DNA of 64,000 nucleotides, from positions 1 through 64,000 of the forward strand of contig DAOUTW010000021.1 of assembly GCA_030668485.1 (NCBI GenBank), written 5' to 3'. This stretch comes from Candidatus Zixiibacteriota bacterium. Lineage in GTDB: Bacteria > Zixibacteria > MSB-5A5 > GN15 > JAAZOE01. This document shows positions 1-64,000 of the stretch, one piece after another. The stretch's first letter is position 1; the number at the start of each line of letters is the position of its first letter. Under the pieces are notes generated by a model. The model had not been told where the DNA came from and searched no databases. It was given only the letters and a program-made list of their open reading frames with translations. The position numbers and the translations under genes were made by a program.

Positions 1-3000
1 AACATTGGGCGAAACATATTCGACCGGCCATTTGGGGCGGTTTTGCCATTTGAAAACGACCACCGGGCCGCTGACAAACATATTTCTTTCCTGCTCGATG
101 ACCTTGTTGACGTTCTCCACTTCCTCTTCAGCCTGTTTACGTTCGGTGATATCCTCGACGGTGCCTTCATAATGAAGGGTATTACCGTCATTATCCCTGA
201 TCGCACGCGCGTTTTCGCTGACATACAGGATTGTCCCGTCTTTTCTGATCCAGGCTGATTCCCAGCCGGAAACGATTCCCTTACTTTCGATTTCATCTTT
301 GAAGGATGATCTTTCATACCCTGGTTCATAGCCAGTGTCTTCAAGGTTTCGTTGGGTAAGCTCATCGAAGGAAGAGTATCCCAGCATATTTAACAAGGCG
401 GGGTTAACCATCAAAACCTGCCCATCCGCGGTCGTGCGGTAAAGCCCGAGAAGCGAGTCCTCATATACTCGCCGGTATTTTTCCTCGCTTTCTCTCAATG
501 CTTCCTCGGCGCGGCGACGGTTGGAAATATCGCGTATCAGAATGATAATGCGTCCTTCTGACGCATCGAGATCGCCTTTGACCGCGGCCGAAAGCTCAAA
601 CCAGAACAACTCGTTCTTTAATTCCAGCGAATAAATAACTCCTTCGATTTGACCTTGATGCGATACTTTCTCGAGCGCCTCAACAATGATATCGGCTGCG
701 TCCCCGGGGATACATTCCTTGAAAGTTTTGCCGATGAATTCACTCGGCGGGCGATAAAGAAGTTCCGGGTTCGGAGCGCGGAAATCGTGAATGCGGCCCC
801 CCCTATCGACTTCAAATAACAGGTCAGGCAGGGCATTGAGAGTGGCATCGAGCTGTTCATGGGCCTGACGGAGGTCTTCTTCCGCCTTTTTGCGTTCGGT
901 GATATCGCGAAGAGTACCGATCATACCGATCATCTTGCCGGTTTGGTCATACAAAAGGGAGTTGTGCATGTATGAAGGAAAGACCGTCTTATCTCGCTTG
1001 ACATGCCAGATTTCACCGGCAAATTCGCCAGTTTCCTTGATCTTTTGATTAGCGGCCTCGACCTCCGGTATCTGCTCGGGTGTATGGAAAATCAAGAGAT
1101 TTTTGCCGAGGAGTTCTTCCGGTTTATATCCATGCATTTCGGCGAAGGCCTTGTTGATGAACTGGATATTTCCTTCAAGATTGACCAGAGCTATTCCTTC
1201 GGTGGTTTGCTTGACAATCGAGGACAGGAGAATCGATTGCTTCTCAGCCTTTTTGTAGGCCGTGATATCGGTGATAAATCCCTCCAGAGCAATCAATTCC
1301 CCCTCGTTGGAAGTAACCTGGCTGCCCTGTTCCCAGACCCATTTTTCCATCTTATCGCGGGTGATTATTCGATATTGCAACTGAAAGGGCAATCCCTTTT
1401 CCAGATTTTTTTGAACCTGTTCCCAGACCATCTGGCGGTCATCCGGATGAATGATATCATTGTACGATATCCTGGCATTGCCGAGTAAATCCTCGGGGGG
1501 GTATCCGGTCAGCTCGCTGCAACCATCGTTGACAACCTCCATTGTCCATTCGCTGTCGTTTTTGCAGCGATAAGCCATGCCAGGCAAATTGTTCATCAAG
1601 GTAGCCAATACCCGCCGGCTTTCTTTTATATTTTTCTCGGCTTGCCTTCGTTCGGTAATATCGCGGGCAATTCCCTGAATTACCGTTTCCCCTCCGATTT
1701 CGAATAAACCGGATGATACTTCGGCTGGAAAAATATCGCCATTTTTCTTTAAGAAATTGGTTTCAAAATTGACGAAACCGTCTTTGCGGATGCTTTGAAA
1801 AGCCTGGGCGCTTGATTGCAGAGCCTCGGGCGGATGCATTTCGATTATCTTTAGGGCCAGCATTTCCGGTTTTTTATAGCCGAATAGTTCCAGCGCTTTT
1901 TGATTGACATCGACTATATTGCCGGCAAGGTCATGAATGAAAATGGCGTCGATCGAGTTATGAAACAGGCTGCTATATTTTTCTTCGCTTTCCTGTAATG
2001 CCTTTTCGGTTCGCCTTCGCTCAGAAATATCTCGCACTATCGCCAGAACGGCTCGATGACCCTCGTATGAGATCAACCCAGCATTGATTTCGACCGGAAC
2101 CTCAACACCTTCCTTATCGACCAGGATAGTCTCATACCTTTGTGATTTTTCGCGGCCGGTGATTTGCAGGCTGTACTTTTCCACCACCCTGGATATTTGA
2201 TCGGGGTGGATATAGTCAGAAAAGGCTGTATTCATCCCTTCTTGAACCGTGTAGCCGACCATTCCCGCCAGGCGCCGGTTGATAAATTTCAACATCTTAT
2301 TCTGGATAATACAGATGCCGTCGTTGGCTCGTTCCACTACATTGCGATATTGCTCCTCGCTCTCACGCAATGAATTTACCATCCGTGACGTTTCCAGATC
2401 TTCCTGAAGGTAATCGATGAGCAGGTAACGGGATTTGCGGTCGTGCCCCAGGGCCTTCTCAATAATCAGATGTAACTCGTTAGGGATTTTCGTTTTACCT
2501 CTTTCGATCGGCACTGCGGAGGCGGCTGATGCACTCCCTTGCCCCACCTTTTTTCGATCTCGAAAGGGGTGTTTACCAGTGAACATTTCATATAAGATAA
2601 TCCCGACCGTATAGATATTGCTGCCATTGTCAAAATCGTTTCCGACCGTCTGCTCCGGTGATAAATAATCATAGACGCCTGTTTCGGTCGGGGACAGACT
2701 CTTTGATCCGGCGGCGCCTCTCAACAAGTGCCCGATCATGAGGAGTTGGACTTCGTTTGTCTTGCTAATCGCGATTTGGGCGGGGCGAAGATCGCGGTGG
2801 ACGATTCCGGCCTCATGCAGCGCCCTCAGTCCTCCGCATATTCGGATGGCGATATCCAGCGAATGGCGCGACGATAGGCCGCCTTCCCGGATAATATCGG
2901 CAAGGGTTCGCTCGCCCACATATTCCATCGCCACAAACGACCGCCCCTCGAACTCGGCCACTTCATAGATGTGAACGAAGTTGGGATTGCTGATGGCGGC

Positions 3001-3201
3001 TAAGGCTTGCGCCTCTCGATTGAAGGCCGACCGCATTTTGTCGTCTGAATTGCAGGCGGCAGGCAAAAACTGCAGCAGTACCTTGCGCTCCAGGTTGGCG
3101 TCGGTGGCAAGATAGACATCTTTCGGATAGCCATGATCCAGTTGGCGGATGATGGTGTAACGCGAAACTGTCGTGCCCTTTTTCAATATCGTTGACGACA
3201 T
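1..3201 (-). CDS. Multi-PAS sensor protein with N-terminal degenerate kinase domain (partial)
   Basis: The frame is open from an ATG at 3201 to the left edge (1067 codons seen, C-terminus missing). Residues 1-270 have a Hanks-type kinase fold, but the key residues are replaced: the VALK lysine is Gln44 (VLLQFLP), DFG is Met155-Ile156-Gly157, the catalytic-loop Asn is Gln142 (HRDLRPAQI, Asp137 retained), the glycine loop is degenerate (QLDHGYPKDV) and the conserved Asp before the F helix is Asn195 (NIYTVG). SPE is kept (181-183). Six complete PAS-PAC units follow from about residue 285 and a seventh begins at the edge; junctions read like DITERRKAEE. No membrane segment is visible, so it is probably cytoplasmic. 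The missing C-terminus may hold a histidine kinase or another output. By family knowledge such a kinase fold would be a pseudokinase used for binding or scaffolding. It is divergent to the act operon. Confidence 0.85.
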   Translation of the reverse strand, partial: MSSTILKKGTTVSRYTIIRQLDHGYPKDVYLATDANLERKVLLQFLPAACNSDDKMRSAFNREAQALAAISNPNFVHIYEVAEFEGRSFVAMEYVGERTLADIIREGGLSSRHSLDIAIRICGGLRALHEAGIVHRDLRPAQIAISKTNEVQLLMIGHLLRGAAGSKSLSPTETGVYDYLSPEQTVGNDFDNGSNIYTVGIILYEMFTGKHPFRDRKKVGQGSASAASAVPIERGKTKIPNELHLIIEKALGHDRKSRYLLIDYLQEDLETSRMVNSLRESEEQYRNVVERANDGICIIQNKMLKFINRRLAGMVGYTVQEGMNTAFSDYIHPDQISRVVEKYSLQITGREKSQRYETILVDKEGVEVPVEINAGLISYEGHRAVLAIVRDISERRRTEKALQESEEKYSSLFHNSIDAIFIHDLAGNIVDVNQKALELFGYKKPEMLALKIIEMHPPEALQSSAQAFQSIRKDGFVNFETNFLKKNGDIFPAEVSSGLFEIGGETVIQGIARDITERRQAEKNIKESRRVLATLMNNLPGMAYRCKNDSEWTMEVVNDGCSELTGYPPEDLLGNARISYNDIIHPDDRQMVWEQVQKNLEKGLPFQLQYRIITRDKMEKWVWEQGSQVTSNEGELIALEGFITDITAYKKAEKQSILLSSIVKQTTEGIALVNLEGNIQFINKAFAEMHGYKPEELLGKNLLIFHTPEQIPEVEAANQKIKETGEFAGEIWHVKRDKTVFPSYMHNSLLYDQTGKMIGMIGTLRDITERKKAEEDLRQAHEQLDATLNALPDLLFEVDRGGRIHDFRAPNPELLYRPPSEFIGKTFKECIPGDAADIIVEALEKVSHQGQIEGVIYSLELKNELFWFELSAAVKGDLDASEGRIIILIRDISNRRRAEEALRESEEKYRRVYEDSLLGLYRTTADGQVLMVNPALLNMLGYSSFDELTQRNLEDTGYEPGYERSSFKDEIESKGIVSGWESAWIRKDGTILYVSENARAIRDNDGNTLHYEGTVEDITERKQAEEEVENVNKVIEQERNMFVSGPVVVFKWQNRPKWPVEYVSPNV

Positions 3202-3509
3202 TTTTTATCGGTTTAACCCGGTCCGTGGCTCTCTTGTGCTCAATTACGTTCTACGATGATGAAGTGTACAAGATGTAACTAAATATAGCCTCAAATAGAA
3301 GACGGGGCAATATAAATCATCCTTATTCGGTCGGCATTAAATCCCGGTTTATGATAAACGAAAATAAGTTGCGAAATAGGTTGCCTTCTGCGTAACATAA
3401 GATAATTATATACGGGATGCAGTCTATTCCTGTTCAATAAAAATATATTATGAGATTAGAGCAGCTTGAGTTAAGGGTTTAGGGATGGCACGGGAGTAGG
3501 GTACGGGTC
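3202..3509. promoter_or_regulatory. Divergent intergenic region between the PAS protein and the act operon
   Basis: No gene is seen in these 308 bases. The stretch is AT-rich and must carry the promoters of both flanking transcription units. A TTGCCT at 3381-3386 lies upstream of an AT-rich GATAATTATATA run (3401-3412) and could be part of the rightward promoter, but the spacing to a good -10 is not ideal. No operator-like palindrome stood out. Confidence 0.3.
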
Positions 3510-4157
3510 GTGGCACAGATTTTCCCCAAATGGACCAATAGAATACAAACCTATGCCGCACTGGCAACGATTGTGCTAATCGCGGGCGTGGTCGGTTTCT
3601 TCTCGTACTACGGTTCACCCAAATACACCGATGTCGGGTACCAGCCAGTACAACCTGTTGCATACAGCCATAAACTTCATGCCGGAGATCTGGGTCTCGA
3701 CTGTCGGTACTGTCATAATCTGGTCGAGGAGTCGCCGCATGCCAATGTGCCGCCGACTCAGACCTGTATGAACTGTCATGTCTTGATTCTTCCGGAAAGT
3801 GAGAAACTGATTCCGGTGCGCGAAAGCTGGGCTTCCCGTACGCCGCTCGAATGGATTCGGATTCATAATCTGCCCGATTATGCCTATTTTGATCATAGCG
3901 CCCATCTTGCGGCCGGAGTAGGCTGCTCGAGTTGCCACGGCAATGTGGCCGAAATGGTCGAGGTCCGGCAGGTTGAGCCGTTATCGATGGGCTGGTGTCT
4001 CGATTGCCACCGCAATCCCGGTCAGCATTTAAGGCCTCAAGCAGAAATTACCAACATGCAATGGACATCGCCGGCCGATCAGGCAACCTTTGCCGAGCAG
4101 GTGATCAGGGATAAAAAGATTAAGCCACCACTTGATTGTTCCGGGTGCCATCGATGA
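3510..4157 (+). CDS. actA: Alternative complex III subunit ActA, pentaheme cytochrome c
   Basis: 215 residues from a GTG start; the ATG at 3485 stops after four codons. One N-terminal membrane segment (about residues 14-34) anchors a periplasmic domain with five CxxCH heme sites: CRYCH, CMNCH, CSSCH, CLDCH and CSGCH, the last at the extreme C-terminus. This is the count expected of ActA, the multiheme subunit that passes electrons from the quinol-oxidising membrane part of alternative complex III towards a cytochrome c or oxidase. The stop codon overlaps the ATG of actB (ATGA), which fits translational coupling. First gene of the act operon. Confidence 0.92.
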   Translation: MAQIFPKWTNRIQTYAALATIVLIAGVVGFFSYYGSPKYTDVGYQPVQPVAYSHKLHAGDLGLDCRYCHNLVEESPHANVPPTQTCMNCHVLILPESEKLIPVRESWASRTPLEWIRIHNLPDYAYFDHSAHLAAGVGCSSCHGNVAEMVEVRQVEPLSMGWCLDCHRNPGQHLRPQAEITNMQWTSPADQATFAEQVIRDKKIKPPLDCSGCHR

Positions 4158-7100
4158 TCAACGATAGAAAAAATCTGACGGGAAAAGAGTACTGGCGCAG
4201 CTTTAATCAACTGGCCGAGACGCCGGATTTCCGTAGATTCCTCGATCAGGAATTCCCGGAGATCGTCTCCGAAAACGGCCACGGGCTTTCCCGGAGAAAA
4301 TTCATCTCCCTGATGGGAGCATCGCTGGCTTTGGCCGGTCTGGCGGGATGCCGCCGTCCGGTCGAGAAAATTATTCCCTATGTGCAACAGCCGGAAGAAA
4401 TTGTGCCCGGCATCCCGGCTTATTATGCGACCTCAATGCCGTTCGGATCGACCGCTTACGGCTTGGTGGTGGAATGTCATGAAGGCCGCCCGACCAAAAT
4501 TGAGGGGAATGAGCTGCATCCCTCAACTATGGGTCGATCCAATGCCTTCATGCAGGCCGAGATATTAAACCTCTATGATCCTGACCGTTCCCAGAAGGTA
4601 ATAAAAAACGGCGCTAAATCGAGCTGGAAAGATTTTGTGACATTCTGGCAGGGTCAGTTGGAGCAATACCGGGGAACTAACGGCGAAGGTCTGGCTATTT
4701 TGACCGAGGAGTTTTCATCGCCGACGTTGTACCGGCTTGCGCGAGATTTAAGGAATAACTTCCGGGCAGCTCAATTTGCCGCATTCGAACCGATTGCGGA
4801 TGGACACCTGAGCGGTGACATATTTGACAAACCGACCGCAGATTTCTACTGCGATTACCAGTATGATAAAGCCTCGGTCATTTTCTCCATCGATTCTGAT
4901 TTCCTTATGACCGAAGGCGAGAGTGTCATCGCCGCCAAAAGGTTTGCAGACGGGCGAAAAATAAGCGGCACCGGCAATTCTATGAACAGGCTCTATGTTA
5001 TCGAACCGGATATGACGATTACCGGGGCTATGGCCGACCACCGGATGCGGATACCGAGAAGCAAAATTGGATCCTTTGTCGGAGCCCTGGCCTTCGAACT
5101 GGAAAAGCAGGGACTCAATACCGGTTTAGCCGATATAGTCGAGTCGTTCGGCAGCCATAATTTCGATCAGAAGTGGATTTCGACCCTGGCCAAAGACCTG
5201 GTCGCCCACAGGGGCGAATGCCTGCTTGTCGCCGGAAGAACACAGCCCAGCATGCAATTAATCGTTACCGTCTTGAACGAAGCGCTGGGTAATACCGGGG
5301 AAATTGTTAAATATAGGAAAACCGATTCAACCGCATCGCTTGTGGCTCGGTCGGAAGGCGATAGTATCGGGGGAATAATACAATCGGCTCAAGGCGGCGG
5401 TATCAAAACCCTTATCATATTCGGCGGCAACCCCATTTATAATTGCCCCGCCTCCCATCAATTATCAGAGGTCACTGGCAATATTGAGAATATAATTCAT
5501 TTCAGTACCCATGTGAATGAGACCTCTCAAAAAGCGAATTGGCATATCCCGCGGGCTCATTTCCTGGAAAGCTGGGGTGACACCAAATCCGCCGCGGGTA
5601 CACTCGGCATTATCCAGCCGATGATTGAACCATTATTTGGCGGACGCAGCGATGCAGAATTCTTTGAATTGATGGCCAATGGCAATGATAAAAAGGGTTA
5701 TGATATTGTCCGTGAAACCTGGCGGGAAATACTAAATGGCGGCAATTTTGAAAAGAAATGGCGCCGGGTGCTTCATGATGGCATTCATGCCAAGAATATG
5801 GCCTCAGATGACAAACCCCGATTGAATCTTAACCGCGATAATCGACGATATCTGTCAGGAGCCTTGAAAGCATCGGAGACTGCATTATCTGCGGCAAATC
5901 TGGAACTGACCTTCCAGGTTTCCCCTTCATTGTATGACGGTCGCTACGCGAACAACGGCTGGATGCAGGAATTGCCGCATCCGACAACTAAACTTACCTG
6001 GGATAATGCCGCCTGCATCAGTCCTAAGACGGCTCAAGAACTGAATCTTAAGAGCGGCGATGTCGTCAAAGTTTCCAATCAAAACGGTGAAATAGAAATC
6101 CCGGCATGGATAGTTCCGGGGCAGGCCGATTATACCGTCTCGTTGACACTTGGCTATGGTCATATTGCTGCGGGCAGGGTTGGCAGTGGCGTTGGGATTA
6201 ATGTTTATCCCCTCAGGCCACAACTCAATGCCTATTTTTCGTCAGGGGCCACCATTACTAAGACCGGAAAGACTTATAAACTGGCCTCGACTCAGGATCA
6301 TGGCGCGATGGAAGGGCGGCCGATAGTCCGTGAGGGTACACTTGAGGAATACCGTAAACATCCCGAATTTGCCAAAGAGATGGTCGAGCACCCGCCTTTG
6401 ACCGGGATCTACCCAGAGCATGATTACAGCCAGGGGTACCAATGGGGTATGAGCATCGATCTCAATGCTTGCACCGGATGCAATGCCTGCACTATCGCCT
6501 GCCAGAGCGAAAACAATATCCCGGTAGTTGGAAAAGAGAGAGTCTTGGAAGGCCGCGAGATGCACTGGATTCGTCTTGACCGGTATTTTACCGGCGAGGT
6601 CGACAATCCGGAGATGGTATTTATGCCGGTCGCCTGCCAGCATTGTGAAAACGCCCCCTGTGAGCAGGTCTGTCCGGTGGCGGCTACCGTTCATGACGCT
6701 GAAGGGCTAAATGTCATGACTTACAACCGGTGCATCGGGACGAGGTATTGTTCCAATAACTGCCCGTACAAGGTGCGTCGATTCAATTTCTTCAACTATA
6801 CCAAGGATCTTCCGGAGATCGTCCGGATGGCGATGAATCCCGATGTGACGGTTCGCTCCCGGGGTGTAATGGAAAAATGTACTTTCTGCACTCAACGGAT
6901 AACCCGGGGCAAGATAAAAGCCAAGCAGGAGGGACGGAGTGTTGCCGACGGTGAAATCAGTACCGCCTGCCAGCAGGCGTGTCCGGCGGGAGCAATTGTT
7001 TTTGGAAATATCAATAATCCCGACAGCAAAATAAGCGCGAGCAAAAAGAATAAACGCGGATATGGACTTCTGGCCGAACTAAATATGAAAACTCGCAATA

Positions 7101-7165
7101 CCTTTTTAGCCAGAATTCGTAATCCGCATCCTGACCTGGTCGATTATGACCCGGATGCAGGATAA
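4154..7165 (+). CDS. actB: Alternative complex III subunit ActB, molybdopterin-oxidoreductase-like/iron-sulfur protein
   Basis: 1003 residues from the ATG at 4154, preferred over the upstream start at 4136 because it overlaps the actA stop as ATGA. The N-terminus (GKEYWRSFNQLAETPDF) followed by a displaced twin-arginine signal (RRKFISLMG, Arg47-Arg48) is typical of ActB. The central part resembles a molybdopterin oxidoreductase; in studied alternative complexes III this domain carries no molybdenum. The last 300 residues are a ferredoxin-like subunit fused in: CTGCNACTIAC, CQHCENAPCEQVCP, CIGTRYCSNNCP, CTFC and CQQACP, giving cysteines for several clusters. It would sit on the periplasmic face between ActC and ActA. 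Translation would be coupled to actA. Confidence 0.93.
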   Translation: MINDRKNLTGKEYWRSFNQLAETPDFRRFLDQEFPEIVSENGHGLSRRKFISLMGASLALAGLAGCRRPVEKIIPYVQQPEEIVPGIPAYYATSMPFGSTAYGLVVECHEGRPTKIEGNELHPSTMGRSNAFMQAEILNLYDPDRSQKVIKNGAKSSWKDFVTFWQGQLEQYRGTNGEGLAILTEEFSSPTLYRLARDLRNNFRAAQFAAFEPIADGHLSGDIFDKPTADFYCDYQYDKASVIFSIDSDFLMTEGESVIAAKRFADGRKISGTGNSMNRLYVIEPDMTITGAMADHRMRIPRSKIGSFVGALAFELEKQGLNTGLADIVESFGSHNFDQKWISTLAKDLVAHRGECLLVAGRTQPSMQLIVTVLNEALGNTGEIVKYRKTDSTASLVARSEGDSIGGIIQSAQGGGIKTLIIFGGNPIYNCPASHQLSEVTGNIENIIHFSTHVNETSQKANWHIPRAHFLESWGDTKSAAGTLGIIQPMIEPLFGGRSDAEFFELMANGNDKKGYDIVRETWREILNGGNFEKKWRRVLHDGIHAKNMASDDKPRLNLNRDNRRYLSGALKASETALSAANLELTFQVSPSLYDGRYANNGWMQELPHPTTKLTWDNAACISPKTAQELNLKSGDVVKVSNQNGEIEIPAWIVPGQADYTVSLTLGYGHIAAGRVGSGVGINVYPLRPQLNAYFSSGATITKTGKTYKLASTQDHGAMEGRPIVREGTLEEYRKHPEFAKEMVEHPPLTGIYPEHDYSQGYQWGMSIDLNACTGCNACTIACQSENNIPVVGKERVLEGREMHWIRLDRYFTGEVDNPEMVFMPVACQHCENAPCEQVCPVAATVHDAEGLNVMTYNRCIGTRYCSNNCPYKVRRFNFFNYTKDLPEIVRMAMNPDVTVRSRGVMEKCTFCTQRITRGKIKAKQEGRSVADGEISTACQQACPAGAIVFGNINNPDSKISASKKNKRGYGLLAELNMKTRNTFLARIRNPHPDLVDYDPDAG

Positions 7166-7193
7166 AAAGCGAGAGGATTAGAGGCTATATAGC

Positions 7194-8600
7194 GTGGGTT
7201 CGAAAACCGAAATATTCCAACCTCCCGGCGAAGAAGCGCCGTTGATTGCCGGTAATCCCGATTTTCATGCGGTAACCGACAAAATCAGCCGGATCTCGGA
7301 GCGGAAGGTTGGCCGACTCTGGTACATTGGAATATCAATATCAGGATCGTTAGCGGTTCTCCTGTTTGTGTCGATTGCTTATCTGGTCTGGGAGGGGATT
7401 GGTGTCTGGGGTGTCAATAATCCGGTCGGATGGGGATGGGCGATTATCAATTTCGTGTTTTGGGTCGGTATCGGTCATGCCGGAACGCTGATCTCGGCAA
7501 TCCTCTTCCTGCTCCGGCAACGGTGGCGGACATCAATTAACCGTTTTGCCGAGGCGATGACCTTGATGGCGGTAACGTGTGCCCTGATTTTTCCCGGGAT
7601 TCATGTCGGGCGGATATGGATTGCCTATTTCATGTTCCCACTGCCGAATCAGATGGAGATATGGCCCAATTTCCGCAGCCCATTGCTTTGGGACGTTTTC
7701 GCAGTCGGAACCTACTTTACCGCTTCGCTTCTTTTCTGGTATGTCGGCCTTATTCCCGACCTGGCGACCCTGCGTGATCGCGCCAAACAAAAATTTAAAA
7801 AAATTATACTCGGTGCCCTTTCCCTTGGGTGGCGGGGCGGCAACCGGCAATGGAAACATTATGAACTGGCCTATTTGATTCTGGCCGGTATCTCTACACC
7901 ACTGGTTTTGTCAGTCCACTCAGTGGTCAGCACTGACTTTGCCGTCAGCATTCTGCCGGGATGGCACACGACCATCTTCCCGCCGTATTTTGTAGCGGGT
8001 GCGATTTTCTCAGGTTTTGCGATGGTGATGACGCTGTCGATTTTTGTCCGTAAGGCATTCAATCTTGAAGACTACATCACGATCAGCCACCTTGAAAAAA
8101 TAAACAAGGTCATGCTTTTGACCGGTATGATGGTTGGTTATGGTTATTCGGTTGAATTCTTTATTGCCTGGTATAGTGGCAATATTTATGAGGTGTTCAC
8201 TTTTGTGAATCGTGCCGTCGGGCCATACGCCTGGGGGTACTGGACGATGATTTGCTGTAATGTTCTGGTGCCTCAACTTTTCTGGTTTAAGAAATTACGT
8301 ACCAGCATCCCGGTCATGTTGGTCGCCTCGATCCTGATAAATGTCGGGATGTGGTTCGAAAGATTCGTAATCGTTGTCTCATCGCTGGCCAACGACTTCC
8401 TCCCGTCGAGTTGGGCCTATTACAAGCCGACTTTCTGGGATATCAGCACTTTCGTCGGATCATTCGGATTGTTCTTCACCCTGATGCTGCTCTTCGTTCG
8501 TTTTGTTCCGGTTATCGCCATCTCGGAAGTCAAGGGTGTGTTACCCCAGGCCGACCCGCATCATCATGGAGATGCCGGTGAGGGAGGTAGTAATGGCTAA
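7194..8600 (+). CDS. actC: Alternative complex III subunit ActC, NrfD-like membrane protein
   Basis: 468 residues from a GTG start, with a purine-rich stretch (GAGAGGATTAGAGG) upstream. The N-terminal tail is followed by about ten hydrophobic segments, as in the NrfD/PsrC family, which forms the quinol-binding membrane core of the complex. Recognisable stretches include [20 protein letters not shown] and the repeated pattern ending in a soluble His-rich C-terminus ([11 protein letters not shown]). It is placed directly after actB, the expected order, and overlaps the start of actD by eight bases. Confidence 0.93.
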
Positions 8601-9132
8601 TCAGTCGGGCAAAGTTCATGGTCTCCTGGCTCGTTTCGAATCGCCGGGGGCATTACTTGAGGCCGCCAAAAAGATCAATGCCGCCGGATACAAAAAGTTC
8701 GACAGCCATTCACCGTTTCCGATTCATGGGATGGATGAGGCGATGCGGTTGAAACGGTCGCCGATCGGATGGATCGCGGGACTGCTGGCCTTGTGCGGCG
8801 GTGCCGGATTGCTGGCCCTGCAATGGTGGTCGAGCAGTGTCGAATATCCACTGGTCATATCAGGTAAACCGTTTTTCAGTTTCCAGGCTTATGTGCCGGT
8901 GACATTTGCGGGCGCGGTGCTATGCGCCGCCTTTGCCGCCACCTTCGGGATGTTGATGATCAACCAATTGCCGCGGCTCCATCACCCGGTTTTCTTCTCT
9001 GACAATTTTAACGCCACCGACGATGGATTCTTTATCAGTATCGAGGCCGGCGACCCCGATTTCGATAAGGACAAAACGGCCGCCTTCCTTAAATCGATCG
9101 GTTGTGTCGAAGTGGAGGTATTGCAGGGATGA
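8593..9132 (+). CDS. actD: Alternative complex III subunit ActD (DUF3341 family)
   Basis: 179 residues from the ATG at 8593, which has a strong ribosome site (GGGAGGTAGTA) just upstream; longer in-frame versions from 8503 would run inside actC. The N-terminus ([34 protein letters not shown]) is the DUF3341 signature seen here as shorter motifs such as [18 protein letters not shown], followed by two membrane segments (about 56-75 and 95-120). ActD is a structural membrane subunit beside ActC and ActF. The stop codon overlaps actE as ATGA. Confidence 0.92.
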
Positions 9133-9770
9133 GTCCGAATAATTCCCGCATATTCATGTTCCGGAATTTTGTGATTGCTGCAATGGTGATCATGCTTTCC
9201 GCCGGATGCGGCCGGGGATCGTCATCGGAAAAACCGCCGATTCATCTCAATCCGAATATGGACAGCCAGGAAAAATATAAGGCTCAATCGGAAAGTCATT
9301 ACTTTGCCGACGGTTCCGCTATGCGTAAACCGGTTGAGGGAACGGTCGCAAGAGGGCAGTTGCGTGAAGATGCCGCATACTTCACCGGCAAAGACGATCA
9401 AGGCAAGCCGATGAAAAAGATTCCTGTTGAATTAACGATGGAACTTCTCGAGCGCGGCCGGGAAAGGTTCGACATTTATTGTTCTCCTTGCCATAGCCGG
9501 GTTGGCGACGGGCAAGGGATCATGGTAACAAGAAAATATGCAGCGCCGCCTACGTTCCATCAGGACCGGCTGCGTGATATTGAGGACGGTTACATTTTCG
9601 GTGTCATTACCAACGGTTTTGGCAACATGCCGCTCTATGCTCATCAGGTCAGGGTGGAAGACAGATGGGCGATAGTCTCGTACCTGCGGGCCTTACAAAG
9701 GAGCCGTAGTGCGACCGAGAAAGACATCCCAGCGGATATGCGGGGGAAGATTGAGCAGGCGGGGAAATGA
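9129..9770 (+). CDS. actE: Alternative complex III subunit ActE, lipoprotein monoheme cytochrome c
   Basis: 213 residues from the ATG at 9129 overlapping the actD stop. A signal sequence ends in the lipobox LSAGC (Cys27), so the protein is lipid-anchored in the periplasm. One heme site, CSPCH, is followed by a possible distal Met in GNMPLYAHQV. ActE is the monoheme electron-exit subunit of the complex. The pattern YFADGSAMRKPVEGTVARG before the heme domain is typical of this family. Its stop overlaps actF as ATGA, continuing the chain of translational couplings. Confidence 0.92.
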   Translation: MSPNNSRIFMFRNFVIAAMVIMLSAGCGRGSSSEKPPIHLNPNMDSQEKYKAQSESHYFADGSAMRKPVEGTVARGQLREDAAYFTGKDDQGKPMKKIPVELTMELLERGRERFDIYCSPCHSRVGDGQGIMVTRKYAAPPTFHQDRLRDIEDGYIFGVITNGFGNMPLYAHQVRVEDRWAIVSYLRALQRSRSATEKDIPADMRGKIEQAGK

Positions 9771-10948
9771 AATGGGATAGCACGACATATCGTCTGACCG
9801 ACCGCGGTCGATTCCTGATGATTGCAATAGTCATAAGTATCGTCGGCGTGGCAGCCTCGGTCGCAGCATTTTTTATCAATCGGGAGCAGTTCTTTTTCTC
9901 CTGGTTGACTTCATTTCTTTTCTGGTTTTCCCTGGCGGCGGGGGGATTGTTTTTTGTTATGCTGCACCATCTGGTCGGTGCGACATGGAGTGTGGTTATC
10001 CGCCGGTTGGCCGAGGCGGTGATGTCGGTTCTGCCATTTCTGGGTATTGCCTTTATTCCGTTGCTCTTCGGGATGCACGATTTGTATCACTGGAGCCATG
10101 CCGATGTCGTAGCGCAGGATGAACTCCTACAATGGAAATCAGGATACCTCAATACTACCTTTTTTGTCATCCGAGCTGTCGTCTACTTTGCCGTCTGGAC
10201 TCTGTTGACATTTTTACTGCGCAAAACCTCATTGGCGCAGGATGCGGGGCATACGCCGGAGCTGGAGGCACGCTTCCGGAAAATCAGCGCTCCGGGAATG
10301 GTCGCTTTTGCCCTCACCCTGACCCTGGCCTCATTCGACTGGCTGATGTCGCTCGATCCTCACTGGTACTCGACTATTTTCGGTGTTTATGTTTTTGCCG
10401 GAGCGGTGGTAGCGGTGCTGGCTTTTTTGATACTGGCAGTCATTATGATGCAGAAGCGCGGCGTTCTAACCGAGGCAGTTACAATTGAGCACTATCATGA
10501 TCTCGGCAAACTGCTTTTTGCCTTCATGATTTTCTGGGCTTACATGGCATTCTCGCAGTATTTCCTGATCTGGTACGGCAATATTCCCGAAGAGACCTTG
10601 TGGTTCCTGCATCGCTGGACCGGTTCCTGGAAAACGGTCAGCCTGGTTTTGGTGTTCGGTCATTTTGTGATTCCGTTCTTTATTTTTATTACCCGGGGAG
10701 CGAAGCGGAACAAATCGTTTTTGTCGATTTTTGTCATCTGGATGCTCTTGATTCACTGGGTTGACCTCTACTGGGTGGTGATGCCGACTTTGCATCCTCA
10801 TGGCGTGCACTTTTCCTGGATTGACATGGCTCCGATGCTGGCCATCGGCGGAGCCTTCCTGGCAAGATTCTGGTATACTCTCGGCGCCCAGCCGCTGGTA
10901 CCGGTGGGCGATCCGCGGCTTGAGAAATCGATCAAGATAGTTAATTAG
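9767..10948 (+). CDS. actF: Alternative complex III subunit ActF, membrane protein
   Basis: 393 residues with about ten hydrophobic segments. It is the ActC-related second large membrane subunit of the quinol:cytochrome c oxidoreductase. Motifs visible are FSLAAGGLFFVMLHHLVGA near residue 60, FDWLMSLDPHWYSTIFGVY near 190 and PHGVHFSWIDMAPM near the end. The start overlaps the actE stop (ATGA). A 12-base gap separates it from the next small gene, so the operon continues. Confidence 0.92.
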   Translation: MKWDSTTYRLTDRGRFLMIAIVISIVGVAASVAAFFINREQFFFSWLTSFLFWFSLAAGGLFFVMLHHLVGATWSVVIRRLAEAVMSVLPFLGIAFIPLLFGMHDLYHWSHADVVAQDELLQWKSGYLNTTFFVIRAVVYFAVWTLLTFLLRKTSLAQDAGHTPELEARFRKISAPGMVAFALTLTLASFDWLMSLDPHWYSTIFGVYVFAGAVVAVLAFLILAVIMMQKRGVLTEAVTIEHYHDLGKLLFAFMIFWAYMAFSQYFLIWYGNIPEETLWFLHRWTGSWKTVSLVLVFGHFVIPFFIFITRGAKRNKSFLSIFVIWMLLIHWVDLYWVVMPTLHPHGVHFSWIDMAPMLAIGGAFLARFWYTLGAQPLVPVGDPRLEKSIKIVN

Positions 10949-10960
10949 CAGGTTATATCT

Positions 10961-11290
10961 ATGAATGATCAGAACAAAAACCATAATCCGAATTCAAACG
11001 ACAAAGCCGGGAAGAAAACCGGCATTGGTCTCATAAAAAGTTTTGTGCTGGTGACGGTGGCGTCTGTAGTCCTGATGGTGCTGATGCTTTTTGTAATTGA
11101 TATATTCTGGGAGGGACAGCCGGGCGCCGATGGCGATGACGGCGCAGCCGCAGCCGCCGCGACACTGCAGAGATTGCGGGACCGAGAAAACCAGGAATTG
11201 TCTTCCTATGCCGTTAGCGACACAGTGAAAGGGGTCTACCGTATCCCGATAGAAAAAGCTATGGAATTAACGGTCGAGGAAGCCCGGTAG
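10961..11290 (+). CDS. Small single-pass membrane protein following actF
   Basis: 109 residues. A hydrophilic Lys/Asn-rich N-terminus is followed by one membrane helix (about residues 24-47, LVTVASVVLMVLMLFVIDIF), an Asp/Ala-rich linker and a C-terminal stretch GVYRIPIEKAMELTVEEA. I recall this YRIPI-xxAMEL ending in small proteins next to respiratory gene clusters, but I do not know a proven function. Its place suggests an accessory or small subunit of alternative complex III (the ActG position) or of the neighbouring oxidase. It is the last gene of the act run, 12 bases after actF. Confidence 0.75.
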   Translation: MNDQNKNHNPNSNDKAGKKTGIGLIKSFVLVTVASVVLMVLMLFVIDIFWEGQPGADGDDGAAAAAATLQRLRDRENQELSSYAVSDTVKGVYRIPIEKAMELTVEEAR

Positions 11291-11526
11291 GGGAGGATAG
11301 CGGAATTACGGTTCAGAGTTCACCGGAATAATCGATCAATGGTTCGGAAGTCGACCGGAATCAGCCTCAACTTTATGGGCACGGGCAGCGTTTTAACGGG
11401 TTATAGCTATTGAAGGTATGGAAGTGCGGAAATACGAGAAACGAGGTACGATGCTGTTGGCTGCCGGGACAATAATTATCCCCCGACTTTATATCATGAT
11501 TTCCGGAAACTGTGGGGAATAATCAA

Positions 11527-13959
11527 ATGCCGTCATTATTCAAAAATGAGCCTGCCGATGATATCCCTGCGGCGACAAATCCTGTTTGCGCTCATTGCGG
11601 CGACCCTTGCGGAACCGGCAGCCCTGAGGAAGACGGCAAACATTTTTGCTGTACCGGTTGCCTGACAGTCTTCAGCATCCTGCGGGGTTCCGACCTTGAC
11701 GAATATTACGCGATTGAAAACAAGCCAGGGCTGAAGCCGAATCAACCCGGACTCGGTGATCGCTATGCCTACCTGGATGATGAAACAATCAAGGATGCGC
11801 TGCTCGATTTCAATGATGGCACCCGCAGTCGTATCACCCTTTCGATACCGCAAATTCATTGCAGTGCATGCATCTGGTTGCTTGAAAATCTATACAGTCT
11901 TCATAAGGGGATTGTTTCTTCGCGGGTCGATTTTTCCCGCCGCGAATTGGCGGTATCGTTCGCTCCCGATCAAATCTCACTGAGAAAACTGGTCGAACTA
12001 CTGGCGTCGATCGGGTATGCACCGGAAATCAAGAAAACCGATATGGGGGACAAACGCCCCGATAAATCATTCCGGAGGCTGTATGGCAATCTGGCTGTGG
12101 CCGGATTTTGCTTCGGTAATGTGATGCTTTTAAGTCTCCCGAATTATTTCGGTCTTGATTGGCTGATAAAGAGCAATATCGGAACGGCGATCAATATTCT
12201 TAAAATCGCGCTGTCGCTCCCGGTGGTTTTTTACAGCGCGCATGATTTCTTTTCCTCGGCATGGCATGGTCTGCGGCAAAAGCAGGTGAACATGGATGTG
12301 CCGATTTCGATCGGAATTACCATCCTTTTCTCTCGCTCGCTCTATGAAATCCTGATTCCGGGGCAGGCCGGGTTTATGGATTCGCTCTGCGCCCTGGTAT
12401 TTCTGTTGCTCATCGGACGTTTGTACCAGAAAAAAACTTATCGCACCCTGTCTAAAAAGGGTGACTTCCAATCGTACCTTCCGATTGCCGTTATCAAAAA
12501 AGAGGGTGATCGGGAAATAACCATCCCGATTGACAATCTGAAAGCGGGCGATCATATCTTAGTTCGCAATCAGGAATTGATCCCGGCCGATTCCAATCTC
12601 GAAAAGGGCGAAGGCCACATCGATTACAGTTTCGTAACCGGCGAATCGGCGCCGGTGACAGTCTCCGCCGGAGAAAAGCTATATGCCGGAGGTCGACAGA
12701 TCGGAGCGGCGATTGAATTGGCGGTTATCAAAAAGCCGTCGCAGAGCTACCTGATGCAGCTTTGGTCGCAGACCGCCGGGGCCATCAAGGATCAGCCTCA
12801 GTTAATGACGCTGGCAACCAAGGTCAGCACCGTTTTTACTCCCACGGTAATTTTAATCGCTATTTTCGCGGGAATATACTGGCTTCAATATGATGGAGCG
12901 CGGGCGCTTGATGCGGCGACGGCGGTATTGATCGTCGCTTGTCCCTGCGCGCTGGCCTTATCGACTCCGTTCGCCCTGGGGACGGCTCACCGTTTATGCG
13001 GGCGAAGCGATCTTTATCTCAAGGACAGTAATGTGGTCGAGAGGCTGGCCCGAATATCACGGATCATCTTTGACAAAACCGGTACGATCACCCAATCGGG
13101 CGCCGAGAAACCTCAATTCAAAGGGAATTACCTTTCGGATGAGAATAAGCGATTGATATATTCAGCGGTAAGGCAATCGACGCACCCGCTTTCGATTCGC
13201 CTCGGCAATTATCTGCACGAATATGAACCATTGCCGGTCGATCAATTTGAAGAAGTCACTGGCCGGGGATTGAAGGCGTTTATCGCCGGGCATGATATTC
13301 TGGTAGGATCGCATCGCTGGGTCTGCGGCAAAGAGGATACCGAGCCGGGTTCATCAAGAATATATGTATCGATTGACGGTAAGACCCTCGGCAGTTTCAA
13401 ATTCGCCAACCTGTTTCGCAAGGGTTTGCGCGAGTTGGTAGAAAATCTTAAAAAACTATACCCGCTGGTATTGCTCACCGGCGATACCGATGCCGAGAAA
13501 AAACGGATTATCGATATTTTCGGCGAAGGTACGGAGATGCGTTTCCGGCAGTCGCCTCATGACAAACTGGCTTACGTTCATGATCGTACTATGAAAGGCG
13601 AGCAGGTATTGATGATCGGCGACGGGATAAACGACTCAGGAGCGCTGGCCGCCGCCTCGGTCGGTATCACCGTAATGGAGAGCGATGCGACTTTTTCCCC
13701 CGAAAGCGACGGTATCCTCAAGGCTGGTAATTTTCGAATGCTGCCCCGATATATAGACCTTTCGCGCGATTGTTTGACTATAATCAAGGTAAGTTTTGGT
13801 CTATCATTTTTATATAATGCGGTCGGATTGTATTTTGCGGCTCAGGGAGCGCTATCACCGATTATAGCGGCTGTTTTAATGCCGGCCAGTTCGGTGACGG
13901 TGGTGCTGTTTGTGACATTGATGACATTTTATCGGGCCGGACGCCGGGGAGTCATATAA
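11527..13959 (+). CDS. ccoI: Copper-translocating P1B-type ATPase, CcoI-like
   Basis: About 810 residues from the ATG at 11527, which has GGGGA at a good distance; a GTG at 11512 lacks one. An N-terminal Cys-rich module (CAHCGDPC...FCCTGC) precedes a metal-binding domain with HCSACIW. The catalytic core has all landmarks: VTGESAPV (actuator), CPC in ACPCALALSTP (transmembrane copper site), the phosphorylation site DKTGTIT, the HP motif in STHPLS and GDGINDS. It exports Cu(I) across the inner membrane. The N-terminal module and the position before ccoS and ccoNO point to copper delivery for cbb3 oxidase assembly rather than general copper resistance. Confidence 0.93.
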   Translation: MPSLFKNEPADDIPAATNPVCAHCGDPCGTGSPEEDGKHFCCTGCLTVFSILRGSDLDEYYAIENKPGLKPNQPGLGDRYAYLDDETIKDALLDFNDGTRSRITLSIPQIHCSACIWLLENLYSLHKGIVSSRVDFSRRELAVSFAPDQISLRKLVELLASIGYAPEIKKTDMGDKRPDKSFRRLYGNLAVAGFCFGNVMLLSLPNYFGLDWLIKSNIGTAINILKIALSLPVVFYSAHDFFSSAWHGLRQKQVNMDVPISIGITILFSRSLYEILIPGQAGFMDSLCALVFLLLIGRLYQKKTYRTLSKKGDFQSYLPIAVIKKEGDREITIPIDNLKAGDHILVRNQELIPADSNLEKGEGHIDYSFVTGESAPVTVSAGEKLYAGGRQIGAAIELAVIKKPSQSYLMQLWSQTAGAIKDQPQLMTLATKVSTVFTPTVILIAIFAGIYWLQYDGARALDAATAVLIVACPCALALSTPFALGTAHRLCGRSDLYLKDSNVVERLARISRIIFDKTGTITQSGAEKPQFKGNYLSDENKRLIYSAVRQSTHPLSIRLGNYLHEYEPLPVDQFEEVTGRGLKAFIAGHDILVGSHRWVCGKEDTEPGSSRIYVSIDGKTLGSFKFANLFRKGLRELVENLKKLYPLVLLTGDTDAEKKRIIDIFGEGTEMRFRQSPHDKLAYVHDRTMKGEQVLMIGDGINDSGALAAASVGITVMESDATFSPESDGILKAGNFRMLPRYIDLSRDCLTIIKVSFGLSFLYNAVGLYFAAQGALSPIIAAVLMPASSVTVVLFVTLMTFYRAGRRGVI

Positions 13960-14160
13960 ATGGAAATTATGATAGTCCTTATCGGTTTTTCTTTGGTGGT
14001 CGCCGGTGGCTTTTTGATCGCGTTTTTCTGGGCGTTGCGCAGCGGTCAGTTCGACGACCTGTTCACTCCGGCAATGAGAATGTTATTCGAGTCCAGAAGA
14101 AAAGGGAGAAGTAAAAAAACAGAGTCAGGAGAGTCGTTACATGGCAACGGAGACATTTAA
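13960..14160 (+). CDS. ccoS: cbb3 oxidase maturation protein CcoS
   Basis: 66 residues, starting directly at the base after the ccoI stop. One N-terminal membrane helix is followed by the FFWALRSGQFDDL motif characteristic of CcoS, a small protein needed for cofactor insertion (heme/copper) into cbb3-type oxidases. The tail is basic. The last 20 bases overlap the start of ccoNO. Confidence 0.92.
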   Translation: MEIMIVLIGFSLVVAGGFLIAFFWALRSGQFDDLFTPAMRMLFESRRKGRSKKTESGESLHGNGDI

Positions 14161-16288
14161 GTACGATAATACGATTGTCCGGGATTTCGGCCTGGCCACC
14201 ATGTTCTGGGGAGTGGTCGGCATGCTGGTGGGATTTTATGCCGCTCTGGAACTGTTCCTTCCGGAATTGAATCTGGGAATCCCCTATATCACTTTCGGCC
14301 GGATTCGCCCGCTGCACACCAACGCCGTGATCTTCGCCTTTGTAGGCAACGGTATCTTCATGGGAGTATACTATTCCCTGCAGCGGCTCTGCAAAGCCCG
14401 GATGTTCAGCGACCTTCTCAGCCGAATTCATTTCTGGGGTTGGCAGGCGATTATCGTTGCGGCGACTTTTACTCTCACCACCGGGATTACTTCCAGCCGG
14501 GAATATGCCGAGCTGGAATGGCCGATTGATATTGCGATTGCCGTAATCTGGGTGATCTTCGGCTGGAATATGTTCGGCACCATTATCAAGCGCCGTGAAC
14601 GGCATATGTATGTCGCGATCTGGTTTTATATCGCTACATTCATTACGGTGGCCCTTCTCCATGTCGTGAATTCTTTTGAATTGCCGGTATCGTTTTGGAA
14701 AAGTTATCCTCTTTACGCCGGGGTTCAGGATGCGCTGGTGCAATGGTGGTATGGTCATAATGCAGTCGCCTTTTTCCTGACGACGCCATATCTGGGTTTG
14801 ATGTATTATTTTGTGCCCAAGGCGGCCAATCGACCGATCTTCTCCTATCGACTGTCGATCGTTCATTTCTGGGCTTTGATCTTTATCTATATTTGGGCCG
14901 GACCGCATCATCTGTTGTACACCGCTTTGCCGGACTGGGTACAATCGCTCGGGACCGCCTTTTCTATTATGCTTCTGGCTCCCTCCTGGGGCGGTATGCT
15001 CAACGGCCTGCTAACCCTGCGTGGTGCGTGGGATAAAGTCCGCGACGATCCGGTCTTGAAATTTTTGGTGGTGGCGATTACCGCTTATGGAATGGCGACT
15101 TTTGAGGGCCCGGCTCTGGCGATTAAATCGGTCAATGCCATCTCTCATTATACCGACTGGACTATCGCTCATGTTCATGTCGGCGCCCTGGGGTGGAACG
15201 GGTTTTTGACTTTTGGCATGCTCTATTGGTTGATCCCTCGGCTTTATAACACCAAACTCTATTCCCGGAAACTGGCCGAGTACCATTTCTGGATCGGGTT
15301 CATGGGGATTTTAGTCTATGCCCTGCCGTTGTATTTCGGGGGTATCATGCAGAGCCTGATGTGGAAACAGTTCACTCCCGAAGGCTTTCTGCTCTATCCG
15401 AATTTCCTGGAAACGGTCATCCAAATTATACCGATGTATATCATCCGGGCCTGCGGCGGTTTGCTTTATTTCACTGGAATTTTGATGGCCGGATATAATC
15501 TGATGAGAACGATTCGTCAGGGAGAGTTGGTACGTGAAGAACAGGCCGAAGCGGCGGTGAGCGAACATAAGGTGGAAAAATATAAGAAGCTGATGTTCAA
15601 GCATCGCATTCTGGAGAGAAAACCGATCGTATTCCTGGTGCTGGTGACAATTGCCGTGGCGATCGGTGGCGTTGTAGAATTTCTGCCGACTTTCCTGGTC
15701 AAGTCGAATGTTCCCACTATCTCGAACGTGAAACCTTATACGCCGCTGGAGTTGGAAGGGCGCGATATCTATGTCGCCGAGGGGTGTTACAATTGTCATT
15801 CCCAGATGATTCGGCCGTTCCGTTCGGAAACGGAACGATACGGGGAATATTCCAAGGCTGGCGAATTCGTTTATGATCATCCTTTCCAGTGGGGATCGAA
15901 ACGCACCGGTCCCGACCTGCACCGCGTGGGCGGCAAATATCCCGATGCCTGGCATTATAATCATATGATCGAACCGAAGATGATGTCACCAGGATCGATT
16001 ATGCCGCCATACCCGTGGCTGACCGAAGATCAGATCGATACCGGCGGCACGGCGGCCAAAATCCGAGCCATGAGAACATTGGGAGTTCCATACGCGGAAG
16101 GTTTTGAGGAGCAGGCTTTGATTGATCTGCAAAGCCAGGCTGAACAGATAACCGCCAATCTGACCGAATCCGGTATAACCGTCGATCCACAGTCGAAACT
16201 GGTTGCCCTTATAGCCTACCTGCAGCGTCTCGGCACCGATATCAGGATGGAATCTGAGGGAAGATCGATGGTTGAGGAGTCGCGATGA
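14141..16288 (+). CDS. ccoNO: Fused cbb3-type cytochrome oxidase subunits I and II (CcoN-CcoO)
   Basis: 715 residues; AGGAG lies well placed before the ATG inside ccoS. The N-terminal 480 residues are CcoN: about twelve helices, heme ligand His59 in RPLHTNAVIF, the copper site in WWYGHNAVAFF and GPHHLLYTALPDW, and the heme pair in AHVHVGALGW. A linker with a further membrane helix leads to CcoO with one heme site, CYNCHSQMIRPF, and a distal Met in GSIMPPYPWL. It reduces oxygen at the binuclear centre and pumps protons. Fusion of CcoN and CcoO is known in Bacteroidetes-type bacteria. The stop overlaps ccoQ (ATGA). Confidence 0.95.
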   Translation: MATETFKYDNTIVRDFGLATMFWGVVGMLVGFYAALELFLPELNLGIPYITFGRIRPLHTNAVIFAFVGNGIFMGVYYSLQRLCKARMFSDLLSRIHFWGWQAIIVAATFTLTTGITSSREYAELEWPIDIAIAVIWVIFGWNMFGTIIKRRERHMYVAIWFYIATFITVALLHVVNSFELPVSFWKSYPLYAGVQDALVQWWYGHNAVAFFLTTPYLGLMYYFVPKAANRPIFSYRLSIVHFWALIFIYIWAGPHHLLYTALPDWVQSLGTAFSIMLLAPSWGGMLNGLLTLRGAWDKVRDDPVLKFLVVAITAYGMATFEGPALAIKSVNAISHYTDWTIAHVHVGALGWNGFLTFGMLYWLIPRLYNTKLYSRKLAEYHFWIGFMGILVYALPLYFGGIMQSLMWKQFTPEGFLLYPNFLETVIQIIPMYIIRACGGLLYFTGILMAGYNLMRTIRQGELVREEQAEAAVSEHKVEKYKKLMFKHRILERKPIVFLVLVTIAVAIGGVVEFLPTFLVKSNVPTISNVKPYTPLELEGRDIYVAEGCYNCHSQMIRPFRSETERYGEYSKAGEFVYDHPFQWGSKRTGPDLHRVGGKYPDAWHYNHMIEPKMMSPGSIMPPYPWLTEDQIDTGGTAAKIRAMRTLGVPYAEGFEEQALIDLQSQAEQITANLTESGITVDPQSKLVALIAYLQRLGTDIRMESEGRSMVEESR

Positions 16289-16503
16289 TTAAATCGGTGT
16301 TGCAATCTATTTCCGGGGTGGAGATTTACTCCATTGTTTCACTGATCCTTTTTATCACCGCTTTTGTTTTGGTGATGATCTGGGTGATTCGCCTTGAAAA
16401 ACAGGACATCAGGCGTTACAGCCTTTTGCCCCTGGATGATTCGTTGTCCGGCGGGGAGACAACCGTCTCAGGTGATCCTTTTTCGAATAGAGCGGAGGAA
16501 TAG
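16285..16503 (+). CDS. ccoQ: Small cbb3 oxidase subunit CcoQ-like
   Basis: 72 residues with one membrane helix (about 14-35, VSLILFITAFVLVMIWVIRL) and a short cytoplasmic tail. Size, topology and position between ccoNO and ccoP match CcoQ/FixQ, the small subunit that stabilises the oxidase. Sequence conservation in this family is weak, so the call rests mainly on context. Start overlaps the ccoNO stop. Confidence 0.8.
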   Translation: MIKSVLQSISGVEIYSIVSLILFITAFVLVMIWVIRLEKQDIRRYSLLPLDDSLSGGETTVSGDPFSNRAEE

Positions 16504-16505
16504 AG

Positions 16506-17180
16506 GTGGCTGAATATAAAGACGAACTACTGGATCATGAGTACGACGGGATCAAGGAGATGGACAACGACCTCCCCCGCTGGTGGCTGTACCTCTTTTA
16601 TCTTTCCATCATCTGGGCGTTTTTATACATGGTCTATTACCATGTTATGGACATCGGGTATTTGCAGGAAGATGAATACCGGAAAGAAATGAATCCGGCG
16701 TATGTGAGAGTAGCCGAGGGCGGTAATAAACTTCTCGGTGTTTTGTCGGAGTATCGCTCCCCGTATTTTAATCCTCGCGGTGATCTAACCCCACGTGAGC
16801 GATATCTGGCCCAGCATGATGGCTCTCCGCTTCTGGTAATGACCAGAGAGACCGACACGACCACTTATGAATTGTTGACCGATGCGATGCTGATCGCCTC
16901 CGGCGGGGAGGCGTTCCAGAAATCGTGCTCTCAATGTCACGGCAAACTGGGCGAGGGAGGGGTCGGCCCCAATTTGACCGATTATTACTGGCTGCATGGC
17001 GCCGATATGACATCGGTCGTCAAGAGTGTCAAGTACGGTTATCCCACCAAGGGGATGATCTCCTGGAGAGGAACATTATCCGAGGAAGAAATAGTCAATG
17101 TGGCCGGTTATGTTCTTTCTCTGAAAGGAACCAGTCCGCCGAATGCCAAAGCGCCGCAGGGGGATCCGGTAGCCGAATAG
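16506..17180 (+). CDS. ccoP: cbb3 oxidase subunit III CcoP, single-heme form
   Basis: 224 residues from a GTG start two bases after ccoQ. The N-terminus (HEYDGIKEMDNDLPRWW) is the CcoP signature, followed by one membrane helix. Only one heme site is present, CSQCHGKLGEGG, with a likely distal Met in KGMISW; classical proteobacterial CcoP has two heme domains. The segment between helix and heme domain (residues 55-135) has no Cys and replaces the first heme domain. It passes electrons from a periplasmic donor to CcoO. Confidence 0.92.
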   Translation: MAEYKDELLDHEYDGIKEMDNDLPRWWLYLFYLSIIWAFLYMVYYHVMDIGYLQEDEYRKEMNPAYVRVAEGGNKLLGVLSEYRSPYFNPRGDLTPRERYLAQHDGSPLLVMTRETDTTTYELLTDAMLIASGGEAFQKSCSQCHGKLGEGGVGPNLTDYYWLHGADMTSVVKSVKYGYPTKGMISWRGTLSEEEIVNVAGYVLSLKGTSPPNAKAPQGDPVAE

Positions 17181-17207
17181 ACCTTCACGGCGAAAGTAGA
17201 AACCGAT

Positions 17208-18602
17208 ATGGAGAATGATTCCTTCCGGGACAGATTGGCGACGGCGGACAAAGAGGGGAAACGATTATGGGTTTATCCGGCCAAACCGAAAGGCCGGCTG
17301 TACCGCGCCCGAACAGTCGTCGCTTCCTTTCTCCTTTTGTTACTTTTCTCCGGTCCCTTTATTAAAATAGGCGGACAACCGCTCCTGCTCCTTGATGTCC
17401 TAAATCGGCGCTTTGTTATTTTCGGATTCACTTTCTGGCCCCAGGATTTTCATCTGTTTGTCATTACTGCCATCGCGGCGGTATTTTTTTTGATTCTGTT
17501 TACAGCAGTATTCGGTCGTCTCTTTTGCGGATGGATATGTCCCCAGACCATATTTTTGGAAATGGTATTTCGTCGTATCGAGTATTGGATCGAGGGCGGA
17601 CCGGCAAAGCAGCGACGGCTTTCGGCCAGCTCCTGGAGCGTTTACAAAATTTACAAACGAGTGCTGAAACATTCTGTCTTTTTCGCCCTCTCCTTTATAA
17701 TCGGGAATCTGTTTCTGGCCTATTTCACAGGGATCGAAAAACTCTTTGAGATTATTACCGATTCACCGGCCAATCATATTGCCGGTTTAACCGGAATGTT
17801 GTTTTTTAGTTTTCTGTTTTATGGAGTTTTTGCCTGGTTTCGAGAGCAGGCTTGTACCCTGGTCTGTCCCTATGGGCGATTACAGGGCGTCCTGATCGAC
17901 AGCAATTCAATTATCGTTGCCTATGATTACAATCGCGGCGAACCGCGCAAGGCGATGGTCAGAGGCGAAGACCGGGCCGGAATCGGCGATTGTGTCGAAT
18001 GCGCCGCCTGCGTTAATGTCTGTCCGACCGGTATCGATATCCGCAACGGTACTCAACTGGAATGTGTCAACTGTACCGCCTGTATCGATGCCTGCAATCG
18101 GACGATGAGAAAAATCGGATTATCCGAGGGGCTGATCCGTTATTCATCGGAAGCTATTCTCAAAGGCGGGAAACGGCTGCGCCTGACCGGCCGCATTATT
18201 ATTTATTCAATTGCATTGACAATTGTTTTATCGATCTTAACTTATATGTCGGTCAACCGGCCCCCCGTGGAAACGACGATCCTGCGGACCCCGGGGATGT
18301 TGTATACGGTAACGGAAAACGACCAGGTGCGCAATTTGTACTCGGTCAAGATGATCAACAAATCGTATGATACGATCCCGGTAGGATTGCGGTTAAAGGC
18401 GCCAGTCGGAGGATCGATCGCAATGGTTGGAGCGGAAATGATCTTGCCTCCAAATGATGTCATCGAGTCGGTGTTTTTTATCAGGATACCGCGTGCCTCC
18501 ATTTTCGGACCGACAACTTTGGTCGTGGTTGAAGTATTGAACGGGGATGAAGTCATGGAGGAAATCACTACCTCCTTCATGGGGCCGTCGGGAGAAGAAT
18601 GA
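17208..18602 (+). CDS. ccoG: Cytochrome oxidase accessory protein CcoG (FixG/RdxA)
   Basis: 464 residues with about five membrane segments. Motifs FCGWICPQTIFLEM and ACTLVCPYGRLQG belong to the NapH/FixG membrane ferredoxin family, and a two-cluster ferredoxin domain follows (CVECAACVNVCP, CVNCTACIDAC). The C-terminal 130 residues form the periplasmic Ig-like FixG domain. Family work links CcoG to Cu(II) reduction for cbb3 assembly. Its stop overlaps ccoH (ATGA). Confidence 0.93.
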   Translation: MENDSFRDRLATADKEGKRLWVYPAKPKGRLYRARTVVASFLLLLLFSGPFIKIGGQPLLLLDVLNRRFVIFGFTFWPQDFHLFVITAIAAVFFLILFTAVFGRLFCGWICPQTIFLEMVFRRIEYWIEGGPAKQRRLSASSWSVYKIYKRVLKHSVFFALSFIIGNLFLAYFTGIEKLFEIITDSPANHIAGLTGMLFFSFLFYGVFAWFREQACTLVCPYGRLQGVLIDSNSIIVAYDYNRGEPRKAMVRGEDRAGIGDCVECAACVNVCPTGIDIRNGTQLECVNCTACIDACNRTMRKIGLSEGLIRYSSEAILKGGKRLRLTGRIIIYSIALTIVLSILTYMSVNRPPVETTILRTPGMLYTVTENDQVRNLYSVKMINKSYDTIPVGLRLKAPVGGSIAMVGAEMILPPNDVIESVFFIRIPRASIFGPTTLVVVEVLNGDEVMEEITTSFMGPSGEE

Positions 18603-19066
18603 TGACACAGGCGACTCGAAAATCAAACTGGGGCAAAGGGATTTTTATCCTCTACGGCGGCTTCGTGCTCTTTATTCTCTCTCTCGTATTCTTCGCCTCG
18701 CAGCAGGATATGGATCTTGTGGAAAAGGATTATTATCAGAAAGAAATGGAATATCAGAATCAGATTGAGCGTAACCGGCGGACGCAACAATTGCCGCGCG
18801 AAGTAGGGGTGCAATATGATGCCGAGTTACAAACCCTGAATGTCAATCTTCCACCGGAATCGCTGGCGCCAACGACCAAGGGACAGATTAAGCTGTATCG
18901 CCCCTCGAGCGCCGATCTGGATATGATATTTGAAGTCAAACCGGACAATGAGGGCCATCAGGTGGTCGACGTGGGGCGGCCGGCAAGAGGATTATGGCAC
19001 GTTCGTATCGCTTGGGGGGAAGGCGACAAAGAATACTACAGTCAAAAAACGATTATTATACCGTAG
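18599..19066 (+). CDS. ccoH: FixH/CcoH family protein
   Basis: 155 residues. An N-terminal helix (about 16-36) preceded by NWGKG, then DMDLVEKDYYQKEMEYQ, which is the FixH pattern (VxxDYYxK), and a periplasmic beta-rich domain. CcoH is an assembly or stabilising factor that stays associated with cbb3 oxidase. Overlap with ccoG and the gap of only 11 bases to the next gene keep it in the same operon. Confidence 0.9.
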   Translation: MMTQATRKSNWGKGIFILYGGFVLFILSLVFFASQQDMDLVEKDYYQKEMEYQNQIERNRRTQQLPREVGVQYDAELQTLNVNLPPESLAPTTKGQIKLYRPSSADLDMIFEVKPDNEGHQVVDVGRPARGLWHVRIAWGEGDKEYYSQKTIIIP

Positions 19067-19077
19067 AGGTTTATAAA

Positions 19078-19887
19078 ATGATGGAATATGCGACAGCCCT
19101 GGTAATCGGCCTGGCCGGAAGTCTCCACTGCATCGGTATGTGCGGTCCGATTGTTCTCGCCCTGCCGCAGGGGGAACAGAGTCGGCTGAACTTCTGGATC
19201 GGAAGAATATTGTACAATCTCGGCCGCGCCGTTACCTACTCCGTAATCGGATATATCTGCGGTCATATCGGACAAACTATTTTCGCCGGGGGGTATCAGC
19301 AAAGCTTATCTATAGCGCTGGGCATATTAATCCTGCTTTTCGTATTCTTGCCGAGTAAATACGCGTCGTATGCGATCGGAGCCAGACTTCATTCGAAAAT
19401 CATGATGGTCTTCAAGGGCCTGTGGGCCCGGTTGATGGTCCGGAAATCGCTTGGCTCCCTCTTCGTTATCGGCCTTCTCAATGGTTTCCTGCCATGCGGA
19501 CTGGTTTATATTGCCCTGGCCGGAGCGATTGCGACCGGCAATCCGATAAAAGGAGCAATCTTTATGGGAGTTTTCGGATTGGGCACGATGCCGGTCATGC
19601 TGGCGATGTCCCTGGCGGGGAAACTGATCAATGTCAATTTCCGAAAACATCTGAACCGTCTGATACCGGTCGGAGGGATTATTCTGGCGGTATTGTTTAT
19701 CCTTCGGGGGATGTCGCTGGGGATTCCGTATGTCAGCCCCAAAATCGAGACCGATGCCGCCGGAAAAACCAAAGTAACCTGCTGCCATCCGGCCGATGAG
19801 AATGAACCGGGCAGCGAGGCATCGAATGTCGAGACGCCAATGCTGATAGAAGATTCCGTAGATGAAAAATCGGCGGAAGATAAATAG
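19078..19887 (+). CDS. TauE/SafE-like (UreH domain) membrane protein of the cbb3 cluster
   Basis: 269 residues from the ATG at 19078, which has AGAGGT eight bases upstream; an earlier in-frame ATG lies inside ccoH. About six membrane segments with the paired family motifs GLAGSLHCIGMCGPIVLALP and GLLNGFLPCGLVYIALAGA. Such proteins sit at the end of many cbb3 clusters and are suspected of metal or small-molecule transport for oxidase biogenesis; the substrate is not known. The conserved Cys pair in HCIGMCG and a CC near the soluble tail could bind copper, which is inference. Confidence 0.85.
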   Translation: MMEYATALVIGLAGSLHCIGMCGPIVLALPQGEQSRLNFWIGRILYNLGRAVTYSVIGYICGHIGQTIFAGGYQQSLSIALGILILLFVFLPSKYASYAIGARLHSKIMMVFKGLWARLMVRKSLGSLFVIGLLNGFLPCGLVYIALAGAIATGNPIKGAIFMGVFGLGTMPVMLAMSLAGKLINVNFRKHLNRLIPVGGIILAVLFILRGMSLGIPYVSPKIETDAAGKTKVTCCHPADENEPGSEASNVETPMLIEDSVDEKSAEDK

Positions 19888-19962
19888 CAGAGGTCTATCC
19901 GGCTGGGGTCTTTGACTCACACCTAATATACCGGAATTAGATTGCATGCGATGTTATTATAG

Positions 19963-19996
19963 TTGACATGCCGGTGGGAATTAATCAAAATATAGA
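19963..19996 (+). promoter_or_regulatory. Possible cydAB promoter
   Basis: A perfect TTGACA (19963-19968) lies in the 169-base gap before cydA. At 17 bases spacing only CAAAAT (19986-19991) follows; a better TATAGA is at 22 bases. Whether this species uses this promoter type is unknown. Confidence 0.3.
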
Positions 19997-20056
19997 CATA
20001 ATTGGCCCTGATAGCATGGCAGATTATTATTCCGATGTCGTGCAGGAGCGTTTTTG

Positions 20057-21403
20057 ATGGACCTGGAGATCTTATCGAGGGTACAATTCGGTCTGACGAT
20101 CGGCTTTCATTATATATTTCCTCCCATGAGTATCGGTCTTGCCCTGATCCTGGTGATCATGGAAGGGATATATCTCAAAACCGGAAACCTTTTATATCAT
20201 CAGATGACCCGTTTCTGGGTCAAGATATTCGGTTTAATTTTTGCCCTGGGTGTTGCTACCGGGATTGTGATGGAATTCCAGTTCGGGACCAACTGGGCGA
20301 CTTATTCCCGTTTTGTCGGCGATGTTTTCGGTAGCGCCCTGGCGGCCGAAGGTATTTTCGCCTTCTTTCTCGAATCCGGATTTCTTGCCATCCTGCTATT
20401 CGGATGGGACAAGGTCAAACCCCGCACTCATTTTATCGCGACCATTCTGGTCGCCTTCGGGGCACATTTCTCGGCGATCTGGATAGTCGTGGCCAATTCA
20501 TGGCAGCAAACACCGACCGGGCATCATGTGGTCGCGTTCGGCGACGGGATGCGAGCCGAAATCGTCGATTTCTGGCAGGTGGTTTTCAACCCCTCTTTTC
20601 TCGATCGTATCGGCCATGTTTATATGGGCGCCTGGCAAGCGGGAGCATTCTTTGTCATCAGCGTCAGCGCCTTTTATCTTCTTCGCAAAAAACATATCGA
20701 GCAGGCCAAAGGTGCGATCAAAATTGCGGTTATCGTGGCTCTTTTCGCATCGGTGATGCAACTGGTTACCGGCCACAGCAGCGCCTCGACCGTGGCCGAA
20801 ACCCAGCCGGCCAAATTGGCCGCCTTTGAAGGTCATTTTCCCGCAGACGCTCCGGCCGGAGCCTACCTGTTTGGATGGGTTGATGATGATGCTGAAAAAA
20901 CGTATGGCTTGGAAATTCCCGGATTTCTATCGTTTCTTGTTCATGGAGATGCCGATGCACCGGTCACCGGGCTGAAGGCGTTTCCGCCGGAGGACCGGCC
21001 GCCGGCGAATCTGGTATTTCAAAGTTATCATATCATGGTCGCGATCGGTATGACCCTGATCCTGCTCAGCCTGATCGGGGTATACCATTGGTGGCGCAAA
21101 CGACTGTGCACCAATCAATGGCTGCTGTGGATATTTATTTTCTCGGTGCTGCTGCCCCAAATTGCCAACCAGATGGGCTGGTTTACCGCCGAGGTGGGGC
21201 GGCAGCCGTGGATCGTATATGGCCTTTTGCGAACATCCGACGCCTTATCGTCAAGTGTCGAGCCGGGTCAGGTGATATTATCATTGATCATGTTCACGCT
21301 GATCTATCTGCTGTTGTTCGTGCTTTTCATCTATCTACTCAATGAAAAGATTCAGCACGGTCCGGTTGATGGCAAACCGCAAATAGAGGGGCGCAAGGTA
21401 TGA
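20057..21403 (+). CDS. cydA: Cytochrome bd quinol oxidase subunit I
   Basis: 448 residues from the ATG at 20057, with AGGAG eight bases before it. Family landmarks: the axial heme histidine in [12 protein letters not shown] near residue 18, the EFQFGTNW and FAFFLESGF stretches, the Q-loop region ([12 protein letters not shown]) and GRQPW near residue 385. The protein is shorter than the E. coli subunit and has the short Q-loop type. It oxidises quinol and reduces oxygen without proton pumping, with high oxygen affinity. Stop overlaps cydB (ATGA). Confidence 0.95.
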
Positions 21404-22428
21404 CATTCGCATTCGATTTAAATACGATATGGTTTGGGCTGGTCGGGGTGCTGCTGACCGGATATGCGATCCTCGATGGTTTCGACCTCGGCGTTGGCGC
21501 ACTTCATCTGCTGACCAAAGGCGATACCAATCGGCGTATGATGATCAATTCGATCGGGCCGGTCTGGGACGGTAATGAAGTCTGGCTGGTTACCGGGGGA
21601 GGGGCTTTATTCGCCGCTTTTCCAGAAGTTTACGCCTCGGCCTTCTCAGGATTTTATATGGCGCTTATGCTCCTGTTGTTCAGCCTGATTTTTAGAGCGG
21701 TGGCAATCGAGTTCAGGAGCAAACGTGAAGGGCGAGGTTGGCGGCAGTTCTGGGATGCTAGCTTCAGCGTCAGCAGTATTTTATCCGGCCTGCTTATCGG
21801 CGTCGCTCTGGGCAATATCGCCTGGGGAATTTCTCTTAATGCACAGCACGATTTCACCGGTAGTTTCTGGAGCCTGCTGCATCCGTATGCGCTCATGGTT
21901 GGCGTCACTACGGTGGCATTATTCATGATGCACGGCGCCATCTATGTCGTGATGAAAACCGATGGTGAACTTCAGGCCAAAATCAGGAGCCGGGTCAATA
22001 ACACCATCATATTCTTCATCATTTGCTATGCCGCGACGACTTTGGCGACTCTGTTGTATATTCCGCATATGACCGAAAATCTCAAGAATTTCCCGGTGCT
22101 GTTTATTATTCCGGTGCTCAATATGCTGGCGATTGCCAATATACCGCGTGAGATTCACCACGGGCGCGATTTTCGGGCTTTTTTGTCGTCGTGTGCCTCA
22201 TTGGCGGCGCTTATGGCTCTGTTCGGGATTGGCATGTACCCTAATTTGATCCTGTCGAATCCTATTGCCGCCAACAGCTTGCATCTTTATAATGCCGCCT
22301 CGTCGCCCAAAACGCTGAATATTATGCTGATTATTGCTTTAATCGGTATGCCACTGGTTATCGCCTATACGTCAGCTATTTACTGGATTTTCCGCGGCAA
22401 GGTGAAATTGACCGACCATAGTTATTGA
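21400..22428 (+). CDS. cydB: Cytochrome bd quinol oxidase subunit II
   Basis: 342 residues, about nine membrane segments. The N-terminus (YAILDGFDLGVGALH) and GPVWDGNEVWLVTGGGALFAAFP (here as GNEVWLVTGGGALFAAFP) are diagnostic for CydB. It pairs with CydA. No CydX-like small gene was found in the following 120 bases. A short hairpin (22428-22443) without a T-run lies just after the stop. Confidence 0.95.
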   Translation: MTFAFDLNTIWFGLVGVLLTGYAILDGFDLGVGALHLLTKGDTNRRMMINSIGPVWDGNEVWLVTGGGALFAAFPEVYASAFSGFYMALMLLLFSLIFRAVAIEFRSKREGRGWRQFWDASFSVSSILSGLLIGVALGNIAWGISLNAQHDFTGSFWSLLHPYALMVGVTTVALFMMHGAIYVVMKTDGELQAKIRSRVNNTIIFFIICYAATTLATLLYIPHMTENLKNFPVLFIIPVLNMLAIANIPREIHHGRDFRAFLSSCASLAALMALFGIGMYPNLILSNPIAANSLHLYNAASSPKTLNIMLIIALIGMPLVIAYTSAIYWIFRGKVKLTDHSY

Positions 22429-22657
22429 TACGCAGAAGCGTATTGTTGATAATATAACGCAATATTGGTTCATAATGGTCCCCATACAGCGTATGATTTT
22501 GAGACAATCATCCCCGATTGGTGCAATTGAGATATCTTAAGCAAAGCACTTGTCAGATGAGTGTAGATTTCCTATTTTGGGGAGTTGTTTTTGGAAATTC
22601 TGCGGGAGGGATATCTCCGACCATTTGGGGCCGGAGTCGAAATTGGAGGTTTTGATT

Positions 22658-25141
22658 ATGGACGATCTCTATCGTCACCGGTTACTGAAAAATGTTTTTA
22701 TTGCGGTCTCTCTTACCTGCCTGCTGCTGTTTAGTTCCGCAGGTTTCGGTCAGGAAGTCCCGGAATCAGGCTACATGATGCCGCCGAAGGTGATTGCCGA
22801 CCTGATCGACGCTCCGCCGACCCCGCGCGTTTCCATCAGCCCCGACAATGAATATATGATGATTCAACAATGGCCGGGTTTGCCCTCTATCGAAGAGGTT
22901 TCGCAGCCGGAACTGCGGCTGGCCGGTTTGCGGATAAATCCCCGCACCAACGGCCCCAGCCGAGGCAGATACCTGACAGGTCTCACCATCCGCAAGATTT
23001 CGGACGGTTCCGACCTTGAAATTACCGGATTACCGGAAGACCCATATATCACCAGTGTGGTATGGTCTCCCGACAGCAAGCGGATTTCCTTTATTTTAAC
23101 GATAGATAACAAACGGGAACTGTGGGGAGCCAAGGTATCCGAAGGCAAAGCCTCGCGGCTTTCTTCGGTCCGGCTCAACAGCGCCTTCGGCAGCACCTAT
23201 ACCTGGCTTTCAGACAGCAAAACAATAATCGCCAAAACCGTACTGACCGATCGCGGCGTAGCTCTGGAAGAACCGACCGTTCCTTCCGGGCCGATAACTC
23301 AGGAAAACCTGGGTCGCAAAGCCCCGGCCCGAACCTACCAGGATTTGCTCAAGAGCGGGTATGATGAAGATGTTTTTGATTACTATGCGACTTCGCAGTT
23401 GGTGAAAATAGAGTTTGAAGGCCAGACGGTCCCAATTGGCAATCCGGGAATTTTCTACCAGGTTGACCCGTCGCCGGACGGTAAACTTATCATGGTGGAA
23501 ATCATCCACAGGCCCTATTCTTACGCGGTACCTTTGTACCGTTTCCCCAGGAAGGCCGAAATCTGGGATTTGGACGGCGGACTTGTACATCACCTGGCCG
23601 AAATACCATTGGCCGATAATATCCCGGTCGCTTTCGGATCGGTAATTACCGGACCACGTTCTTTCGGATGGCGTCAGGATGCCGATGCGACCCTGTATTG
23701 GACAGAGGCACAGGACGGTGGGGATGCTGGAGCGGAATCGGAAAACCGTGACCAGGTGTTCCTCCAGCCGGCTCCTTTCGATAAACCGCCAGTCCCGCTG
23801 ATCACTCTCGATATTCGTTTCGATAATATCCTCTGGGGGACCGATGACCTTGCCATAGTAACCGGATGGTGGTGGCAAACGCGCAACGAAAAGGCCTGGC
23901 AACTCAAACCGGGCTCGCCTGATGCCGAACCGGTACTCATAAGAGACAGGTCATGGGAGGATAGATATAGTGATCCCGGTACGCCGTTGATGAAATACGA
24001 TGATGGCGGAGCCCTGGTGCTAATGACTGCCGACAAGGGACGAAGTCTCTTTTTAACTTCCTCGGGGGCATCTCCGGAAGGCGACCGGCCGTTTCTCGAT
24101 AAGTACGATTTGAAAACGCATGAGACCGAACGGTTGTTCAGGTCGGAGGCACCCTATTATGAATATCCGATAGAATTAATCGATCCTGGGAAGGGGATAA
24201 TCATTACCCGTCGCGAGGCGGTCGATGAGCCGCCGAATTATTTCATCCGCGATATTAAAAAGAATACCGTCGATCAGATTACCTCGTTCCCTCATCCGAC
24301 GCCGCAACTGGGCGGTGTCGAGAAGGAGTTGATCCGTTACGAAAGAGAAGACGGCGTGCAGTTGACCGGCACTTTGTATTTGCCCGCCGGGTATTCTCCT
24401 GAAAAAGACGGTCCTTTGCCGACTATTATGTGGGCTTATCCGAACGAATTCAAGAGCGCCGATGCCGCCGGACAGGTGACCGATTCGCCCTATCGCTTTA
24501 TCCGAGTTGGGTGGTGGTCGCCGATGTTATGGTTGACCATGGGTTATGCCGTCCTTGATGACGCCAGTATGCCGGTGGTCGGCGAGGGAGATGAGGAACC
24601 GAATGATTCCTTCGTGAGGCAATTGGTTGCCAGCGCCAAAGCGGCCATCGATGAGGTCGCTCGACGCGGTGTTTCCGATCCCGACCGGGTTGCTATCGGT
24701 GGACATTCCTATGGCGCCTTCATGACCGCCAATCTGCTGGCCCATTCCGATCTGTTTCGGGCCGGATTGGCCCGGAGCGGTGCTTATAACCGGACATTGA
24801 CGCCATTCGGATTCCAGTCGGAAGAACGAACTTACTGGGAAGCGCCCGAGGTTTATTACACCATGTCGCCTTTTATGCATGCCGACAAAATTAACGAACC
24901 GATTCTCCTGGTGCATGGCGAAGCCGACAACAATTCGGGAACTTACCCGTTGCAAAGCGAACGGTTCTATGCCGCACTGAAAGGGCATGGCGCAACCGCG
25001 CGGCTGGTGATGCTGCCGCATGAAAGTCACAGCTATCGGGCTCGCGAATCGGTCATGCATGTTTTGTGGGAAACCACCGAATGGCTGGAGAAATATGTCA
25101 AAAACGCCGAACCGCGAACCGGGGCGGAAGCATCACAATAA
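22658..25141 (+). CDS. Secreted S9-family serine peptidase, glutamyl-endopeptidase-like
   Basis: 827 residues from the ATG at 22658, which has GGAGG eight bases upstream; an earlier in-frame start lacks one. A cleavable signal peptide (hydrophobic 14-30) exports it. The N-terminal two thirds form a beta-propeller (repeats such as VVWSPDSKRISF); the C-terminal alpha/beta-hydrolase domain has the nucleophile in GGHSYGAF (Ser about 684), the Asp in HGEADNNSG and the His in LPHESHSY. The catalytic domain reads like the plant chloroplast glutamyl endopeptidase branch (RSGAYNRTLTPFGFQ), so cleavage after Glu is plausible but not proven. It is a single gene with its own terminator. Confidence 0.9.
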   Translation: MDDLYRHRLLKNVFIAVSLTCLLLFSSAGFGQEVPESGYMMPPKVIADLIDAPPTPRVSISPDNEYMMIQQWPGLPSIEEVSQPELRLAGLRINPRTNGPSRGRYLTGLTIRKISDGSDLEITGLPEDPYITSVVWSPDSKRISFILTIDNKRELWGAKVSEGKASRLSSVRLNSAFGSTYTWLSDSKTIIAKTVLTDRGVALEEPTVPSGPITQENLGRKAPARTYQDLLKSGYDEDVFDYYATSQLVKIEFEGQTVPIGNPGIFYQVDPSPDGKLIMVEIIHRPYSYAVPLYRFPRKAEIWDLDGGLVHHLAEIPLADNIPVAFGSVITGPRSFGWRQDADATLYWTEAQDGGDAGAESENRDQVFLQPAPFDKPPVPLITLDIRFDNILWGTDDLAIVTGWWWQTRNEKAWQLKPGSPDAEPVLIRDRSWEDRYSDPGTPLMKYDDGGALVLMTADKGRSLFLTSSGASPEGDRPFLDKYDLKTHETERLFRSEAPYYEYPIELIDPGKGIIITRREAVDEPPNYFIRDIKKNTVDQITSFPHPTPQLGGVEKELIRYEREDGVQLTGTLYLPAGYSPEKDGPLPTIMWAYPNEFKSADAAGQVTDSPYRFIRVGWWSPMLWLTMGYAVLDDASMPVVGEGDEEPNDSFVRQLVASAKAAIDEVARRGVSDPDRVAIGGHSYGAFMTANLLAHSDLFRAGLARSGAYNRTLTPFGFQSEERTYWEAPEVYYTMSPFMHADKINEPILLVHGEADNNSGTYPLQSERFYAALKGHGATARLVMLPHESHSYRARESVMHVLWETTEWLEKYVKNAEPRTGAEASQ

Positions 25142-25166
25142 GTCCTGCGAGCAGAAATAGATCAAT

Positions 25167-25198
25167 AAGAAGCCCCGTATTCAGGGGCTTCTTTTATT
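25167..25198 (+). terminator. Rho-independent terminator after the S9 peptidase gene
   Basis: Perfect 10-base stem AAGAAGCCCC (25167-25176) with GGGGCTTCTT (25184-25193), 7-base loop, ending in TTATTAT. Confidence 0.88.
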
Positions 25199-25241
25199 AT
25201 CCTTTGACTTTGGCAAAACGATTGGCATTATTGTCATCAAT

Positions 25242-26144
25242 ATGCGCTTAGGGAAAATACAGGAGAAGTACAAAAAAAGGCTGGCCGATCTTGGCCTGCT
25301 GTATGCTGCTGCCATCTGGGGATCGACCTTCTTTATCGTCAAGGCGGTCCTTGATGATATCGATCCGGTGGTTCTGGTCGGATATCGTTTTCTCCTGGCC
25401 GGATCAATTCTTTTAGTCGTCTTAAAACTCAAAGGGCGGTCAGTTTTTACCGGAATGGGTCGGGCAGCATGGCTCGGTTTCCTTCTCTGGATGTTATATA
25501 TCCCACAGACGATCGGCCTCAAGTACACCACTGCTTCCAATTCCGGTTTTATTACTGGACTGTTTGTCGCCTTTGTTCCGCTATTCCTGTTGACTATTTT
25601 CAGGCGCAAACCGACCAGGATGGAATTGATTGCATCCGGTATTTCCATGATCGGATTATGGGTTCTGACCGGGGGGTTGGTTGATATAAATATCGGCGAT
25701 ATGCTGACTCTTATCGCCGCCGTTACATACGCTCTGCACCTGCTGTATTCCGACAAGTATATGAAAACCGGGATCGATCCGTATATAATCAGTTGCCAGC
25801 AATTTTTGGTGGTCGGCGTCCTCAGTATCGTTACCGCCCTGATATTTGATTTGCCGTTCACGGTTACTTCAACCGGCGCGGTATGGATGATACTGTTCCT
25901 CACCATTTTCCCAACCCTGCTGGCATTTGTTTTTCAGATGATGGCTCAAAAAATAGCCTCGCCTTTGCGCGTATCACTTATATTCGCACTCGAACCGGTT
26001 TTCGCCGGTTTGTTTGCGTGGACCCTGGGCGGCGAACAGTTTGTACAACATCGAGCCCTCGGTGGTTTGCTGATCTTCTTGGCGCTGATAGTATCCGGGC
26101 TGTCATGGCCGCCAGGAAGTAAGAAACACTTGATTGAGAAATAA
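25242..26144 (+). CDS. EamA/DMT-family transporter
   Basis: 300 residues with ten predicted membrane helices in two EamA repeats. GLLYAAAIWGSTFFIVKAVL at the start and RFLLAGSILL are the usual repeat-1 motifs; repeat 2 ends in EPVFAGLFAWTLGGE. Substrate cannot be told from sequence; such carriers export amino acids or other metabolites. The ribosome site is weak. It is followed after 20 bases by the exonuclease gene. Confidence 0.9.
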   Translation: MRLGKIQEKYKKRLADLGLLYAAAIWGSTFFIVKAVLDDIDPVVLVGYRFLLAGSILLVVLKLKGRSVFTGMGRAAWLGFLLWMLYIPQTIGLKYTTASNSGFITGLFVAFVPLFLLTIFRRKPTRMELIASGISMIGLWVLTGGLVDINIGDMLTLIAAVTYALHLLYSDKYMKTGIDPYIISCQQFLVVGVLSIVTALIFDLPFTVTSTGAVWMILFLTIFPTLLAFVFQMMAQKIASPLRVSLIFALEPVFAGLFAWTLGGEQFVQHRALGGLLIFLALIVSGLSWPPGSKKHLIEK

Positions 26145-26164
26145 CCTGATAGGAAAATAAACAG

Positions 26165-26944
26165 ATGGCAAAACAAAAACTCCGGATCTATTCGTGGAAT
26201 GTCAACGGTATCCGTGCCGTCGATCGTAAAGGCGCTATGGACTGGTTCTTCGATGAGAAACCGTCGATTCTCTGTCTGCAGGAAACCAAGGCGCAGGAAG
26301 AGCAGGTGCCGCAAGTTTTGAAAGAAGTCGATGGATATCATACCTATTTTGCCTCTGCCGAGCGTAAAGGATACAGTGGTACGGCGGTTTATACTCAGCC
26401 GGAGCCAAGGAATATTTATCATGGTTTCGGAGTCCCGGAGTTTGATAGTGAGGGGCGCACTCTGATCGCCGAATACGAGCAGTTCACCCTCCTGAATGTT
26501 TATTTCCCGAACGGCAAGGCCTCCAAAGAGCGGCTGGCCTACAAAATGGCCTTTTACGATGCTTTTCTCAAACATATAGATCAGCGGCGGGATAGGGGAG
26601 AAAACATAGTATTCTGCGGCGATGTCAACACCGCTCATAAGGAAATCGACCTGTCACGACCGAAGGAGAATCAAAAGGTATCCGGTTTTTTGCCCGAAGA
26701 ACGGGCCTGGATTGATAAGTTGATCGAGCATGGATATATCGATACCCTGCGACTATTCAACTCCGAACCAGGGCAGTATTCATGGTGGGATATGAAGAGC
26801 CGAGCGCGGGAAAGGAATGTCGGCTGGAGAATCGACTATTTCTTTGTCAGCGAAAGCCTGCGTACAAATATCAAGGGAGCATTTATTATGCCGGAAATCA
26901 TGGGGTCGGATCATTGTCCGGTAGGTATCGATCTGATGATTTAG
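26165..26944 (+). CDS. xth: Exodeoxyribonuclease III (AP endonuclease)
   Basis: 259 residues of the exonuclease III family. Catalytic motifs: WNVNGIRA (metal-binding Asn), QETKA (Glu), the Tyr in [16 protein letters not shown] (Asp/Asn pair), RIDYFFVS and the final SDHCPV. It cleaves DNA at abasic sites in base-excision repair and is cytoplasmic. GDVN instead of the common GDFN is a usual variant. The Lys/Arg-rich middle is normal for the family. Confidence 0.93.
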
Positions 26945-27022
26945 AATCCGTGATTTCATGTTTCTTTTTACGTCCGATTTTAATATCTTATAGCCACACG
27001 TGAACGATTTGCAGAGGACAAT

Positions 27023-29164
27023 ATGGAAAGCACACATATAGTAAAAATCGCCCAGGAGTTAAACCTGAACGGTAAACAAGTGGCGGCAACGGTCACGTTG
27101 CTCGATGATGACGCCACCGTTCCATTCATTGCCCGGTATCGCAAAGAGATGACCGGGAGCCTGGATGAGGTGGTTATCACCGCCATTCGAGATCGTATCG
27201 CTCAACTCCGTGAACTGGACAAACGTCGCGAGGCGATTCTGAAATCACTCGAAGAGCGCGAACTGCTGACCGACGAGCTGAAAGAGAAAATCGAAGCGGC
27301 CGAAACGATGGCCGAGTTGGAGGATATCTATCTCCCGTTCCGTCCCAAACGTCGCACGCGGGCGACCATCGCCAAAGAGCGCGGCCTGGAACCTTTGGCC
27401 GAGCTTTTGTTCGAACAAGAAGATATCGATCCGATCAAGGAAGCCGAACCTTTTGTCGATTCGGAAAAAGAAGTGGAAACGGTTGAGGATGCTCTCGCCG
27501 GGGCGCGTGATATTATCGCAGAATGGGTCAGCGAGGATGCCGATGCTCGAGCCAAAATGCGCGAACTGTTCCATAAAACGGGAATGATCACGTCGAAGGT
27601 GATTATCGGCAAGGAAACCGAAGGCGCCAAATTCTCCGATTATTTCGAATGGCAGGAAGAAATTTCGTCGGCGCCGTCGCATCGTATCCTGGCGATGAGG
27701 CGGGGAGAGGCGGAAGGTTATTTAAATTTCAAAATCGCCCCCTCCGAAGATGAGGCGCTGCATCTGCTGGAAGAGATTTTTGTCATCAGTGATAATGATG
27801 CCTCGGAACAGGTCCGGCTGGCAGTGCAGGATAGTTACCATCGTCTTCTCAGTTCATCAATGGAAACAGAGATACGGAGTGGCTCGAAAGTGCATGCCGA
27901 TGAGGAAGCAATCAGGGTTTTCGCCGCCAATCTCCGGGAGCTTTTGATGAGTTCGCCGCTGGGGCAGAAACGAGTCATGGCGGTCGATCCCGGTTTTCGT
28001 ACCGGCTGCAAAATCGTCTGCCTCGATCAGCAGGGGAAATTGCTCCATAATACCGCCATCTTTCCCCATGGTTCATCCGGACAACGAGACAATTCCGGAG
28101 CCGAAATCGAATTTCTCTGCAAGGAATACAATATAGAAATCATCGCGATCGGCAACGGCACCGCCGGGCGAGAAACCGAGTCGTTTATTCGCGATCTGGA
28201 TTTGCCTGAGGGAATTGCGATTGAGATGGTCAATGAATCGGGCGCCTCGATCTATTCCGCCTCGGAGATCGCTCGCGAGGAATTTCCGGATCATGATATC
28301 ACCGTCAGGGGAGCGGTATCGATCGGTCGGCGTCTGATGGACCCATTGGCCGAGCTGGTCAAGATCGATGCCAAGTCGATCGGCGTCGGGCAGTATCAGC
28401 ATGATGTCGATCAGCCATCGCTAAAACAGGGGCTTGACGATGTCGTCGTCAGTTGCGTCAATGCGGTCGGAGTCGAAGTCAACACTGCCAGCAAACAACT
28501 ATTGACATATGTCTCCGGTCTGGGTCCGAACCTGGCCGGGAAAATCATCGATTATCGTAATGAAAAAGGGGCGTTTAAATCCCGTGATGATTTTCTTCAG
28601 GTGCCGCGCCTTGGCCCCAAGGCGTTTGAGCAAGCGGCTGGGTTCCTGCGGATTCTTGATGCTCCAAATCCTCTCGACCGTAGCGCGGTGCATCCTGAAA
28701 GCTACGGTGTGGTGATGAAGATGGCCAAGGACTTGGGTTGTACGGTCAATGAGTTGATGCGCGACGAAAACCTCAGGAAGAAGCTCAGGCTGACCGACTA
28801 TGTCAGCGACAGGATCGGGATGCCAACCCTGCAGGATATCATGGATGAATTGGCCAAACCGGGCCGTGATCCACGGCAGCAGTTTATTGCTTTTAAATAT
28901 GATGATACTATCAACGCTATTGAGGATGTCAAAGTCGGTATGAAGATTCCCGGCATAGTTACCAACGTCACCAATTTCGGGGCTTTTGTCGATATTGGCG
29001 TCCATCAGGATGGTTTGGTGCATATCAGCGAAATGGCCGACCGATTTGTCAAAGATCCCAATGAAGTCGTCAAGGTTCAGCAGCAGGTGATGGTCACGGT
29101 ATTGGCGATCGACCTCGACCGCAACCGGATATCATTGACCCTGCGTGAAAAGCCGCAGCCGTAG
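27023..29164 (+). CDS. tex: Tex-family RNA-binding protein
   Basis: 713 residues. Order: helical N-terminal domain with the hallmark VPFIARYRKEMTG, a YqgF-like nuclease fold in the middle (MAVDPGFRTGCKIVCLD), two helix-hairpin-helix motifs (VGVEVNTASKQLLTYVSGLG region) and a C-terminal S1 domain (GIVTNVTNFGAFVDIGVHQD). Tex binds nucleic acids and influences transcription; mechanism is still debated. It is a housekeeping gene of normal length. Ribosome site AGAGGA lies before the ATG. Confidence 0.95.
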   Translation: MESTHIVKIAQELNLNGKQVAATVTLLDDDATVPFIARYRKEMTGSLDEVVITAIRDRIAQLRELDKRREAILKSLEERELLTDELKEKIEAAETMAELEDIYLPFRPKRRTRATIAKERGLEPLAELLFEQEDIDPIKEAEPFVDSEKEVETVEDALAGARDIIAEWVSEDADARAKMRELFHKTGMITSKVIIGKETEGAKFSDYFEWQEEISSAPSHRILAMRRGEAEGYLNFKIAPSEDEALHLLEEIFVISDNDASEQVRLAVQDSYHRLLSSSMETEIRSGSKVHADEEAIRVFAANLRELLMSSPLGQKRVMAVDPGFRTGCKIVCLDQQGKLLHNTAIFPHGSSGQRDNSGAEIEFLCKEYNIEIIAIGNGTAGRETESFIRDLDLPEGIAIEMVNESGASIYSASEIAREEFPDHDITVRGAVSIGRRLMDPLAELVKIDAKSIGVGQYQHDVDQPSLKQGLDDVVVSCVNAVGVEVNTASKQLLTYVSGLGPNLAGKIIDYRNEKGAFKSRDDFLQVPRLGPKAFEQAAGFLRILDAPNPLDRSAVHPESYGVVMKMAKDLGCTVNELMRDENLRKKLRLTDYVSDRIGMPTLQDIMDELAKPGRDPRQQFIAFKYDDTINAIEDVKVGMKIPGIVTNVTNFGAFVDIGVHQDGLVHISEMADRFVKDPNEVVKVQQQVMVTVLAIDLDRNRISLTLREKPQP

Positions 29165-29186
29165 ATTTAGCCGAGTAAATCAGTTA

Positions 29187-29250
29187 GCCCTGGGGCAGAC
29201 GAGCCCGCCGAGGCGGGTGCCGCCTACCGGCAGGGGCCAGCTTTTTTTCT
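29187..29250 (+). terminator. Possible terminator region after tex
   Basis: GC-rich self-complementary stretch (CCCGCC/GGCGGG at 29203-29216, plus imperfect pairing of GCCCTG with CAGGGGC) that ends in a run of seven T (29242-29248). The fold is not a simple hairpin. Confidence 0.45.
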
Positions 29251-29368
29251 GTCGCGCGGATGCTCTGTCCATAGTGATGAAAAATGTCGAAACCTCCCTC
29301 GTAAGGCTCGGGACCTATGGCAAGGGTTCCAATGTATTCAACCACCCATCTACGAAATGCTCACTTTA

Positions 29369-30421
29369 TCAATCATGCTTATGTCTGTGATGTAAATCCG
29401 GCCAGTGGGGGTGGGTGTGCTCGGTCGGTTTGTGTTCGTGCAAATGTGAGTGGCGATGGGATGGGTCATGACCGGAATGGGTATGGGTGTGATGCTCGTC
29501 ATCATGACTGTGCGAATGCTCATGCGAAAGAGCATCATGGATATGCTGATGATGATGCTGGTCGCGAAACAGGGCGGTCAATGAAAGCGCCATGACCGCC
29601 GCCGCTGTAATTTGAATGATCGAAATCGATTCCCCAAGAACAATTGCCGCCAGGGCGACTCCGAAAAACGGCGCGCTGGCAAAAAACATCTGCGCCCGGG
29701 TGGCTCCCATGCCCTGGGCCGAGGCGATATACAACGTAATGCTGGCGCCATAAGCAAAGATGCCGACCGCCAGAGCTCCGATAGTAACGGAAACCGAGGC
29801 ATCATAGGAATGCAGAAACAAGCCGATGATAAAATTGACCGATCCGGCGACCAACCCCTTCCACATGGTGCTTTCCGATGGGGTGATGCCGTCGATGAGG
29901 GCGGTGAAATGATTGTCCAACCCCCAGCAGATGCAGGCTCCGGCGACCAGCAAGCCGGCCCATATTCCGGACATTCCCTCGCCAATACTCAATAAGGCTC
30001 CAGCCAGGACTATTCCGGCCACGCCGAGCCATCCGTAACGGCCGAGGTGATCATGGAAAAACAGCCTGCCAAGAACGGCGGTGGCGACCAGTTCAAGGTT
30101 GAGCCACATGGAGACGGAAGCGGCGGAAGCCAGTTGCAGTCCCAGCAGGAGTAGCACCGGGCCGAGCAGGCCGCCGAACAAGACCGCGCCGCCCAGACGC
30201 CATTGATTGCTGCGGGACATCCGCCAGGGTGGGCGCCAGGTGCGACGGCGAATAACAACGGCGAGAACTCCGATAACCGCGCCCATATAGAGCAGTCCCG
30301 CCAGTTGGAAAGCGGTCAGGTTGCCCAATAGCGCTTTGCTGGCCGGGGTTGCGGCTCCGAAAAGAGCGGCAGAAAATAGTGCCAGGCTCACCGAATAGGT
30401 TGTGGAATATCTCGTCGTCAT
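29369..30421 (-). CDS. EamA/DMT-family transporter with a histidine-rich C-terminal tail
   Basis: 350 residues; GGAGAAACA precedes the ATG. The first 285 residues are a ten-helix EamA transporter (FGAATPASKALLGNLTAFQL at the start, GLDNHFTALIDG in the loop before repeat 2, ASAQGMGATRAQMFFA later). The last 62 residues are almost a pure His/Asp/Glu/Ser/Thr tail with 26 histidines, in the form HxHxH and DEHHTHTHS. The tail is likely soluble and would bind Zn, Ni, Co or Cu, so a role in metal handling is plausible; the EamA core itself gives no substrate. It is convergent with tex. Confidence 0.88.
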   Translation of the reverse strand: MTTRYSTTYSVSLALFSAALFGAATPASKALLGNLTAFQLAGLLYMGAVIGVLAVVIRRRTWRPPWRMSRSNQWRLGGAVLFGGLLGPVLLLLGLQLASAASVSMWLNLELVATAVLGRLFFHDHLGRYGWLGVAGIVLAGALLSIGEGMSGIWAGLLVAGACICWGLDNHFTALIDGITPSESTMWKGLVAGSVNFIIGLFLHSYDASVSVTIGALAVGIFAYGASITLYIASAQGMGATRAQMFFASAPFFGVALAAIVLGESISIIQITAAAVMALSLTALFRDQHHHQHIHDALSHEHSHSHDDEHHTHTHSGHDPSHRHSHLHEHKPTEHTHPHWPDLHHRHKHD

Positions 30422-30611
30422 TGTTTCTCCGATTAATGAAGATACGTTGGCAGGAACTAATATGAAAGTTCAAACATGGTGCTTTACCTGATAGTGGGCG
30501 AAGCGATTTGGGCATGAGGTCTTTGACTTGCTGGCAGGTGTGGGGCATGGAATATCACATGCCTTGATAAATGAGGTCGTCGCATATTATGATGAGAAAT
30601 CGAAATTGTGA

Positions 30612-30636
30612 GGTCGGCTTAATATCCGAGCCGACC
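30612..30636 (-). terminator. Hairpin directly after the sorting-domain protein gene
   Basis: GGTCGGCT (30612-30619) pairs with AGCCGACC (30629-30636); loop 9 bases. It abuts the stop codon at 30638. A strong T-run is missing on the minus strand. Confidence 0.5.
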
Positions 30637-30637
30637 C

Positions 30638-32782
30638 CTATTTTGACAGAATCATTCGCTTCGACGAAGTGTATTCACCGGCTGTCAGGCGGTAGAGATA
30701 TATTCCTGACACAACCTTTTTACCGCTTTTATCACATCCATCCCAGGTTACGGCATGTTCTCCCGCAGGAAGGCGTTTATCCGCAAGGGTGTTGACTTTC
30801 TGGCCGATGATATTGAAGATTTCGAGAGTGACTTCGGCCACCCTTGGAATCGAAAAGCGAATCTCGGTCGATGGATTAAAAGGATTGGGATGATTCTGTG
30901 ACAGCGAATAATCCGATGGTAAAAATGCCTCGTCCCAGTCATTAACGTCACTATAGGTGTCTGTCACCACGATATTGTCATGCAGGTCGGCGGCTTGGAT
31001 TTCAATCAACTCACCAGCACCGGTGTATGAAAACAGGCGGCACATGTTGAATTCCGGAGGATCGGTTACCGGATCAGGATAGACTATAATTCTTGTTATC
31101 CCTGAATCATGTGCATAGCCAAGGTTCAGGTAGGACATTTCGAGATCGAGGGTGGGGATTATTTCTCCCATGAATACCATGTAAACCGCCGCCAGTTTAT
31201 TATACGGTGAGCCAACATAGACGACCCGGCTATCCGGGTGCCAAGTGAAATCAGCTGTGATTGTATCCGGGACGACAGTCCCCTCGCACGGTTCAGCATT
31301 TCCTACAATAACCTGGGCCAGGCGCATAAAATCCTCAAGCCGAAGTGGAATATCGTCGCAATTTACATCACTCGAATATTTACTTGCCTCGACATGAAAA
31401 CCAAAAGCATGGATGCCCTGCAGGAAATAATCTCGAAACATAACCCAGTCGGCGATTTCGTTCGCAAGCCCGTTGACATTAATATCACCACGAGCATCTA
31501 TAGAAAAGCATTGTATTTCGATTCCGCCGTTGATGAAGTCAACGAAGCGGACGGGGGTCACCCTGTCGCCGTCCAGACATGGAACATCCGGGGCGCCCCA
31601 ATAGCCTGGGAATCCGTATTCATAATCCTGAATCTGGCTGCCATCGAAATCGTAGATATGGCGGTTGAGTGCCAGACTGTCACCATGTGGACCCACTGCA
31701 ATGGTGTTATCGCCGCAATCCATCCAGTAGAAACGGATCGGCAGGAATGTGCATTCCAAGGTACGGTCATTGCTGACGAAGAATGTCATTGTGGCGATAT
31801 GATCGACGTTGTCGAGACATTCCCTGTCAGGGTGGTGGGGGCCGTTGTTGGTTTCAGCCATACCGACCAGACGCACCAGACCGGAGGGGCAACTTTCACC
31901 ACAATTGCCATTCCAGTTGTAACGATAGGTGAAGTATTCCCAGCCACAGTCAACAAGCTGCTGGTTCAGGGCGGCTTCGGTGAAGGCCAGCGCCGAAGCG
32001 TTATAGCCGACAAGGAAGTTAAAACCACCCATTGATTCGGAATTGTTTTCCAACATCACATCGACGTCAATAAAGTGGCCCTGAAGAACATCATACCTTT
32101 TCTCAATCCATACTTCGTATTGCCCAGGAACTTTTACATGGATTGTGGCATCTTCATAGGTTATACCGTCACTTACATATACCAAAACCTCATGTTCGCC
32201 CACATCGTCTTCGCCCGGCACCCAGGTATACAGTCCATTATCAGCATCTATCTGGCCCGGGCCTTCTTTCAATGAATATCGAAGGACGTCACAAAAATCA
32301 CGATCTGCAGCTATTGGTAACACACGGAGGGTGTCTCCGACTTCAATCGTATAAGACATGGGATCGATATAAATTTCCGGCGGAGTATTAAAAACAAACA
32401 AATAGACGGTGCAGGTATCGCATCTGCCGGATGATCTATGGCAGGCTTGGATAGAGATAAATTTTGGTCCCGGGACGTCTGTCATCGTCGGATAATAATG
32501 CATTCGGCCGGTGACAGGATCAATATCAATATCGCCATCGACATTGGTTTCGGCTATGGCATACCTGATTTTTGAAGAATTGCCGGTTCCTTCCAGATTG
32601 GTCTCATAATTAAAGCGATAAAAGTAGCAATGATTGACACTTACCGTCGAATCGGGGCAGTTGAGAAACCGGGGGCTGTCGGCCACGCTGACATCGGCCC
32701 CTGCCAGCAAAATCAACACTATACAGGCGAGAGTTATCTTTACAGCCCTAAAATTGCCGTTTAACAATAAGGAACCGGTCAT
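30638..32782 (-). CDS. Secreted multidomain protein with cohesin-like, dockerin-like and C-terminal sorting domains
   Basis: 714 residues from the ATG at 32782, chosen because GGAGGGG lies at ideal distance; an earlier in-frame ATG (32821) does not have one. A signal peptide (ending near VSVADS) is followed by two Ig/cadherin-like domains (to about residue 220), a cohesin-like domain (YNASALAFTEAALNQ...SCPSGLVRLVGMAETNNG...CTFLPIRFYWMDCGD, about 225-400), a dockerin-like pair of helices (SIDARGDINVNGLANEIADW...DVNCDDIPLRLEDFMRLAQ) and, at the end, QNHPNPFNPSTEIRFSIP...SGIYLYRLTAG, a FlgD-like/type IX-style sorting domain. It is likely exported and attached or released at the surface. The function is unknown. 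Confidence 0.85.
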   Translation of the reverse strand: MTGSLLLNGNFRAVKITLACIVLILLAGADVSVADSPRFLNCPDSTVSVNHCYFYRFNYETNLEGTGNSSKIRYAIAETNVDGDIDIDPVTGRMHYYPTMTDVPGPKFISIQACHRSSGRCDTCTVYLFVFNTPPEIYIDPMSYTIEVGDTLRVLPIAADRDFCDVLRYSLKEGPGQIDADNGLYTWVPGEDDVGEHEVLVYVSDGITYEDATIHVKVPGQYEVWIEKRYDVLQGHFIDVDVMLENNSESMGGFNFLVGYNASALAFTEAALNQQLVDCGWEYFTYRYNWNGNCGESCPSGLVRLVGMAETNNGPHHPDRECLDNVDHIATMTFFVSNDRTLECTFLPIRFYWMDCGDNTIAVGPHGDSLALNRHIYDFDGSQIQDYEYGFPGYWGAPDVPCLDGDRVTPVRFVDFINGGIEIQCFSIDARGDINVNGLANEIADWVMFRDYFLQGIHAFGFHVEASKYSSDVNCDDIPLRLEDFMRLAQVIVGNAEPCEGTVVPDTITADFTWHPDSRVVYVGSPYNKLAAVYMVFMGEIIPTLDLEMSYLNLGYAHDSGITRIIVYPDPVTDPPEFNMCRLFSYTGAGELIEIQAADLHDNIVVTDTYSDVNDWDEAFLPSDYSLSQNHPNPFNPSTEIRFSIPRVAEVTLEIFNIIGQKVNTLADKRLPAGEHAVTWDGCDKSGKKVVSGIYLYRLTAGEYTSSKRMILSK

Positions 32783-32838
32783 AATATTTCCCCTCCGCAG
32801 GAAGTCATTTAAAGATAGCAATACCGGGAAGTAGTCCG

Positions 32839-32857
32839 TTATGTTAATATAACATAA
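32839..32857. promoter_or_regulatory. Inverted repeat upstream of the sorting-domain protein gene
   Basis: TTATGTTA (32839-32846) and TAACATAA (32850-32857) separated by ATA, about 57 bases upstream of the minus-strand start codon. The position fits an operator or promoter element. No known regulator matches from sequence alone. Confidence 0.35.
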
Positions 32858-32959
32858 ACAGGCGAGTTGTCAATATTATATTCCCGGAGGTCGGGCAGGA
32901 CTACTTAGCAGGATCGCAGGGATTTTGCTCTGCAGTACTGAACATTTTTCGTCCGGGCC

Positions 32960-32979
32960 GAAAAGTCGCCTGCAGGCGA
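32960..32979 (-). terminator. Possible terminator after the histidine kinase gene
   Basis: The perfect palindrome TCGCCTGCAGGCGA (32966-32979) lies 4 bases after the kinase stop and is followed on the minus strand by CTTTTC. The stem is short (5 pairs). Confidence 0.5.
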
Positions 32980-32982
32980 TTA

Positions 32983-34461
32983 CTAATTCTCGGTGCGGTC
33001 GGGGGCTTCCGCATTTTCGTCGTCGGCCGCTGGCGTGGTTACTGATTCGTCTATTACCGGACGGACGCGAGGAAGATTGACGATGAACGAACATCCCTGG
33101 CCCACTTCCGATTCAATTTTGATATTGCCGCCGTGAGCTTTGGCGATTTTGTGGGAGATGAAAAGCCCCAGGCCGGTGCCGCCCGCGCCTTTGGAGGAGA
33201 AGAAGAGACTGAACGCTTTTTCGCGGGTTTCCCGGTCCATACCGATACCGTTGTCGGAAACTTTGAAGGTGACGGTGTCGGTATCGCCGGAAATATCCAT
33301 GGTGATATAATGATCGTCCTTTTGCTTGTCAATCCGGCAGGCATCGAGTGAATTTTCGATCAGGTTGATTAACAGCGATCGGACCGCCTGTTTGTCGACC
33401 TCAAACTGTCCGATATTGCCGTTCACTTTACATTCGAGGCCGATATTAATTTTGCCCGCTTTTTCCTGGAGCATACAGCAGATTTCGCGGCCCATTTCAT
33501 CGGCATTGATTGTTTCCCAATCCGGTTCGCGGTCTTTGGCATAATAAAGGATATCCATGACCATCGACCTGATCCGATCGACATTGCGCAGGGCGATTTC
33601 CCATCCTTTGTCAATCCGTTCGCGGTCGTCTTTCTTCAGGCCGGAATTAACCAGGTAAATCCCACCGTCGAGACCGTTGAGGAGACCTTTGATACCATGC
33701 GAGATTGATCCGATCAGGAGTCCGACCGAGGTCAGTTTATCCTGCAGTTGCCGGATAGGAGTGATATCGGTACTCATCTCAATGACGCGCTCGATATCAC
33801 CGTTGGCATCTCTCAGCGGGGCGGTGGTAACAAGAACATTCATCCGGTTCTTATTACGCGAAGTGACAACTTCCTCGTGAGTGCGGATTTCGCCGTCATC
33901 GAAGGTTTGCCGAACCGGACAGGGCATACATGGCTTGGTGCGATGTTTGTAAACCTCGTAACACATATTGCCGTATGAGGTCCCAAACGCCTCGCGGTGG
34001 AGGCGGTTAGCTTCGACTATCCGAAGGTCCTTATCCTGCATGGAAATATAGCACGGGACCTCCTCGAACAGCAGGCGATAACGATCCTGACTGGCGCGAA
34101 GCTGATCCTGCAGAAGCTTGATTTTGGTGAAATCGGCCGACATTTCCATAACCGACGTAATTTCGCCGTTATCGTCGCGGATCGGCGTCGAGAAGACGAT
34201 GACCCAGACTTCGCGGCCGTCGATGGTCTTTACCAGCTCTTCGCTGCGATGCATCTCGCCGTCCATAAAGGTTCGCTCAACGGGGCAATCCTCACATTTC
34301 TCCGGACGCTTTTTGTAGATTTGATAACAATAGCGACCTTCGTAATCCCCGAAGTTTTTTATGAACCGTTCATTGGCGTTGATGATTTTGAAATCCCGAT
34401 CCTGAACGGTGAGAAAACAGGGCATCGAGTTGAAATATGTCTGGTAAATATTTTCCATCAT
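32983..34461 (-). CDS. Soluble histidine kinase with two CxxC-bearing PAS domains
   Basis: 492 residues; CGAGGTGAT precedes the start, which could be either of two adjacent ATG codons (34461 or 34458). Two PAS domains (about 5-118 and 125-240) each carry CY near the middle and a CxxCP(V) loop: Cys45/Cys56/Cys59 and Cys167/Cys178/Cys181. The kinase core has His255 in ISHGIKGLLNG, the N box NLIENSLDA, DNGIGM and GGTGLGL. No membrane segment is present, so it is cytoplasmic. The paired cysteines suggest redox or cluster/heme sensing, which is inference. It lies 35 bases after the iron-sulfur/receiver fusion gene, and the receiver there is the obvious phosphotransfer partner. Confidence 0.92.
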   Translation of the reverse strand: MMENIYQTYFNSMPCFLTVQDRDFKIINANERFIKNFGDYEGRYCYQIYKKRPEKCEDCPVERTFMDGEMHRSEELVKTIDGREVWVIVFSTPIRDDNGEITSVMEMSADFTKIKLLQDQLRASQDRYRLLFEEVPCYISMQDKDLRIVEANRLHREAFGTSYGNMCYEVYKHRTKPCMPCPVRQTFDDGEIRTHEEVVTSRNKNRMNVLVTTAPLRDANGDIERVIEMSTDITPIRQLQDKLTSVGLLIGSISHGIKGLLNGLDGGIYLVNSGLKKDDRERIDKGWEIALRNVDRIRSMVMDILYYAKDREPDWETINADEMGREICCMLQEKAGKINIGLECKVNGNIGQFEVDKQAVRSLLINLIENSLDACRIDKQKDDHYITMDISGDTDTVTFKVSDNGIGMDRETREKAFSLFFSSKGAGGTGLGLFISHKIAKAHGGNIKIESEVGQGCSFIVNLPRVRPVIDESVTTPAADDENAEAPDRTEN

Positions 34462-34496
34462 ATCACCTCGGTGTAACGGATGATTTCTGCGCCGGC

Positions 34497-36233
34497 TTAC
34501 TTCTCATGAACCAGTTCCAGGATCTTTCTGACATTGACCAAGAGACCTTCCTCGGTAATCGGTTTGTCGAGATATCCTTCGGGCGGCAGAACTTGACGAT
34601 CATAAATCAGCTTCCGCAATTCCGGCTTGCCGGTAATAATACATACCGGTATCGATTTCAAATCATCGAGACTCCGCAATTCTTCAAACACCTCGATGCC
34701 GCTCTTACCCGGCATGCTTATATCGAGGGTCATCATATCCGGTTTTTCCTTCTGAGCTATTGCTATCGCCTCATCGCCGCTGTAGGCCTTGAATACGGTG
34801 GCCCCATTATCCTCGAGAATGGCGGAGATGAAGGTTACGATATCAGGCTCATCGTCGATTACGAGTATCTTGCGTCCGGCCAGAGCCTCGGCTTCGGCAG
34901 GGACCTCACCAACCGGCACCGCTACCTTCTTTTCGATTACCAGGGCATTGGCTACCAGGTTGACCAGTTGGGTGACCTGCATGCCGAGTTTGTAATGCTT
35001 GATAAGATCGGCCAGGCCGTCGACGCAGTTGTGACAGGAGGTGACGACGATTTCGGCGCCAGTCGCCTTTAGCTGGTCGGCCTTGATTTTGGCCGATTTT
35101 AGACGTTGTGGTGTGTACTCCGACATCGACATCGCTCCGCCGCCGCCGGTGCAACAATAGTTCTCGGCCCGGTTGGGATACATTTCCCGGAAATCGCTGC
35201 AGACCAGATTCAGTAATTCGCGCGGCTCTTCAGTGAGGCCGCAACTGCGGGCATTGTTGCAGGAATCGTGAAATGTAACCGGAGTGGTGTTTTTGGATTT
35301 GTCGACCTTGATGCGGCCTTCTTTAATATACCGCAGCATGGTGTCGACCGAGCTTTCCATGACGAAATCGACGTTCATTTTGGCCCAGTTCGGTCCCTCG
35401 CAGCGGGTCGAACGATAACCGTGGCCGCATTCGGAGATGACCAGTGTCTTACCGCGAAGTTCGGTCACTTTATCATAAAGCCTTTTGGCTACTGCACCAC
35501 CGAGGTCGTCGTCGCCGGAGAAGAGACCGAAGTTGGTCATATCCCAGCCTTCACTCGGCATGGTCCAGTCTTCTCCCGCCGCATAGAAAATCAGAGCAGC
35601 GTCCGAGATTGTACGGGGATCGTATTTGACCTCGCGGGGGTTGATGGAGTAGACTATGTCGGCATCCATCTTGTCGATCGGGATAGTGGCTTTGGGGTCA
35701 CTGTGTTCGGCCTCCATTTCTTCGGAGAGCCATTCGAGGGTATCGACATAATCTTCTTTAAGGACACCCATCTGGTTGCCGATTTCCCATTGATCTTTAC
35801 TGACAACCGCGACACCTTCAGGCATGACACCGACCGAAACCAGCAGGCCGCGGGCCATACGGTTGAAGGTGGCATAATCGACGCCCATGGGGCAATTGAT
35901 GGAACAGCGCCGGCAATTGGTGCATTTACCGAAGACGGTATCCTTGAGTTCTTCCAGTTCGTCATCGGTATAAACGCTTTTGGCGCTGACCCACCAGGGG
36001 ATAACTCGGCCGGTCCAGTCGAAATGGCGTTTGAAGAGCTTTCTTATCTTATCGGCTTTGTAGGCCGGGGCATAGGTCACGTCACCCGGATTGGCCAGCA
36101 CGTAATGGCAGGCGTCGGTGCACATGCCGCAATGGACACAGGCGGCCAGCGATCCGACCATCTGGCGGTTGAGTTTTTTGCCCATCCGTTCAAGGACTTT
36201 TTGCGCTTTATATGATCTGACGTTGTTATTCAT
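34497..36233 (-). CDS. HdrD/TmcB-like iron-sulfur oxidoreductase fused to a response-regulator receiver domain
   Basis: 578 residues from the ATG at 36233 (GGAGATAAAG upstream); an earlier in-frame start lies inside the preceding gene. Two [4Fe-4S] motifs come first: Cys32-35-38-42 (CVHCGMCTDAC) and Cys104-107-110-114 (CTNCRRCSINC). Then an HdrD-type cysteine-rich region: ECGHGYRSTRC, FHDSCNNARSCG, YCCTGGGGA, SCHNC. Residues 453-578 are a complete receiver: Asp460/Asp461, phospho-acceptor Asp504 (TLDISMPGKSG), Thr534 and Lys557 (GYLDKPI). The front part matches TmcB/HmcF/DsrK-type subunits, which exchange electrons with a membrane cytochrome b. The membrane partner is encoded just upstream. 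A receiver attached to such an enzyme suggests control of electron flow by phosphorylation. Confidence 0.93.
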   Translation of the reverse strand: MNNNVRSYKAQKVLERMGKKLNRQMVGSLAACVHCGMCTDACHYVLANPGDVTYAPAYKADKIRKLFKRHFDWTGRVIPWWVSAKSVYTDDELEELKDTVFGKCTNCRRCSINCPMGVDYATFNRMARGLLVSVGVMPEGVAVVSKDQWEIGNQMGVLKEDYVDTLEWLSEEMEAEHSDPKATIPIDKMDADIVYSINPREVKYDPRTISDAALIFYAAGEDWTMPSEGWDMTNFGLFSGDDDLGGAVAKRLYDKVTELRGKTLVISECGHGYRSTRCEGPNWAKMNVDFVMESSVDTMLRYIKEGRIKVDKSKNTTPVTFHDSCNNARSCGLTEEPRELLNLVCSDFREMYPNRAENYCCTGGGGAMSMSEYTPQRLKSAKIKADQLKATGAEIVVTSCHNCVDGLADLIKHYKLGMQVTQLVNLVANALVIEKKVAVPVGEVPAEAEALAGRKILVIDDEPDIVTFISAILEDNGATVFKAYSGDEAIAIAQKEKPDMMTLDISMPGKSGIEVFEELRSLDDLKSIPVCIITGKPELRKLIYDRQVLPPEGYLDKPITEEGLLVNVRKILELVHEK

Positions 36234-36267
36234 CTTTATCTCCAATACTTGATCTTTACACAGCTTT

Positions 36268-36954
36268 TCAGTTCTGAGTTCGAGGAGCACGCCGAATCGG
36301 ATAGACTCCGCGATGACCCATGGTTCTGCCCAGGTAGTACCGCGTGAATGGATAATACAGGTAATGCGATATCTTGCTGAAGGGCACGTACATCAAGAAG
36401 AATGCGGTCAGGAAGAAATAGGTCAGCAGATGCCATTCACCGTTGACGGTGCTGTTGGGAACGGCAAAGAAGGCAAAACCGAACCAGACTGTCAGAAGCA
36501 GAAGGGAGAAATAATCATCGGGGGTGCTGATTGCCCTGATATATTTGGCGAAAATACGGCGGATCATCCGGCCAACGCCGATGGCGAAGGCGGCGCCGAC
36601 GGAAATCTGCAAGATCAGAACCAGAAGTGAAGATTCAAGCAGCGATGGGGCGTATGGGATGACAAATGACAACCCGATGGCGGACACGACTCCGAGGTGG
36701 AAAAGTACGAATTGAATGTAAAAGAAAAACTGGGTACGGGTACTTTCCATCGCCCACGGTGACGCGATATTCAGCCAGGAATATATTATTCCCCTACGGG
36801 GGGTTGTATATCCTGCCGTACCGGTCGGCGCCTGGCGGTCACCTCCGGCTTTGAACCGTAACAGCCAGGTAAGGCGCAGGGTATAGACGATAGCCATAAA
36901 CACCAGGGCAACCTCCTGGAGAATATGCTCGGAAAAATGCAAGAGATCGCTCAC
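36268..36954 (-). CDS. NarI/TmcC-like membrane cytochrome b subunit
   Basis: 228 residues from a GTG at 36954 with a perfect ribosome site (AAAGGAGGCGTT); the start overlaps the macrodomain gene stop as GTGA. Five to six hydrophobic segments with well-placed His residues (LHFSEHILQ at the start, FHLGVVSAIG, WHLLTYFFLT, KISHYLYYPFTRYY at the end) fit a diheme membrane subunit like TmcC/DsrM/NarI. This would exchange electrons between the quinone pool and the iron-sulfur subunit encoded next. Together they resemble Tmc or Dsr membrane modules of sulfate reducers but without a multiheme cytochrome c gene beside them. Confidence 0.87.
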   Translation of the reverse strand: MSDLLHFSEHILQEVALVFMAIVYTLRLTWLLRFKAGGDRQAPTGTAGYTTPRRGIIYSWLNIASPWAMESTRTQFFFYIQFVLFHLGVVSAIGLSFVIPYAPSLLESSLLVLILQISVGAAFAIGVGRMIRRIFAKYIRAISTPDDYFSLLLLTVWFGFAFFAVPNSTVNGEWHLLTYFFLTAFFLMYVPFSKISHYLYYPFTRYYLGRTMGHRGVYPIRRAPRTQN

Positions 36955-37502
36955 AACGCCTCCTTTACGGTTTGACCCAGAGCGGCAAAGCGCGCCTGGA
37001 AAGGTTCATATTCACGGGTGTCGAGAAGCCAAAGGCTGATTTCTTTGATAGCGGTTTGGCCTTTAAGGTATTCAGCAATGGTACTGATGGTTATGTCGGC
37101 GCTCAACTCCAGCGGCACGCCGTAAAATCCGCAGCACATGGCCGGGAAGGCGACCTGAGAGATATTGGCCTCATCCGCTTTCTTTAAGATGTTCTCGACA
37201 GTCTTTTTCAGCTTACCTTCAGTATCTTCTTCCATAAACATCGGTCCCACGGCATGGATAATATAATTCGATTTCATCTCACCGGCCGATGAAATCACCA
37301 CTTCGGTGGTTTTGATCGGGGCCAGATCATTCAATTCTTTCTGTATCGATGGACCGCCTCGAATTGTAATGGCGGTTCCGAATCCTGAGCCCAGTTTCAG
37401 ATCGTTTTGGGCGCAGAAAACAAATGAATCGACTTCGAGGTCCGCGATGTCCCCTATTTGCAGACTAAAAGTCGTATTTCCGATTTTTAATGATTCGGAC
37501 AT
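36951..37502 (-). CDS. Macrodomain protein
   Basis: 183 residues. The macro (ADP-ribose-binding) fold is clear: GDIADLEVDSFVFCAQNDL at the start, a Gly-rich GSGFGTAITIRGG in place of the usual GGGVAGAI loop, YIIHAVGPMF and VAFPAMCCGFYGVPLE later. These proteins bind or remove ADP-ribose, O-acetyl-ADP-ribose or related nucleotides. GAGGAGAGGT lies before the ATG. The stop overlaps the membrane cytochrome b gene, so the two are translationally coupled, an unusual partnership. A hydrolase activity cannot be decided from sequence. Confidence 0.9.
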   Translation of the reverse strand: MSESLKIGNTTFSLQIGDIADLEVDSFVFCAQNDLKLGSGFGTAITIRGGPSIQKELNDLAPIKTTEVVISSAGEMKSNYIIHAVGPMFMEEDTEGKLKKTVENILKKADEANISQVAFPAMCCGFYGVPLELSADITISTIAEYLKGQTAIKEISLWLLDTREYEPFQARFAALGQTVKEAL

Positions 37503-37588
37503 ATAACCTCTCCTCAGATATCCCTAAGTTGCTAATTGTTTATTGAAAAAGAACATTGGCCTTTATAAGCCAATCCTACGCTCGTAAT

Positions 37589-38356
37589 CTATGCTGCCCC
37601 CGTAATACACTCCTTCAGTTGGTGGATGGAAAACGGCCGGGTTATCCAGCCGCAGACTTCTTTATCACAATATTGTTTCAATTGGCTTGTTTTTGATGCC
37701 AGGATGATTCTTACCACCGGAATTCTGGCGTCATTGAATAAGTTCGTACAGACGGCTGCCGTGCGTTTTTTCCCCAATGCACAATCGACGACAATATAAT
37801 CGGGCCTGAAATTCTGGATTATATTGGAACATTCATATTCGCTCATCGCCACCTGGATACGAAATCCGTTGAGACCCTGACCCTGACGCCAGTCTTTTAC
37901 CAGACGACCGCTCTCGCTGAGGAATATGATATTGAGGTCTTGCTCATTGGTCATCCGATAATAATCGCAGTCTTTACAGGTCGATTTACAATAGACGCGC
38001 AGGCATCCCAGCCCCTCCGGCAGGTCGCGCAACTCGTAGCACCGGCGCGTGCGTGAGCGATAGGTGATGCAGTCGAGGCAATCGGGCTGGATATCTTTTC
38101 CCCGGGCCAAATATTCCCAACAATACTGGTAGGCGGATGAGTGCGAATCATGGGGGGGAGCAGCTATAACATTTACTGTCTCTGATTCGGTTAATCCCAG
38201 TGCAGAACGAGGAATACGGAAATGGCCTCCCAGAGTGCGCGTCGCCTCGATCTTGCCGGCCTTAACCCACTTCAGTACTGTATCTGGAGCTACCGAAAGC
38301 AGTTCCGCCGCCTGAGAGGTGGTGAGAAACTCTTTTTGTTTGCTCGAGTCGGCCAT
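37589..38356 (-). CDS. Cys-rich DNA-binding regulator: excisionase-type HTH plus degenerate receiver-like domain
   Basis: 255 residues. Residues 10-55 are a MerR/excisionase-type helix-turn-helix (TTSQAAELLSVAPDTVLKWV, ATRTLGGHFRIP). A central segment (about 78-135) has eight cysteines spaced as C-x13-C-x2-C, RRC, GC, YC, C-x2-C, with a CWEY start like the CW-type cysteine motifs of some sulfate-reducer proteins; it probably binds metal or a cluster. The C-terminal 115 residues look like a receiver with the acceptor Asp kept (PDYIVVDCAL) but the acidic pocket (FLSESG) and the Lys (ITRPFS) changed. It begins the row of genes down to the histidine kinase and is the natural transcription factor for it. 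Confidence 0.85.
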   Translation of the reverse strand: MADSSKQKEFLTTSQAAELLSVAPDTVLKWVKAGKIEATRTLGGHFRIPRSALGLTESETVNVIAAPPHDSHSSAYQYCWEYLARGKDIQPDCLDCITYRSRTRRCYELRDLPEGLGCLRVYCKSTCKDCDYYRMTNEQDLNIIFLSESGRLVKDWRQGQGLNGFRIQVAMSEYECSNIIQNFRPDYIVVDCALGKKRTAAVCTNLFNDARIPVVRIILASKTSQLKQYCDKEVCGWITRPFSIHQLKECITGAA

Positions 38357-38763
38357 TTCTGAGCTTTCTGAATTTTATGAGTTTTTTATAATATATCGAC
38401 TGAAAATTCTCTGTCAATAGGTTTTCGTGATTTTTTTCACAATTCTACCTAAGGCATTGATATCCTTAGAGATATATTTCCTAAAATAATCCATGAAATC
38501 CGTGATTGGCACCCTATATTATCGTTTTTCTGGAAATTATCGTTGAATTTTTGATGAGATTCGCCAGGTGCCGCACCGCTTGCGGTGCGAATTCTTGCTC
38601 AGTGATTGTCGCGCTTCATAGGGGCCAGACCTCAAGTATTTAATAGAGTTTTCCATCAATAACTTTTAATCAACTTTTTCAACAAGCCCTTTGGCAGTGT
38701 AATATGTGATTAACCAACCCGACATCTATTCGCGGTTTACAAGCCCATATTCAAGCCATATAC
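38357..38763. other. Gene-free AT-rich region with a palindrome
   Basis: No coding sequence supported. It contains the promoter side of the leftward redox gene row and a perfect hairpin CGCACCGC-TT-GCGGTGCG (38572-38589). The left copy of an imperfect inverted repeat begins at 38616. Confidence 0.6.
38616..38632 (+). repeat. Left inverted repeat of a possible small mobile element
   Basis: TCATAGGGGCCAGACCT. Its reverse complement recurs at 39695-39711 with 13 of 17 bases identical; all four differences are transitions. The pair encloses the tandem repeats and the 207-residue gene. Confidence 0.5.
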
Positions 38764-38895
38764 GCGGCAGCCAAAATGTGGCCCCTGCCACCGCGACAGC
38801 CCGAAATGTGGCCCCTGCCACCGCGGCAGCCAAAATGTGGCCCCTGCCACCGCGGCAGCCAAAATGTGGCCCCTGCCACCGCGACAGCCCGAAAC
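38764..38895. repeat. Tandem repeat array, four 29/30-bp units plus a partial fifth
   Basis: Units begin at 38764, 38793, 38823 and 38852, with a truncated copy at 38881. The shared core is GTGGCCCCTGCCACCGCG. Units 1, 3 and 4 begin GCGGCAGCCAAAAT (29 bp); unit 2 and the partial copy begin GCGACAGCCCGAAA (unit 2 is 30 bp). Where a unit meets the GCGGCAG type, CTGCC and GGCAG can pair around ACCGC, so the array can form hairpins. It is not a CRISPR: there are no spacers. Confidence 0.9.
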
Positions 38896-38983
38896 CGCCA
38901 TCTGGCGGCAAAATCGACATAGAATCGTTGTTAAATCCGAAACCTCCCTGTTACATGAAGAGACTTGAAAAAGGAGGTGCCCA

Positions 38984-39607
38984 ATGCCTACCAGCAAAAA
39001 ACAAATTAAATCCAACCGCGAAAATGCCCAAAAATCAACCGGACCAAAAACCGAACAAGGCAAAGCCATCGCCGCAAAAAACTCCATCCGCCATGGTCTT
39101 TATGCAAAAGATATCGTCGTCAACTCCCCCAACCTCAGAGAAGATGAAAACGAATTCAAACAATTCCTGTCAGAACTCTACGACGATTTCAGCCCCGTCG
39201 GCCTCATGGAAAAATACCTTGTCGACAAAATGGCCAACGCCCTCTGGCGCTGCCGCCGCGCCGCCCGCGCCGAGACCGGCATCGTCAACCGCCAGCTCAG
39301 AAGAGTCAGGAACTTCCATTTTGTGGAAGTCGACTGGTCCGATGAAGAAGAACAACGCGATACCGACGATCTGGCCCTTATCAACTTAATCCCCGGTTCT
39401 CATCAAGCTGGGAACATCCTGCGTTACGAAATGTGCCTCGACCGCCAGTTCACACGAGCCTATGCCTTGTTAACCAGCATTCAGGCCCGCCGTCATGATG
39501 ATATGATGCTGGATCGACGCGATGAAAAACCCTTAATGTACAAAACGAACCCAGATCCCGCCAAACAAGAGGGCGATAACATCTTACAAGAAAATTTGGA
39601 AGTTTAG
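38984..39607 (+). CDS. Uncharacterised protein with a conserved basic N-terminus
   Basis: 207 residues; an almost perfect ribosome site (AAAGGAGGTGCCCA) precedes the ATG. The first 45 residues are basic and read NRENAQKSTGPKTEQGKAIA followed by AKNSIRHGLYA, a motif I recall from multi-copy uncharacterised proteins in several phyla. The rest is helical and charged with an RRAARAETGIVNRQLRRVRN segment. No catalytic motif is recognised. The A-rich codon choice (many AAA, AAC, CAA) differs from the neighbouring genes. Flanking inverted repeats and the tandem array suggest it travels with a small element. DNA-binding is plausible but not shown. Confidence 0.8.
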   Translation: MPTSKKQIKSNRENAQKSTGPKTEQGKAIAAKNSIRHGLYAKDIVVNSPNLREDENEFKQFLSELYDDFSPVGLMEKYLVDKMANALWRCRRAARAETGIVNRQLRRVRNFHFVEVDWSDEEEQRDTDDLALINLIPGSHQAGNILRYEMCLDRQFTRAYALLTSIQARRHDDMMLDRRDEKPLMYKTNPDPAKQEGDNILQENLEV

Positions 39608-39640
39608 AAACTACCTGTGGTAGTGCATTATTGGAAATCA

Positions 39641-39659
39641 CCACCACATATTGTGGTGG
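39641..39659. repeat. Hairpin after the 207-residue protein gene
   Basis: CCACCACA and TGTGGTGG (8 pairs) around TAT. A smaller stem, CTACC-TGT-GGTAG, lies at 39611-39623. Either could end transcription, though no T-run follows immediately. Confidence 0.55.
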
Positions 39660-39694
39660 GTGGCCAATCATTTTTGATGGGAAAAAGGGTCGGG

Positions 39695-39711
39695 AAACCT
39701 GACCCCTATGA
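39695..39711 (-). repeat. Right inverted repeat of a possible small mobile element
   Basis: Reverse complement TCATAGGGGTCAGGTTT matches the repeat at 38616-38632. GGGTC (39687-39691) and GACCC (39701-39705) can also form a hairpin here. The repeat contains the stop codon and last codon of the TPR gene that ends at 39706. Confidence 0.5.
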
Positions 39712-42006
39712 TTTGGATTGAAGGCGCTGCAATCTCTGTCGAGCGTCGTTTTTCATTTCCTCGAAAACCGGATCGGCATTTTCCCAGATTTGTAGAAATT
39801 CCTGGTAATGCGCGATCGCCTCGTCGTCTTTACCCATCATCTCGTTGGCTTGTCCGAGGTAATAATGCGATTTAACCGACCAGATACCCCAGTAGAGCCG
39901 CCATGGCCCGACGATATCGAGTAACTTCTGGAGCACTACGGCGGCATCCTCCGGCTGGTCGGCGCCCAGATAAGCACGCCCAAGCATATAATTGAACGAA
40001 ATTGAAAAGCCTGAGGCAGCACTGTCGGCAGCCTCAAAATACTTAACCGCCTTGTCGTATTCGTGACGGGCCAGTTCTATCGAACCTCGGGAATAATAAT
40101 AATCGGAGCGACGATGCGGCAGGTTTTCGATGAGAACTTCAAAGGAGTCGGCGACTTGCTCAGCTCTTGCTATGTCGCCGCCTCCGGCCAGAATCTGGGT
40201 GTAAAAGTTGAGATAATATCCGGCGGTATCATGGTAAACGGTATTTTCGATTTCGAGGCATTTCACGATTTCATCCAGGGCCTGGTTCCATTGATTACGT
40301 TCGGCGAATATAATCGCTCTCAATTGCCGATAGGACGTATACCTTTCCTCGCCGAAATCTCTTACATACTGCTCGATACAGTCATCCAGAAGATTCAGGG
40401 TCGAATCCAATTTCCCCTGATATTGCGGAATATAAGCCAGCATTATCCGGGCAGAGTACCGGCGCAGGCTATCATACGAGTTTATCACCTGGTGAACGTA
40501 TCTTTTTGCCTCGTCATAATCAAACTGGAATGTGTACAGGATGGCCAACTCTGTCATGGAGTTGCGGAAATCCGGTTTTTTCTGCAGCGCCATTTTGTAT
40601 GACTCGATAGCCTCTTCGAACATTCCCCGGTTGGCATACATGGCGGCGCGGGAATCATACGGGTTGGCCTCATCGGGGGCCAGTGATATGTAGATATTAA
40701 TCGCCTCTAGGGCGCGTTCGAAATCGTTCAGAGCGGAATAGGCATATGCCATATGATTGTAGGGGCCGGTGTACAGCGGATCAATCTCAACCGATTTCTT
40801 CAAGTAAGTGATCGATTCTTCATAATTCCTGAGGCTATAGGAGTAGACTCCCAGGAAATACCAGGCCTCTTTTTCATCGGGATATCTGGCCACTAACCTT
40901 TTCAAGACGGCGGCTGCCTGGGGTAGATTTCTTTCTATGACCATCTCCCGCGATTTTATATACAATTGTTCTTTATAACTGGCCTTATCCGCATATTTTG
41001 CAGCCTGCTTTATAAGCTCTGCGTTGTTCATCATGGCCAGATAATAGTACGCCATGGCGAGAGTGGAATCGTATACCAGTGCCTCCTTGAAATTTTCAGT
41101 CGCCTCATCATGGTAGAATTTGTAGTAGTTGCTGATACCAAGTAAGTACAGGCGATATGCCTCCGGCGAACTAGTGGTGACTTCCGCGATAGGGCGGTCC
41201 ACCTCCTGGCTGGCATCTACCGGAAGGGCAAGATCGCTTTTTATTTCGGCTGACAATTCATCGATCAGCGAGAATATATTTTCGTTGATTTCACCGGTGA
41301 CCCGTTGCGAGGCTACGATATTACCGGACTCGACATCAACCAGTTGGGCTGTGACCACAAGCTGTGGTTCGACCTGCAGGATATTGCCCATCAACATCCA
41401 ATTGGCGTTCGCCTTTTGGGCGATCTGAGTCGCGGTTTCGCCGTCGATTTTCTTGATTCCCTCGAGGTCGAGCAGCTTCAGTATATCGTGAAGCCGTTGA
41501 TGCGAGACCACTTGCATGTATCGTGATTCGGCCATGTCGGTAATCAGCAGATTAGTTAGAATTCGTCCCAGGCGTTGTTCATCTTCAGGGTCGGGGATAT
41601 TATCGAAATACATTATGGCGACACGATTTTTGGCCGCAATAGCTTCCTGGGTAGGGCTGATCTCAATCTGCCACGGTTTCAGGACGAGCAGAAAGATAAC
41701 CGCGAGAGCAGCCACTGTGGCCGGTACCAGCGACGGCCAGAACCGCCTGCGGCGCTTTTCGACCGATGTTGTTGAGGCCTGGTCTTCCGCCTCAGAATCT
41801 TCCTTATCAAGGATCACGATGGTATCATGAATTTCCTTGTCCTGCCTTATTAGGCCGATAGTTTCCTGAAATTGCATGACGCTTTGCCGGCAGGAGGGGC
41901 AGTCGAGCAGATGCATCTCCAGTTCCTGCCTTTCAGCATCGGCCAGCATCCCCAGCTCATAGGCATGCAGCATGCTCTGGAAGTGTTTGTCAGAGCAATC
42001 GGCCAT
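39706..42006 (-). CDS. Anti-sigma-like zinc-finger membrane protein with TolB-like and TPR domains
   Basis: 766 residues. The N-terminus is a zinc-finger anti-sigma domain (MHLLDCPSCRQS near residue 32), followed by a cytoplasmic linker and one membrane helix (about 90-112, VPATVAALAVIFLLVL). Outside the membrane lies a TolB/FlgO-like domain (RVAIMYFDNIPDPEDEQRLG, about 125-245), then about a dozen tetratricopeptide repeats to the end (YFLGVYSYSLRNYEESITYL and others). It starts two bases after the ECF sigma gene and would hold that sigma factor until a periplasmic signal arrives. The stop codon lies within the inverted repeat at 39695-39711. Confidence 0.88.
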   Translation of the reverse strand: MADCSDKHFQSMLHAYELGMLADAERQELEMHLLDCPSCRQSVMQFQETIGLIRQDKEIHDTIVILDKEDSEAEDQASTTSVEKRRRRFWPSLVPATVAALAVIFLLVLKPWQIEISPTQEAIAAKNRVAIMYFDNIPDPEDEQRLGRILTNLLITDMAESRYMQVVSHQRLHDILKLLDLEGIKKIDGETATQIAQKANANWMLMGNILQVEPQLVVTAQLVDVESGNIVASQRVTGEINENIFSLIDELSAEIKSDLALPVDASQEVDRPIAEVTTSSPEAYRLYLLGISNYYKFYHDEATENFKEALVYDSTLAMAYYYLAMMNNAELIKQAAKYADKASYKEQLYIKSREMVIERNLPQAAAVLKRLVARYPDEKEAWYFLGVYSYSLRNYEESITYLKKSVEIDPLYTGPYNHMAYAYSALNDFERALEAINIYISLAPDEANPYDSRAAMYANRGMFEEAIESYKMALQKKPDFRNSMTELAILYTFQFDYDEAKRYVHQVINSYDSLRRYSARIMLAYIPQYQGKLDSTLNLLDDCIEQYVRDFGEERYTSYRQLRAIIFAERNQWNQALDEIVKCLEIENTVYHDTAGYYLNFYTQILAGGGDIARAEQVADSFEVLIENLPHRRSDYYYSRGSIELARHEYDKAVKYFEAADSAASGFSISFNYMLGRAYLGADQPEDAAVVLQKLLDIVGPWRLYWGIWSVKSHYYLGQANEMMGKDDEAIAHYQEFLQIWENADPVFEEMKNDARQRLQRLQSKS

Positions 42007-42008
42007 TA

Positions 42009-42542
42009 TTAAATATCTCCCTTCTCAAGACAGAGTTTCAGCATCGACCGGGCTCGCGAAAGCAGGATATAAACATTATTGCGCGACACTTCCAATTTTC
42101 CGCAGATTTCCTCAGTCGAAAATCCCTGGTAACGCAGATTCAGGATTCGAGCGTGCCTTCTGTTGACTCCGCTGATTTTTTTCAGACAGCCCAACAGACT
42201 TCGCTTAAGATCCGGATTGGTAGCGTGGGAAACCGCCAGGCTTTCTCCATCTTCCATTTGCGCGAATTTGCTATCGCGACATCGTTTGGTTCGATAATAG
42301 TGCAAAATCTTATTTTCCAGGACCTTGTAAGCCCAGGCGGCAAAACTGATTTCGAAGTCAATTCCCTCGTATTTGGCGGCGATGGCTGTTAAAGTATCCT
42401 GTACTATTTCCTCAGAATCTTGTTTGTTCCATATTCTTTGTTGCACAAAAATGCGAAAGCTTTCAGACAGACCCTGAAAAAGCTTTTCAACAGCTCCCCG
42501 GTCGCCATTACGGGCATTGGCATATAAGTCATTGATAGTCAA
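42009..42542 (-). CDS. ECF-family RNA polymerase sigma factor
   Basis: 177 residues. Region 2 (IVQDTLTAIAAKYEG, FAAWAYKVLENKILHYYRTKR) and region 4 (HARILNLRYQGFSTEEICGKL, seen as RILNLRYQGFSTEEICGKL, then SRNNVYILLSRAR) are clear. It directs transcription of a small regulon, very likely under control of the membrane anti-sigma protein encoded next. Upstream is a 720-base region without solid genes that must hold its promoter. Confidence 0.92.
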   Translation of the reverse strand: MTINDLYANARNGDRGAVEKLFQGLSESFRIFVQQRIWNKQDSEEIVQDTLTAIAAKYEGIDFEISFAAWAYKVLENKILHYYRTKRCRDSKFAQMEDGESLAVSHATNPDLKRSLLGCLKKISGVNRRHARILNLRYQGFSTEEICGKLEVSRNNVYILLSRARSMLKLCLEKGDI

Positions 42543-43310
42543 AACAATTGCATCCCTGTTCTATTCGACTGTCTAAAATAATCAGTCAGTTTCAAAAAAT
42601 CAATTAGAATTATTAGGCAAAGGCCTCCATTATACTGTTGCGTGCAAGGCCAAAGTCGGCAGTACAATATTGGGGAGTGAACGCGGGCGTCTGCAGCCGT
42701 CTCCGACATGGGTAAACGATTGATTTCACAAGTGATATAAGGAAACTTGTCCCCGGCTCCCCACAAAGTTCTTGCAATAGTCCCTTATTCTCCAAATCAG
42801 GACGAAAGAAAATGGCGGTTTGCGCAACCAATTGAGTAAATGCACAGATTTCCATAGGGCGAATGGGAGGAATGCCAAAAAGCCAAGAATTATGACCCCC
42901 ACCAGATATTGAACCTTTTGCTTTGTTTGTTGACATATTAAACTATCGATCCGGTGTCGAGGGCAATACCGAATTCTCCTCGATGCTAAAACGGAGGTGA
43001 GCCAAAGATTCCCTGACTGTCTCATAAAGACGCGGAGAATGTGAAGGGTGATGTTCTGAAATTTTCCAGCGATCTGTAAGATGACAGTAAGATATCGTTG
43101 CCGGTCTTGTAGCGACAGAATATCCTCCCCTTATCAGGCGGGAGAAATATCCATTAGGACGGCTTTGGACCTTGTGGATGGTGAGGATAGTTCCCGACCG
43201 ATGACGGCCGGCAGCGATATATAAAAACGGGATAATCGGAGATAGCAGCCAGATAAGAGACATTGTCAAAAGGTTTCCCATCCTGTCACAATATTAAAAT
43301 TAATCCGGGG
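42543..43310. other. Region without a supported gene, possible degraded membrane-protein gene on the minus strand
   Basis: Three overlapping minus-strand frames of about 100 codons (42613-42936, 42726-43025, 42943-43281) cover this stretch. The upstream one begins MGNLLTMSLIWLLSPIIPFL and the middle one has a good membrane helix (VQYLVGVIILGFLAFLPFAL). This could be one small membrane-protein gene broken by a frameshift near 42950-43000, or chance. No family was recognised. Confidence 0.3.
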
Positions 43311-43316
43311 GTGATT

Positions 43317-46300
43317 GTGAATTGCAAGCAATCGAACGGCAGCGTTATTAATGCAATAAAGAAACCCCTGGTTTATCTTGTCGCGATTTCGATTATATGT
43401 TCATTTTCCATATTAGCCGAAACCACAATTGACTTTTCCAACCGACAAAACGACTATGAATCAGAATCGTATCATACCGAAACCTTCGTGAATAAAACAG
43501 GTGTTATTGAAAATGAGGCGGATCTGGACGCCTATATTCGGCAGATCATGAATGCCAACCACATCCCCGGGATATCGGCCCTGATAATCAAGGGCGATCA
43601 AATTATGTGGACGGGAAGTTATGGATATGCCAATATCGAGGAGAATATCCCCGTCGCCGATACGACGTCGTTTATGCTGGCGTCCATTTCAAAAACGGTT
43701 ACCGGCACGGCGCTGATGCAGTTGTGGGAGAGAGGTCTGTTTGATCTGGGTGACCCGATCAACGATTATCTTCCCTTTTCCGTTTATAACCCGAACTATC
43801 CGGGTCAGGAAATCACCTTCCGGGATTTAATGACTCATACCGCAAGCCTTCGTGACAACTGGAGTGTGATGTACTATTACGAAGGCGACAGCCCGATACC
43901 GCTGGGAGAATATTGCGAAGAATATTTTACTCCCGGCGGCGAATACTATAGTGCCACCAGCAATTTCTTCACCTGGTTGCCCGGGCAAAGGTTTACATAT
44001 TGTAATAACGGTATCGTGCTGGTCGGTTACCTGGTTGATGCTCTGACCGGAGTCGACTTTGCTCAGTATTGCCGTGATTCGATTTTTACCGTCTTAAATA
44101 TGCCCCATACATCGTGGCATCTGGAAGGGATGGATACTTCGAACATTGCCTTGCCATATGGTTATACGGGCGAGGGATACGTCTCTTACGGCCTGTTCGG
44201 ATATTCCGATTATCCGGCCGGGCAATTGAGGACCAGCAGCCTTGATCTGGCCAAACATCTGATGGCATATTTGAATCATGGCCGGTATGAAGACGTACGG
44301 ATTCTTGACAGCGCTACCGTTTCGGAAATATTTACTCTCCAAATACCCGAGGTCTATTCATCCATAGGTTTGATCTGGTTTCATAACTTCGATGGCACTC
44401 GCTGGCTTTGGCAGCATGGCGGTGGTGATATAGGTGTCAGCACGCTGGCCAGTATCTGTCTGGAGGAGAATACCGGCGCGATTGTCCTCAGTAATGGCAA
44501 TTCCGGTTCCGGAGTCAATGCCATTATGGCCAGGCTTTTTGAATATGCCTCTCAGGATATTCTCTTAACCGGTAGCGAGATCACCGATATAGCCGGAGGC
44601 GATGGTGACGGCATCGCTGAAGCAGGGGAGACAGTGCAACTGGTTTGCAGCTTTGCCAATTTCTTCGCTGACACCGTGACCGACATGCAGATCAATTTTA
44701 GCGTCGATGACGCCTCACTTCAAATTATCAACAGCAGCGCCTTTATCGATGAGATTGCCCCCGATGATACTTTGTCGAATGCCAGTCAGCCATTTGAGTT
44801 TGTTATTCCTGACGATTACGTAGCGCGACTCGATTCGTTCTTTTTGGAATTGAGTTGGAATAATGGAAGCGGCAGCGATACTTTAGCTCTGGTTCGGGCC
44901 ATTGGGGAGACTTCGATTCTCCTGGTGGCCGATGATAATAACGGAAATTATGACGGATATTATGCCGGTTGTTTTGAACGTGCGTGCGTCCCCTTCGATC
45001 TTCATCAATCACCGCCGTCGCCCACATTAGCTGAATTGAACGATTATGAAATAGTCTTCTGGTTTACCGGGGATTATCGCGCCGACCCGCTCGATCTCGA
45101 TGAGGTTGCAGCGCTGAAAGGATTTATGGATGCCGGCGGCAAGCTGTTTCTTTCCGGTCAGGGGATAGCGGCACAGTTGGAGGGCTTCGATTCGCTTTTC
45201 CTGCATGATTATTTGAAGGCCGAATACCTTTCCTCATCGTTGATTCCGGTCCTGCGCGCCGGGCCGGGAGGTCAGGTTTTCGATGCCACGGATACGATCG
45301 CGATTTATGGTACCACTAATGCCAATAATCAGACCGATCCCGATCATCTGGCGGCTGTCAACGGCGGGGTGGAGGAGTTTTATTATCTCGGAGAACCGGG
45401 ACAGGGAGCGGTCTCATATTCCGGCGTCTATGAGCTTATCTTTTTTGGCTTCGGATTCGAGGCGATTGTCAACGGCGATAGCCGCTGGACTGAAAACGAT
45501 GTTATCTTTTCGGAAATCCTGACTTTCTTTGATTATCAAATGCCGGTTATGCCGCTGACTCTGGCGGTATCACCGGGTGATCCAACTCATCTGATTGACC
45601 ATGCACCCGAGATATCATGGCAGTCGGGAGATCCCGATTATGAGCAATCGGAATATAATATCGAGGTCGGAATCGATAATGACTGGTCATCGGCCGAGAT
45701 GTGGGATGCCGGACCAATTACCGGGGTGGAAACCTGGACAGTCTATGCCGGGACCGAACTGGTCGATGGAGAAACATATTACTTCAGAGTTAGAATTAAT
45801 AGCGGGGTCTCATGGTCACACTGGTATTACGATCAGATGAGAATGAATTCATGCCCGTCGGTTCCGGATGGTCTTTCTCCGGATAACATGGAAGAATTGG
45901 AATTTACCCCTCCCAGTCTGTCTCATACCAATGCGGAGGATAGTGAGGGCGATGTCCTGACTTATTCCTACGAATTGTATGAAGACAGCCTCTTGTCGTC
46001 GCTGGTGGCGCAGGAGTCGGAATATCCTCAAGCTTCTGGCGGCACGACCGCCTGGGAAATCCCTTCCTTACTTCCCGGAGGCGAGGATTATTTCTGGCGC
46101 GTGCGCGCCGGCGACGGCTTTGAATATAGCAACTGGAGCGACCTCGCTTCGTTCCATCTCTTGCCGGAATACATTTGCGGTGATGCCAGCGGCGATTCGA
46201 TCATAGATGTCGGCGATGCGGTGTACGTTGTTAATTATGTTTTCAAGGGCGGTCCGGCGCCCGATCCGCTGGAAGGCGCCGACGTTAACGGCGATGGAAT

Positions 46301-46373
46301 ATGCGATGTCGGCGACGCCGTACACCTGATCAATTATATCTTCCGGGGGGGAGCGGCGCCCGACTGCGGGTGA
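43317..46373 (+). CDS. Secreted serine beta-lactamase-fold hydrolase with dockerin-like C-terminus
   Basis: About 1018 residues from a GTG at 43317 (GTG at 43311 or TTG at 43263 are alternatives). A signal peptide ends near SILAETT. Residues 60-400 form a class C beta-lactamase/esterase fold with Ser and Lys in LASISKTVTG, the Tyr in FTYCNNGIV and HGG in LWQHGGGD. A CARDB-like domain (GDGDGIAEAGETVQL), a GATase-like domain (ILLVADDNNGNYDGYYAGC...GKLFLSGQGIA), two fibronectin-type domains (PEISWQSGDPDYEQSEYNIE) and a dockerin-like pair (CGDASGDSIIDVGDAVYVVN, DVNGDGICDVGDAVHLINYI) follow. It may act on peptides or esters outside the cell. Confidence 0.88.
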   Translation: MNCKQSNGSVINAIKKPLVYLVAISIICSFSILAETTIDFSNRQNDYESESYHTETFVNKTGVIENEADLDAYIRQIMNANHIPGISALIIKGDQIMWTGSYGYANIEENIPVADTTSFMLASISKTVTGTALMQLWERGLFDLGDPINDYLPFSVYNPNYPGQEITFRDLMTHTASLRDNWSVMYYYEGDSPIPLGEYCEEYFTPGGEYYSATSNFFTWLPGQRFTYCNNGIVLVGYLVDALTGVDFAQYCRDSIFTVLNMPHTSWHLEGMDTSNIALPYGYTGEGYVSYGLFGYSDYPAGQLRTSSLDLAKHLMAYLNHGRYEDVRILDSATVSEIFTLQIPEVYSSIGLIWFHNFDGTRWLWQHGGGDIGVSTLASICLEENTGAIVLSNGNSGSGVNAIMARLFEYASQDILLTGSEITDIAGGDGDGIAEAGETVQLVCSFANFFADTVTDMQINFSVDDASLQIINSSAFIDEIAPDDTLSNASQPFEFVIPDDYVARLDSFFLELSWNNGSGSDTLALVRAIGETSILLVADDNNGNYDGYYAGCFERACVPFDLHQSPPSPTLAELNDYEIVFWFTGDYRADPLDLDEVAALKGFMDAGGKLFLSGQGIAAQLEGFDSLFLHDYLKAEYLSSSLIPVLRAGPGGQVFDATDTIAIYGTTNANNQTDPDHLAAVNGGVEEFYYLGEPGQGAVSYSGVYELIFFGFGFEAIVNGDSRWTENDVIFSEILTFFDYQMPVMPLTLAVSPGDPTHLIDHAPEISWQSGDPDYEQSEYNIEVGIDNDWSSAEMWDAGPITGVETWTVYAGTELVDGETYYFRVRINSGVSWSHWYYDQMRMNSCPSVPDGLSPDNMEELEFTPPSLSHTNAEDSEGDVLTYSYELYEDSLLSSLVAQESEYPQASGGTTAWEIPSLLPGGEDYFWRVRAGDGFEYSNWSDLASFHLLPEYICGDASGDSIIDVGDAVYVVNYVFKGGPAPDPLEGADVNGDGICDVGDAVHLINYIFRGGAAPDCG

Positions 46374-46476
46374 GAGCTAATATACTCGTTTTCATACAAG
46401 TCTTGGTGACAGAAATTCTACAGCAAGGGAACGGTAATTATAGTTGAACCTTTTATAGCTTTTGCCGGGGAGAACC

Positions 46477-49116
46477 ATGTCTAAAATAATCATTCTTTAT
46501 ACGAGCATAATACTGTTGGCGGGTACGCTGATATCGAGTGCGGCAGGGTTGCTGAATGAGCCGGAAGGGATCGTTTATGATTCCGTTTATAACCGCTACC
46601 TGATATCGAACTGGCGGAGCGGAGCAGTTATTCAGGTCGACAGTAATGGTGTCCAGGATTATTTCAGGACCGGACTGGGCAATTGCGCCAGTATAATAAT
46701 TTCGGGGGATACCGTTTTTGTTCCATGCAACAATAATTCCGTTTACGGGCTTGATCTGGTCACGGGCGAAACGGTGATGTACCGCTATTTCCCGGGGGTC
46801 AGCAGTTGTCATGATGTTGCGGTCGATACCTCAGGATATTTGTATGCCACCGACCGGGGCGGCCATCGCATCTTCCGGGTCGACTTGAGCGATAATAGTT
46901 ATATATCCTTCGCCGGATACACCGAAGGTATCTATTCCCCGATCGGTATAGAATATGATATTTTCCACAATCGCCTTATCGTCACCTCTATGGAGGACAA
47001 TCAACCAATCCGAGCGGTCAGTTTGCCGGACGGCATTGTATCCGATATTGCTTATCCGGGATTGCCGGCCCTCGATGGGGTAACCAGGGATCATCTCGGA
47101 AACTATTATATGACCACCTTTACCGGTGGGCTAAATCAGATATACAGGTTTGACAGTACTTTCAGCCTTCCGCCACAATTGATCAAAGACGATCTCAATG
47201 GATTAGCTGATGTGTGCTATAATCGGCGGGATGATATTCTTGCGGCGACGGTTTACTGGGATCATGATGCGTACTATTACCCGATATATGGTTATCCCTT
47301 TGTCACCAGCAGCATATTTTCAGATGATACTTATGGTGACGGGGACGGTATTCCGGAGGGGGGCGAGACGGTTGATTTAATTATCGATATCAGCAATACC
47401 GGCGTGGCACCGATTTCCGGTTTGAACTTGTCGGTAGTCGTCGATGATCCTTCGCTCAATATCATTTCAGGAACGGCGGCGATGGGAGATATCCCGGTGC
47501 AGGGGACGGTCGATAACGGTTCCGCTCCATTTGTCATAGATATCCCGGTCGGTTATATTCCACGGATTGTTTCGTTTACGGTTGAAGAGGTCTGGGAAAG
47601 CGAATTCGGCGAAGAATTTGATACGCTCGAAATCAAAGCCAATATCGGCGGCTGTTCGATTTTGCTGGTGGACGATGACAACAATGATCATATCGATTCA
47701 TATTTCACCGACTGTTTCGACCAGGCCTATATACCGTATGATATCCGAATTGCATCTCCGGGGCCGACCTCGACCGAACTCAATTCCTATGATATAGTGA
47801 TTTGGTTTACCGGAAGCCTCCTCAGCCAGCCGCTTGACAACGATGAAATAGATGCCATGTCAGCGTATATGGATGGCGGTGGAAAGCTGTTTTTGACCGG
47901 CCAGTATATCGCTTCAGAGTTGAATACTTATTATCCGGATTTCCTTAACAACTATCTCAAGTCGGAGTATATAACCTCGTCGCTGATTCCGTTATTGGAA
48001 GCTCAAATGGGTGCCCAGGTTCTGGACCCATCCGACGAGGTGTCGATATATGGCGCCGGGGGGGCTTATAACCAGACCTCTCCCGGACATGTTTCCGCGA
48101 TCAACGGCGGAGTAGGAGAAATGAACTATTTAGGGCAAACCGATCTCGGAGCTGTGTCATACGACGGAGCAAATCAGATGATCTTTTTTGCTTTCGGGTT
48201 TGAGGCGATAGTCGATGGTGACAGCCGTTATACGGAACGGGGAGAGATCATGTCGAAAATTCTCAATTTCTTCGGGTACCAGATGCCCTCGGTGCCGATG
48301 ACACTAGCCGTTGCGCCCGGCGATCCAAATCATTTGACCGATCATGCTCCGGAGATATCGTGGCAGCATGGCGATCCGGGTTACATCCAGGATTCCTATC
48401 ATTTGCAGGCCGGTACCGACAATGACTGGACTTCAGCCGAGATGTGGGATTACGGTCCGGTTACCGGAGCGGAGACAAGCGCCATCTATGCCGGTGCCGA
48501 GCTGTTCGATGGTGAAACCTATTACTTCCGAGTCAGAGTTTTCGATGGGGTGGTCTGGTCGAACTGGTATTACGGTCAAATGCGTATGAATTCTCTCCCG
48601 ACCGCGCCAACTGATCTGGCACCCGACAATATGCTGGAAATCGAGGAGACCAGCCCGGTGTTATCTCACACCAATGCAGCAGATGGCGAAGGGGATGTCA
48701 TGACTTACACCTATGAGTTGTATGATGATAACCAGATGTTGTCGTTGGTGGAGCAGGAATTGGATTATCCTCAAGGTTCTGGCAGCACAACCGAATGGGC
48801 GGTCCCCGCAGCTCTTCCCGATGGTGAGGATTATTATTGGCGGGTACGAACCAACGACGGTTTGGAAGACGGCGATTGGAGCGACCTCGCTTCGTTTTTC
48901 ATCATTGCCGGTTATGTTTGCGGCGATGCTAACGGGGATGAGACGGTCAATGTCGGTGATGCCGTGTTTATCATTAATTATGTTTTCAGCGGCGGTCCGG
49001 CTCCGGAGCGGTTGGAAGCGGGCGATGCCAATGCCGATGGTCAATGCAATATCGGCGATGCCGTGTACCTGATCAGTTACATATTCAGCGGCGGTCCCGA
49101 GCCGCAATGCCCATAA
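46477..49116 (+). CDS. Secreted beta-propeller protein with dockerin-like C-terminus
   Basis: 879 residues from the ATG at 46477 (GGGGAGAACC upstream). Signal peptide to about residue 25. The N-terminal 270 residues read like an NHL/SMP-30 propeller (LLNEPEGIVYDSVYNRYLIS, GYLYATDRGGHRIFRVDLSD). From GDGDGIPEGGETVDLI on, about 600 residues are collinear with the preceding gene: CARDB-like, GATase-like (ILLVDDDNNDHIDSYFTDC), fibronectin-like and dockerin-like parts (CGDANGDETVNVGDAVFIIN, GDANADGQCNIGDAVYLISY). The Asp/Asn/Gly repeats are calcium-binding loops. No enzyme motif is seen in the propeller, so a binding role is more likely. Confidence 0.87.
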   Translation: MSKIIILYTSIILLAGTLISSAAGLLNEPEGIVYDSVYNRYLISNWRSGAVIQVDSNGVQDYFRTGLGNCASIIISGDTVFVPCNNNSVYGLDLVTGETVMYRYFPGVSSCHDVAVDTSGYLYATDRGGHRIFRVDLSDNSYISFAGYTEGIYSPIGIEYDIFHNRLIVTSMEDNQPIRAVSLPDGIVSDIAYPGLPALDGVTRDHLGNYYMTTFTGGLNQIYRFDSTFSLPPQLIKDDLNGLADVCYNRRDDILAATVYWDHDAYYYPIYGYPFVTSSIFSDDTYGDGDGIPEGGETVDLIIDISNTGVAPISGLNLSVVVDDPSLNIISGTAAMGDIPVQGTVDNGSAPFVIDIPVGYIPRIVSFTVEEVWESEFGEEFDTLEIKANIGGCSILLVDDDNNDHIDSYFTDCFDQAYIPYDIRIASPGPTSTELNSYDIVIWFTGSLLSQPLDNDEIDAMSAYMDGGGKLFLTGQYIASELNTYYPDFLNNYLKSEYITSSLIPLLEAQMGAQVLDPSDEVSIYGAGGAYNQTSPGHVSAINGGVGEMNYLGQTDLGAVSYDGANQMIFFAFGFEAIVDGDSRYTERGEIMSKILNFFGYQMPSVPMTLAVAPGDPNHLTDHAPEISWQHGDPGYIQDSYHLQAGTDNDWTSAEMWDYGPVTGAETSAIYAGAELFDGETYYFRVRVFDGVVWSNWYYGQMRMNSLPTAPTDLAPDNMLEIEETSPVLSHTNAADGEGDVMTYTYELYDDNQMLSLVEQELDYPQGSGSTTEWAVPAALPDGEDYYWRVRTNDGLEDGDWSDLASFFIIAGYVCGDANGDETVNVGDAVFIINYVFSGGPAPERLEAGDANADGQCNIGDAVYLISYIFSGGPEPQCP

Positions 49117-49123
49117 AGAAATA

Positions 49124-49157
49124 AATGGCTCATTGGCCAACTGATCGATGAGCCATT
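49124..49157 (+). terminator. Hairpin after the dockerin gene pair
   Basis: Perfect 10-base arms AATGGCTCAT (49124-49133) and ATGAGCCATT (49148-49157), 14-base loop, followed by ATATTTGAT. Confidence 0.6.
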
Positions 49158-49318
49158 ATATTTGATAGTTATTGCAGGGCCTGGGGTTGTTCGATCATCA
49201 GGCTTGTCCCGTGGGCGAAAAATTTATTTCTGCAACCTCCTATCTTCCCAACCGTCTATTGAAAGGTACATGCTTCATCAGTCTGAGCGCTTTGTGTGAA
49301 TTAACAGGGAGTACGGAT

Positions 49319-50206
49319 TTGCAACTTGATATTCGCGGGTTGGGCAAGCGTTACAAAGGGGATGTCTGGGGGCTTAAAGACTTCAATTTGAGTATCGGTG
49401 CGGGAGTGATCGGCCTGCTGGGGCCGAATGGCGCCGGAAAATCGACCTTGATGCGGATTCTGGCGACGGTAACCCGGCCCACCGAAGGGCAGGCGTTGTG
49501 GAACGGTACCGAAATAACGGATGCGCCCAATGACGTGCGGAAGATACTGGGGTATCTCCCGCAGGATTTCGGGATTTATCCGAATCTCAATGCGGTTGAA
49601 TTTCTCACTTACCTGGCGGCGGCGCGGGGAATAGGCGGTACTGCGGCGACCAAGCGGATCAATCAACTCCTGGAACTGGTCAACCTCGGCGATGCTCGCA
49701 AACGAAAACTGGGATCGCTTTCGGGAGGAATGAAACAGCGTGTCGGAATAGCTCAGGCTCTTTTGAATGATCCCCAATTGTTGATTGTAGACGAACCTAC
49801 TGCCGGGCTTGATCCGGAAGAACGGATACGGTTCAGAAATTTACTGACGGAATTGGCAGGGGAACGGATTGTGATTTTGTCCTCGCATATCGTTTCCGAT
49901 ATTGAGGCGGCTGCCAATTCTATTGCAATTATCAATAAGGGTCATCTTTTGATTCATGCCACCCCGGAGGAGTTGCTGCAAACGGTTGAAGGAAAAGTCT
50001 GGGAGACTGTCATTCCTGAATCAGAGATGGACGCCCTAAAAAAGACACATGTCATAGGTAATGCGGGAAGGACCAGTGAGGGGGTCAGGGTACGGGTTAT
50101 CGGCGACCGACAGCCGCGGTCGGATGCCCGGTCAGTCAACCCTTCCATAGAAGATGCTTATCTACTGGCCCTCGATACCGACCGGAACGGCCATGGCGAT
50201 GCATAG
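49319..50206 (+). CDS. ABC transporter ATP-binding protein
   Basis: About 295 residues if it starts at the TTG at 49319, which has GGGAG eight bases upstream; a longer version from 49172 would add a non-conserved leader. Walker A GPNGAGKST, signature LSGGMKQR, Walker B LLIVDEPTAGLDP and switch His in SSHIVSD are all present. It belongs to the ABC-2 (NatA/CcmA-like) exporter branch. The C-terminal 70 residues are a typical regulatory extension. It overlaps the permease gene by 14 bases, so they form one transporter. Confidence 0.9.
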   Translation: MQLDIRGLGKRYKGDVWGLKDFNLSIGAGVIGLLGPNGAGKSTLMRILATVTRPTEGQALWNGTEITDAPNDVRKILGYLPQDFGIYPNLNAVEFLTYLAAARGIGGTAATKRINQLLELVNLGDARKRKLGSLSGGMKQRVGIAQALLNDPQLLIVDEPTAGLDPEERIRFRNLLTELAGERIVILSSHIVSDIEAAANSIAIINKGHLLIHATPEELLQTVEGKVWETVIPESEMDALKKTHVIGNAGRTSEGVRVRVIGDRQPRSDARSVNPSIEDAYLLALDTDRNGHGDA

Positions 50207-51782
50207 ATATCAATTACTGTATCAACTGGTGCTGGGTGATTTCAGGGAGCGAACGCGGCGCTATAGCTATCTTCTTACGATGCTGGGGGCCTTGTTTTTC
50301 GGCTACCTCGTGATTACCGGAAAATACACGGTACAATTCAGCGACTATCGGAGTATTTATAATTCCGAATGGTTCGGGACCATGATGGCCGTTACCTGCG
50401 GTATGATGTTTTCCATTGCCGGTTTTTATCTGGTCAAGAATTCAATCAGTCGTGACCGCCGGACTCAGGTGGGGCAAATCATCGCCTCAACGCCGCTTTC
50501 CAATCTTGAATATATCTTTGCCAAGTTTGTCAGCAATTTTCTGGTGCTGCTCTCGATGGTCGCGGTATTGGCTGTTATCGCCTTTCTGATGCTTCTCTTT
50601 CGCAACGAATCGGGTAGCGTCGATCTGTGGGCATTCTCGCTTCCTTTTCTGCTTTTATCATTGCCGGCTATGGCGCTGGTGGCGGCTGCGGCAGTTTTCT
50701 TCGATACCGTCAAATGGCTGCGAGGCAGCCTCGGAAATGTGCTTTACCTGTTTATGGCCGAGATATTCCTCGTTATGGGGATGATGAGGACTATATCTCT
50801 CGATCTGGCCGGCAACAATCTTTTCATCGAAGGGGTAAAGGCGGGATTGGCAGAAGCCTATCCCGGTGTGAAAGTCGGGCTGCAGATGGGATTTATCGGG
50901 CTGGTCGAAGACATCCGCATGGAGGGAACGAACACCTTTGTCTGGAAAGGTATTGACTGGTCGCCGGAGACAGTATCTCTGCGGTTTGTCTGGATTGGCT
51001 TGGCAATCGTCGTTCTTCTGCTGACCCTTCCATTTTTTGACCGTTTCGATCCGGCAGGGTTAAAGCAGCCGGCAAAACGTAAAAAGGCGGTTTTGCCTAA
51101 AGTAGAAAATGTCGGAAATGAACAGATCTCAAATATCGTAAGCAGCTATAGTCAAATTTCTGTCGTCGATGCAGCGTTCAGTTTTGTGGCAATGATCAGA
51201 GCCGAGTTTAGTCTGATGGTCAAGGGATTTCACTGGTCGTGGTATCTGATTGCCGCAGGTATTCTGGCGGCGCAATTGGTTGTCCCATTCGATATCGCCA
51301 GAATGTATATCACACCGCTGGCGATGGTGTGGCCGCTCTTAATCTGGTCGGCGATGGGGAATCGGGAGACACGTTTCGGTACCGGCGAATTGCTGTTTTC
51401 TTCACCGATGCCTTTCAAACGCCAGTTTCCATCGGTCTGGCTGGCCGGATTGTTTGTTGCTCTGGCGGCTGTGGGAACAATGGTGATGCGCTCGATTATC
51501 GCCGGTCAATGGTCGTATGCGATGGCCTTATTAATCGGAGCGTTCTTTGTTTCGTCTCTGGCGCTTGCCTTCGGCACTATCAGCGGCAGCAAGAAGCTAT
51601 TCGAGGTGATTTATTTGATGTTCTGGTATGTGGGATCGGTCGATCATGTTCCTGTGCTTGATCTGCTGGGGACAACCGCTGAAGCTGTTACTATTACCAA
51701 GATGCTTGTTTTGGGACTTCTCACAGTTGGGCTATTGACAGCGGCAGGAATGGCGCGTCGCCGGCAGGTTTACGGATGCTGA
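50193..51782 (+). CDS. ABC-2 type transporter permease
   Basis: 529 residues from the ATG at 50193 (a second ATG is at 50199). About twelve hydrophobic segments in two sets of six separated by a soluble stretch (about 285-345). The N-terminal part (IAGFYLVKNSISRDRRTQVG) and TPLSNLEYIFAKFVSNFLVL are ABC-2 permease patterns. Two half-units in one chain would make the full channel when paired with the ATPase. The substrate is unknown. Confidence 0.87.
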   Translation: MAMHRYQLLYQLVLGDFRERTRRYSYLLTMLGALFFGYLVITGKYTVQFSDYRSIYNSEWFGTMMAVTCGMMFSIAGFYLVKNSISRDRRTQVGQIIASTPLSNLEYIFAKFVSNFLVLLSMVAVLAVIAFLMLLFRNESGSVDLWAFSLPFLLLSLPAMALVAAAAVFFDTVKWLRGSLGNVLYLFMAEIFLVMGMMRTISLDLAGNNLFIEGVKAGLAEAYPGVKVGLQMGFIGLVEDIRMEGTNTFVWKGIDWSPETVSLRFVWIGLAIVVLLLTLPFFDRFDPAGLKQPAKRKKAVLPKVENVGNEQISNIVSSYSQISVVDAAFSFVAMIRAEFSLMVKGFHWSWYLIAAGILAAQLVVPFDIARMYITPLAMVWPLLIWSAMGNRETRFGTGELLFSSPMPFKRQFPSVWLAGLFVALAAVGTMVMRSIIAGQWSYAMALLIGAFFVSSLALAFGTISGSKKLFEVIYLMFWYVGSVDHVPVLDLLGTTAEAVTITKMLVLGLLTVGLLTAAGMARRRQVYGC

Positions 51783-51806
51783 TATTCTAACTGTGACGGG
51801 TGCTGA

Positions 51807-54446
51807 TTATTGCGATCCACCGTATTTATTTAAAAGAGCCTTAAAACGCGGGTGGTCGCGGAGGGGATCCCATTGGGGATGTTGATTCAGATAATAAATG
51901 TCGATATCGGATGGGACACTCAACAAATAATCAAGCTGGTCAATAGCCAGGTCATACTCACCCACCATCACATATATCCGAACCAGTCCCCCCAGCATGC
52001 CGGTGCCATAAAGAGCATCCTCAGTAATGGGAAGAAGCTCCACCGCCTTTCTGCCTTCTCGAATGGCCTCGGATGAACGTCCCAGCCCTGCATAGGCAGA
52101 CCCCAACAACATATGGCTGAAGGCATCTTCCGGACCATTTATCAGCCATTGTTCCGCGACCATTCTCGCAGAGTCGAAATATATTTCGCTAATTGAATCA
52201 TTGCCCCAGAAATAATAGGCATCGGCCTTGTTAAGGTAAAACGCCGCGCTGTCTGCTAGAATATTATCTCCTGTAGCCGCACGCCGGCTGACCGCGGACT
52301 TATAATCGCGAAATAAAATGTCAAAACCCTCCTGCCAGAGTGCCAAGTTAGCCGGATCCCCATGCCGGGCAGCCTTATCGAGTATTGCTCGAACTTTTAA
52401 AGTGTCACCACTTAATCGTAAGATATTGGAGGCCTTGAAAATTAGAAGGTTTGCTGCATCCGGTGTCAGGGACAGGCTTTTGTCAAGAATACTTTCAAGC
52501 TCCTCATATTCGCGCATGGTCTGCAGGGTAATGGCAACACTCGTCAATAGCGCACGGGAATGCGGGTCGATTTCCAAGGCCTTTTTGAGATTATCCGCCG
52601 ATTCCCGCCAATAACCCTGGCGTCGCTGGACATATCCAATTGCGGCCAGCACGTCGCCATTGTTTGGCTGTTGACTTAGCACCTTCTTGAATTCCTCCAG
52701 AGCGCGATCGTAATCTTTCTTGCCATAGTAGTAATAATACCCCAAGGCAAGATTGCCCTCAATACCGCCATCGGCATACCGGACGGCGTTATTGGCTGCC
52801 TCTTTGCATTGATTCAGACGTGACTCTGATCGATCAAACAGATTGAAATATGTGAAACCATAAATCCTTGCCAACAGACTGTAAGCTTTGGCGAAGCCGG
52901 AGTCGGCTTCGACAGCCCTTTCAAGCAGCGGGATGGCGTGTTGAATGTCGTGATCACGGTCCCAGTATTCTTTGCCCTGCAGGTAAAGGTCATAGGCGTC
53001 GAAATCGTCAGTGGGTTTATATTCAATCGATTGCCGTTCAGAAGCAAGCAATGTTACGCCGAGAGTGTCAACGATACGAACGGCGATATCGGCCTGAACG
53101 GCGAAAATTTCATTAAGGTTTCGTTCATAATTGTCGGCCCAAATGTGAGTGTCGTCTTTGGCATATATGAGCTGAGGGGTGACGCGGATTTTGTCGACTG
53201 CTCCCGACTTATCCCATCGAATGGTGCCTTCGAGGATATAATCGACCCCAAGTTCTTTGGCTATTTCCGGCAGGGTTTTATCTGAATTTTTATAGGCATA
53301 GGCGCTGGTTCGGGAAATAACTCCCAAACCTCGCACCACAGCCAGACGCGATGTGATTTCATCGGTAATACCATCTGCGAAATATTCGTCCTCGGGCAAA
53401 CCGAGATTCTCAAATGGCAACACCGCCAGCATCAATCTGTCTGATGCCGGACCGGTGGTCTTACCGAGATATTCAGCAAAAAACCAGTATCCAAAAACTA
53501 TCACAAGAATGATTACCGCTCCGACGACCACATAACGATTCCACCAGTCGACCGGACGAGCCGTTTTAATTTCAGTCGTATCACCGGCGGTCAGTTTTTT
53601 CAGGTCGGGACAGACTCCTTCGGCCGTTTGATAACGATAGGAGGGATCCTTTTCCAGCAGTTTGGAAACGATTAGCTGTAACTGATCCGGGGTTTCGGTA
53701 TTGTGCCTGCTCAGAGGTTCGGGTGTGTCCTTCAATATGGCGTTCAACGTTGCCGCCTCGTACTCTCCCGTAAACGGCCGTTTGCCGGCGATCATTTCAT
53801 ATATCACGACTCCCAGAGAAAAGAGGTCGGATCGTTTGTCGGTCGGTTTTGCCTGAATCTGCTCGGGAGACATATAGCCGATAGTGCCCAGAGTTGAACC
53901 GGTTTTGGTCAACTTTTCATCTTGCCGCAAGGTAGCAAGCCCAAAATCCAGCAGACGCGCCCGCCCGTCGGTGTCGATGATTATATTCGAGGGTTTGATG
54001 TCGCGATGGATGATTTCTTCGCCGTGAGCTTTGCTGAGTCCCTCACATAATTGCAAGGCAATTTGGACGGCCGATTCGATTGATACGCCGCCATCTTTAA
54101 TGACTGCGCTGAGAGATTGCCCCTCGACATGTTCCATGACAAAATAGGGGCGGCCATTATATTCGCCGACTTCATGGATGGTGACAATATTGGGATGGTT
54201 GAGTTTTGCCGCTGCCTGGGCTTCGCGTTTAAATCTGGCACGACAGTTTTCATCGGCGCACATATGTTGCGGGAGAAATTTGAGAGCTACTTGACGATGC
54301 AATTCGGTGTCATCGGCCAGAAACACTTCACCCATGCCACCGGCGCCGATTTTCTCGACAATCCGGTAGTGCCCGACCATGGTGCCTTGGGTCAGGACAA
54401 CGTGAGTGCGGGTCTTGTCACCGTTCTGTTCAGATCCATTAGTCAT
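51807..54446 (-). CDS. Membrane-anchored Hanks-type Ser/Thr kinase with TolB-like and TPR domains
   Basis: 879 residues from the ATG at 54446 (AGGAGATT upstream); an earlier in-frame start at 54473 is less likely. The kinase domain (25-295) is intact: GAGGMGEVF, VALKFLP, HRDIKPSN, DFGLA and MSPEQ. A membrane helix (about 318-340, YVVVGAVIILVIVFGYWFF) leads to a TolB-like domain (LAVLPFENLGLPEDEYFADG, about 355-490), then TPR repeats to the end. It overlaps the related kinase gene upstream by eight bases. The TPR part is outside the membrane and probably senses or binds a partner. Confidence 0.93.
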   Translation of the reverse strand: MTNGSEQNGDKTRTHVVLTQGTMVGHYRIVEKIGAGGMGEVFLADDTELHRQVALKFLPQHMCADENCRARFKREAQAAAKLNHPNIVTIHEVGEYNGRPYFVMEHVEGQSLSAVIKDGGVSIESAVQIALQLCEGLSKAHGEEIIHRDIKPSNIIIDTDGRARLLDFGLATLRQDEKLTKTGSTLGTIGYMSPEQIQAKPTDKRSDLFSLGVVIYEMIAGKRPFTGEYEAATLNAILKDTPEPLSRHNTETPDQLQLIVSKLLEKDPSYRYQTAEGVCPDLKKLTAGDTTEIKTARPVDWWNRYVVVGAVIILVIVFGYWFFAEYLGKTTGPASDRLMLAVLPFENLGLPEDEYFADGITDEITSRLAVVRGLGVISRTSAYAYKNSDKTLPEIAKELGVDYILEGTIRWDKSGAVDKIRVTPQLIYAKDDTHIWADNYERNLNEIFAVQADIAVRIVDTLGVTLLASERQSIEYKPTDDFDAYDLYLQGKEYWDRDHDIQHAIPLLERAVEADSGFAKAYSLLARIYGFTYFNLFDRSESRLNQCKEAANNAVRYADGGIEGNLALGYYYYYGKKDYDRALEEFKKVLSQQPNNGDVLAAIGYVQRRQGYWRESADNLKKALEIDPHSRALLTSVAITLQTMREYEELESILDKSLSLTPDAANLLIFKASNILRLSGDTLKVRAILDKAARHGDPANLALWQEGFDILFRDYKSAVSRRAATGDNILADSAAFYLNKADAYYFWGNDSISEIYFDSARMVAEQWLINGPEDAFSHMLLGSAYAGLGRSSEAIREGRKAVELLPITEDALYGTGMLGGLVRIYVMVGEYDLAIDQLDYLLSVPSDIDIYYLNQHPQWDPLRDHPRFKALLNKYGGSQ

Positions 54447-56757
54447 GCGGAATCTCCTGAACATCCTGATCAAGGCCGATTTTATTCATTAATGATAAAA
54501 ACCTGGGATCATTCCGGACGCCGTCGAAAATGGGCGATAACCTGAATAATGGTATCCAGAAATCCTTTTTTTCAACCGACTGCTCCAATATTTCAAATCC
54601 CCGATCAACTTCCCCCAGAGTGAAATACAAAACGGCAGCTGGAAATACGGGAACATTTCGGTTTTTAGTCTTTTTAATTATATCTGCAAGAATATTTCTC
54701 GCCTTATCATGATCGCCCATTAGCGCATGGGCTCTGCCGATGTGAACCATCCAGTCAACCGGGTCATTGCTCGTTTCCAGCCATGTTTCAGCAAGTTCTA
54801 TACTTCGATATATCGTTTTTATAGCTTCATCATACTTTCCCAATTCGGTTAGCGACCATCCCGTAATCAATGAATACAGCGGAGAATCCATGTTGATTTC
54901 AAGGCCTTCCCGGCATATTTCTATCGCTTTATCATACTGGCCCGAGAGGTGGGCTTCAACGGCCTGGGCCGCGATAATTGATGGGGAAATTGGATCCAGA
55001 TCTCGGGCAATTTTAATTTTCTCCTCTGCCTGTGCAAACTTTCCGCGAGCGCAAAGATAAAGGGAGTACCAATGGTATGCCGTCGCATAGCGGGGATTAA
55101 GCTCTATAGCCAGTATATTCTCTTTTTCCACCTCTTCCCATTTCCATTGGCTAAATCTAATGTTGGCTAATGCCGCATGGGCTTCACCCAACGAGCTATC
55201 AAGTTCAATGGCCTTGAATACAGTCTGTTCCGCCCTTGCCAATAATTCTGATCGCGCCCCATATTCTTCAACATTGTCGCCTTGTATAATATAGGCATCA
55301 GCCAGACCTGCATAGCCTAAAGCAAACTGTGGATCAAGCTCCACAGCCTTCTTAAGACACTCAATTGCCTTCTGAACTTCCCTCGTTCCCCGATGATTCC
55401 AGTGGTAACGACCCTTGAGATAAAGATTGTAAGCTTCAAGGTTTTCAGTCGGCCGCTTTACGATTTGCTCATGTTCGCCGCCCAGGAGCTTGACTTTCAA
55501 CTTTTCCACAATGGCGATAGAGATTTCGTCCTGCAATTCGAAAATGTCACTCAGTTCCCGATCATAGCGCTCTGACCAGAGGTGATAACCGTCGGCGACT
55601 TTTATCAACTGACCTGTAATCCTGAGTCGATCGCCGGACTTCCTGACGCTGCCTTCAAGCACGTTGTCGACATTCAGTTTTCTCCCGATCTCCCGGATAT
55701 CCTCATGTCTGCCTTTGAATGCGAAGCACGATGTCCTTGCTACCACCCGTAAGCCTTCGACATGGGTCAGGGCATTGATAATCTCTTCCGCCATGCCATC
55801 GCAGAAATACTCCTGTTCAGGATCGGCACTTAAGTTGGCAAAGGGCAGAACAGCAATGGACGGCGGCTTGACTTCATTTTCAGAATCGGACACCCAATCC
55901 TTTGCAATTCTCTTGAGATCACTCATGACTCCTGCCGCGCTTTGATATCGAAGCTGCGGGTCTTTCTCAAGTAGTTTCGAGACAATATCTTGAAGCTTTC
56001 CCGACACGCCGCTTTTATATCTTGAAAGCGGTTCGGGGGCATCATTGATAACCGAGTTCATCGTGGACGCTTCGGTATCGCCCTTAAATGGCAATCGCCC
56101 GGCAACCATTTCATATATCACGATACCCAGGGAAAACAGGTCGGATCTGTGGTCTGCGTCTTTCCCGTGGATCTGTTCAGGTGACATATATCCAATAGTT
56201 CCAAGCGTCGATCCTGTTTTTGTTAGTTGATTCTTGCCCACAATTGATGCCAAACCGAAATCAACAATTCGAACTCGAGAGTGTGAATCAATCAGTATGT
56301 TCGATGGTTTGATATCCCGATGGGTTATACCCTTATCGTGTGCAGCCTGCAGGCCTTCTCCGACTTGTATTCCAAGTTCAAGGATGTCATTGATAGTAAG
56401 CTCTTTACCAGAGGCGCAATCTTTCAGGGATTGGCCCTCAATATGCTGCATGGCGAAAAATGGGCGTCCAATGTATTCGCCGACTTCATAGACAGTGACA
56501 ATATTGGGATGATCCAGACCCGCTGCGGCTTGTGCTTCGCGTTTGAAACGGGTGCGGCAATCTTCATCGGCGCACATATGTTGCGGGAGGAACTTTAGGG
56601 CGACTTTGCGATCCAACTCGGTGTCATCGGCCAGAAATACCTCACCCATGCCGCCGGCGCCGATTTTCTCGACGATCCGGTAGTGCCCGACCATAGTGCC
56701 ATTGGTCAGGACGGTATGCGTCCGGGTTTTTTCATCGTCTTGATTTTGCTGCGACAT
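54439..56757 (-). CDS. Soluble Hanks-type Ser/Thr kinase with TolB-like and TPR domains
   Basis: 772 residues. Kinase residues are all present (GAGGMGEVF, VALKFLP, HRDIKPSNI, DFGLA, MSPEQ) and the first 65 residues of the domain are almost identical to those of the next gene, pointing to tandem duplication. After the kinase (to about 290) the chain passes directly into the TolB-like domain (SIAVLPFANLSADPEQEYFC) and TPR repeats, with no membrane helix between. It should therefore be cytoplasmic. It is the first gene of the pair. Confidence 0.93.
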   Translation of the reverse strand: MSQQNQDDEKTRTHTVLTNGTMVGHYRIVEKIGAGGMGEVFLADDTELDRKVALKFLPQHMCADEDCRTRFKREAQAAAGLDHPNIVTVYEVGEYIGRPFFAMQHIEGQSLKDCASGKELTINDILELGIQVGEGLQAAHDKGITHRDIKPSNILIDSHSRVRIVDFGLASIVGKNQLTKTGSTLGTIGYMSPEQIHGKDADHRSDLFSLGIVIYEMVAGRLPFKGDTEASTMNSVINDAPEPLSRYKSGVSGKLQDIVSKLLEKDPQLRYQSAAGVMSDLKRIAKDWVSDSENEVKPPSIAVLPFANLSADPEQEYFCDGMAEEIINALTHVEGLRVVARTSCFAFKGRHEDIREIGRKLNVDNVLEGSVRKSGDRLRITGQLIKVADGYHLWSERYDRELSDIFELQDEISIAIVEKLKVKLLGGEHEQIVKRPTENLEAYNLYLKGRYHWNHRGTREVQKAIECLKKAVELDPQFALGYAGLADAYIIQGDNVEEYGARSELLARAEQTVFKAIELDSSLGEAHAALANIRFSQWKWEEVEKENILAIELNPRYATAYHWYSLYLCARGKFAQAEEKIKIARDLDPISPSIIAAQAVEAHLSGQYDKAIEICREGLEINMDSPLYSLITGWSLTELGKYDEAIKTIYRSIELAETWLETSNDPVDWMVHIGRAHALMGDHDKARNILADIIKKTKNRNVPVFPAAVLYFTLGEVDRGFEILEQSVEKKDFWIPLFRLSPIFDGVRNDPRFLSLMNKIGLDQDVQEIPHD

Positions 56758-56872
56758 GAGATGATTCCCGCTCCGATTAATGAGTAATATAAATTAACGA
56801 AGGATTTAATAGGAAATCAACTACAAAAGATTCGAACCGGAGGGAGGAGGGTCAAGTCCCCAATGTCAATAA

Positions 56873-57052
56873 TTACTCAGTCTTATCAGAATCGACAGGA
56901 ATCAACTGAAAAAGGGGAGAGCCTGCATTCTTTTTATCGTTGCAATGGCAGTCGCTGCATTTGCCGCTGCGGGCTTCGCGCCACAGATGGCGGACTGAAA
57001 ACCAAACCGCCCAGGCGACGATTACAAATATTATCAGATATTCAACCATCAT
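56873..57052 (-). CDS. FeoB-associated Cys-rich small membrane protein
   Basis: 59 residues, 11 bases after the feoB stop. An N-terminal membrane helix (MVEYLIIFVIVAWAVWFSV) is followed by a basic RHLWREA stretch and the cysteine motif CSDCHC, which is the pattern of the small FeoB-associated proteins. A longer hydrophilic tail follows. The role in the family is not established; help in iron delivery to or from FeoB is assumed. The start could be either of two adjacent ATG codons. Confidence 0.85.
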   Translation of the reverse strand: MMVEYLIIFVIVAWAVWFSVRHLWREARSGKCSDCHCNDKKNAGSPLFQLIPVDSDKTE

Positions 57053-57063
57053 TTATATCAACA

Positions 57064-59223
57064 TCAATCCAACCCCAAAAGTTTCCCGCCCTGGAACACG
57101 ACAAACGCCATAAACCACGCCAGAGCGGTGGTATAACCGACCTGGAAGAGCAATTCCCTGACCGAACCCGATTCGCGGAGGAAAACCGCCATTGCCGCCA
57201 TGCACGGCATATAGAGAAGGATAAACACCAGAAAGGAATAGGCGATCAAAGGCGAGTATTTCGGGTCGGAGGCCAGTTTTTGGCGCAGGGAAGAGGATTC
57301 TTCATCAACCTCGCCGACACCATAGATGGTTCCCATGGTTGAGACCACTACTTCTTTGGCAGCGAATCCTGCGAAAAGGGCAATACCAAGACGCCAGTCG
57401 AGGCCAAGAGGCTGGATGATCGGTTCGATCAGCTTTCCAATTCTGCCGGCAAAACTGTGTTCGATATTTTCAGCAGCTTTTGTTCCCTCATATGAGGCGA
57501 TCAGTTGTTCCTGCTCCTTGGCGGTAATTTGCCCGCTTTGATACGATTGTGTCGCCGCCTCGGCTAGGGCATCGTAATCCTTGTCAAATTCGCTTTTCAT
57601 CGGGAAAGTCATCAAGAACCACATGATAATCGAAATACCGAGGATGATCGTGCCCGCCTTGCGGAGATAGAGCCATGACCTTTCCCACATATGAATTACC
57701 AGGCTTCTCAGGGTAGGTACACGATAAGGGGGTAACTCCATAATGAAAGGAGCCGACATCCCTTTAAAGCGAGTCGACCGGAGGAGTTTGATCATGGCGA
57801 TAGCGGTAATGACACCGAGGGCGTAAATCGAGAAGACAACATTGCCGGCATGCTGCGGCCAGAAGGCGCCGCAGATCAGAATATACACCGGCAGGCGAGC
57901 GCCGCAACTCATGAAGTTGGTAACGTGCATGGTAACCAGCCGGTCGGTTTTGTCTTCCAGGATACGGCTGCTCATCAGAGCCGGTACGGTGCAGCCGAAA
58001 CCTATTAACATCGGAATAAAGGATTTGCCGTGCAGGCCGATTTTATGCATGATGCGGTCCATAACAAAGGCGGCTCGCGCCATATAGCCGGTATCTTCGA
58101 GGATGGCGATAACGAGGAAAAGGAGCATGATATTGGGCAGGAATACAATGACGCCGCCGACACCGCCGATGATACCGTCGACAATAAGCGAACTGAGTAG
58201 TCCCTCCGGCAGGATCGCTATCATCAGGTCTGACAGACCGGCAACTCCGGCCTCGATCCATTCCATCGGTTTCTCGCCGAGGGTGAAGGTCAGGTTGAAC
58301 ATCAGCCACATCAGGAAGGCGAAAATCGGCAGGCCGAGAATGGGATGAATCAGAGCCATGTCTATTTTATCGGAAACATCGTGCCGGTGATGTGCTGTCA
58401 GAGTAGTTGCTTCGGAGCAGGCGCCGCTGATGAAACCATAGCGGCGGTCGGAAATAACGGTTGCCGGCGAATCGCCAAAAAGCGATTCGATGCGACCCCG
58501 ACCTTCTTCGGCGGTCTCGATTATTTTCGGACCATTGGTTTGCCGGGCAATATATTTTTTTATTTCAGCGTCGTCTTCCAGAAGTTTCAGAGCGACCCAG
58601 CGGGGTCGGTAGTTGTCGAATGCGATCCGGTGTTCTTCAAATTGCTGCGTTAACCGGTTTAACTCTTCTTCAAACTCCTTGTTGTAATTGACCAAAGCCG
58701 GTTCGTAAGCGTCTTTATTGCCGACCAGTTCGATAGTAGCCTGTAAAAGCTCATCCATGCCCTGGCGTTTGTGCCCGACGGTTTGAACCACCGGTACGGC
58801 TAATAGCTGAGACAATACTTTTTCGTCGGTGATCATCCCCCGGTTGCGGGCCATATCGCTCATATTCAGGGCGATGATGACCGGAATGCCGAGTTCCAGT
58901 AGTTGGGTGGTCAGATAGAGGTTGCGTTCGATGTTGGAGGCATCGACGATATCGATGACAACATCCGGCCTATCCTCGATGATGAAATTTCGTGCGATGA
59001 TTTCTTCGATGGAGTAGGCCGAAAGGGAATAGGTACCGGGTAGATCTATCAGGCGGATGTGCCTGCCTTGAAATGTAAAGTTGCCTTCTTTTTTTTCAAC
59101 GGTAACGCCGGGGTAATTGCCGACATGCTGGTTGGCCCCGGTCAGATTGTTGAAGATAGTCGTTTTTCCAGAATTTGGATTTCCGGCGAGGGCTACGACA
59201 AGGGGGCGTTGGTTATGGTGCAA
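57064..59223 (-). CDS. feoB: Ferrous iron transporter FeoB
   Basis: 719 residues. The GTPase domain has G1 GNPNSGKTTIFN, G3 DLPGTYSLS and G4 NMSD. A FeoI-type helical spacer follows, then the membrane domain with the duplicated gate motifs (FMLIGFGCTVPALMSSR-like stretch PMLIGFGCTVPALMSSRIL and FVILLYMPCMAAM-like VFILLYMPCMAAMAV), each with a Cys thought to line the Fe(II) path. It imports ferrous iron across the inner membrane. The start overlaps feoA by eleven bases. Confidence 0.96.
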   Translation of the reverse strand: MHHNQRPLVVALAGNPNSGKTTIFNNLTGANQHVGNYPGVTVEKKEGNFTFQGRHIRLIDLPGTYSLSAYSIEEIIARNFIIEDRPDVVIDIVDASNIERNLYLTTQLLELGIPVIIALNMSDMARNRGMITDEKVLSQLLAVPVVQTVGHKRQGMDELLQATIELVGNKDAYEPALVNYNKEFEEELNRLTQQFEEHRIAFDNYRPRWVALKLLEDDAEIKKYIARQTNGPKIIETAEEGRGRIESLFGDSPATVISDRRYGFISGACSEATTLTAHHRHDVSDKIDMALIHPILGLPIFAFLMWLMFNLTFTLGEKPMEWIEAGVAGLSDLMIAILPEGLLSSLIVDGIIGGVGGVIVFLPNIMLLFLVIAILEDTGYMARAAFVMDRIMHKIGLHGKSFIPMLIGFGCTVPALMSSRILEDKTDRLVTMHVTNFMSCGARLPVYILICGAFWPQHAGNVVFSIYALGVITAIAMIKLLRSTRFKGMSAPFIMELPPYRVPTLRSLVIHMWERSWLYLRKAGTIILGISIIMWFLMTFPMKSEFDKDYDALAEAATQSYQSGQITAKEQEQLIASYEGTKAAENIEHSFAGRIGKLIEPIIQPLGLDWRLGIALFAGFAAKEVVVSTMGTIYGVGEVDEESSSLRQKLASDPKYSPLIAYSFLVFILLYMPCMAAMAVFLRESGSVRELLFQVGYTTALAWFMAFVVFQGGKLLGLD

Positions 59224-59461
59224 CTTCCGTCACCCAGATTTTTACAGCCATGCCCCGGCCGATACCGAGCCGAGTTTGGCGGACTTCAAGACCGACCGGG
59301 CCATGCCCGGAATTGCTGATGACTTTCAGCTTGGCGCCGGAATTGAGCCCCATGGCGTAAACTTTTTCTTTCAACTGCTGTCCGGTCTCACAGCCGACCA
59401 GGGCATAAACATGGCCGACTCGGGCGTCGCTGAGTGTAAGTCTTTCCCTGTTGTCAGGCAT
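59213..59461 (-). CDS. feoA: Ferrous iron transport protein FeoA
   Basis: 82 residues from the ATG at 59461 with GGGAGG nine bases upstream; a TTG two codons earlier is possible. SH3-like fold pattern: LSDARVGHVYALVGCETGQQ, LKEKVYAMGLNSGAKLKV and RLGIGRGMAVKIWV. FeoA is a small cytoplasmic partner of FeoB needed for full transport. It lies between fur and feoB; the 126 bases upstream hold no clear Fur box. Confidence 0.94.
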   Translation of the reverse strand: MPDNRERLTLSDARVGHVYALVGCETGQQLKEKVYAMGLNSGAKLKVISNSGHGPVGLEVRQTRLGIGRGMAVKIWVTEVAP

Positions 59462-59587
59462 CAACAACCTCCCAAAGACAGCTATCTATTTGATCGATAA
59501 ACGATTGTCTCATTTTGTCCGTTCGTTTTGGCAGCGTATTAGACTCCGCTGTCCGATTTCGATACCGACTTGTCTGTTGTTCATAAC

Positions 59588-60034
59588 TCATTTGTGACCA
59601 ACTTGTTCCCGGCATGCCTTGCACAGTCCGAAAATCTCATACTTATGATATTGCAATTCAAACTCGTTCTTTTTCAGGAGCGCCTGCTCGGCGTCTTCCA
59701 TGGTCTTGCTGGTAAATTCAATTACTTTCCTGCAACGAGTACAGATCAGATGATGGTGATGTTTCCGGCCAAGAGTATGCTCAAAGCGGGCGATACCGTC
59801 GTCAAACATGACTTCACGAGCCAGGCCGCAATCGGAAATCAACTTCATGGTACGATAAACCGTCGTGAAGCCGACTTTCCTCTTGCCACGATTGACGAGA
59901 AGGTAGATATCTTCGGCCGAGACATGATCTTCGGAATTTAGAAAGGCGTTGAGAATGCGGTTTCTCGGAGCCGTTTCTTTCAGCCCTTCCGACTTGATAT
60001 ACTCGCCAAAAATCTGTCGTTCCTCAGTTCTCAT
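59588..60034 (-). CDS. fur: Fur-family iron-responsive regulator
   Basis: 148 residues. Winged-helix part (APRNRILNAFLNSEDHVSAE, VGFTTVYRTMKLI) followed by the metal-binding region with the His cluster in GRKHHHHLICTRC and a second Cys pair in GLCKACRE, giving the structural zinc site (two CxxC). The arrangement matches Fur rather than Zur by context with feoAB. A near-perfect 19-base Fur-type palindrome lies 20 bases upstream, so it probably represses its own operon. Confidence 0.92.
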   Translation of the reverse strand: MRTEERQIFGEYIKSEGLKETAPRNRILNAFLNSEDHVSAEDIYLLVNRGKRKVGFTTVYRTMKLISDCGLAREVMFDDGIARFEHTLGRKHHHHLICTRCRKVIEFTSKTMEDAEQALLKKNEFELQYHKYEIFGLCKACREQVGHK

Positions 60035-60053
60035 ACGCGACCAGTTAAACGAA

Positions 60054-60072
60054 ATTGAAAATCATTTTCAAT
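60054..60072. promoter_or_regulatory. Fur box upstream of fur-feoAB
   Basis: ATTGAAAATCATTTTCAAT is palindromic apart from the centre and matches the Fur box model (7-1-7 type, TGAAAAT-C-ATTTTCA). Confidence 0.85.
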
Positions 60073-60352
60073 ATATAGCTGTTTGGGAAGCCAAAGTCAA
60101 GCGAATTTGCGAAAATAATCACAAAATATGTCTATTTTTTCTTTTTTCGGAAAAGGAGTCAGTCCGATAATAGGCTGTCCCGCAATTTATTATGTCTAAT
60201 TTACAGCGATTTATGGGAGATACGGAGATTGAAAAGAGCTTGCCTTTTTTCCGGCAATGATATCAGGCAATTAACTTTGCAAAAACACCAAATGGAGTTA
60301 TATTGAATGGTTGTAAGTACTTAGACGGAATTGGGAAAGAGCAGACGAAGTT

Positions 60353-61162
60353 ATGGCCACCGCAGGAATAATATTCGATATTAAAAAGTTCGCCATTCAT
60401 GATGGCCCCGGTATCAGGACTACTGTTTTTTTGAAAGGCTGCCCACTCGATTGCTGGTGGTGCCATAATCCGGAGGGGCGCGAGGGTCAGCCGGAGAATT
60501 TCTGTGTCAGAACCAGGCGAGGCGGTTCGGGGGGAAACTGGGCCGAAAAAGAAGAGCTATTCGGTCGCGAAGTGTCGGTCGCCGAGATAATGACCGAAAT
60601 CATCAAAGATATTGTCTTTTATGATCAGTCGGGTGGCGGCGTAACTTTTTCCGGGGGGGAGCCGTTAATGCAGCCGGAATTTTTAAAGGCGGCTCTCATT
60701 GAGTGTCAAGAGAGCGGAATTCGTACCGCGGTCGATACCTCCGGCTATGGTCCGGCAGATATTTTCGACGAAATATACGATTTGGTCGATCTGTTCCTGT
60801 ATGATTTGAAAAACATGGATGACCACCAGCATATCAAGTATACCGGAGTGTCGAATGAGCAGATTCTGGATAATTTAAAGATGCTGGCTGTCCGGGGTAA
60901 TAAAATCAATCTCCGTCTGCCGATGATACCGGGGATTACCGATACGCATGAGAACCTTGAGGCTATTCTAGAATTTATTGAACCGCTTCCGGGGATCCGG
61001 GATGTCAGTCTTTTGCCATATAACAGGCTGGCTGAAGATAAGCTGGAAAGGTTTAGCCTGAATAGTCGTTTAGGACGTATTTCTTCGGGTACAGGGAATG
61101 ATCTTGATGCGGTTACCCGTCGGTTTGCAAATCGCGGATACCGGGTAAAAGTCGGAGGATAA
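60353..61162 (+). CDS. Glycyl radical enzyme activase (radical SAM), HypD-activating type
   Basis: 269 residues; it generates the glycyl radical on the enzyme encoded five bases downstream. The radical SAM cluster motif is Cys30-Cys34-Cys37 (CPLDCWWC), preceded by FAIHDGPGIRTTVFLKG and followed by the GGE motif in TFSGGEPLMQ. The usual ferredoxin-like insert with two extra clusters after the SAM motif is missing; only one Cys (in NFCVRTRRGG) remains in a short loop. It is thus a short activase like the PFL-activating enzyme. Expression would be anaerobic, since the reaction is oxygen-sensitive. Confidence 0.93.
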   Translation: MATAGIIFDIKKFAIHDGPGIRTTVFLKGCPLDCWWCHNPEGREGQPENFCVRTRRGGSGGNWAEKEELFGREVSVAEIMTEIIKDIVFYDQSGGGVTFSGGEPLMQPEFLKAALIECQESGIRTAVDTSGYGPADIFDEIYDLVDLFLYDLKNMDDHQHIKYTGVSNEQILDNLKMLAVRGNKINLRLPMIPGITDTHENLEAILEFIEPLPGIRDVSLLPYNRLAEDKLERFSLNSRLGRISSGTGNDLDAVTRRFANRGYRVKVGG

Positions 61163-61167
61163 CCGGA

Positions 61168-63534
61168 ATGAATGTACGAATTAAGAAACTGCGCGAACAG
61201 AGCCTTGCTGCCGTTCCATCCTTGTCCCTGGAACGGGCCGCCCTGATGACCGAGTTTTACTCCGGCGATTCTTTCGAAAGGGTCTCCACGCCGGTTTCCC
61301 GGGCGATGGCTTTTGCATATGTAATGAGCAAAAAGGCGATTTGTATAAATGACGGTGAGTTGATTGTCGGGGAACGCGGTCCGGCCCCAAAGGCAACTCC
61401 GACTTATCCAGATATATGCACTCACACCCTCAAAGATTTCGATATTCTCGATTCGCGGGAGAAAATTCCATTCAGGGTCGATGCCGAATCCGCCAGAATT
61501 CAGGAGAAGGAAATCATTCCATTCTGGTCGGGACGGTCGATCCGCGACCGGATTTTCGAAAATGTCGATCAGGAATGGATCGATGCATACCGGGCCGGTA
61601 TTTTTACCGAATTTCAGGAACAGCGAGCTCCTGGGCATACCGTTCTGGACGATAAGATTTACTCCCGAGGTTTTCTCGATTTCAAAGCCGACATAGAGAA
61701 GAGTATTGAAAACATCGCTTCCGATAAGGATCCGGATGAGATAAAAAAACGCGAGCAATTGAAAGCAATGGCGATAGCAGCCGACGCCATCATAGATTAC
61801 GCAGAACGGCATGCCGACAAACTGAAGGAGATGGCAGACAGGGAAAGCGATGGCGAGCGTCGCCTTGAATTGGAGGAAATGGCACAAATCTGCCGGCGGG
61901 TGCCGTCTAATGCCCCCGAGTCATTCCATGAGGCGCTTCAGTATTATTGGTTTGTGCATCTGGGAGTGATAACGGAGCTCAATACCTGGGATTCATTCAA
62001 CCCCGGCCGCCTCGACCAGCATTTTTACCGGTCCTATAAGCAAGATATTGAATCGGGGAAGCTAACCGAGGAGAAGGCGCGGGAGTTGTTGCAGGCTTTC
62101 TGGATCAAGTTCAACAATCAGCCGGCGCCGCCAAAGGTCGGCGTGACGGCTCAGGAAAGCAACACCTATACCGATTTCTGCCTGATTAACCTAGGTGGTG
62201 TCACCGAAAACGGAAATGACGCGGTCAATGAACTGACATATTTGATTTTGGATGTTATTCAGGAGATGCGCCTGCTTCAGCCGAGTTCGATGGTTCAGAT
62301 CAGCCGAAAAAATCCGGACCGCCTAATCATGCGGGCTTTGGAAATAATAAAAACCGGTTATGGGCAGCCGTCGCTGTTTAATACCGAGGCGATTGTGCAG
62401 GAGTTGCTACGGCAGGGAAAGTCAATCCAGGATGCTCGCAACGGCGGCGCCAGCGGTTGTGTCGAAACCGGCGCGTTCGGCAAGGAGAGCTATATTCTGA
62501 CCGGTTATTTCAACCTCACCAAGGTGCTGGAAATAACTTTGCATAATGGCATCGATCCCCGATCAGGGAAAAAGATCGGGATCGCAAGCGGCGATCCGGA
62601 TGAATTTAATTCCTTCGACGATCTCTATAATGCCTTCGATAGACAACTCGAGCATTTTATCGATATCAAGATCAGAGGCAATTGCATCATCGAAAGGTTG
62701 TGGGCGGAGATTCTGCCGGCGCCGTTTTTATCGATTTTGATTGACGATTGTATCGCCAACGGTCGCGACTATAATGACGGGGGAGCCCGGTACAATACCT
62801 CATATATTCAGGGAGTCGGACTGGGGACCATAACCGATTCATTGACAGCTATTCGGTATCATGTATATGATAAGAAGCATTTATCTATGGGTGAACTTCT
62901 CGAGGCCCTGAAATCAGATTTCGTCGGGCATGAGGCCTTGAACGAACGCCTGCTGGAAGAAACTCCGAAATACGGCAACGACGATGATTATGCCGATGGC
63001 ATTATGCAGCGCATTTTTGAGAGTTATTTCAAGAGTGTCGACGGCCGGCCGAATACCAAAGGCGGTCACTTCCGTATCAATTTATTGCCAACGACCAGCC
63101 ATGTTTATTTCGGCAGCGTCATCGGAGCGACACCGGATGGTCGCCATGCCGGTGTACCGTTATCTGAAGGGGTGTCACCGGTTCAGGGTGCGGACCGCAA
63201 TGGTCCTACGGCGGTTTTGAAATCGGCATCCAAGATTGATCATCTGAGGACCGGGGGAACTTTGCTGAATCAGAAGTTTACCCCGCAATTGATGGAAGAT
63301 CGGGATGGCATGACCAAGGTGATGCACCTGGTGCGCTCATACTTCAAAATGGACGGGCATCATATTCAGTTTAATGTGGTAAATGCTGAGACGCTGCGCA
63401 AAGCTCAGAAGAATCCGGAAAAATACCGCGATCTGATCGTCCGTGTGGCCGGCTATAGTGATTACTTTGTCGATCTTGGCATCGATTTGCAAAACGAGAT
63501 CATTAACCGCACAGAACATTGTGCGGGCCAGTGA
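61168..63534 (+). CDS. hypD: trans-4-Hydroxy-L-proline dehydratase (glycyl radical enzyme)
   Basis: 788 residues. Cys431 and Glu433 lie in GASGCVETGAFG and the radical Gly762 in RVAGYSDYF. The active-site set I recall for the Clostridioides difficile enzyme (Phe152, His160, Asp278, Ser334, Asp339, Phe340, Cys434, Glu436, Tyr450, Thr645, Gly765) is reproduced with a constant offset of three: Phe149, His157, Asp275, Ser331, Asp336, Phe337, Tyr447 and Thr642. This strongly favours hydroxyproline dehydratase over PFL (no CC pair) or glycerol/choline enzymes. The product is pyrroline-5-carboxylate, reduced to proline by ProC elsewhere. This HypD is not the hydrogenase maturation protein. Confidence 0.92.
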   Translation: MNVRIKKLREQSLAAVPSLSLERAALMTEFYSGDSFERVSTPVSRAMAFAYVMSKKAICINDGELIVGERGPAPKATPTYPDICTHTLKDFDILDSREKIPFRVDAESARIQEKEIIPFWSGRSIRDRIFENVDQEWIDAYRAGIFTEFQEQRAPGHTVLDDKIYSRGFLDFKADIEKSIENIASDKDPDEIKKREQLKAMAIAADAIIDYAERHADKLKEMADRESDGERRLELEEMAQICRRVPSNAPESFHEALQYYWFVHLGVITELNTWDSFNPGRLDQHFYRSYKQDIESGKLTEEKARELLQAFWIKFNNQPAPPKVGVTAQESNTYTDFCLINLGGVTENGNDAVNELTYLILDVIQEMRLLQPSSMVQISRKNPDRLIMRALEIIKTGYGQPSLFNTEAIVQELLRQGKSIQDARNGGASGCVETGAFGKESYILTGYFNLTKVLEITLHNGIDPRSGKKIGIASGDPDEFNSFDDLYNAFDRQLEHFIDIKIRGNCIIERLWAEILPAPFLSILIDDCIANGRDYNDGGARYNTSYIQGVGLGTITDSLTAIRYHVYDKKHLSMGELLEALKSDFVGHEALNERLLEETPKYGNDDDYADGIMQRIFESYFKSVDGRPNTKGGHFRINLLPTTSHVYFGSVIGATPDGRHAGVPLSEGVSPVQGADRNGPTAVLKSASKIDHLRTGGTLLNQKFTPQLMEDRDGMTKVMHLVRSYFKMDGHHIQFNVVNAETLRKAQKNPEKYRDLIVRVAGYSDYFVDLGIDLQNEIINRTEHCAGQ

Positions 63535-63764
63535 TCGATTTTTTCACACCATATCAGACTCTGTCCTATTGCTAATAAATACTAATTTTGTCCGTTAAAT
63601 ATTTAGAAAATTAAAAAAAATACTTGTATTAGTTCTTTCCAGAGCCTATTATGAAAGAACTCATAGGCATCTTCCATGCGTGAACAAGAGGTTTTGACAA
63701 GTATCAATTCCACATTTAAGACAATTTGGGATTGATCAAACCATAATCCTAAGAGGAGGAACGG
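63535..63764. other. AT-rich intergenic region upstream of the lipoprotein gene
   Basis: No gene. A long A/T run (63590-63632) precedes TTGACA (63694-63699); no good -10 was found at normal spacing, so the promoter is uncertain. Confidence 0.3.
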
Positions 63765-64000
63765 ATGAAAAAACTCTTGCTCATGCTGGCCTTAGGCCTC
63801 ACAGTTGCACTGATGGTCGGTTGTAGCGACTCTCCAGATGTAACCAATCCAGACCAGGCTCCGGCAATTACGCTGGTGCAAAGACCTGAGTTTATCGAAA
63901 CCCGCCCCGATGCGGTTGTTGATCAGTTCACACTGGCAACCGAATCGGCCGTTGTCCTTGAGAAAAGACCCCCAACCCCGCCGGCAGATACTTACGGCCC
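63765..64000 (+). CDS. Lipoprotein (partial, runs off the right edge)
   Basis: 78 codons seen. A strong ribosome site (AGAGGAGGAACGG) precedes the ATG. The signal sequence MKKLLLMLALGLTVALMVGC ends in a lipobox with Cys20, so it is a lipid-anchored envelope protein. The mature start is rich in Asp, Pro and Asn (SDSPDVTNPDQAPAITLVQR). No domain is recognisable in what is visible. Confidence 0.85.
   Translation, partial: MKKLLLMLALGLTVALMVGCSDSPDVTNPDQAPAITLVQRPEFIETRPDAVVDQFTLATESAVVLEKRPPTPPADTYG

Follow-up and report, generated by a model that had tools for sequence, protein, structure and literature searches.

A gene in the 64,000-nucleotide stretch of Candidatus Zixiibacteriota DNA analysed here (the window) encodes a respiratory-type iron-sulfur subunit with a complete phospho-receiver domain fused to its C-terminus. 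Around the fused gene lies a conserved cassette that goes with dissimilatory sulfur metabolism, and the fusion recurs in many bacterial phyla, confined almost wholly to genomes respiring sulfur compounds. The usual targets ascribed to two-component systems are transcription, second messengers and motility. We read the cassette as encoding a quinone-linked oxidoreductase, probably directed at DsrC, that may be tuned after translation by kinase-to-receiver phosphotransfer, and we put the probability of this reading at about one half. If true, it would mean direct phospho-control of respiration, with a receiver joined covalently to an enzyme of energy metabolism and provided with its own kinase in some 15 phyla, and it would give a testable handle on how sulfate and sulfite reducers adjust electron flow to DsrC.

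Domain architecture of the fused protein

The first-pass annotation had described one uninterrupted frame joining [4Fe-4S] and CCG motifs to a full receiver, and Pfam bears this out within a single minus-strand frame (Table 1). The open reading frame is longer from a GTG start (34497-36290) than from the ATG at 36233 (34497-36233). Fer4_8 matches at residues 29-118 (42.3 bits against a cut-off of 27), the CCG domain PF02754 at residues 319-403 (43.8 against 20.6) and Response_reg PF00072 at residues 456-567 (73.9 against 30.2). Both PF02754 and a Fer4 dicluster model score over their curated cut-offs, identifying a CCG/4Fe-4S dicluster protein, and the PF00072 match of the tail is accompanied by the conserved DD, D, T/S and K of a receiver. 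Across 40 aligned relatives, fused and unfused, C325, C360, C361, C400 and C403 are invariant and C331 is kept in more than 90%; the CCG domain is the probable site of a non-cubane cluster. Further cysteines, C269 and C278, lie upstream of it.

The receiver has its phospho-acceptor at D504 (codon 34722-34724) and an acidic pocket at D460/D461, and also carries E462, T534 and K557; the positions first listed for it (Asp460/461, Asp504, Thr534 and Lys557) are correct in the translated frame. In an alignment of 82 fusions, D460, D461, E462 and K557 are kept in every ungapped row, D504 is present in 82/82, and position 534 is T in 72 and S in 10. Because the catalytic residues are invariant across phyla and the motifs of the adjacent kinase are intact, the receiver is probably active, as had been proposed. 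An AlphaFold2 model (mean pLDDT 85.7) gives it a confident (beta-alpha)5 fold, and Foldseek matches it to DivK, Spo0F and PhoB and the redox part to EtfD, LutA and HdrB. Among the relatives compared, the linker between the two parts is as short as 9 residues and as long as about 31. Its flexibility suggests that the regulatory domain is mobile and could affect docking, assembly or how accessible the CCG site is.

Table 1. Features of the fused gene and its cassette in the window.
Feature	Position	Strand	Details
HdrD-like (HmcF/TmcB/DsrK branch) Fe-S subunit with C-terminal phospho-receiver	34497..36233	-	578 aa
First [4Fe-4S] motif, C32-x2-C35-x2-C38-x3-C42	36108..36140	-	Invariant in 40 aligned relatives, fused and unfused
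Second [4Fe-4S] motif, C104-x2-C107-x2-C110-x3-C114	35892..35924	-	Invariant in the same alignment of 40 relatives
CCG domain, residues 319-403	35025..35279	-	PF02754; C325, C331, C360-C361, C400, C403
Linker, residues 436-453	34875..34928	-	Variable in length and sequence; pLDDT <50 at 437-448
Receiver domain, residues 454-575	34509..34874	-	PF00072; residue invariance; (beta-alpha)5 in the model
Soluble PAS-PAS histidine kinase	32983..34461	-	492 aa; Cys triads C45/C56/C59 and C167/C178/C181
HmcE/TmcC-like cytochrome b membrane anchor	36268..36954	-	At least 4 TM segments; conserved H86 and H197
Macro-domain protein	36951..37502	-	PF01661, E 2.3e-24; 4-bp overlap with the anchor gene
Excisionase/MerR-type DNA-binding protein	37589..38356	-	Conserved Cys cluster and degenerate receiver
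Promoter-like TTGACA-16-TATATT	38390..38417	-	Upstream of the five-gene run; consensus match only

Class of the redox subunit

The best curated NCBIfam models for the redox part are the equivalogs HmcF (NF045711, 337.1 bits against a cut-off of 750), TmcB (NF045724, 314.4 against 735) and DsrK (NF045796, 255.1 against 400), each matched below its cut-off. HdrD of HdrDE, which reduces the heterodisulfide CoM-S-S-CoB, has two CCG domains, whereas the fusion has the single stretch at 319-403. Annotation as HdrD, HmcF, TmcB or DsrK was rejected. The cassette holds no tmcA-like gene, and the HmcA cytochrome, HmcB ferredoxin and HmcC of the Hmc complex are absent from it. The description as a respiratory-type redox subunit is supported. 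As for "HdrD-type", an Fe-S/CCG oxidoreductase subunit is what we find, but it has one CCG domain, belongs to an HmcF/TmcB/DsrK-like branch and is not a methanogen-type HdrD; HdrD is used below as a loose name only. For the receiver, the best specific family is DVU0259_DivK (NF045717), at 80.5 bits against a cut-off of 160.

Recurrence and origin of the fusion

Twelve other genomes from the order of the source genome have full-length fusions, at 59-85% identity. Scanning 84,980 species genomes yielded 198 relatives, of which the best 80 were kept; all of these best 80 span both parts (64-87% identity), and 78 of them hold the CCG domain and the receiver in one frame. By record taxonomy the 78 loci fall in 15 named phyla (16 loci have no phylum there), including Zixibacteriota (14), Acidobacteriota (12), Myxococcota (9), Thermodesulfobacteriota (6) and Planctomycetota (5). 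The first-pass annotation had named an assembly error at the junction near 34870 as a possible refutation, which is ruled out by the recurrence of the junction in the 12 genomes of the order and in the best 80 loci. A chance fusion is rejected by the same recurrence, and a fusion unique to the source genome by the many other carriers. Judging from record titles, the best 80 loci all come from metagenome-assembled or uncultured genomes, so the fusion may have been missed in Desulfovibrio-centred work.

Separate proteins in relatives had likewise been put forward as a ground for refutation. They do exist in two distant loci (L148 and L149, 46-47% identity), where the order is HmcE-HdrD-RR-HK-RR (RR, response regulator; HK, histidine kinase) with 53-70 bp between HdrD and RR, and they explain where the fusion came from rather than refute it: the fused gene is an anchor-HdrD-RR-HK-RR arrangement that has been joined. 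Receiver-less relatives form two groups. One (40-43% identity) consists of an anchor-HdrD pair with a DsrC-like gene. The other (L137-L139 and L143/L144/L146) is nested inside the fused clade in trees and has lost the receiver; within it, L137-L139 have a DsrC-like gene and are without the cassette kinase type, and L143/L144/L146 (63-65% identity), with no fused receiver, have an operon that also encodes a separate RR, a PAS kinase and Usp-like and HEAT-repeat-like proteins. Alternative C-terminal domains were considered for three long Acidobacteriota frames (G277, G254 and G181) and rejected: the proteins are simply without a receiver, and in the two longest the excess length lies upstream of the start.

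Related arrangements are also found elsewhere in the genome from which the window comes. One contig (C51) carries an Hmc-like cluster with RR-HK-RR, another (C40) an anchor-HdrD pair with a separate RR, and a third (C57) true dsrMKOP together with dsrC, dsrN and dsrAB, its genuine DsrK scoring 744.9 bits. With these dsr genes and an aprA, which the genome also encodes, the organism looks like a sulfate reducer.

The conserved cassette

In order of transcription, the window encodes an excisionase-type helix-turn-helix (HTH) protein, the macro protein, the HmcE/TmcC-like anchor, the fusion and the PAS-PAS kinase. All 78 fused loci have the anchor, 75 have the macro protein and 73 have the kinase. 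For the anchor, the matches to NF045716 (E 5.6e-10) and to NF045723 (E 3.1e-9) fall short of the cut-offs. No transmembrane stretch is predicted in the kinase of the window; its H255, N366/N370, D403xG405xG407, G428/G430/G432 (G2) and both cysteine triads are invariant in every aligned row. Of the 67 loci with enough sequence, 55 have a stand-alone RR after the kinase, and no such gene is found after the kinase among the open reading frames of the window.

The upstream regulator varies, being the HTH protein in about 21 loci and elsewhere an Rrf2-family protein or a sigma-54 activator; Rrf2-family genes lie near the cassette in 21 loci. The HTH protein of the window is the likely operon regulator and possibly redox-sensing. 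Its cysteine cluster comprises C79, C93, C96, C106, C123, C127 and C130.

Link to dissimilatory sulfite reductase

Among 60 genomes of the same order, dsrA is present in 14/14 fusion carriers (in one of which, G051, the fusion is interrupted by an apparent frameshift) and the fusion in 0/34 dsrA-negative genomes (Fisher 5.6e-7). Twelve dsrA-positive genomes of the order are without the fusion, which is therefore accessory and not required for sulfite reduction. In 199 Acidobacteriota, 8/8 carriers have dsrA and the fusion occurs in 0/179 dsrA-negative genomes (p 2.4e-9, or 2.4e-8 when the centre genome is left out), and in 247 genomes around a Syntrophaceae MAG, 122 of them dsrA-positive, dsrA accompanies 9/10 carriers (p 0.009); all three Fisher tests ignore relatedness, and the association is partly phylogenetic. 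Across phyla, dsrA scores over its cut-off in 43/50 carriers, and some of the seven genomes that show no dsrA are incomplete.

In three Syntrophaceae loci (L072, L081 and L102) and one of Zixibacteriota (L049) the cassette is flanked by dsrAB/dsrN upstream and dsrMK(O) downstream. A dsrC with both C-terminal cysteines is found directly upstream of the cassette in these four loci and in L099.

Relation to known systems

Rrf1 is a response regulator. The hmc cluster of Desulfovibrio vulgaris contains rrf1 and rrf2, which regulate hmc expression (PMC10924467, citing Keon 1997). The cassette resembles Hmc in the branch of its Fe-S subunit, its HmcE-type anchor and its nearby Rrf2-family genes. It is, however, without hmcA-D and has a macro protein and a PAS-PAS kinase. 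Its receiver is built into the enzyme; the Hmc regulator, in contrast, is a protein of its own that controls expression.

The tmc neighbourhood, with its HdrD, Usp-like and HEAT-like genes, RR and PAS kinase, resembles the receiver-less loci L143/L144/L146. The likeness of the fusion to this system lies in its TmcB score and in the receiver's best specific family, DVU0259_DivK; it differs in that the TmcA cytochrome is missing, the receiver is fused and the scores lie below the cut-offs. The function of Tmc and Hmc is treated in PMC4215793. With DsrMK and dsrM2K2 the cassette shares a quinone-linked cytochrome b and a CCG/[4Fe-4S] subunit, and in several genomes it stands beside dsrAB-N-C/dsrMKO, but the fusion falls short of the DsrK cut-off and the true DsrK of the source genome is a separate gene.

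One paper already describes dsrMK paralogs close to dsrAB (PMC6018796), and another surveys the phylogeny and synteny of DsrMK (PMC10504309); neither the former paper nor the main text of the latter mentions a response regulator or histidine kinase. Response regulators with enzymatic output (PF00072 plus an effector) likewise hold a complete phospho-receiver in cis with an effector, which here differs in being the redox subunit of a membrane complex. A covalent CCG/receiver fusion is not described in the openly accessible literature searched.

Pairing of the kinase with the fused receiver

In three acidobacterial loci (L123, L125 and L126) the receiver and the kinase have been exchanged as a pair. 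Compared with L079, the anchor (65% identity), macro protein (61-64%) and downstream RR (57%) of L123 and L125, and their HdrD (81%, measured for L123), are as close as usual or closer. By contrast, the receiver of L123 is only 31% identical to that of L079 (usual 60%) and its kinase 42% (usual 61%); L126 shows the same joint divergence of receiver and kinase relative to the window, its HdrD again being unaffected. Phylogenetic trees make the HdrD proteins of L123 and L079 sisters (100/100), put the receivers of L123 and L125 in another lineage and leave their kinases outside the main kinase clade. The stand-alone RR of L123 and L125 was not exchanged. This joint divergence of receiver and kinase, which the other cassette genes do not share, makes the adjacent kinase the probable partner of the fused receiver. 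The two are contiguous, so a single recombination could explain the exchange without selection for pairing. The three loci represent a natural domain swap useful for the study of kinase specificity.

Distance-based coevolution gives modest support to the same pairing. The kinase DHp follows the fused receiver at about 0.65-0.66 and the stand-alone RR at 0.14; without the diverged loci the values are 0.43 and 0.30, so the signal is partly driven by the loci with exchanged receiver and kinase. Mutual information at residue level, over 64 kinase-receiver pairs (effective 46), returned low-entropy artefacts only.

Proposed mechanism and alternatives

In the reading that we favour, the heme-b anchor and the Fe-S subunit would form a small quinone-linked membrane oxidoreductase, exchanging electrons with a cytoplasmic thiol/disulfide partner in sulfite or sulfate reduction. 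This partner is most probably DsrC, as suggested by the pairing of unfused sister HdrD proteins with a DsrC-like gene. The PAS domains of the adjacent soluble kinase are rich in cysteine and probably respond to redox state, a metal or an Fe-S cluster. This kinase would phosphorylate the tethered receiver at D504 and so change how active the complex is, how it docks its partner or how it is assembled. Electron flow would then be tuned post-translationally and not via transcription. More tentatively, sulfur-respiring bacteria from many phyla may use the respiratory complex as a two-component node: a cytoplasmic kinase that senses redox state would phosphorylate the receiver in a quinone:DsrC oxidoreductase, with the macro protein, as an ADP-ribose-binding protein, serving as an extra input, and so switch electron flow into sulfite reduction, or else the complex would report its own redox state through the kinase.

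That last possibility leads to the main rival of direct control, in which signals run the other way: the redox complex would be the sensor, its receiver would dock the kinase at the membrane complex or act as a phosphate sink, and the output would pass through the stand-alone RR and linked transcription factors. The frequency of the stand-alone RR, which could be the real output, counts against direct control and for this reversal, which is also favoured by the DNA-binding regulators upstream (HTH with Cys cluster, Rrf2, sigma-54 activators) and by the RR-HK-RR of the Hmc-type cluster in the window's own genome. We nevertheless regard it as rather unlikely: the window has no RR after its kinase, the kinase of L123 and L125 changed with the fused receiver and not with the stand-alone RR, and kinase DHp distances track the fused receiver better, though by a smaller margin without the diverged loci. 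Direct control is also weakened by an Elusimicrobia record (L111) in which the fusion has no adjacent kinase.

Two further readings concern the receiver and the electron route. The receiver may be a passive passenger of a fusion between adjacent genes, kept for folding, localisation or stability and taking no part in signalling, which would suit a variable, disordered linker and an HdrD core that does without a receiver in sister lineages. This is very improbable given that the phospho-chemistry residues are invariant while the remainder of the receiver varies, that the adjacent kinase is conserved and intact, and that loss of the receiver in L137-L139 coincides with absence of the cassette kinase type. 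Compatible with either direction of signalling, the complex may instead be a periplasm-to-cytoplasm conduit of Tmc/Hmc type, not directed at DsrC, as its two best curated models, HmcF and TmcB, would have it; the absence from the cassette of an hmcA/tmcA-type cytochrome, HmcB and HmcC, and the dsrC or DsrC-like genes adjoining fused and unfused members, make this decidedly unlikely.

Additional observations

In L111 a protein with two tandem DsrC/TusE-like domains is encoded directly after the fusion (L111:9754-10500). At the place where most relatives have the stand-alone RR, the window encodes a secreted-type protein with an FlgD-like/type IX sorting C-terminus (30638-32821). Upstream of the operon, three near-identical GTGGCAGGGGCCACATTTTGGCTG repeats at 38778-38879 are terminator-like on the minus strand and lie at the edge of a repetitive open reading frame.
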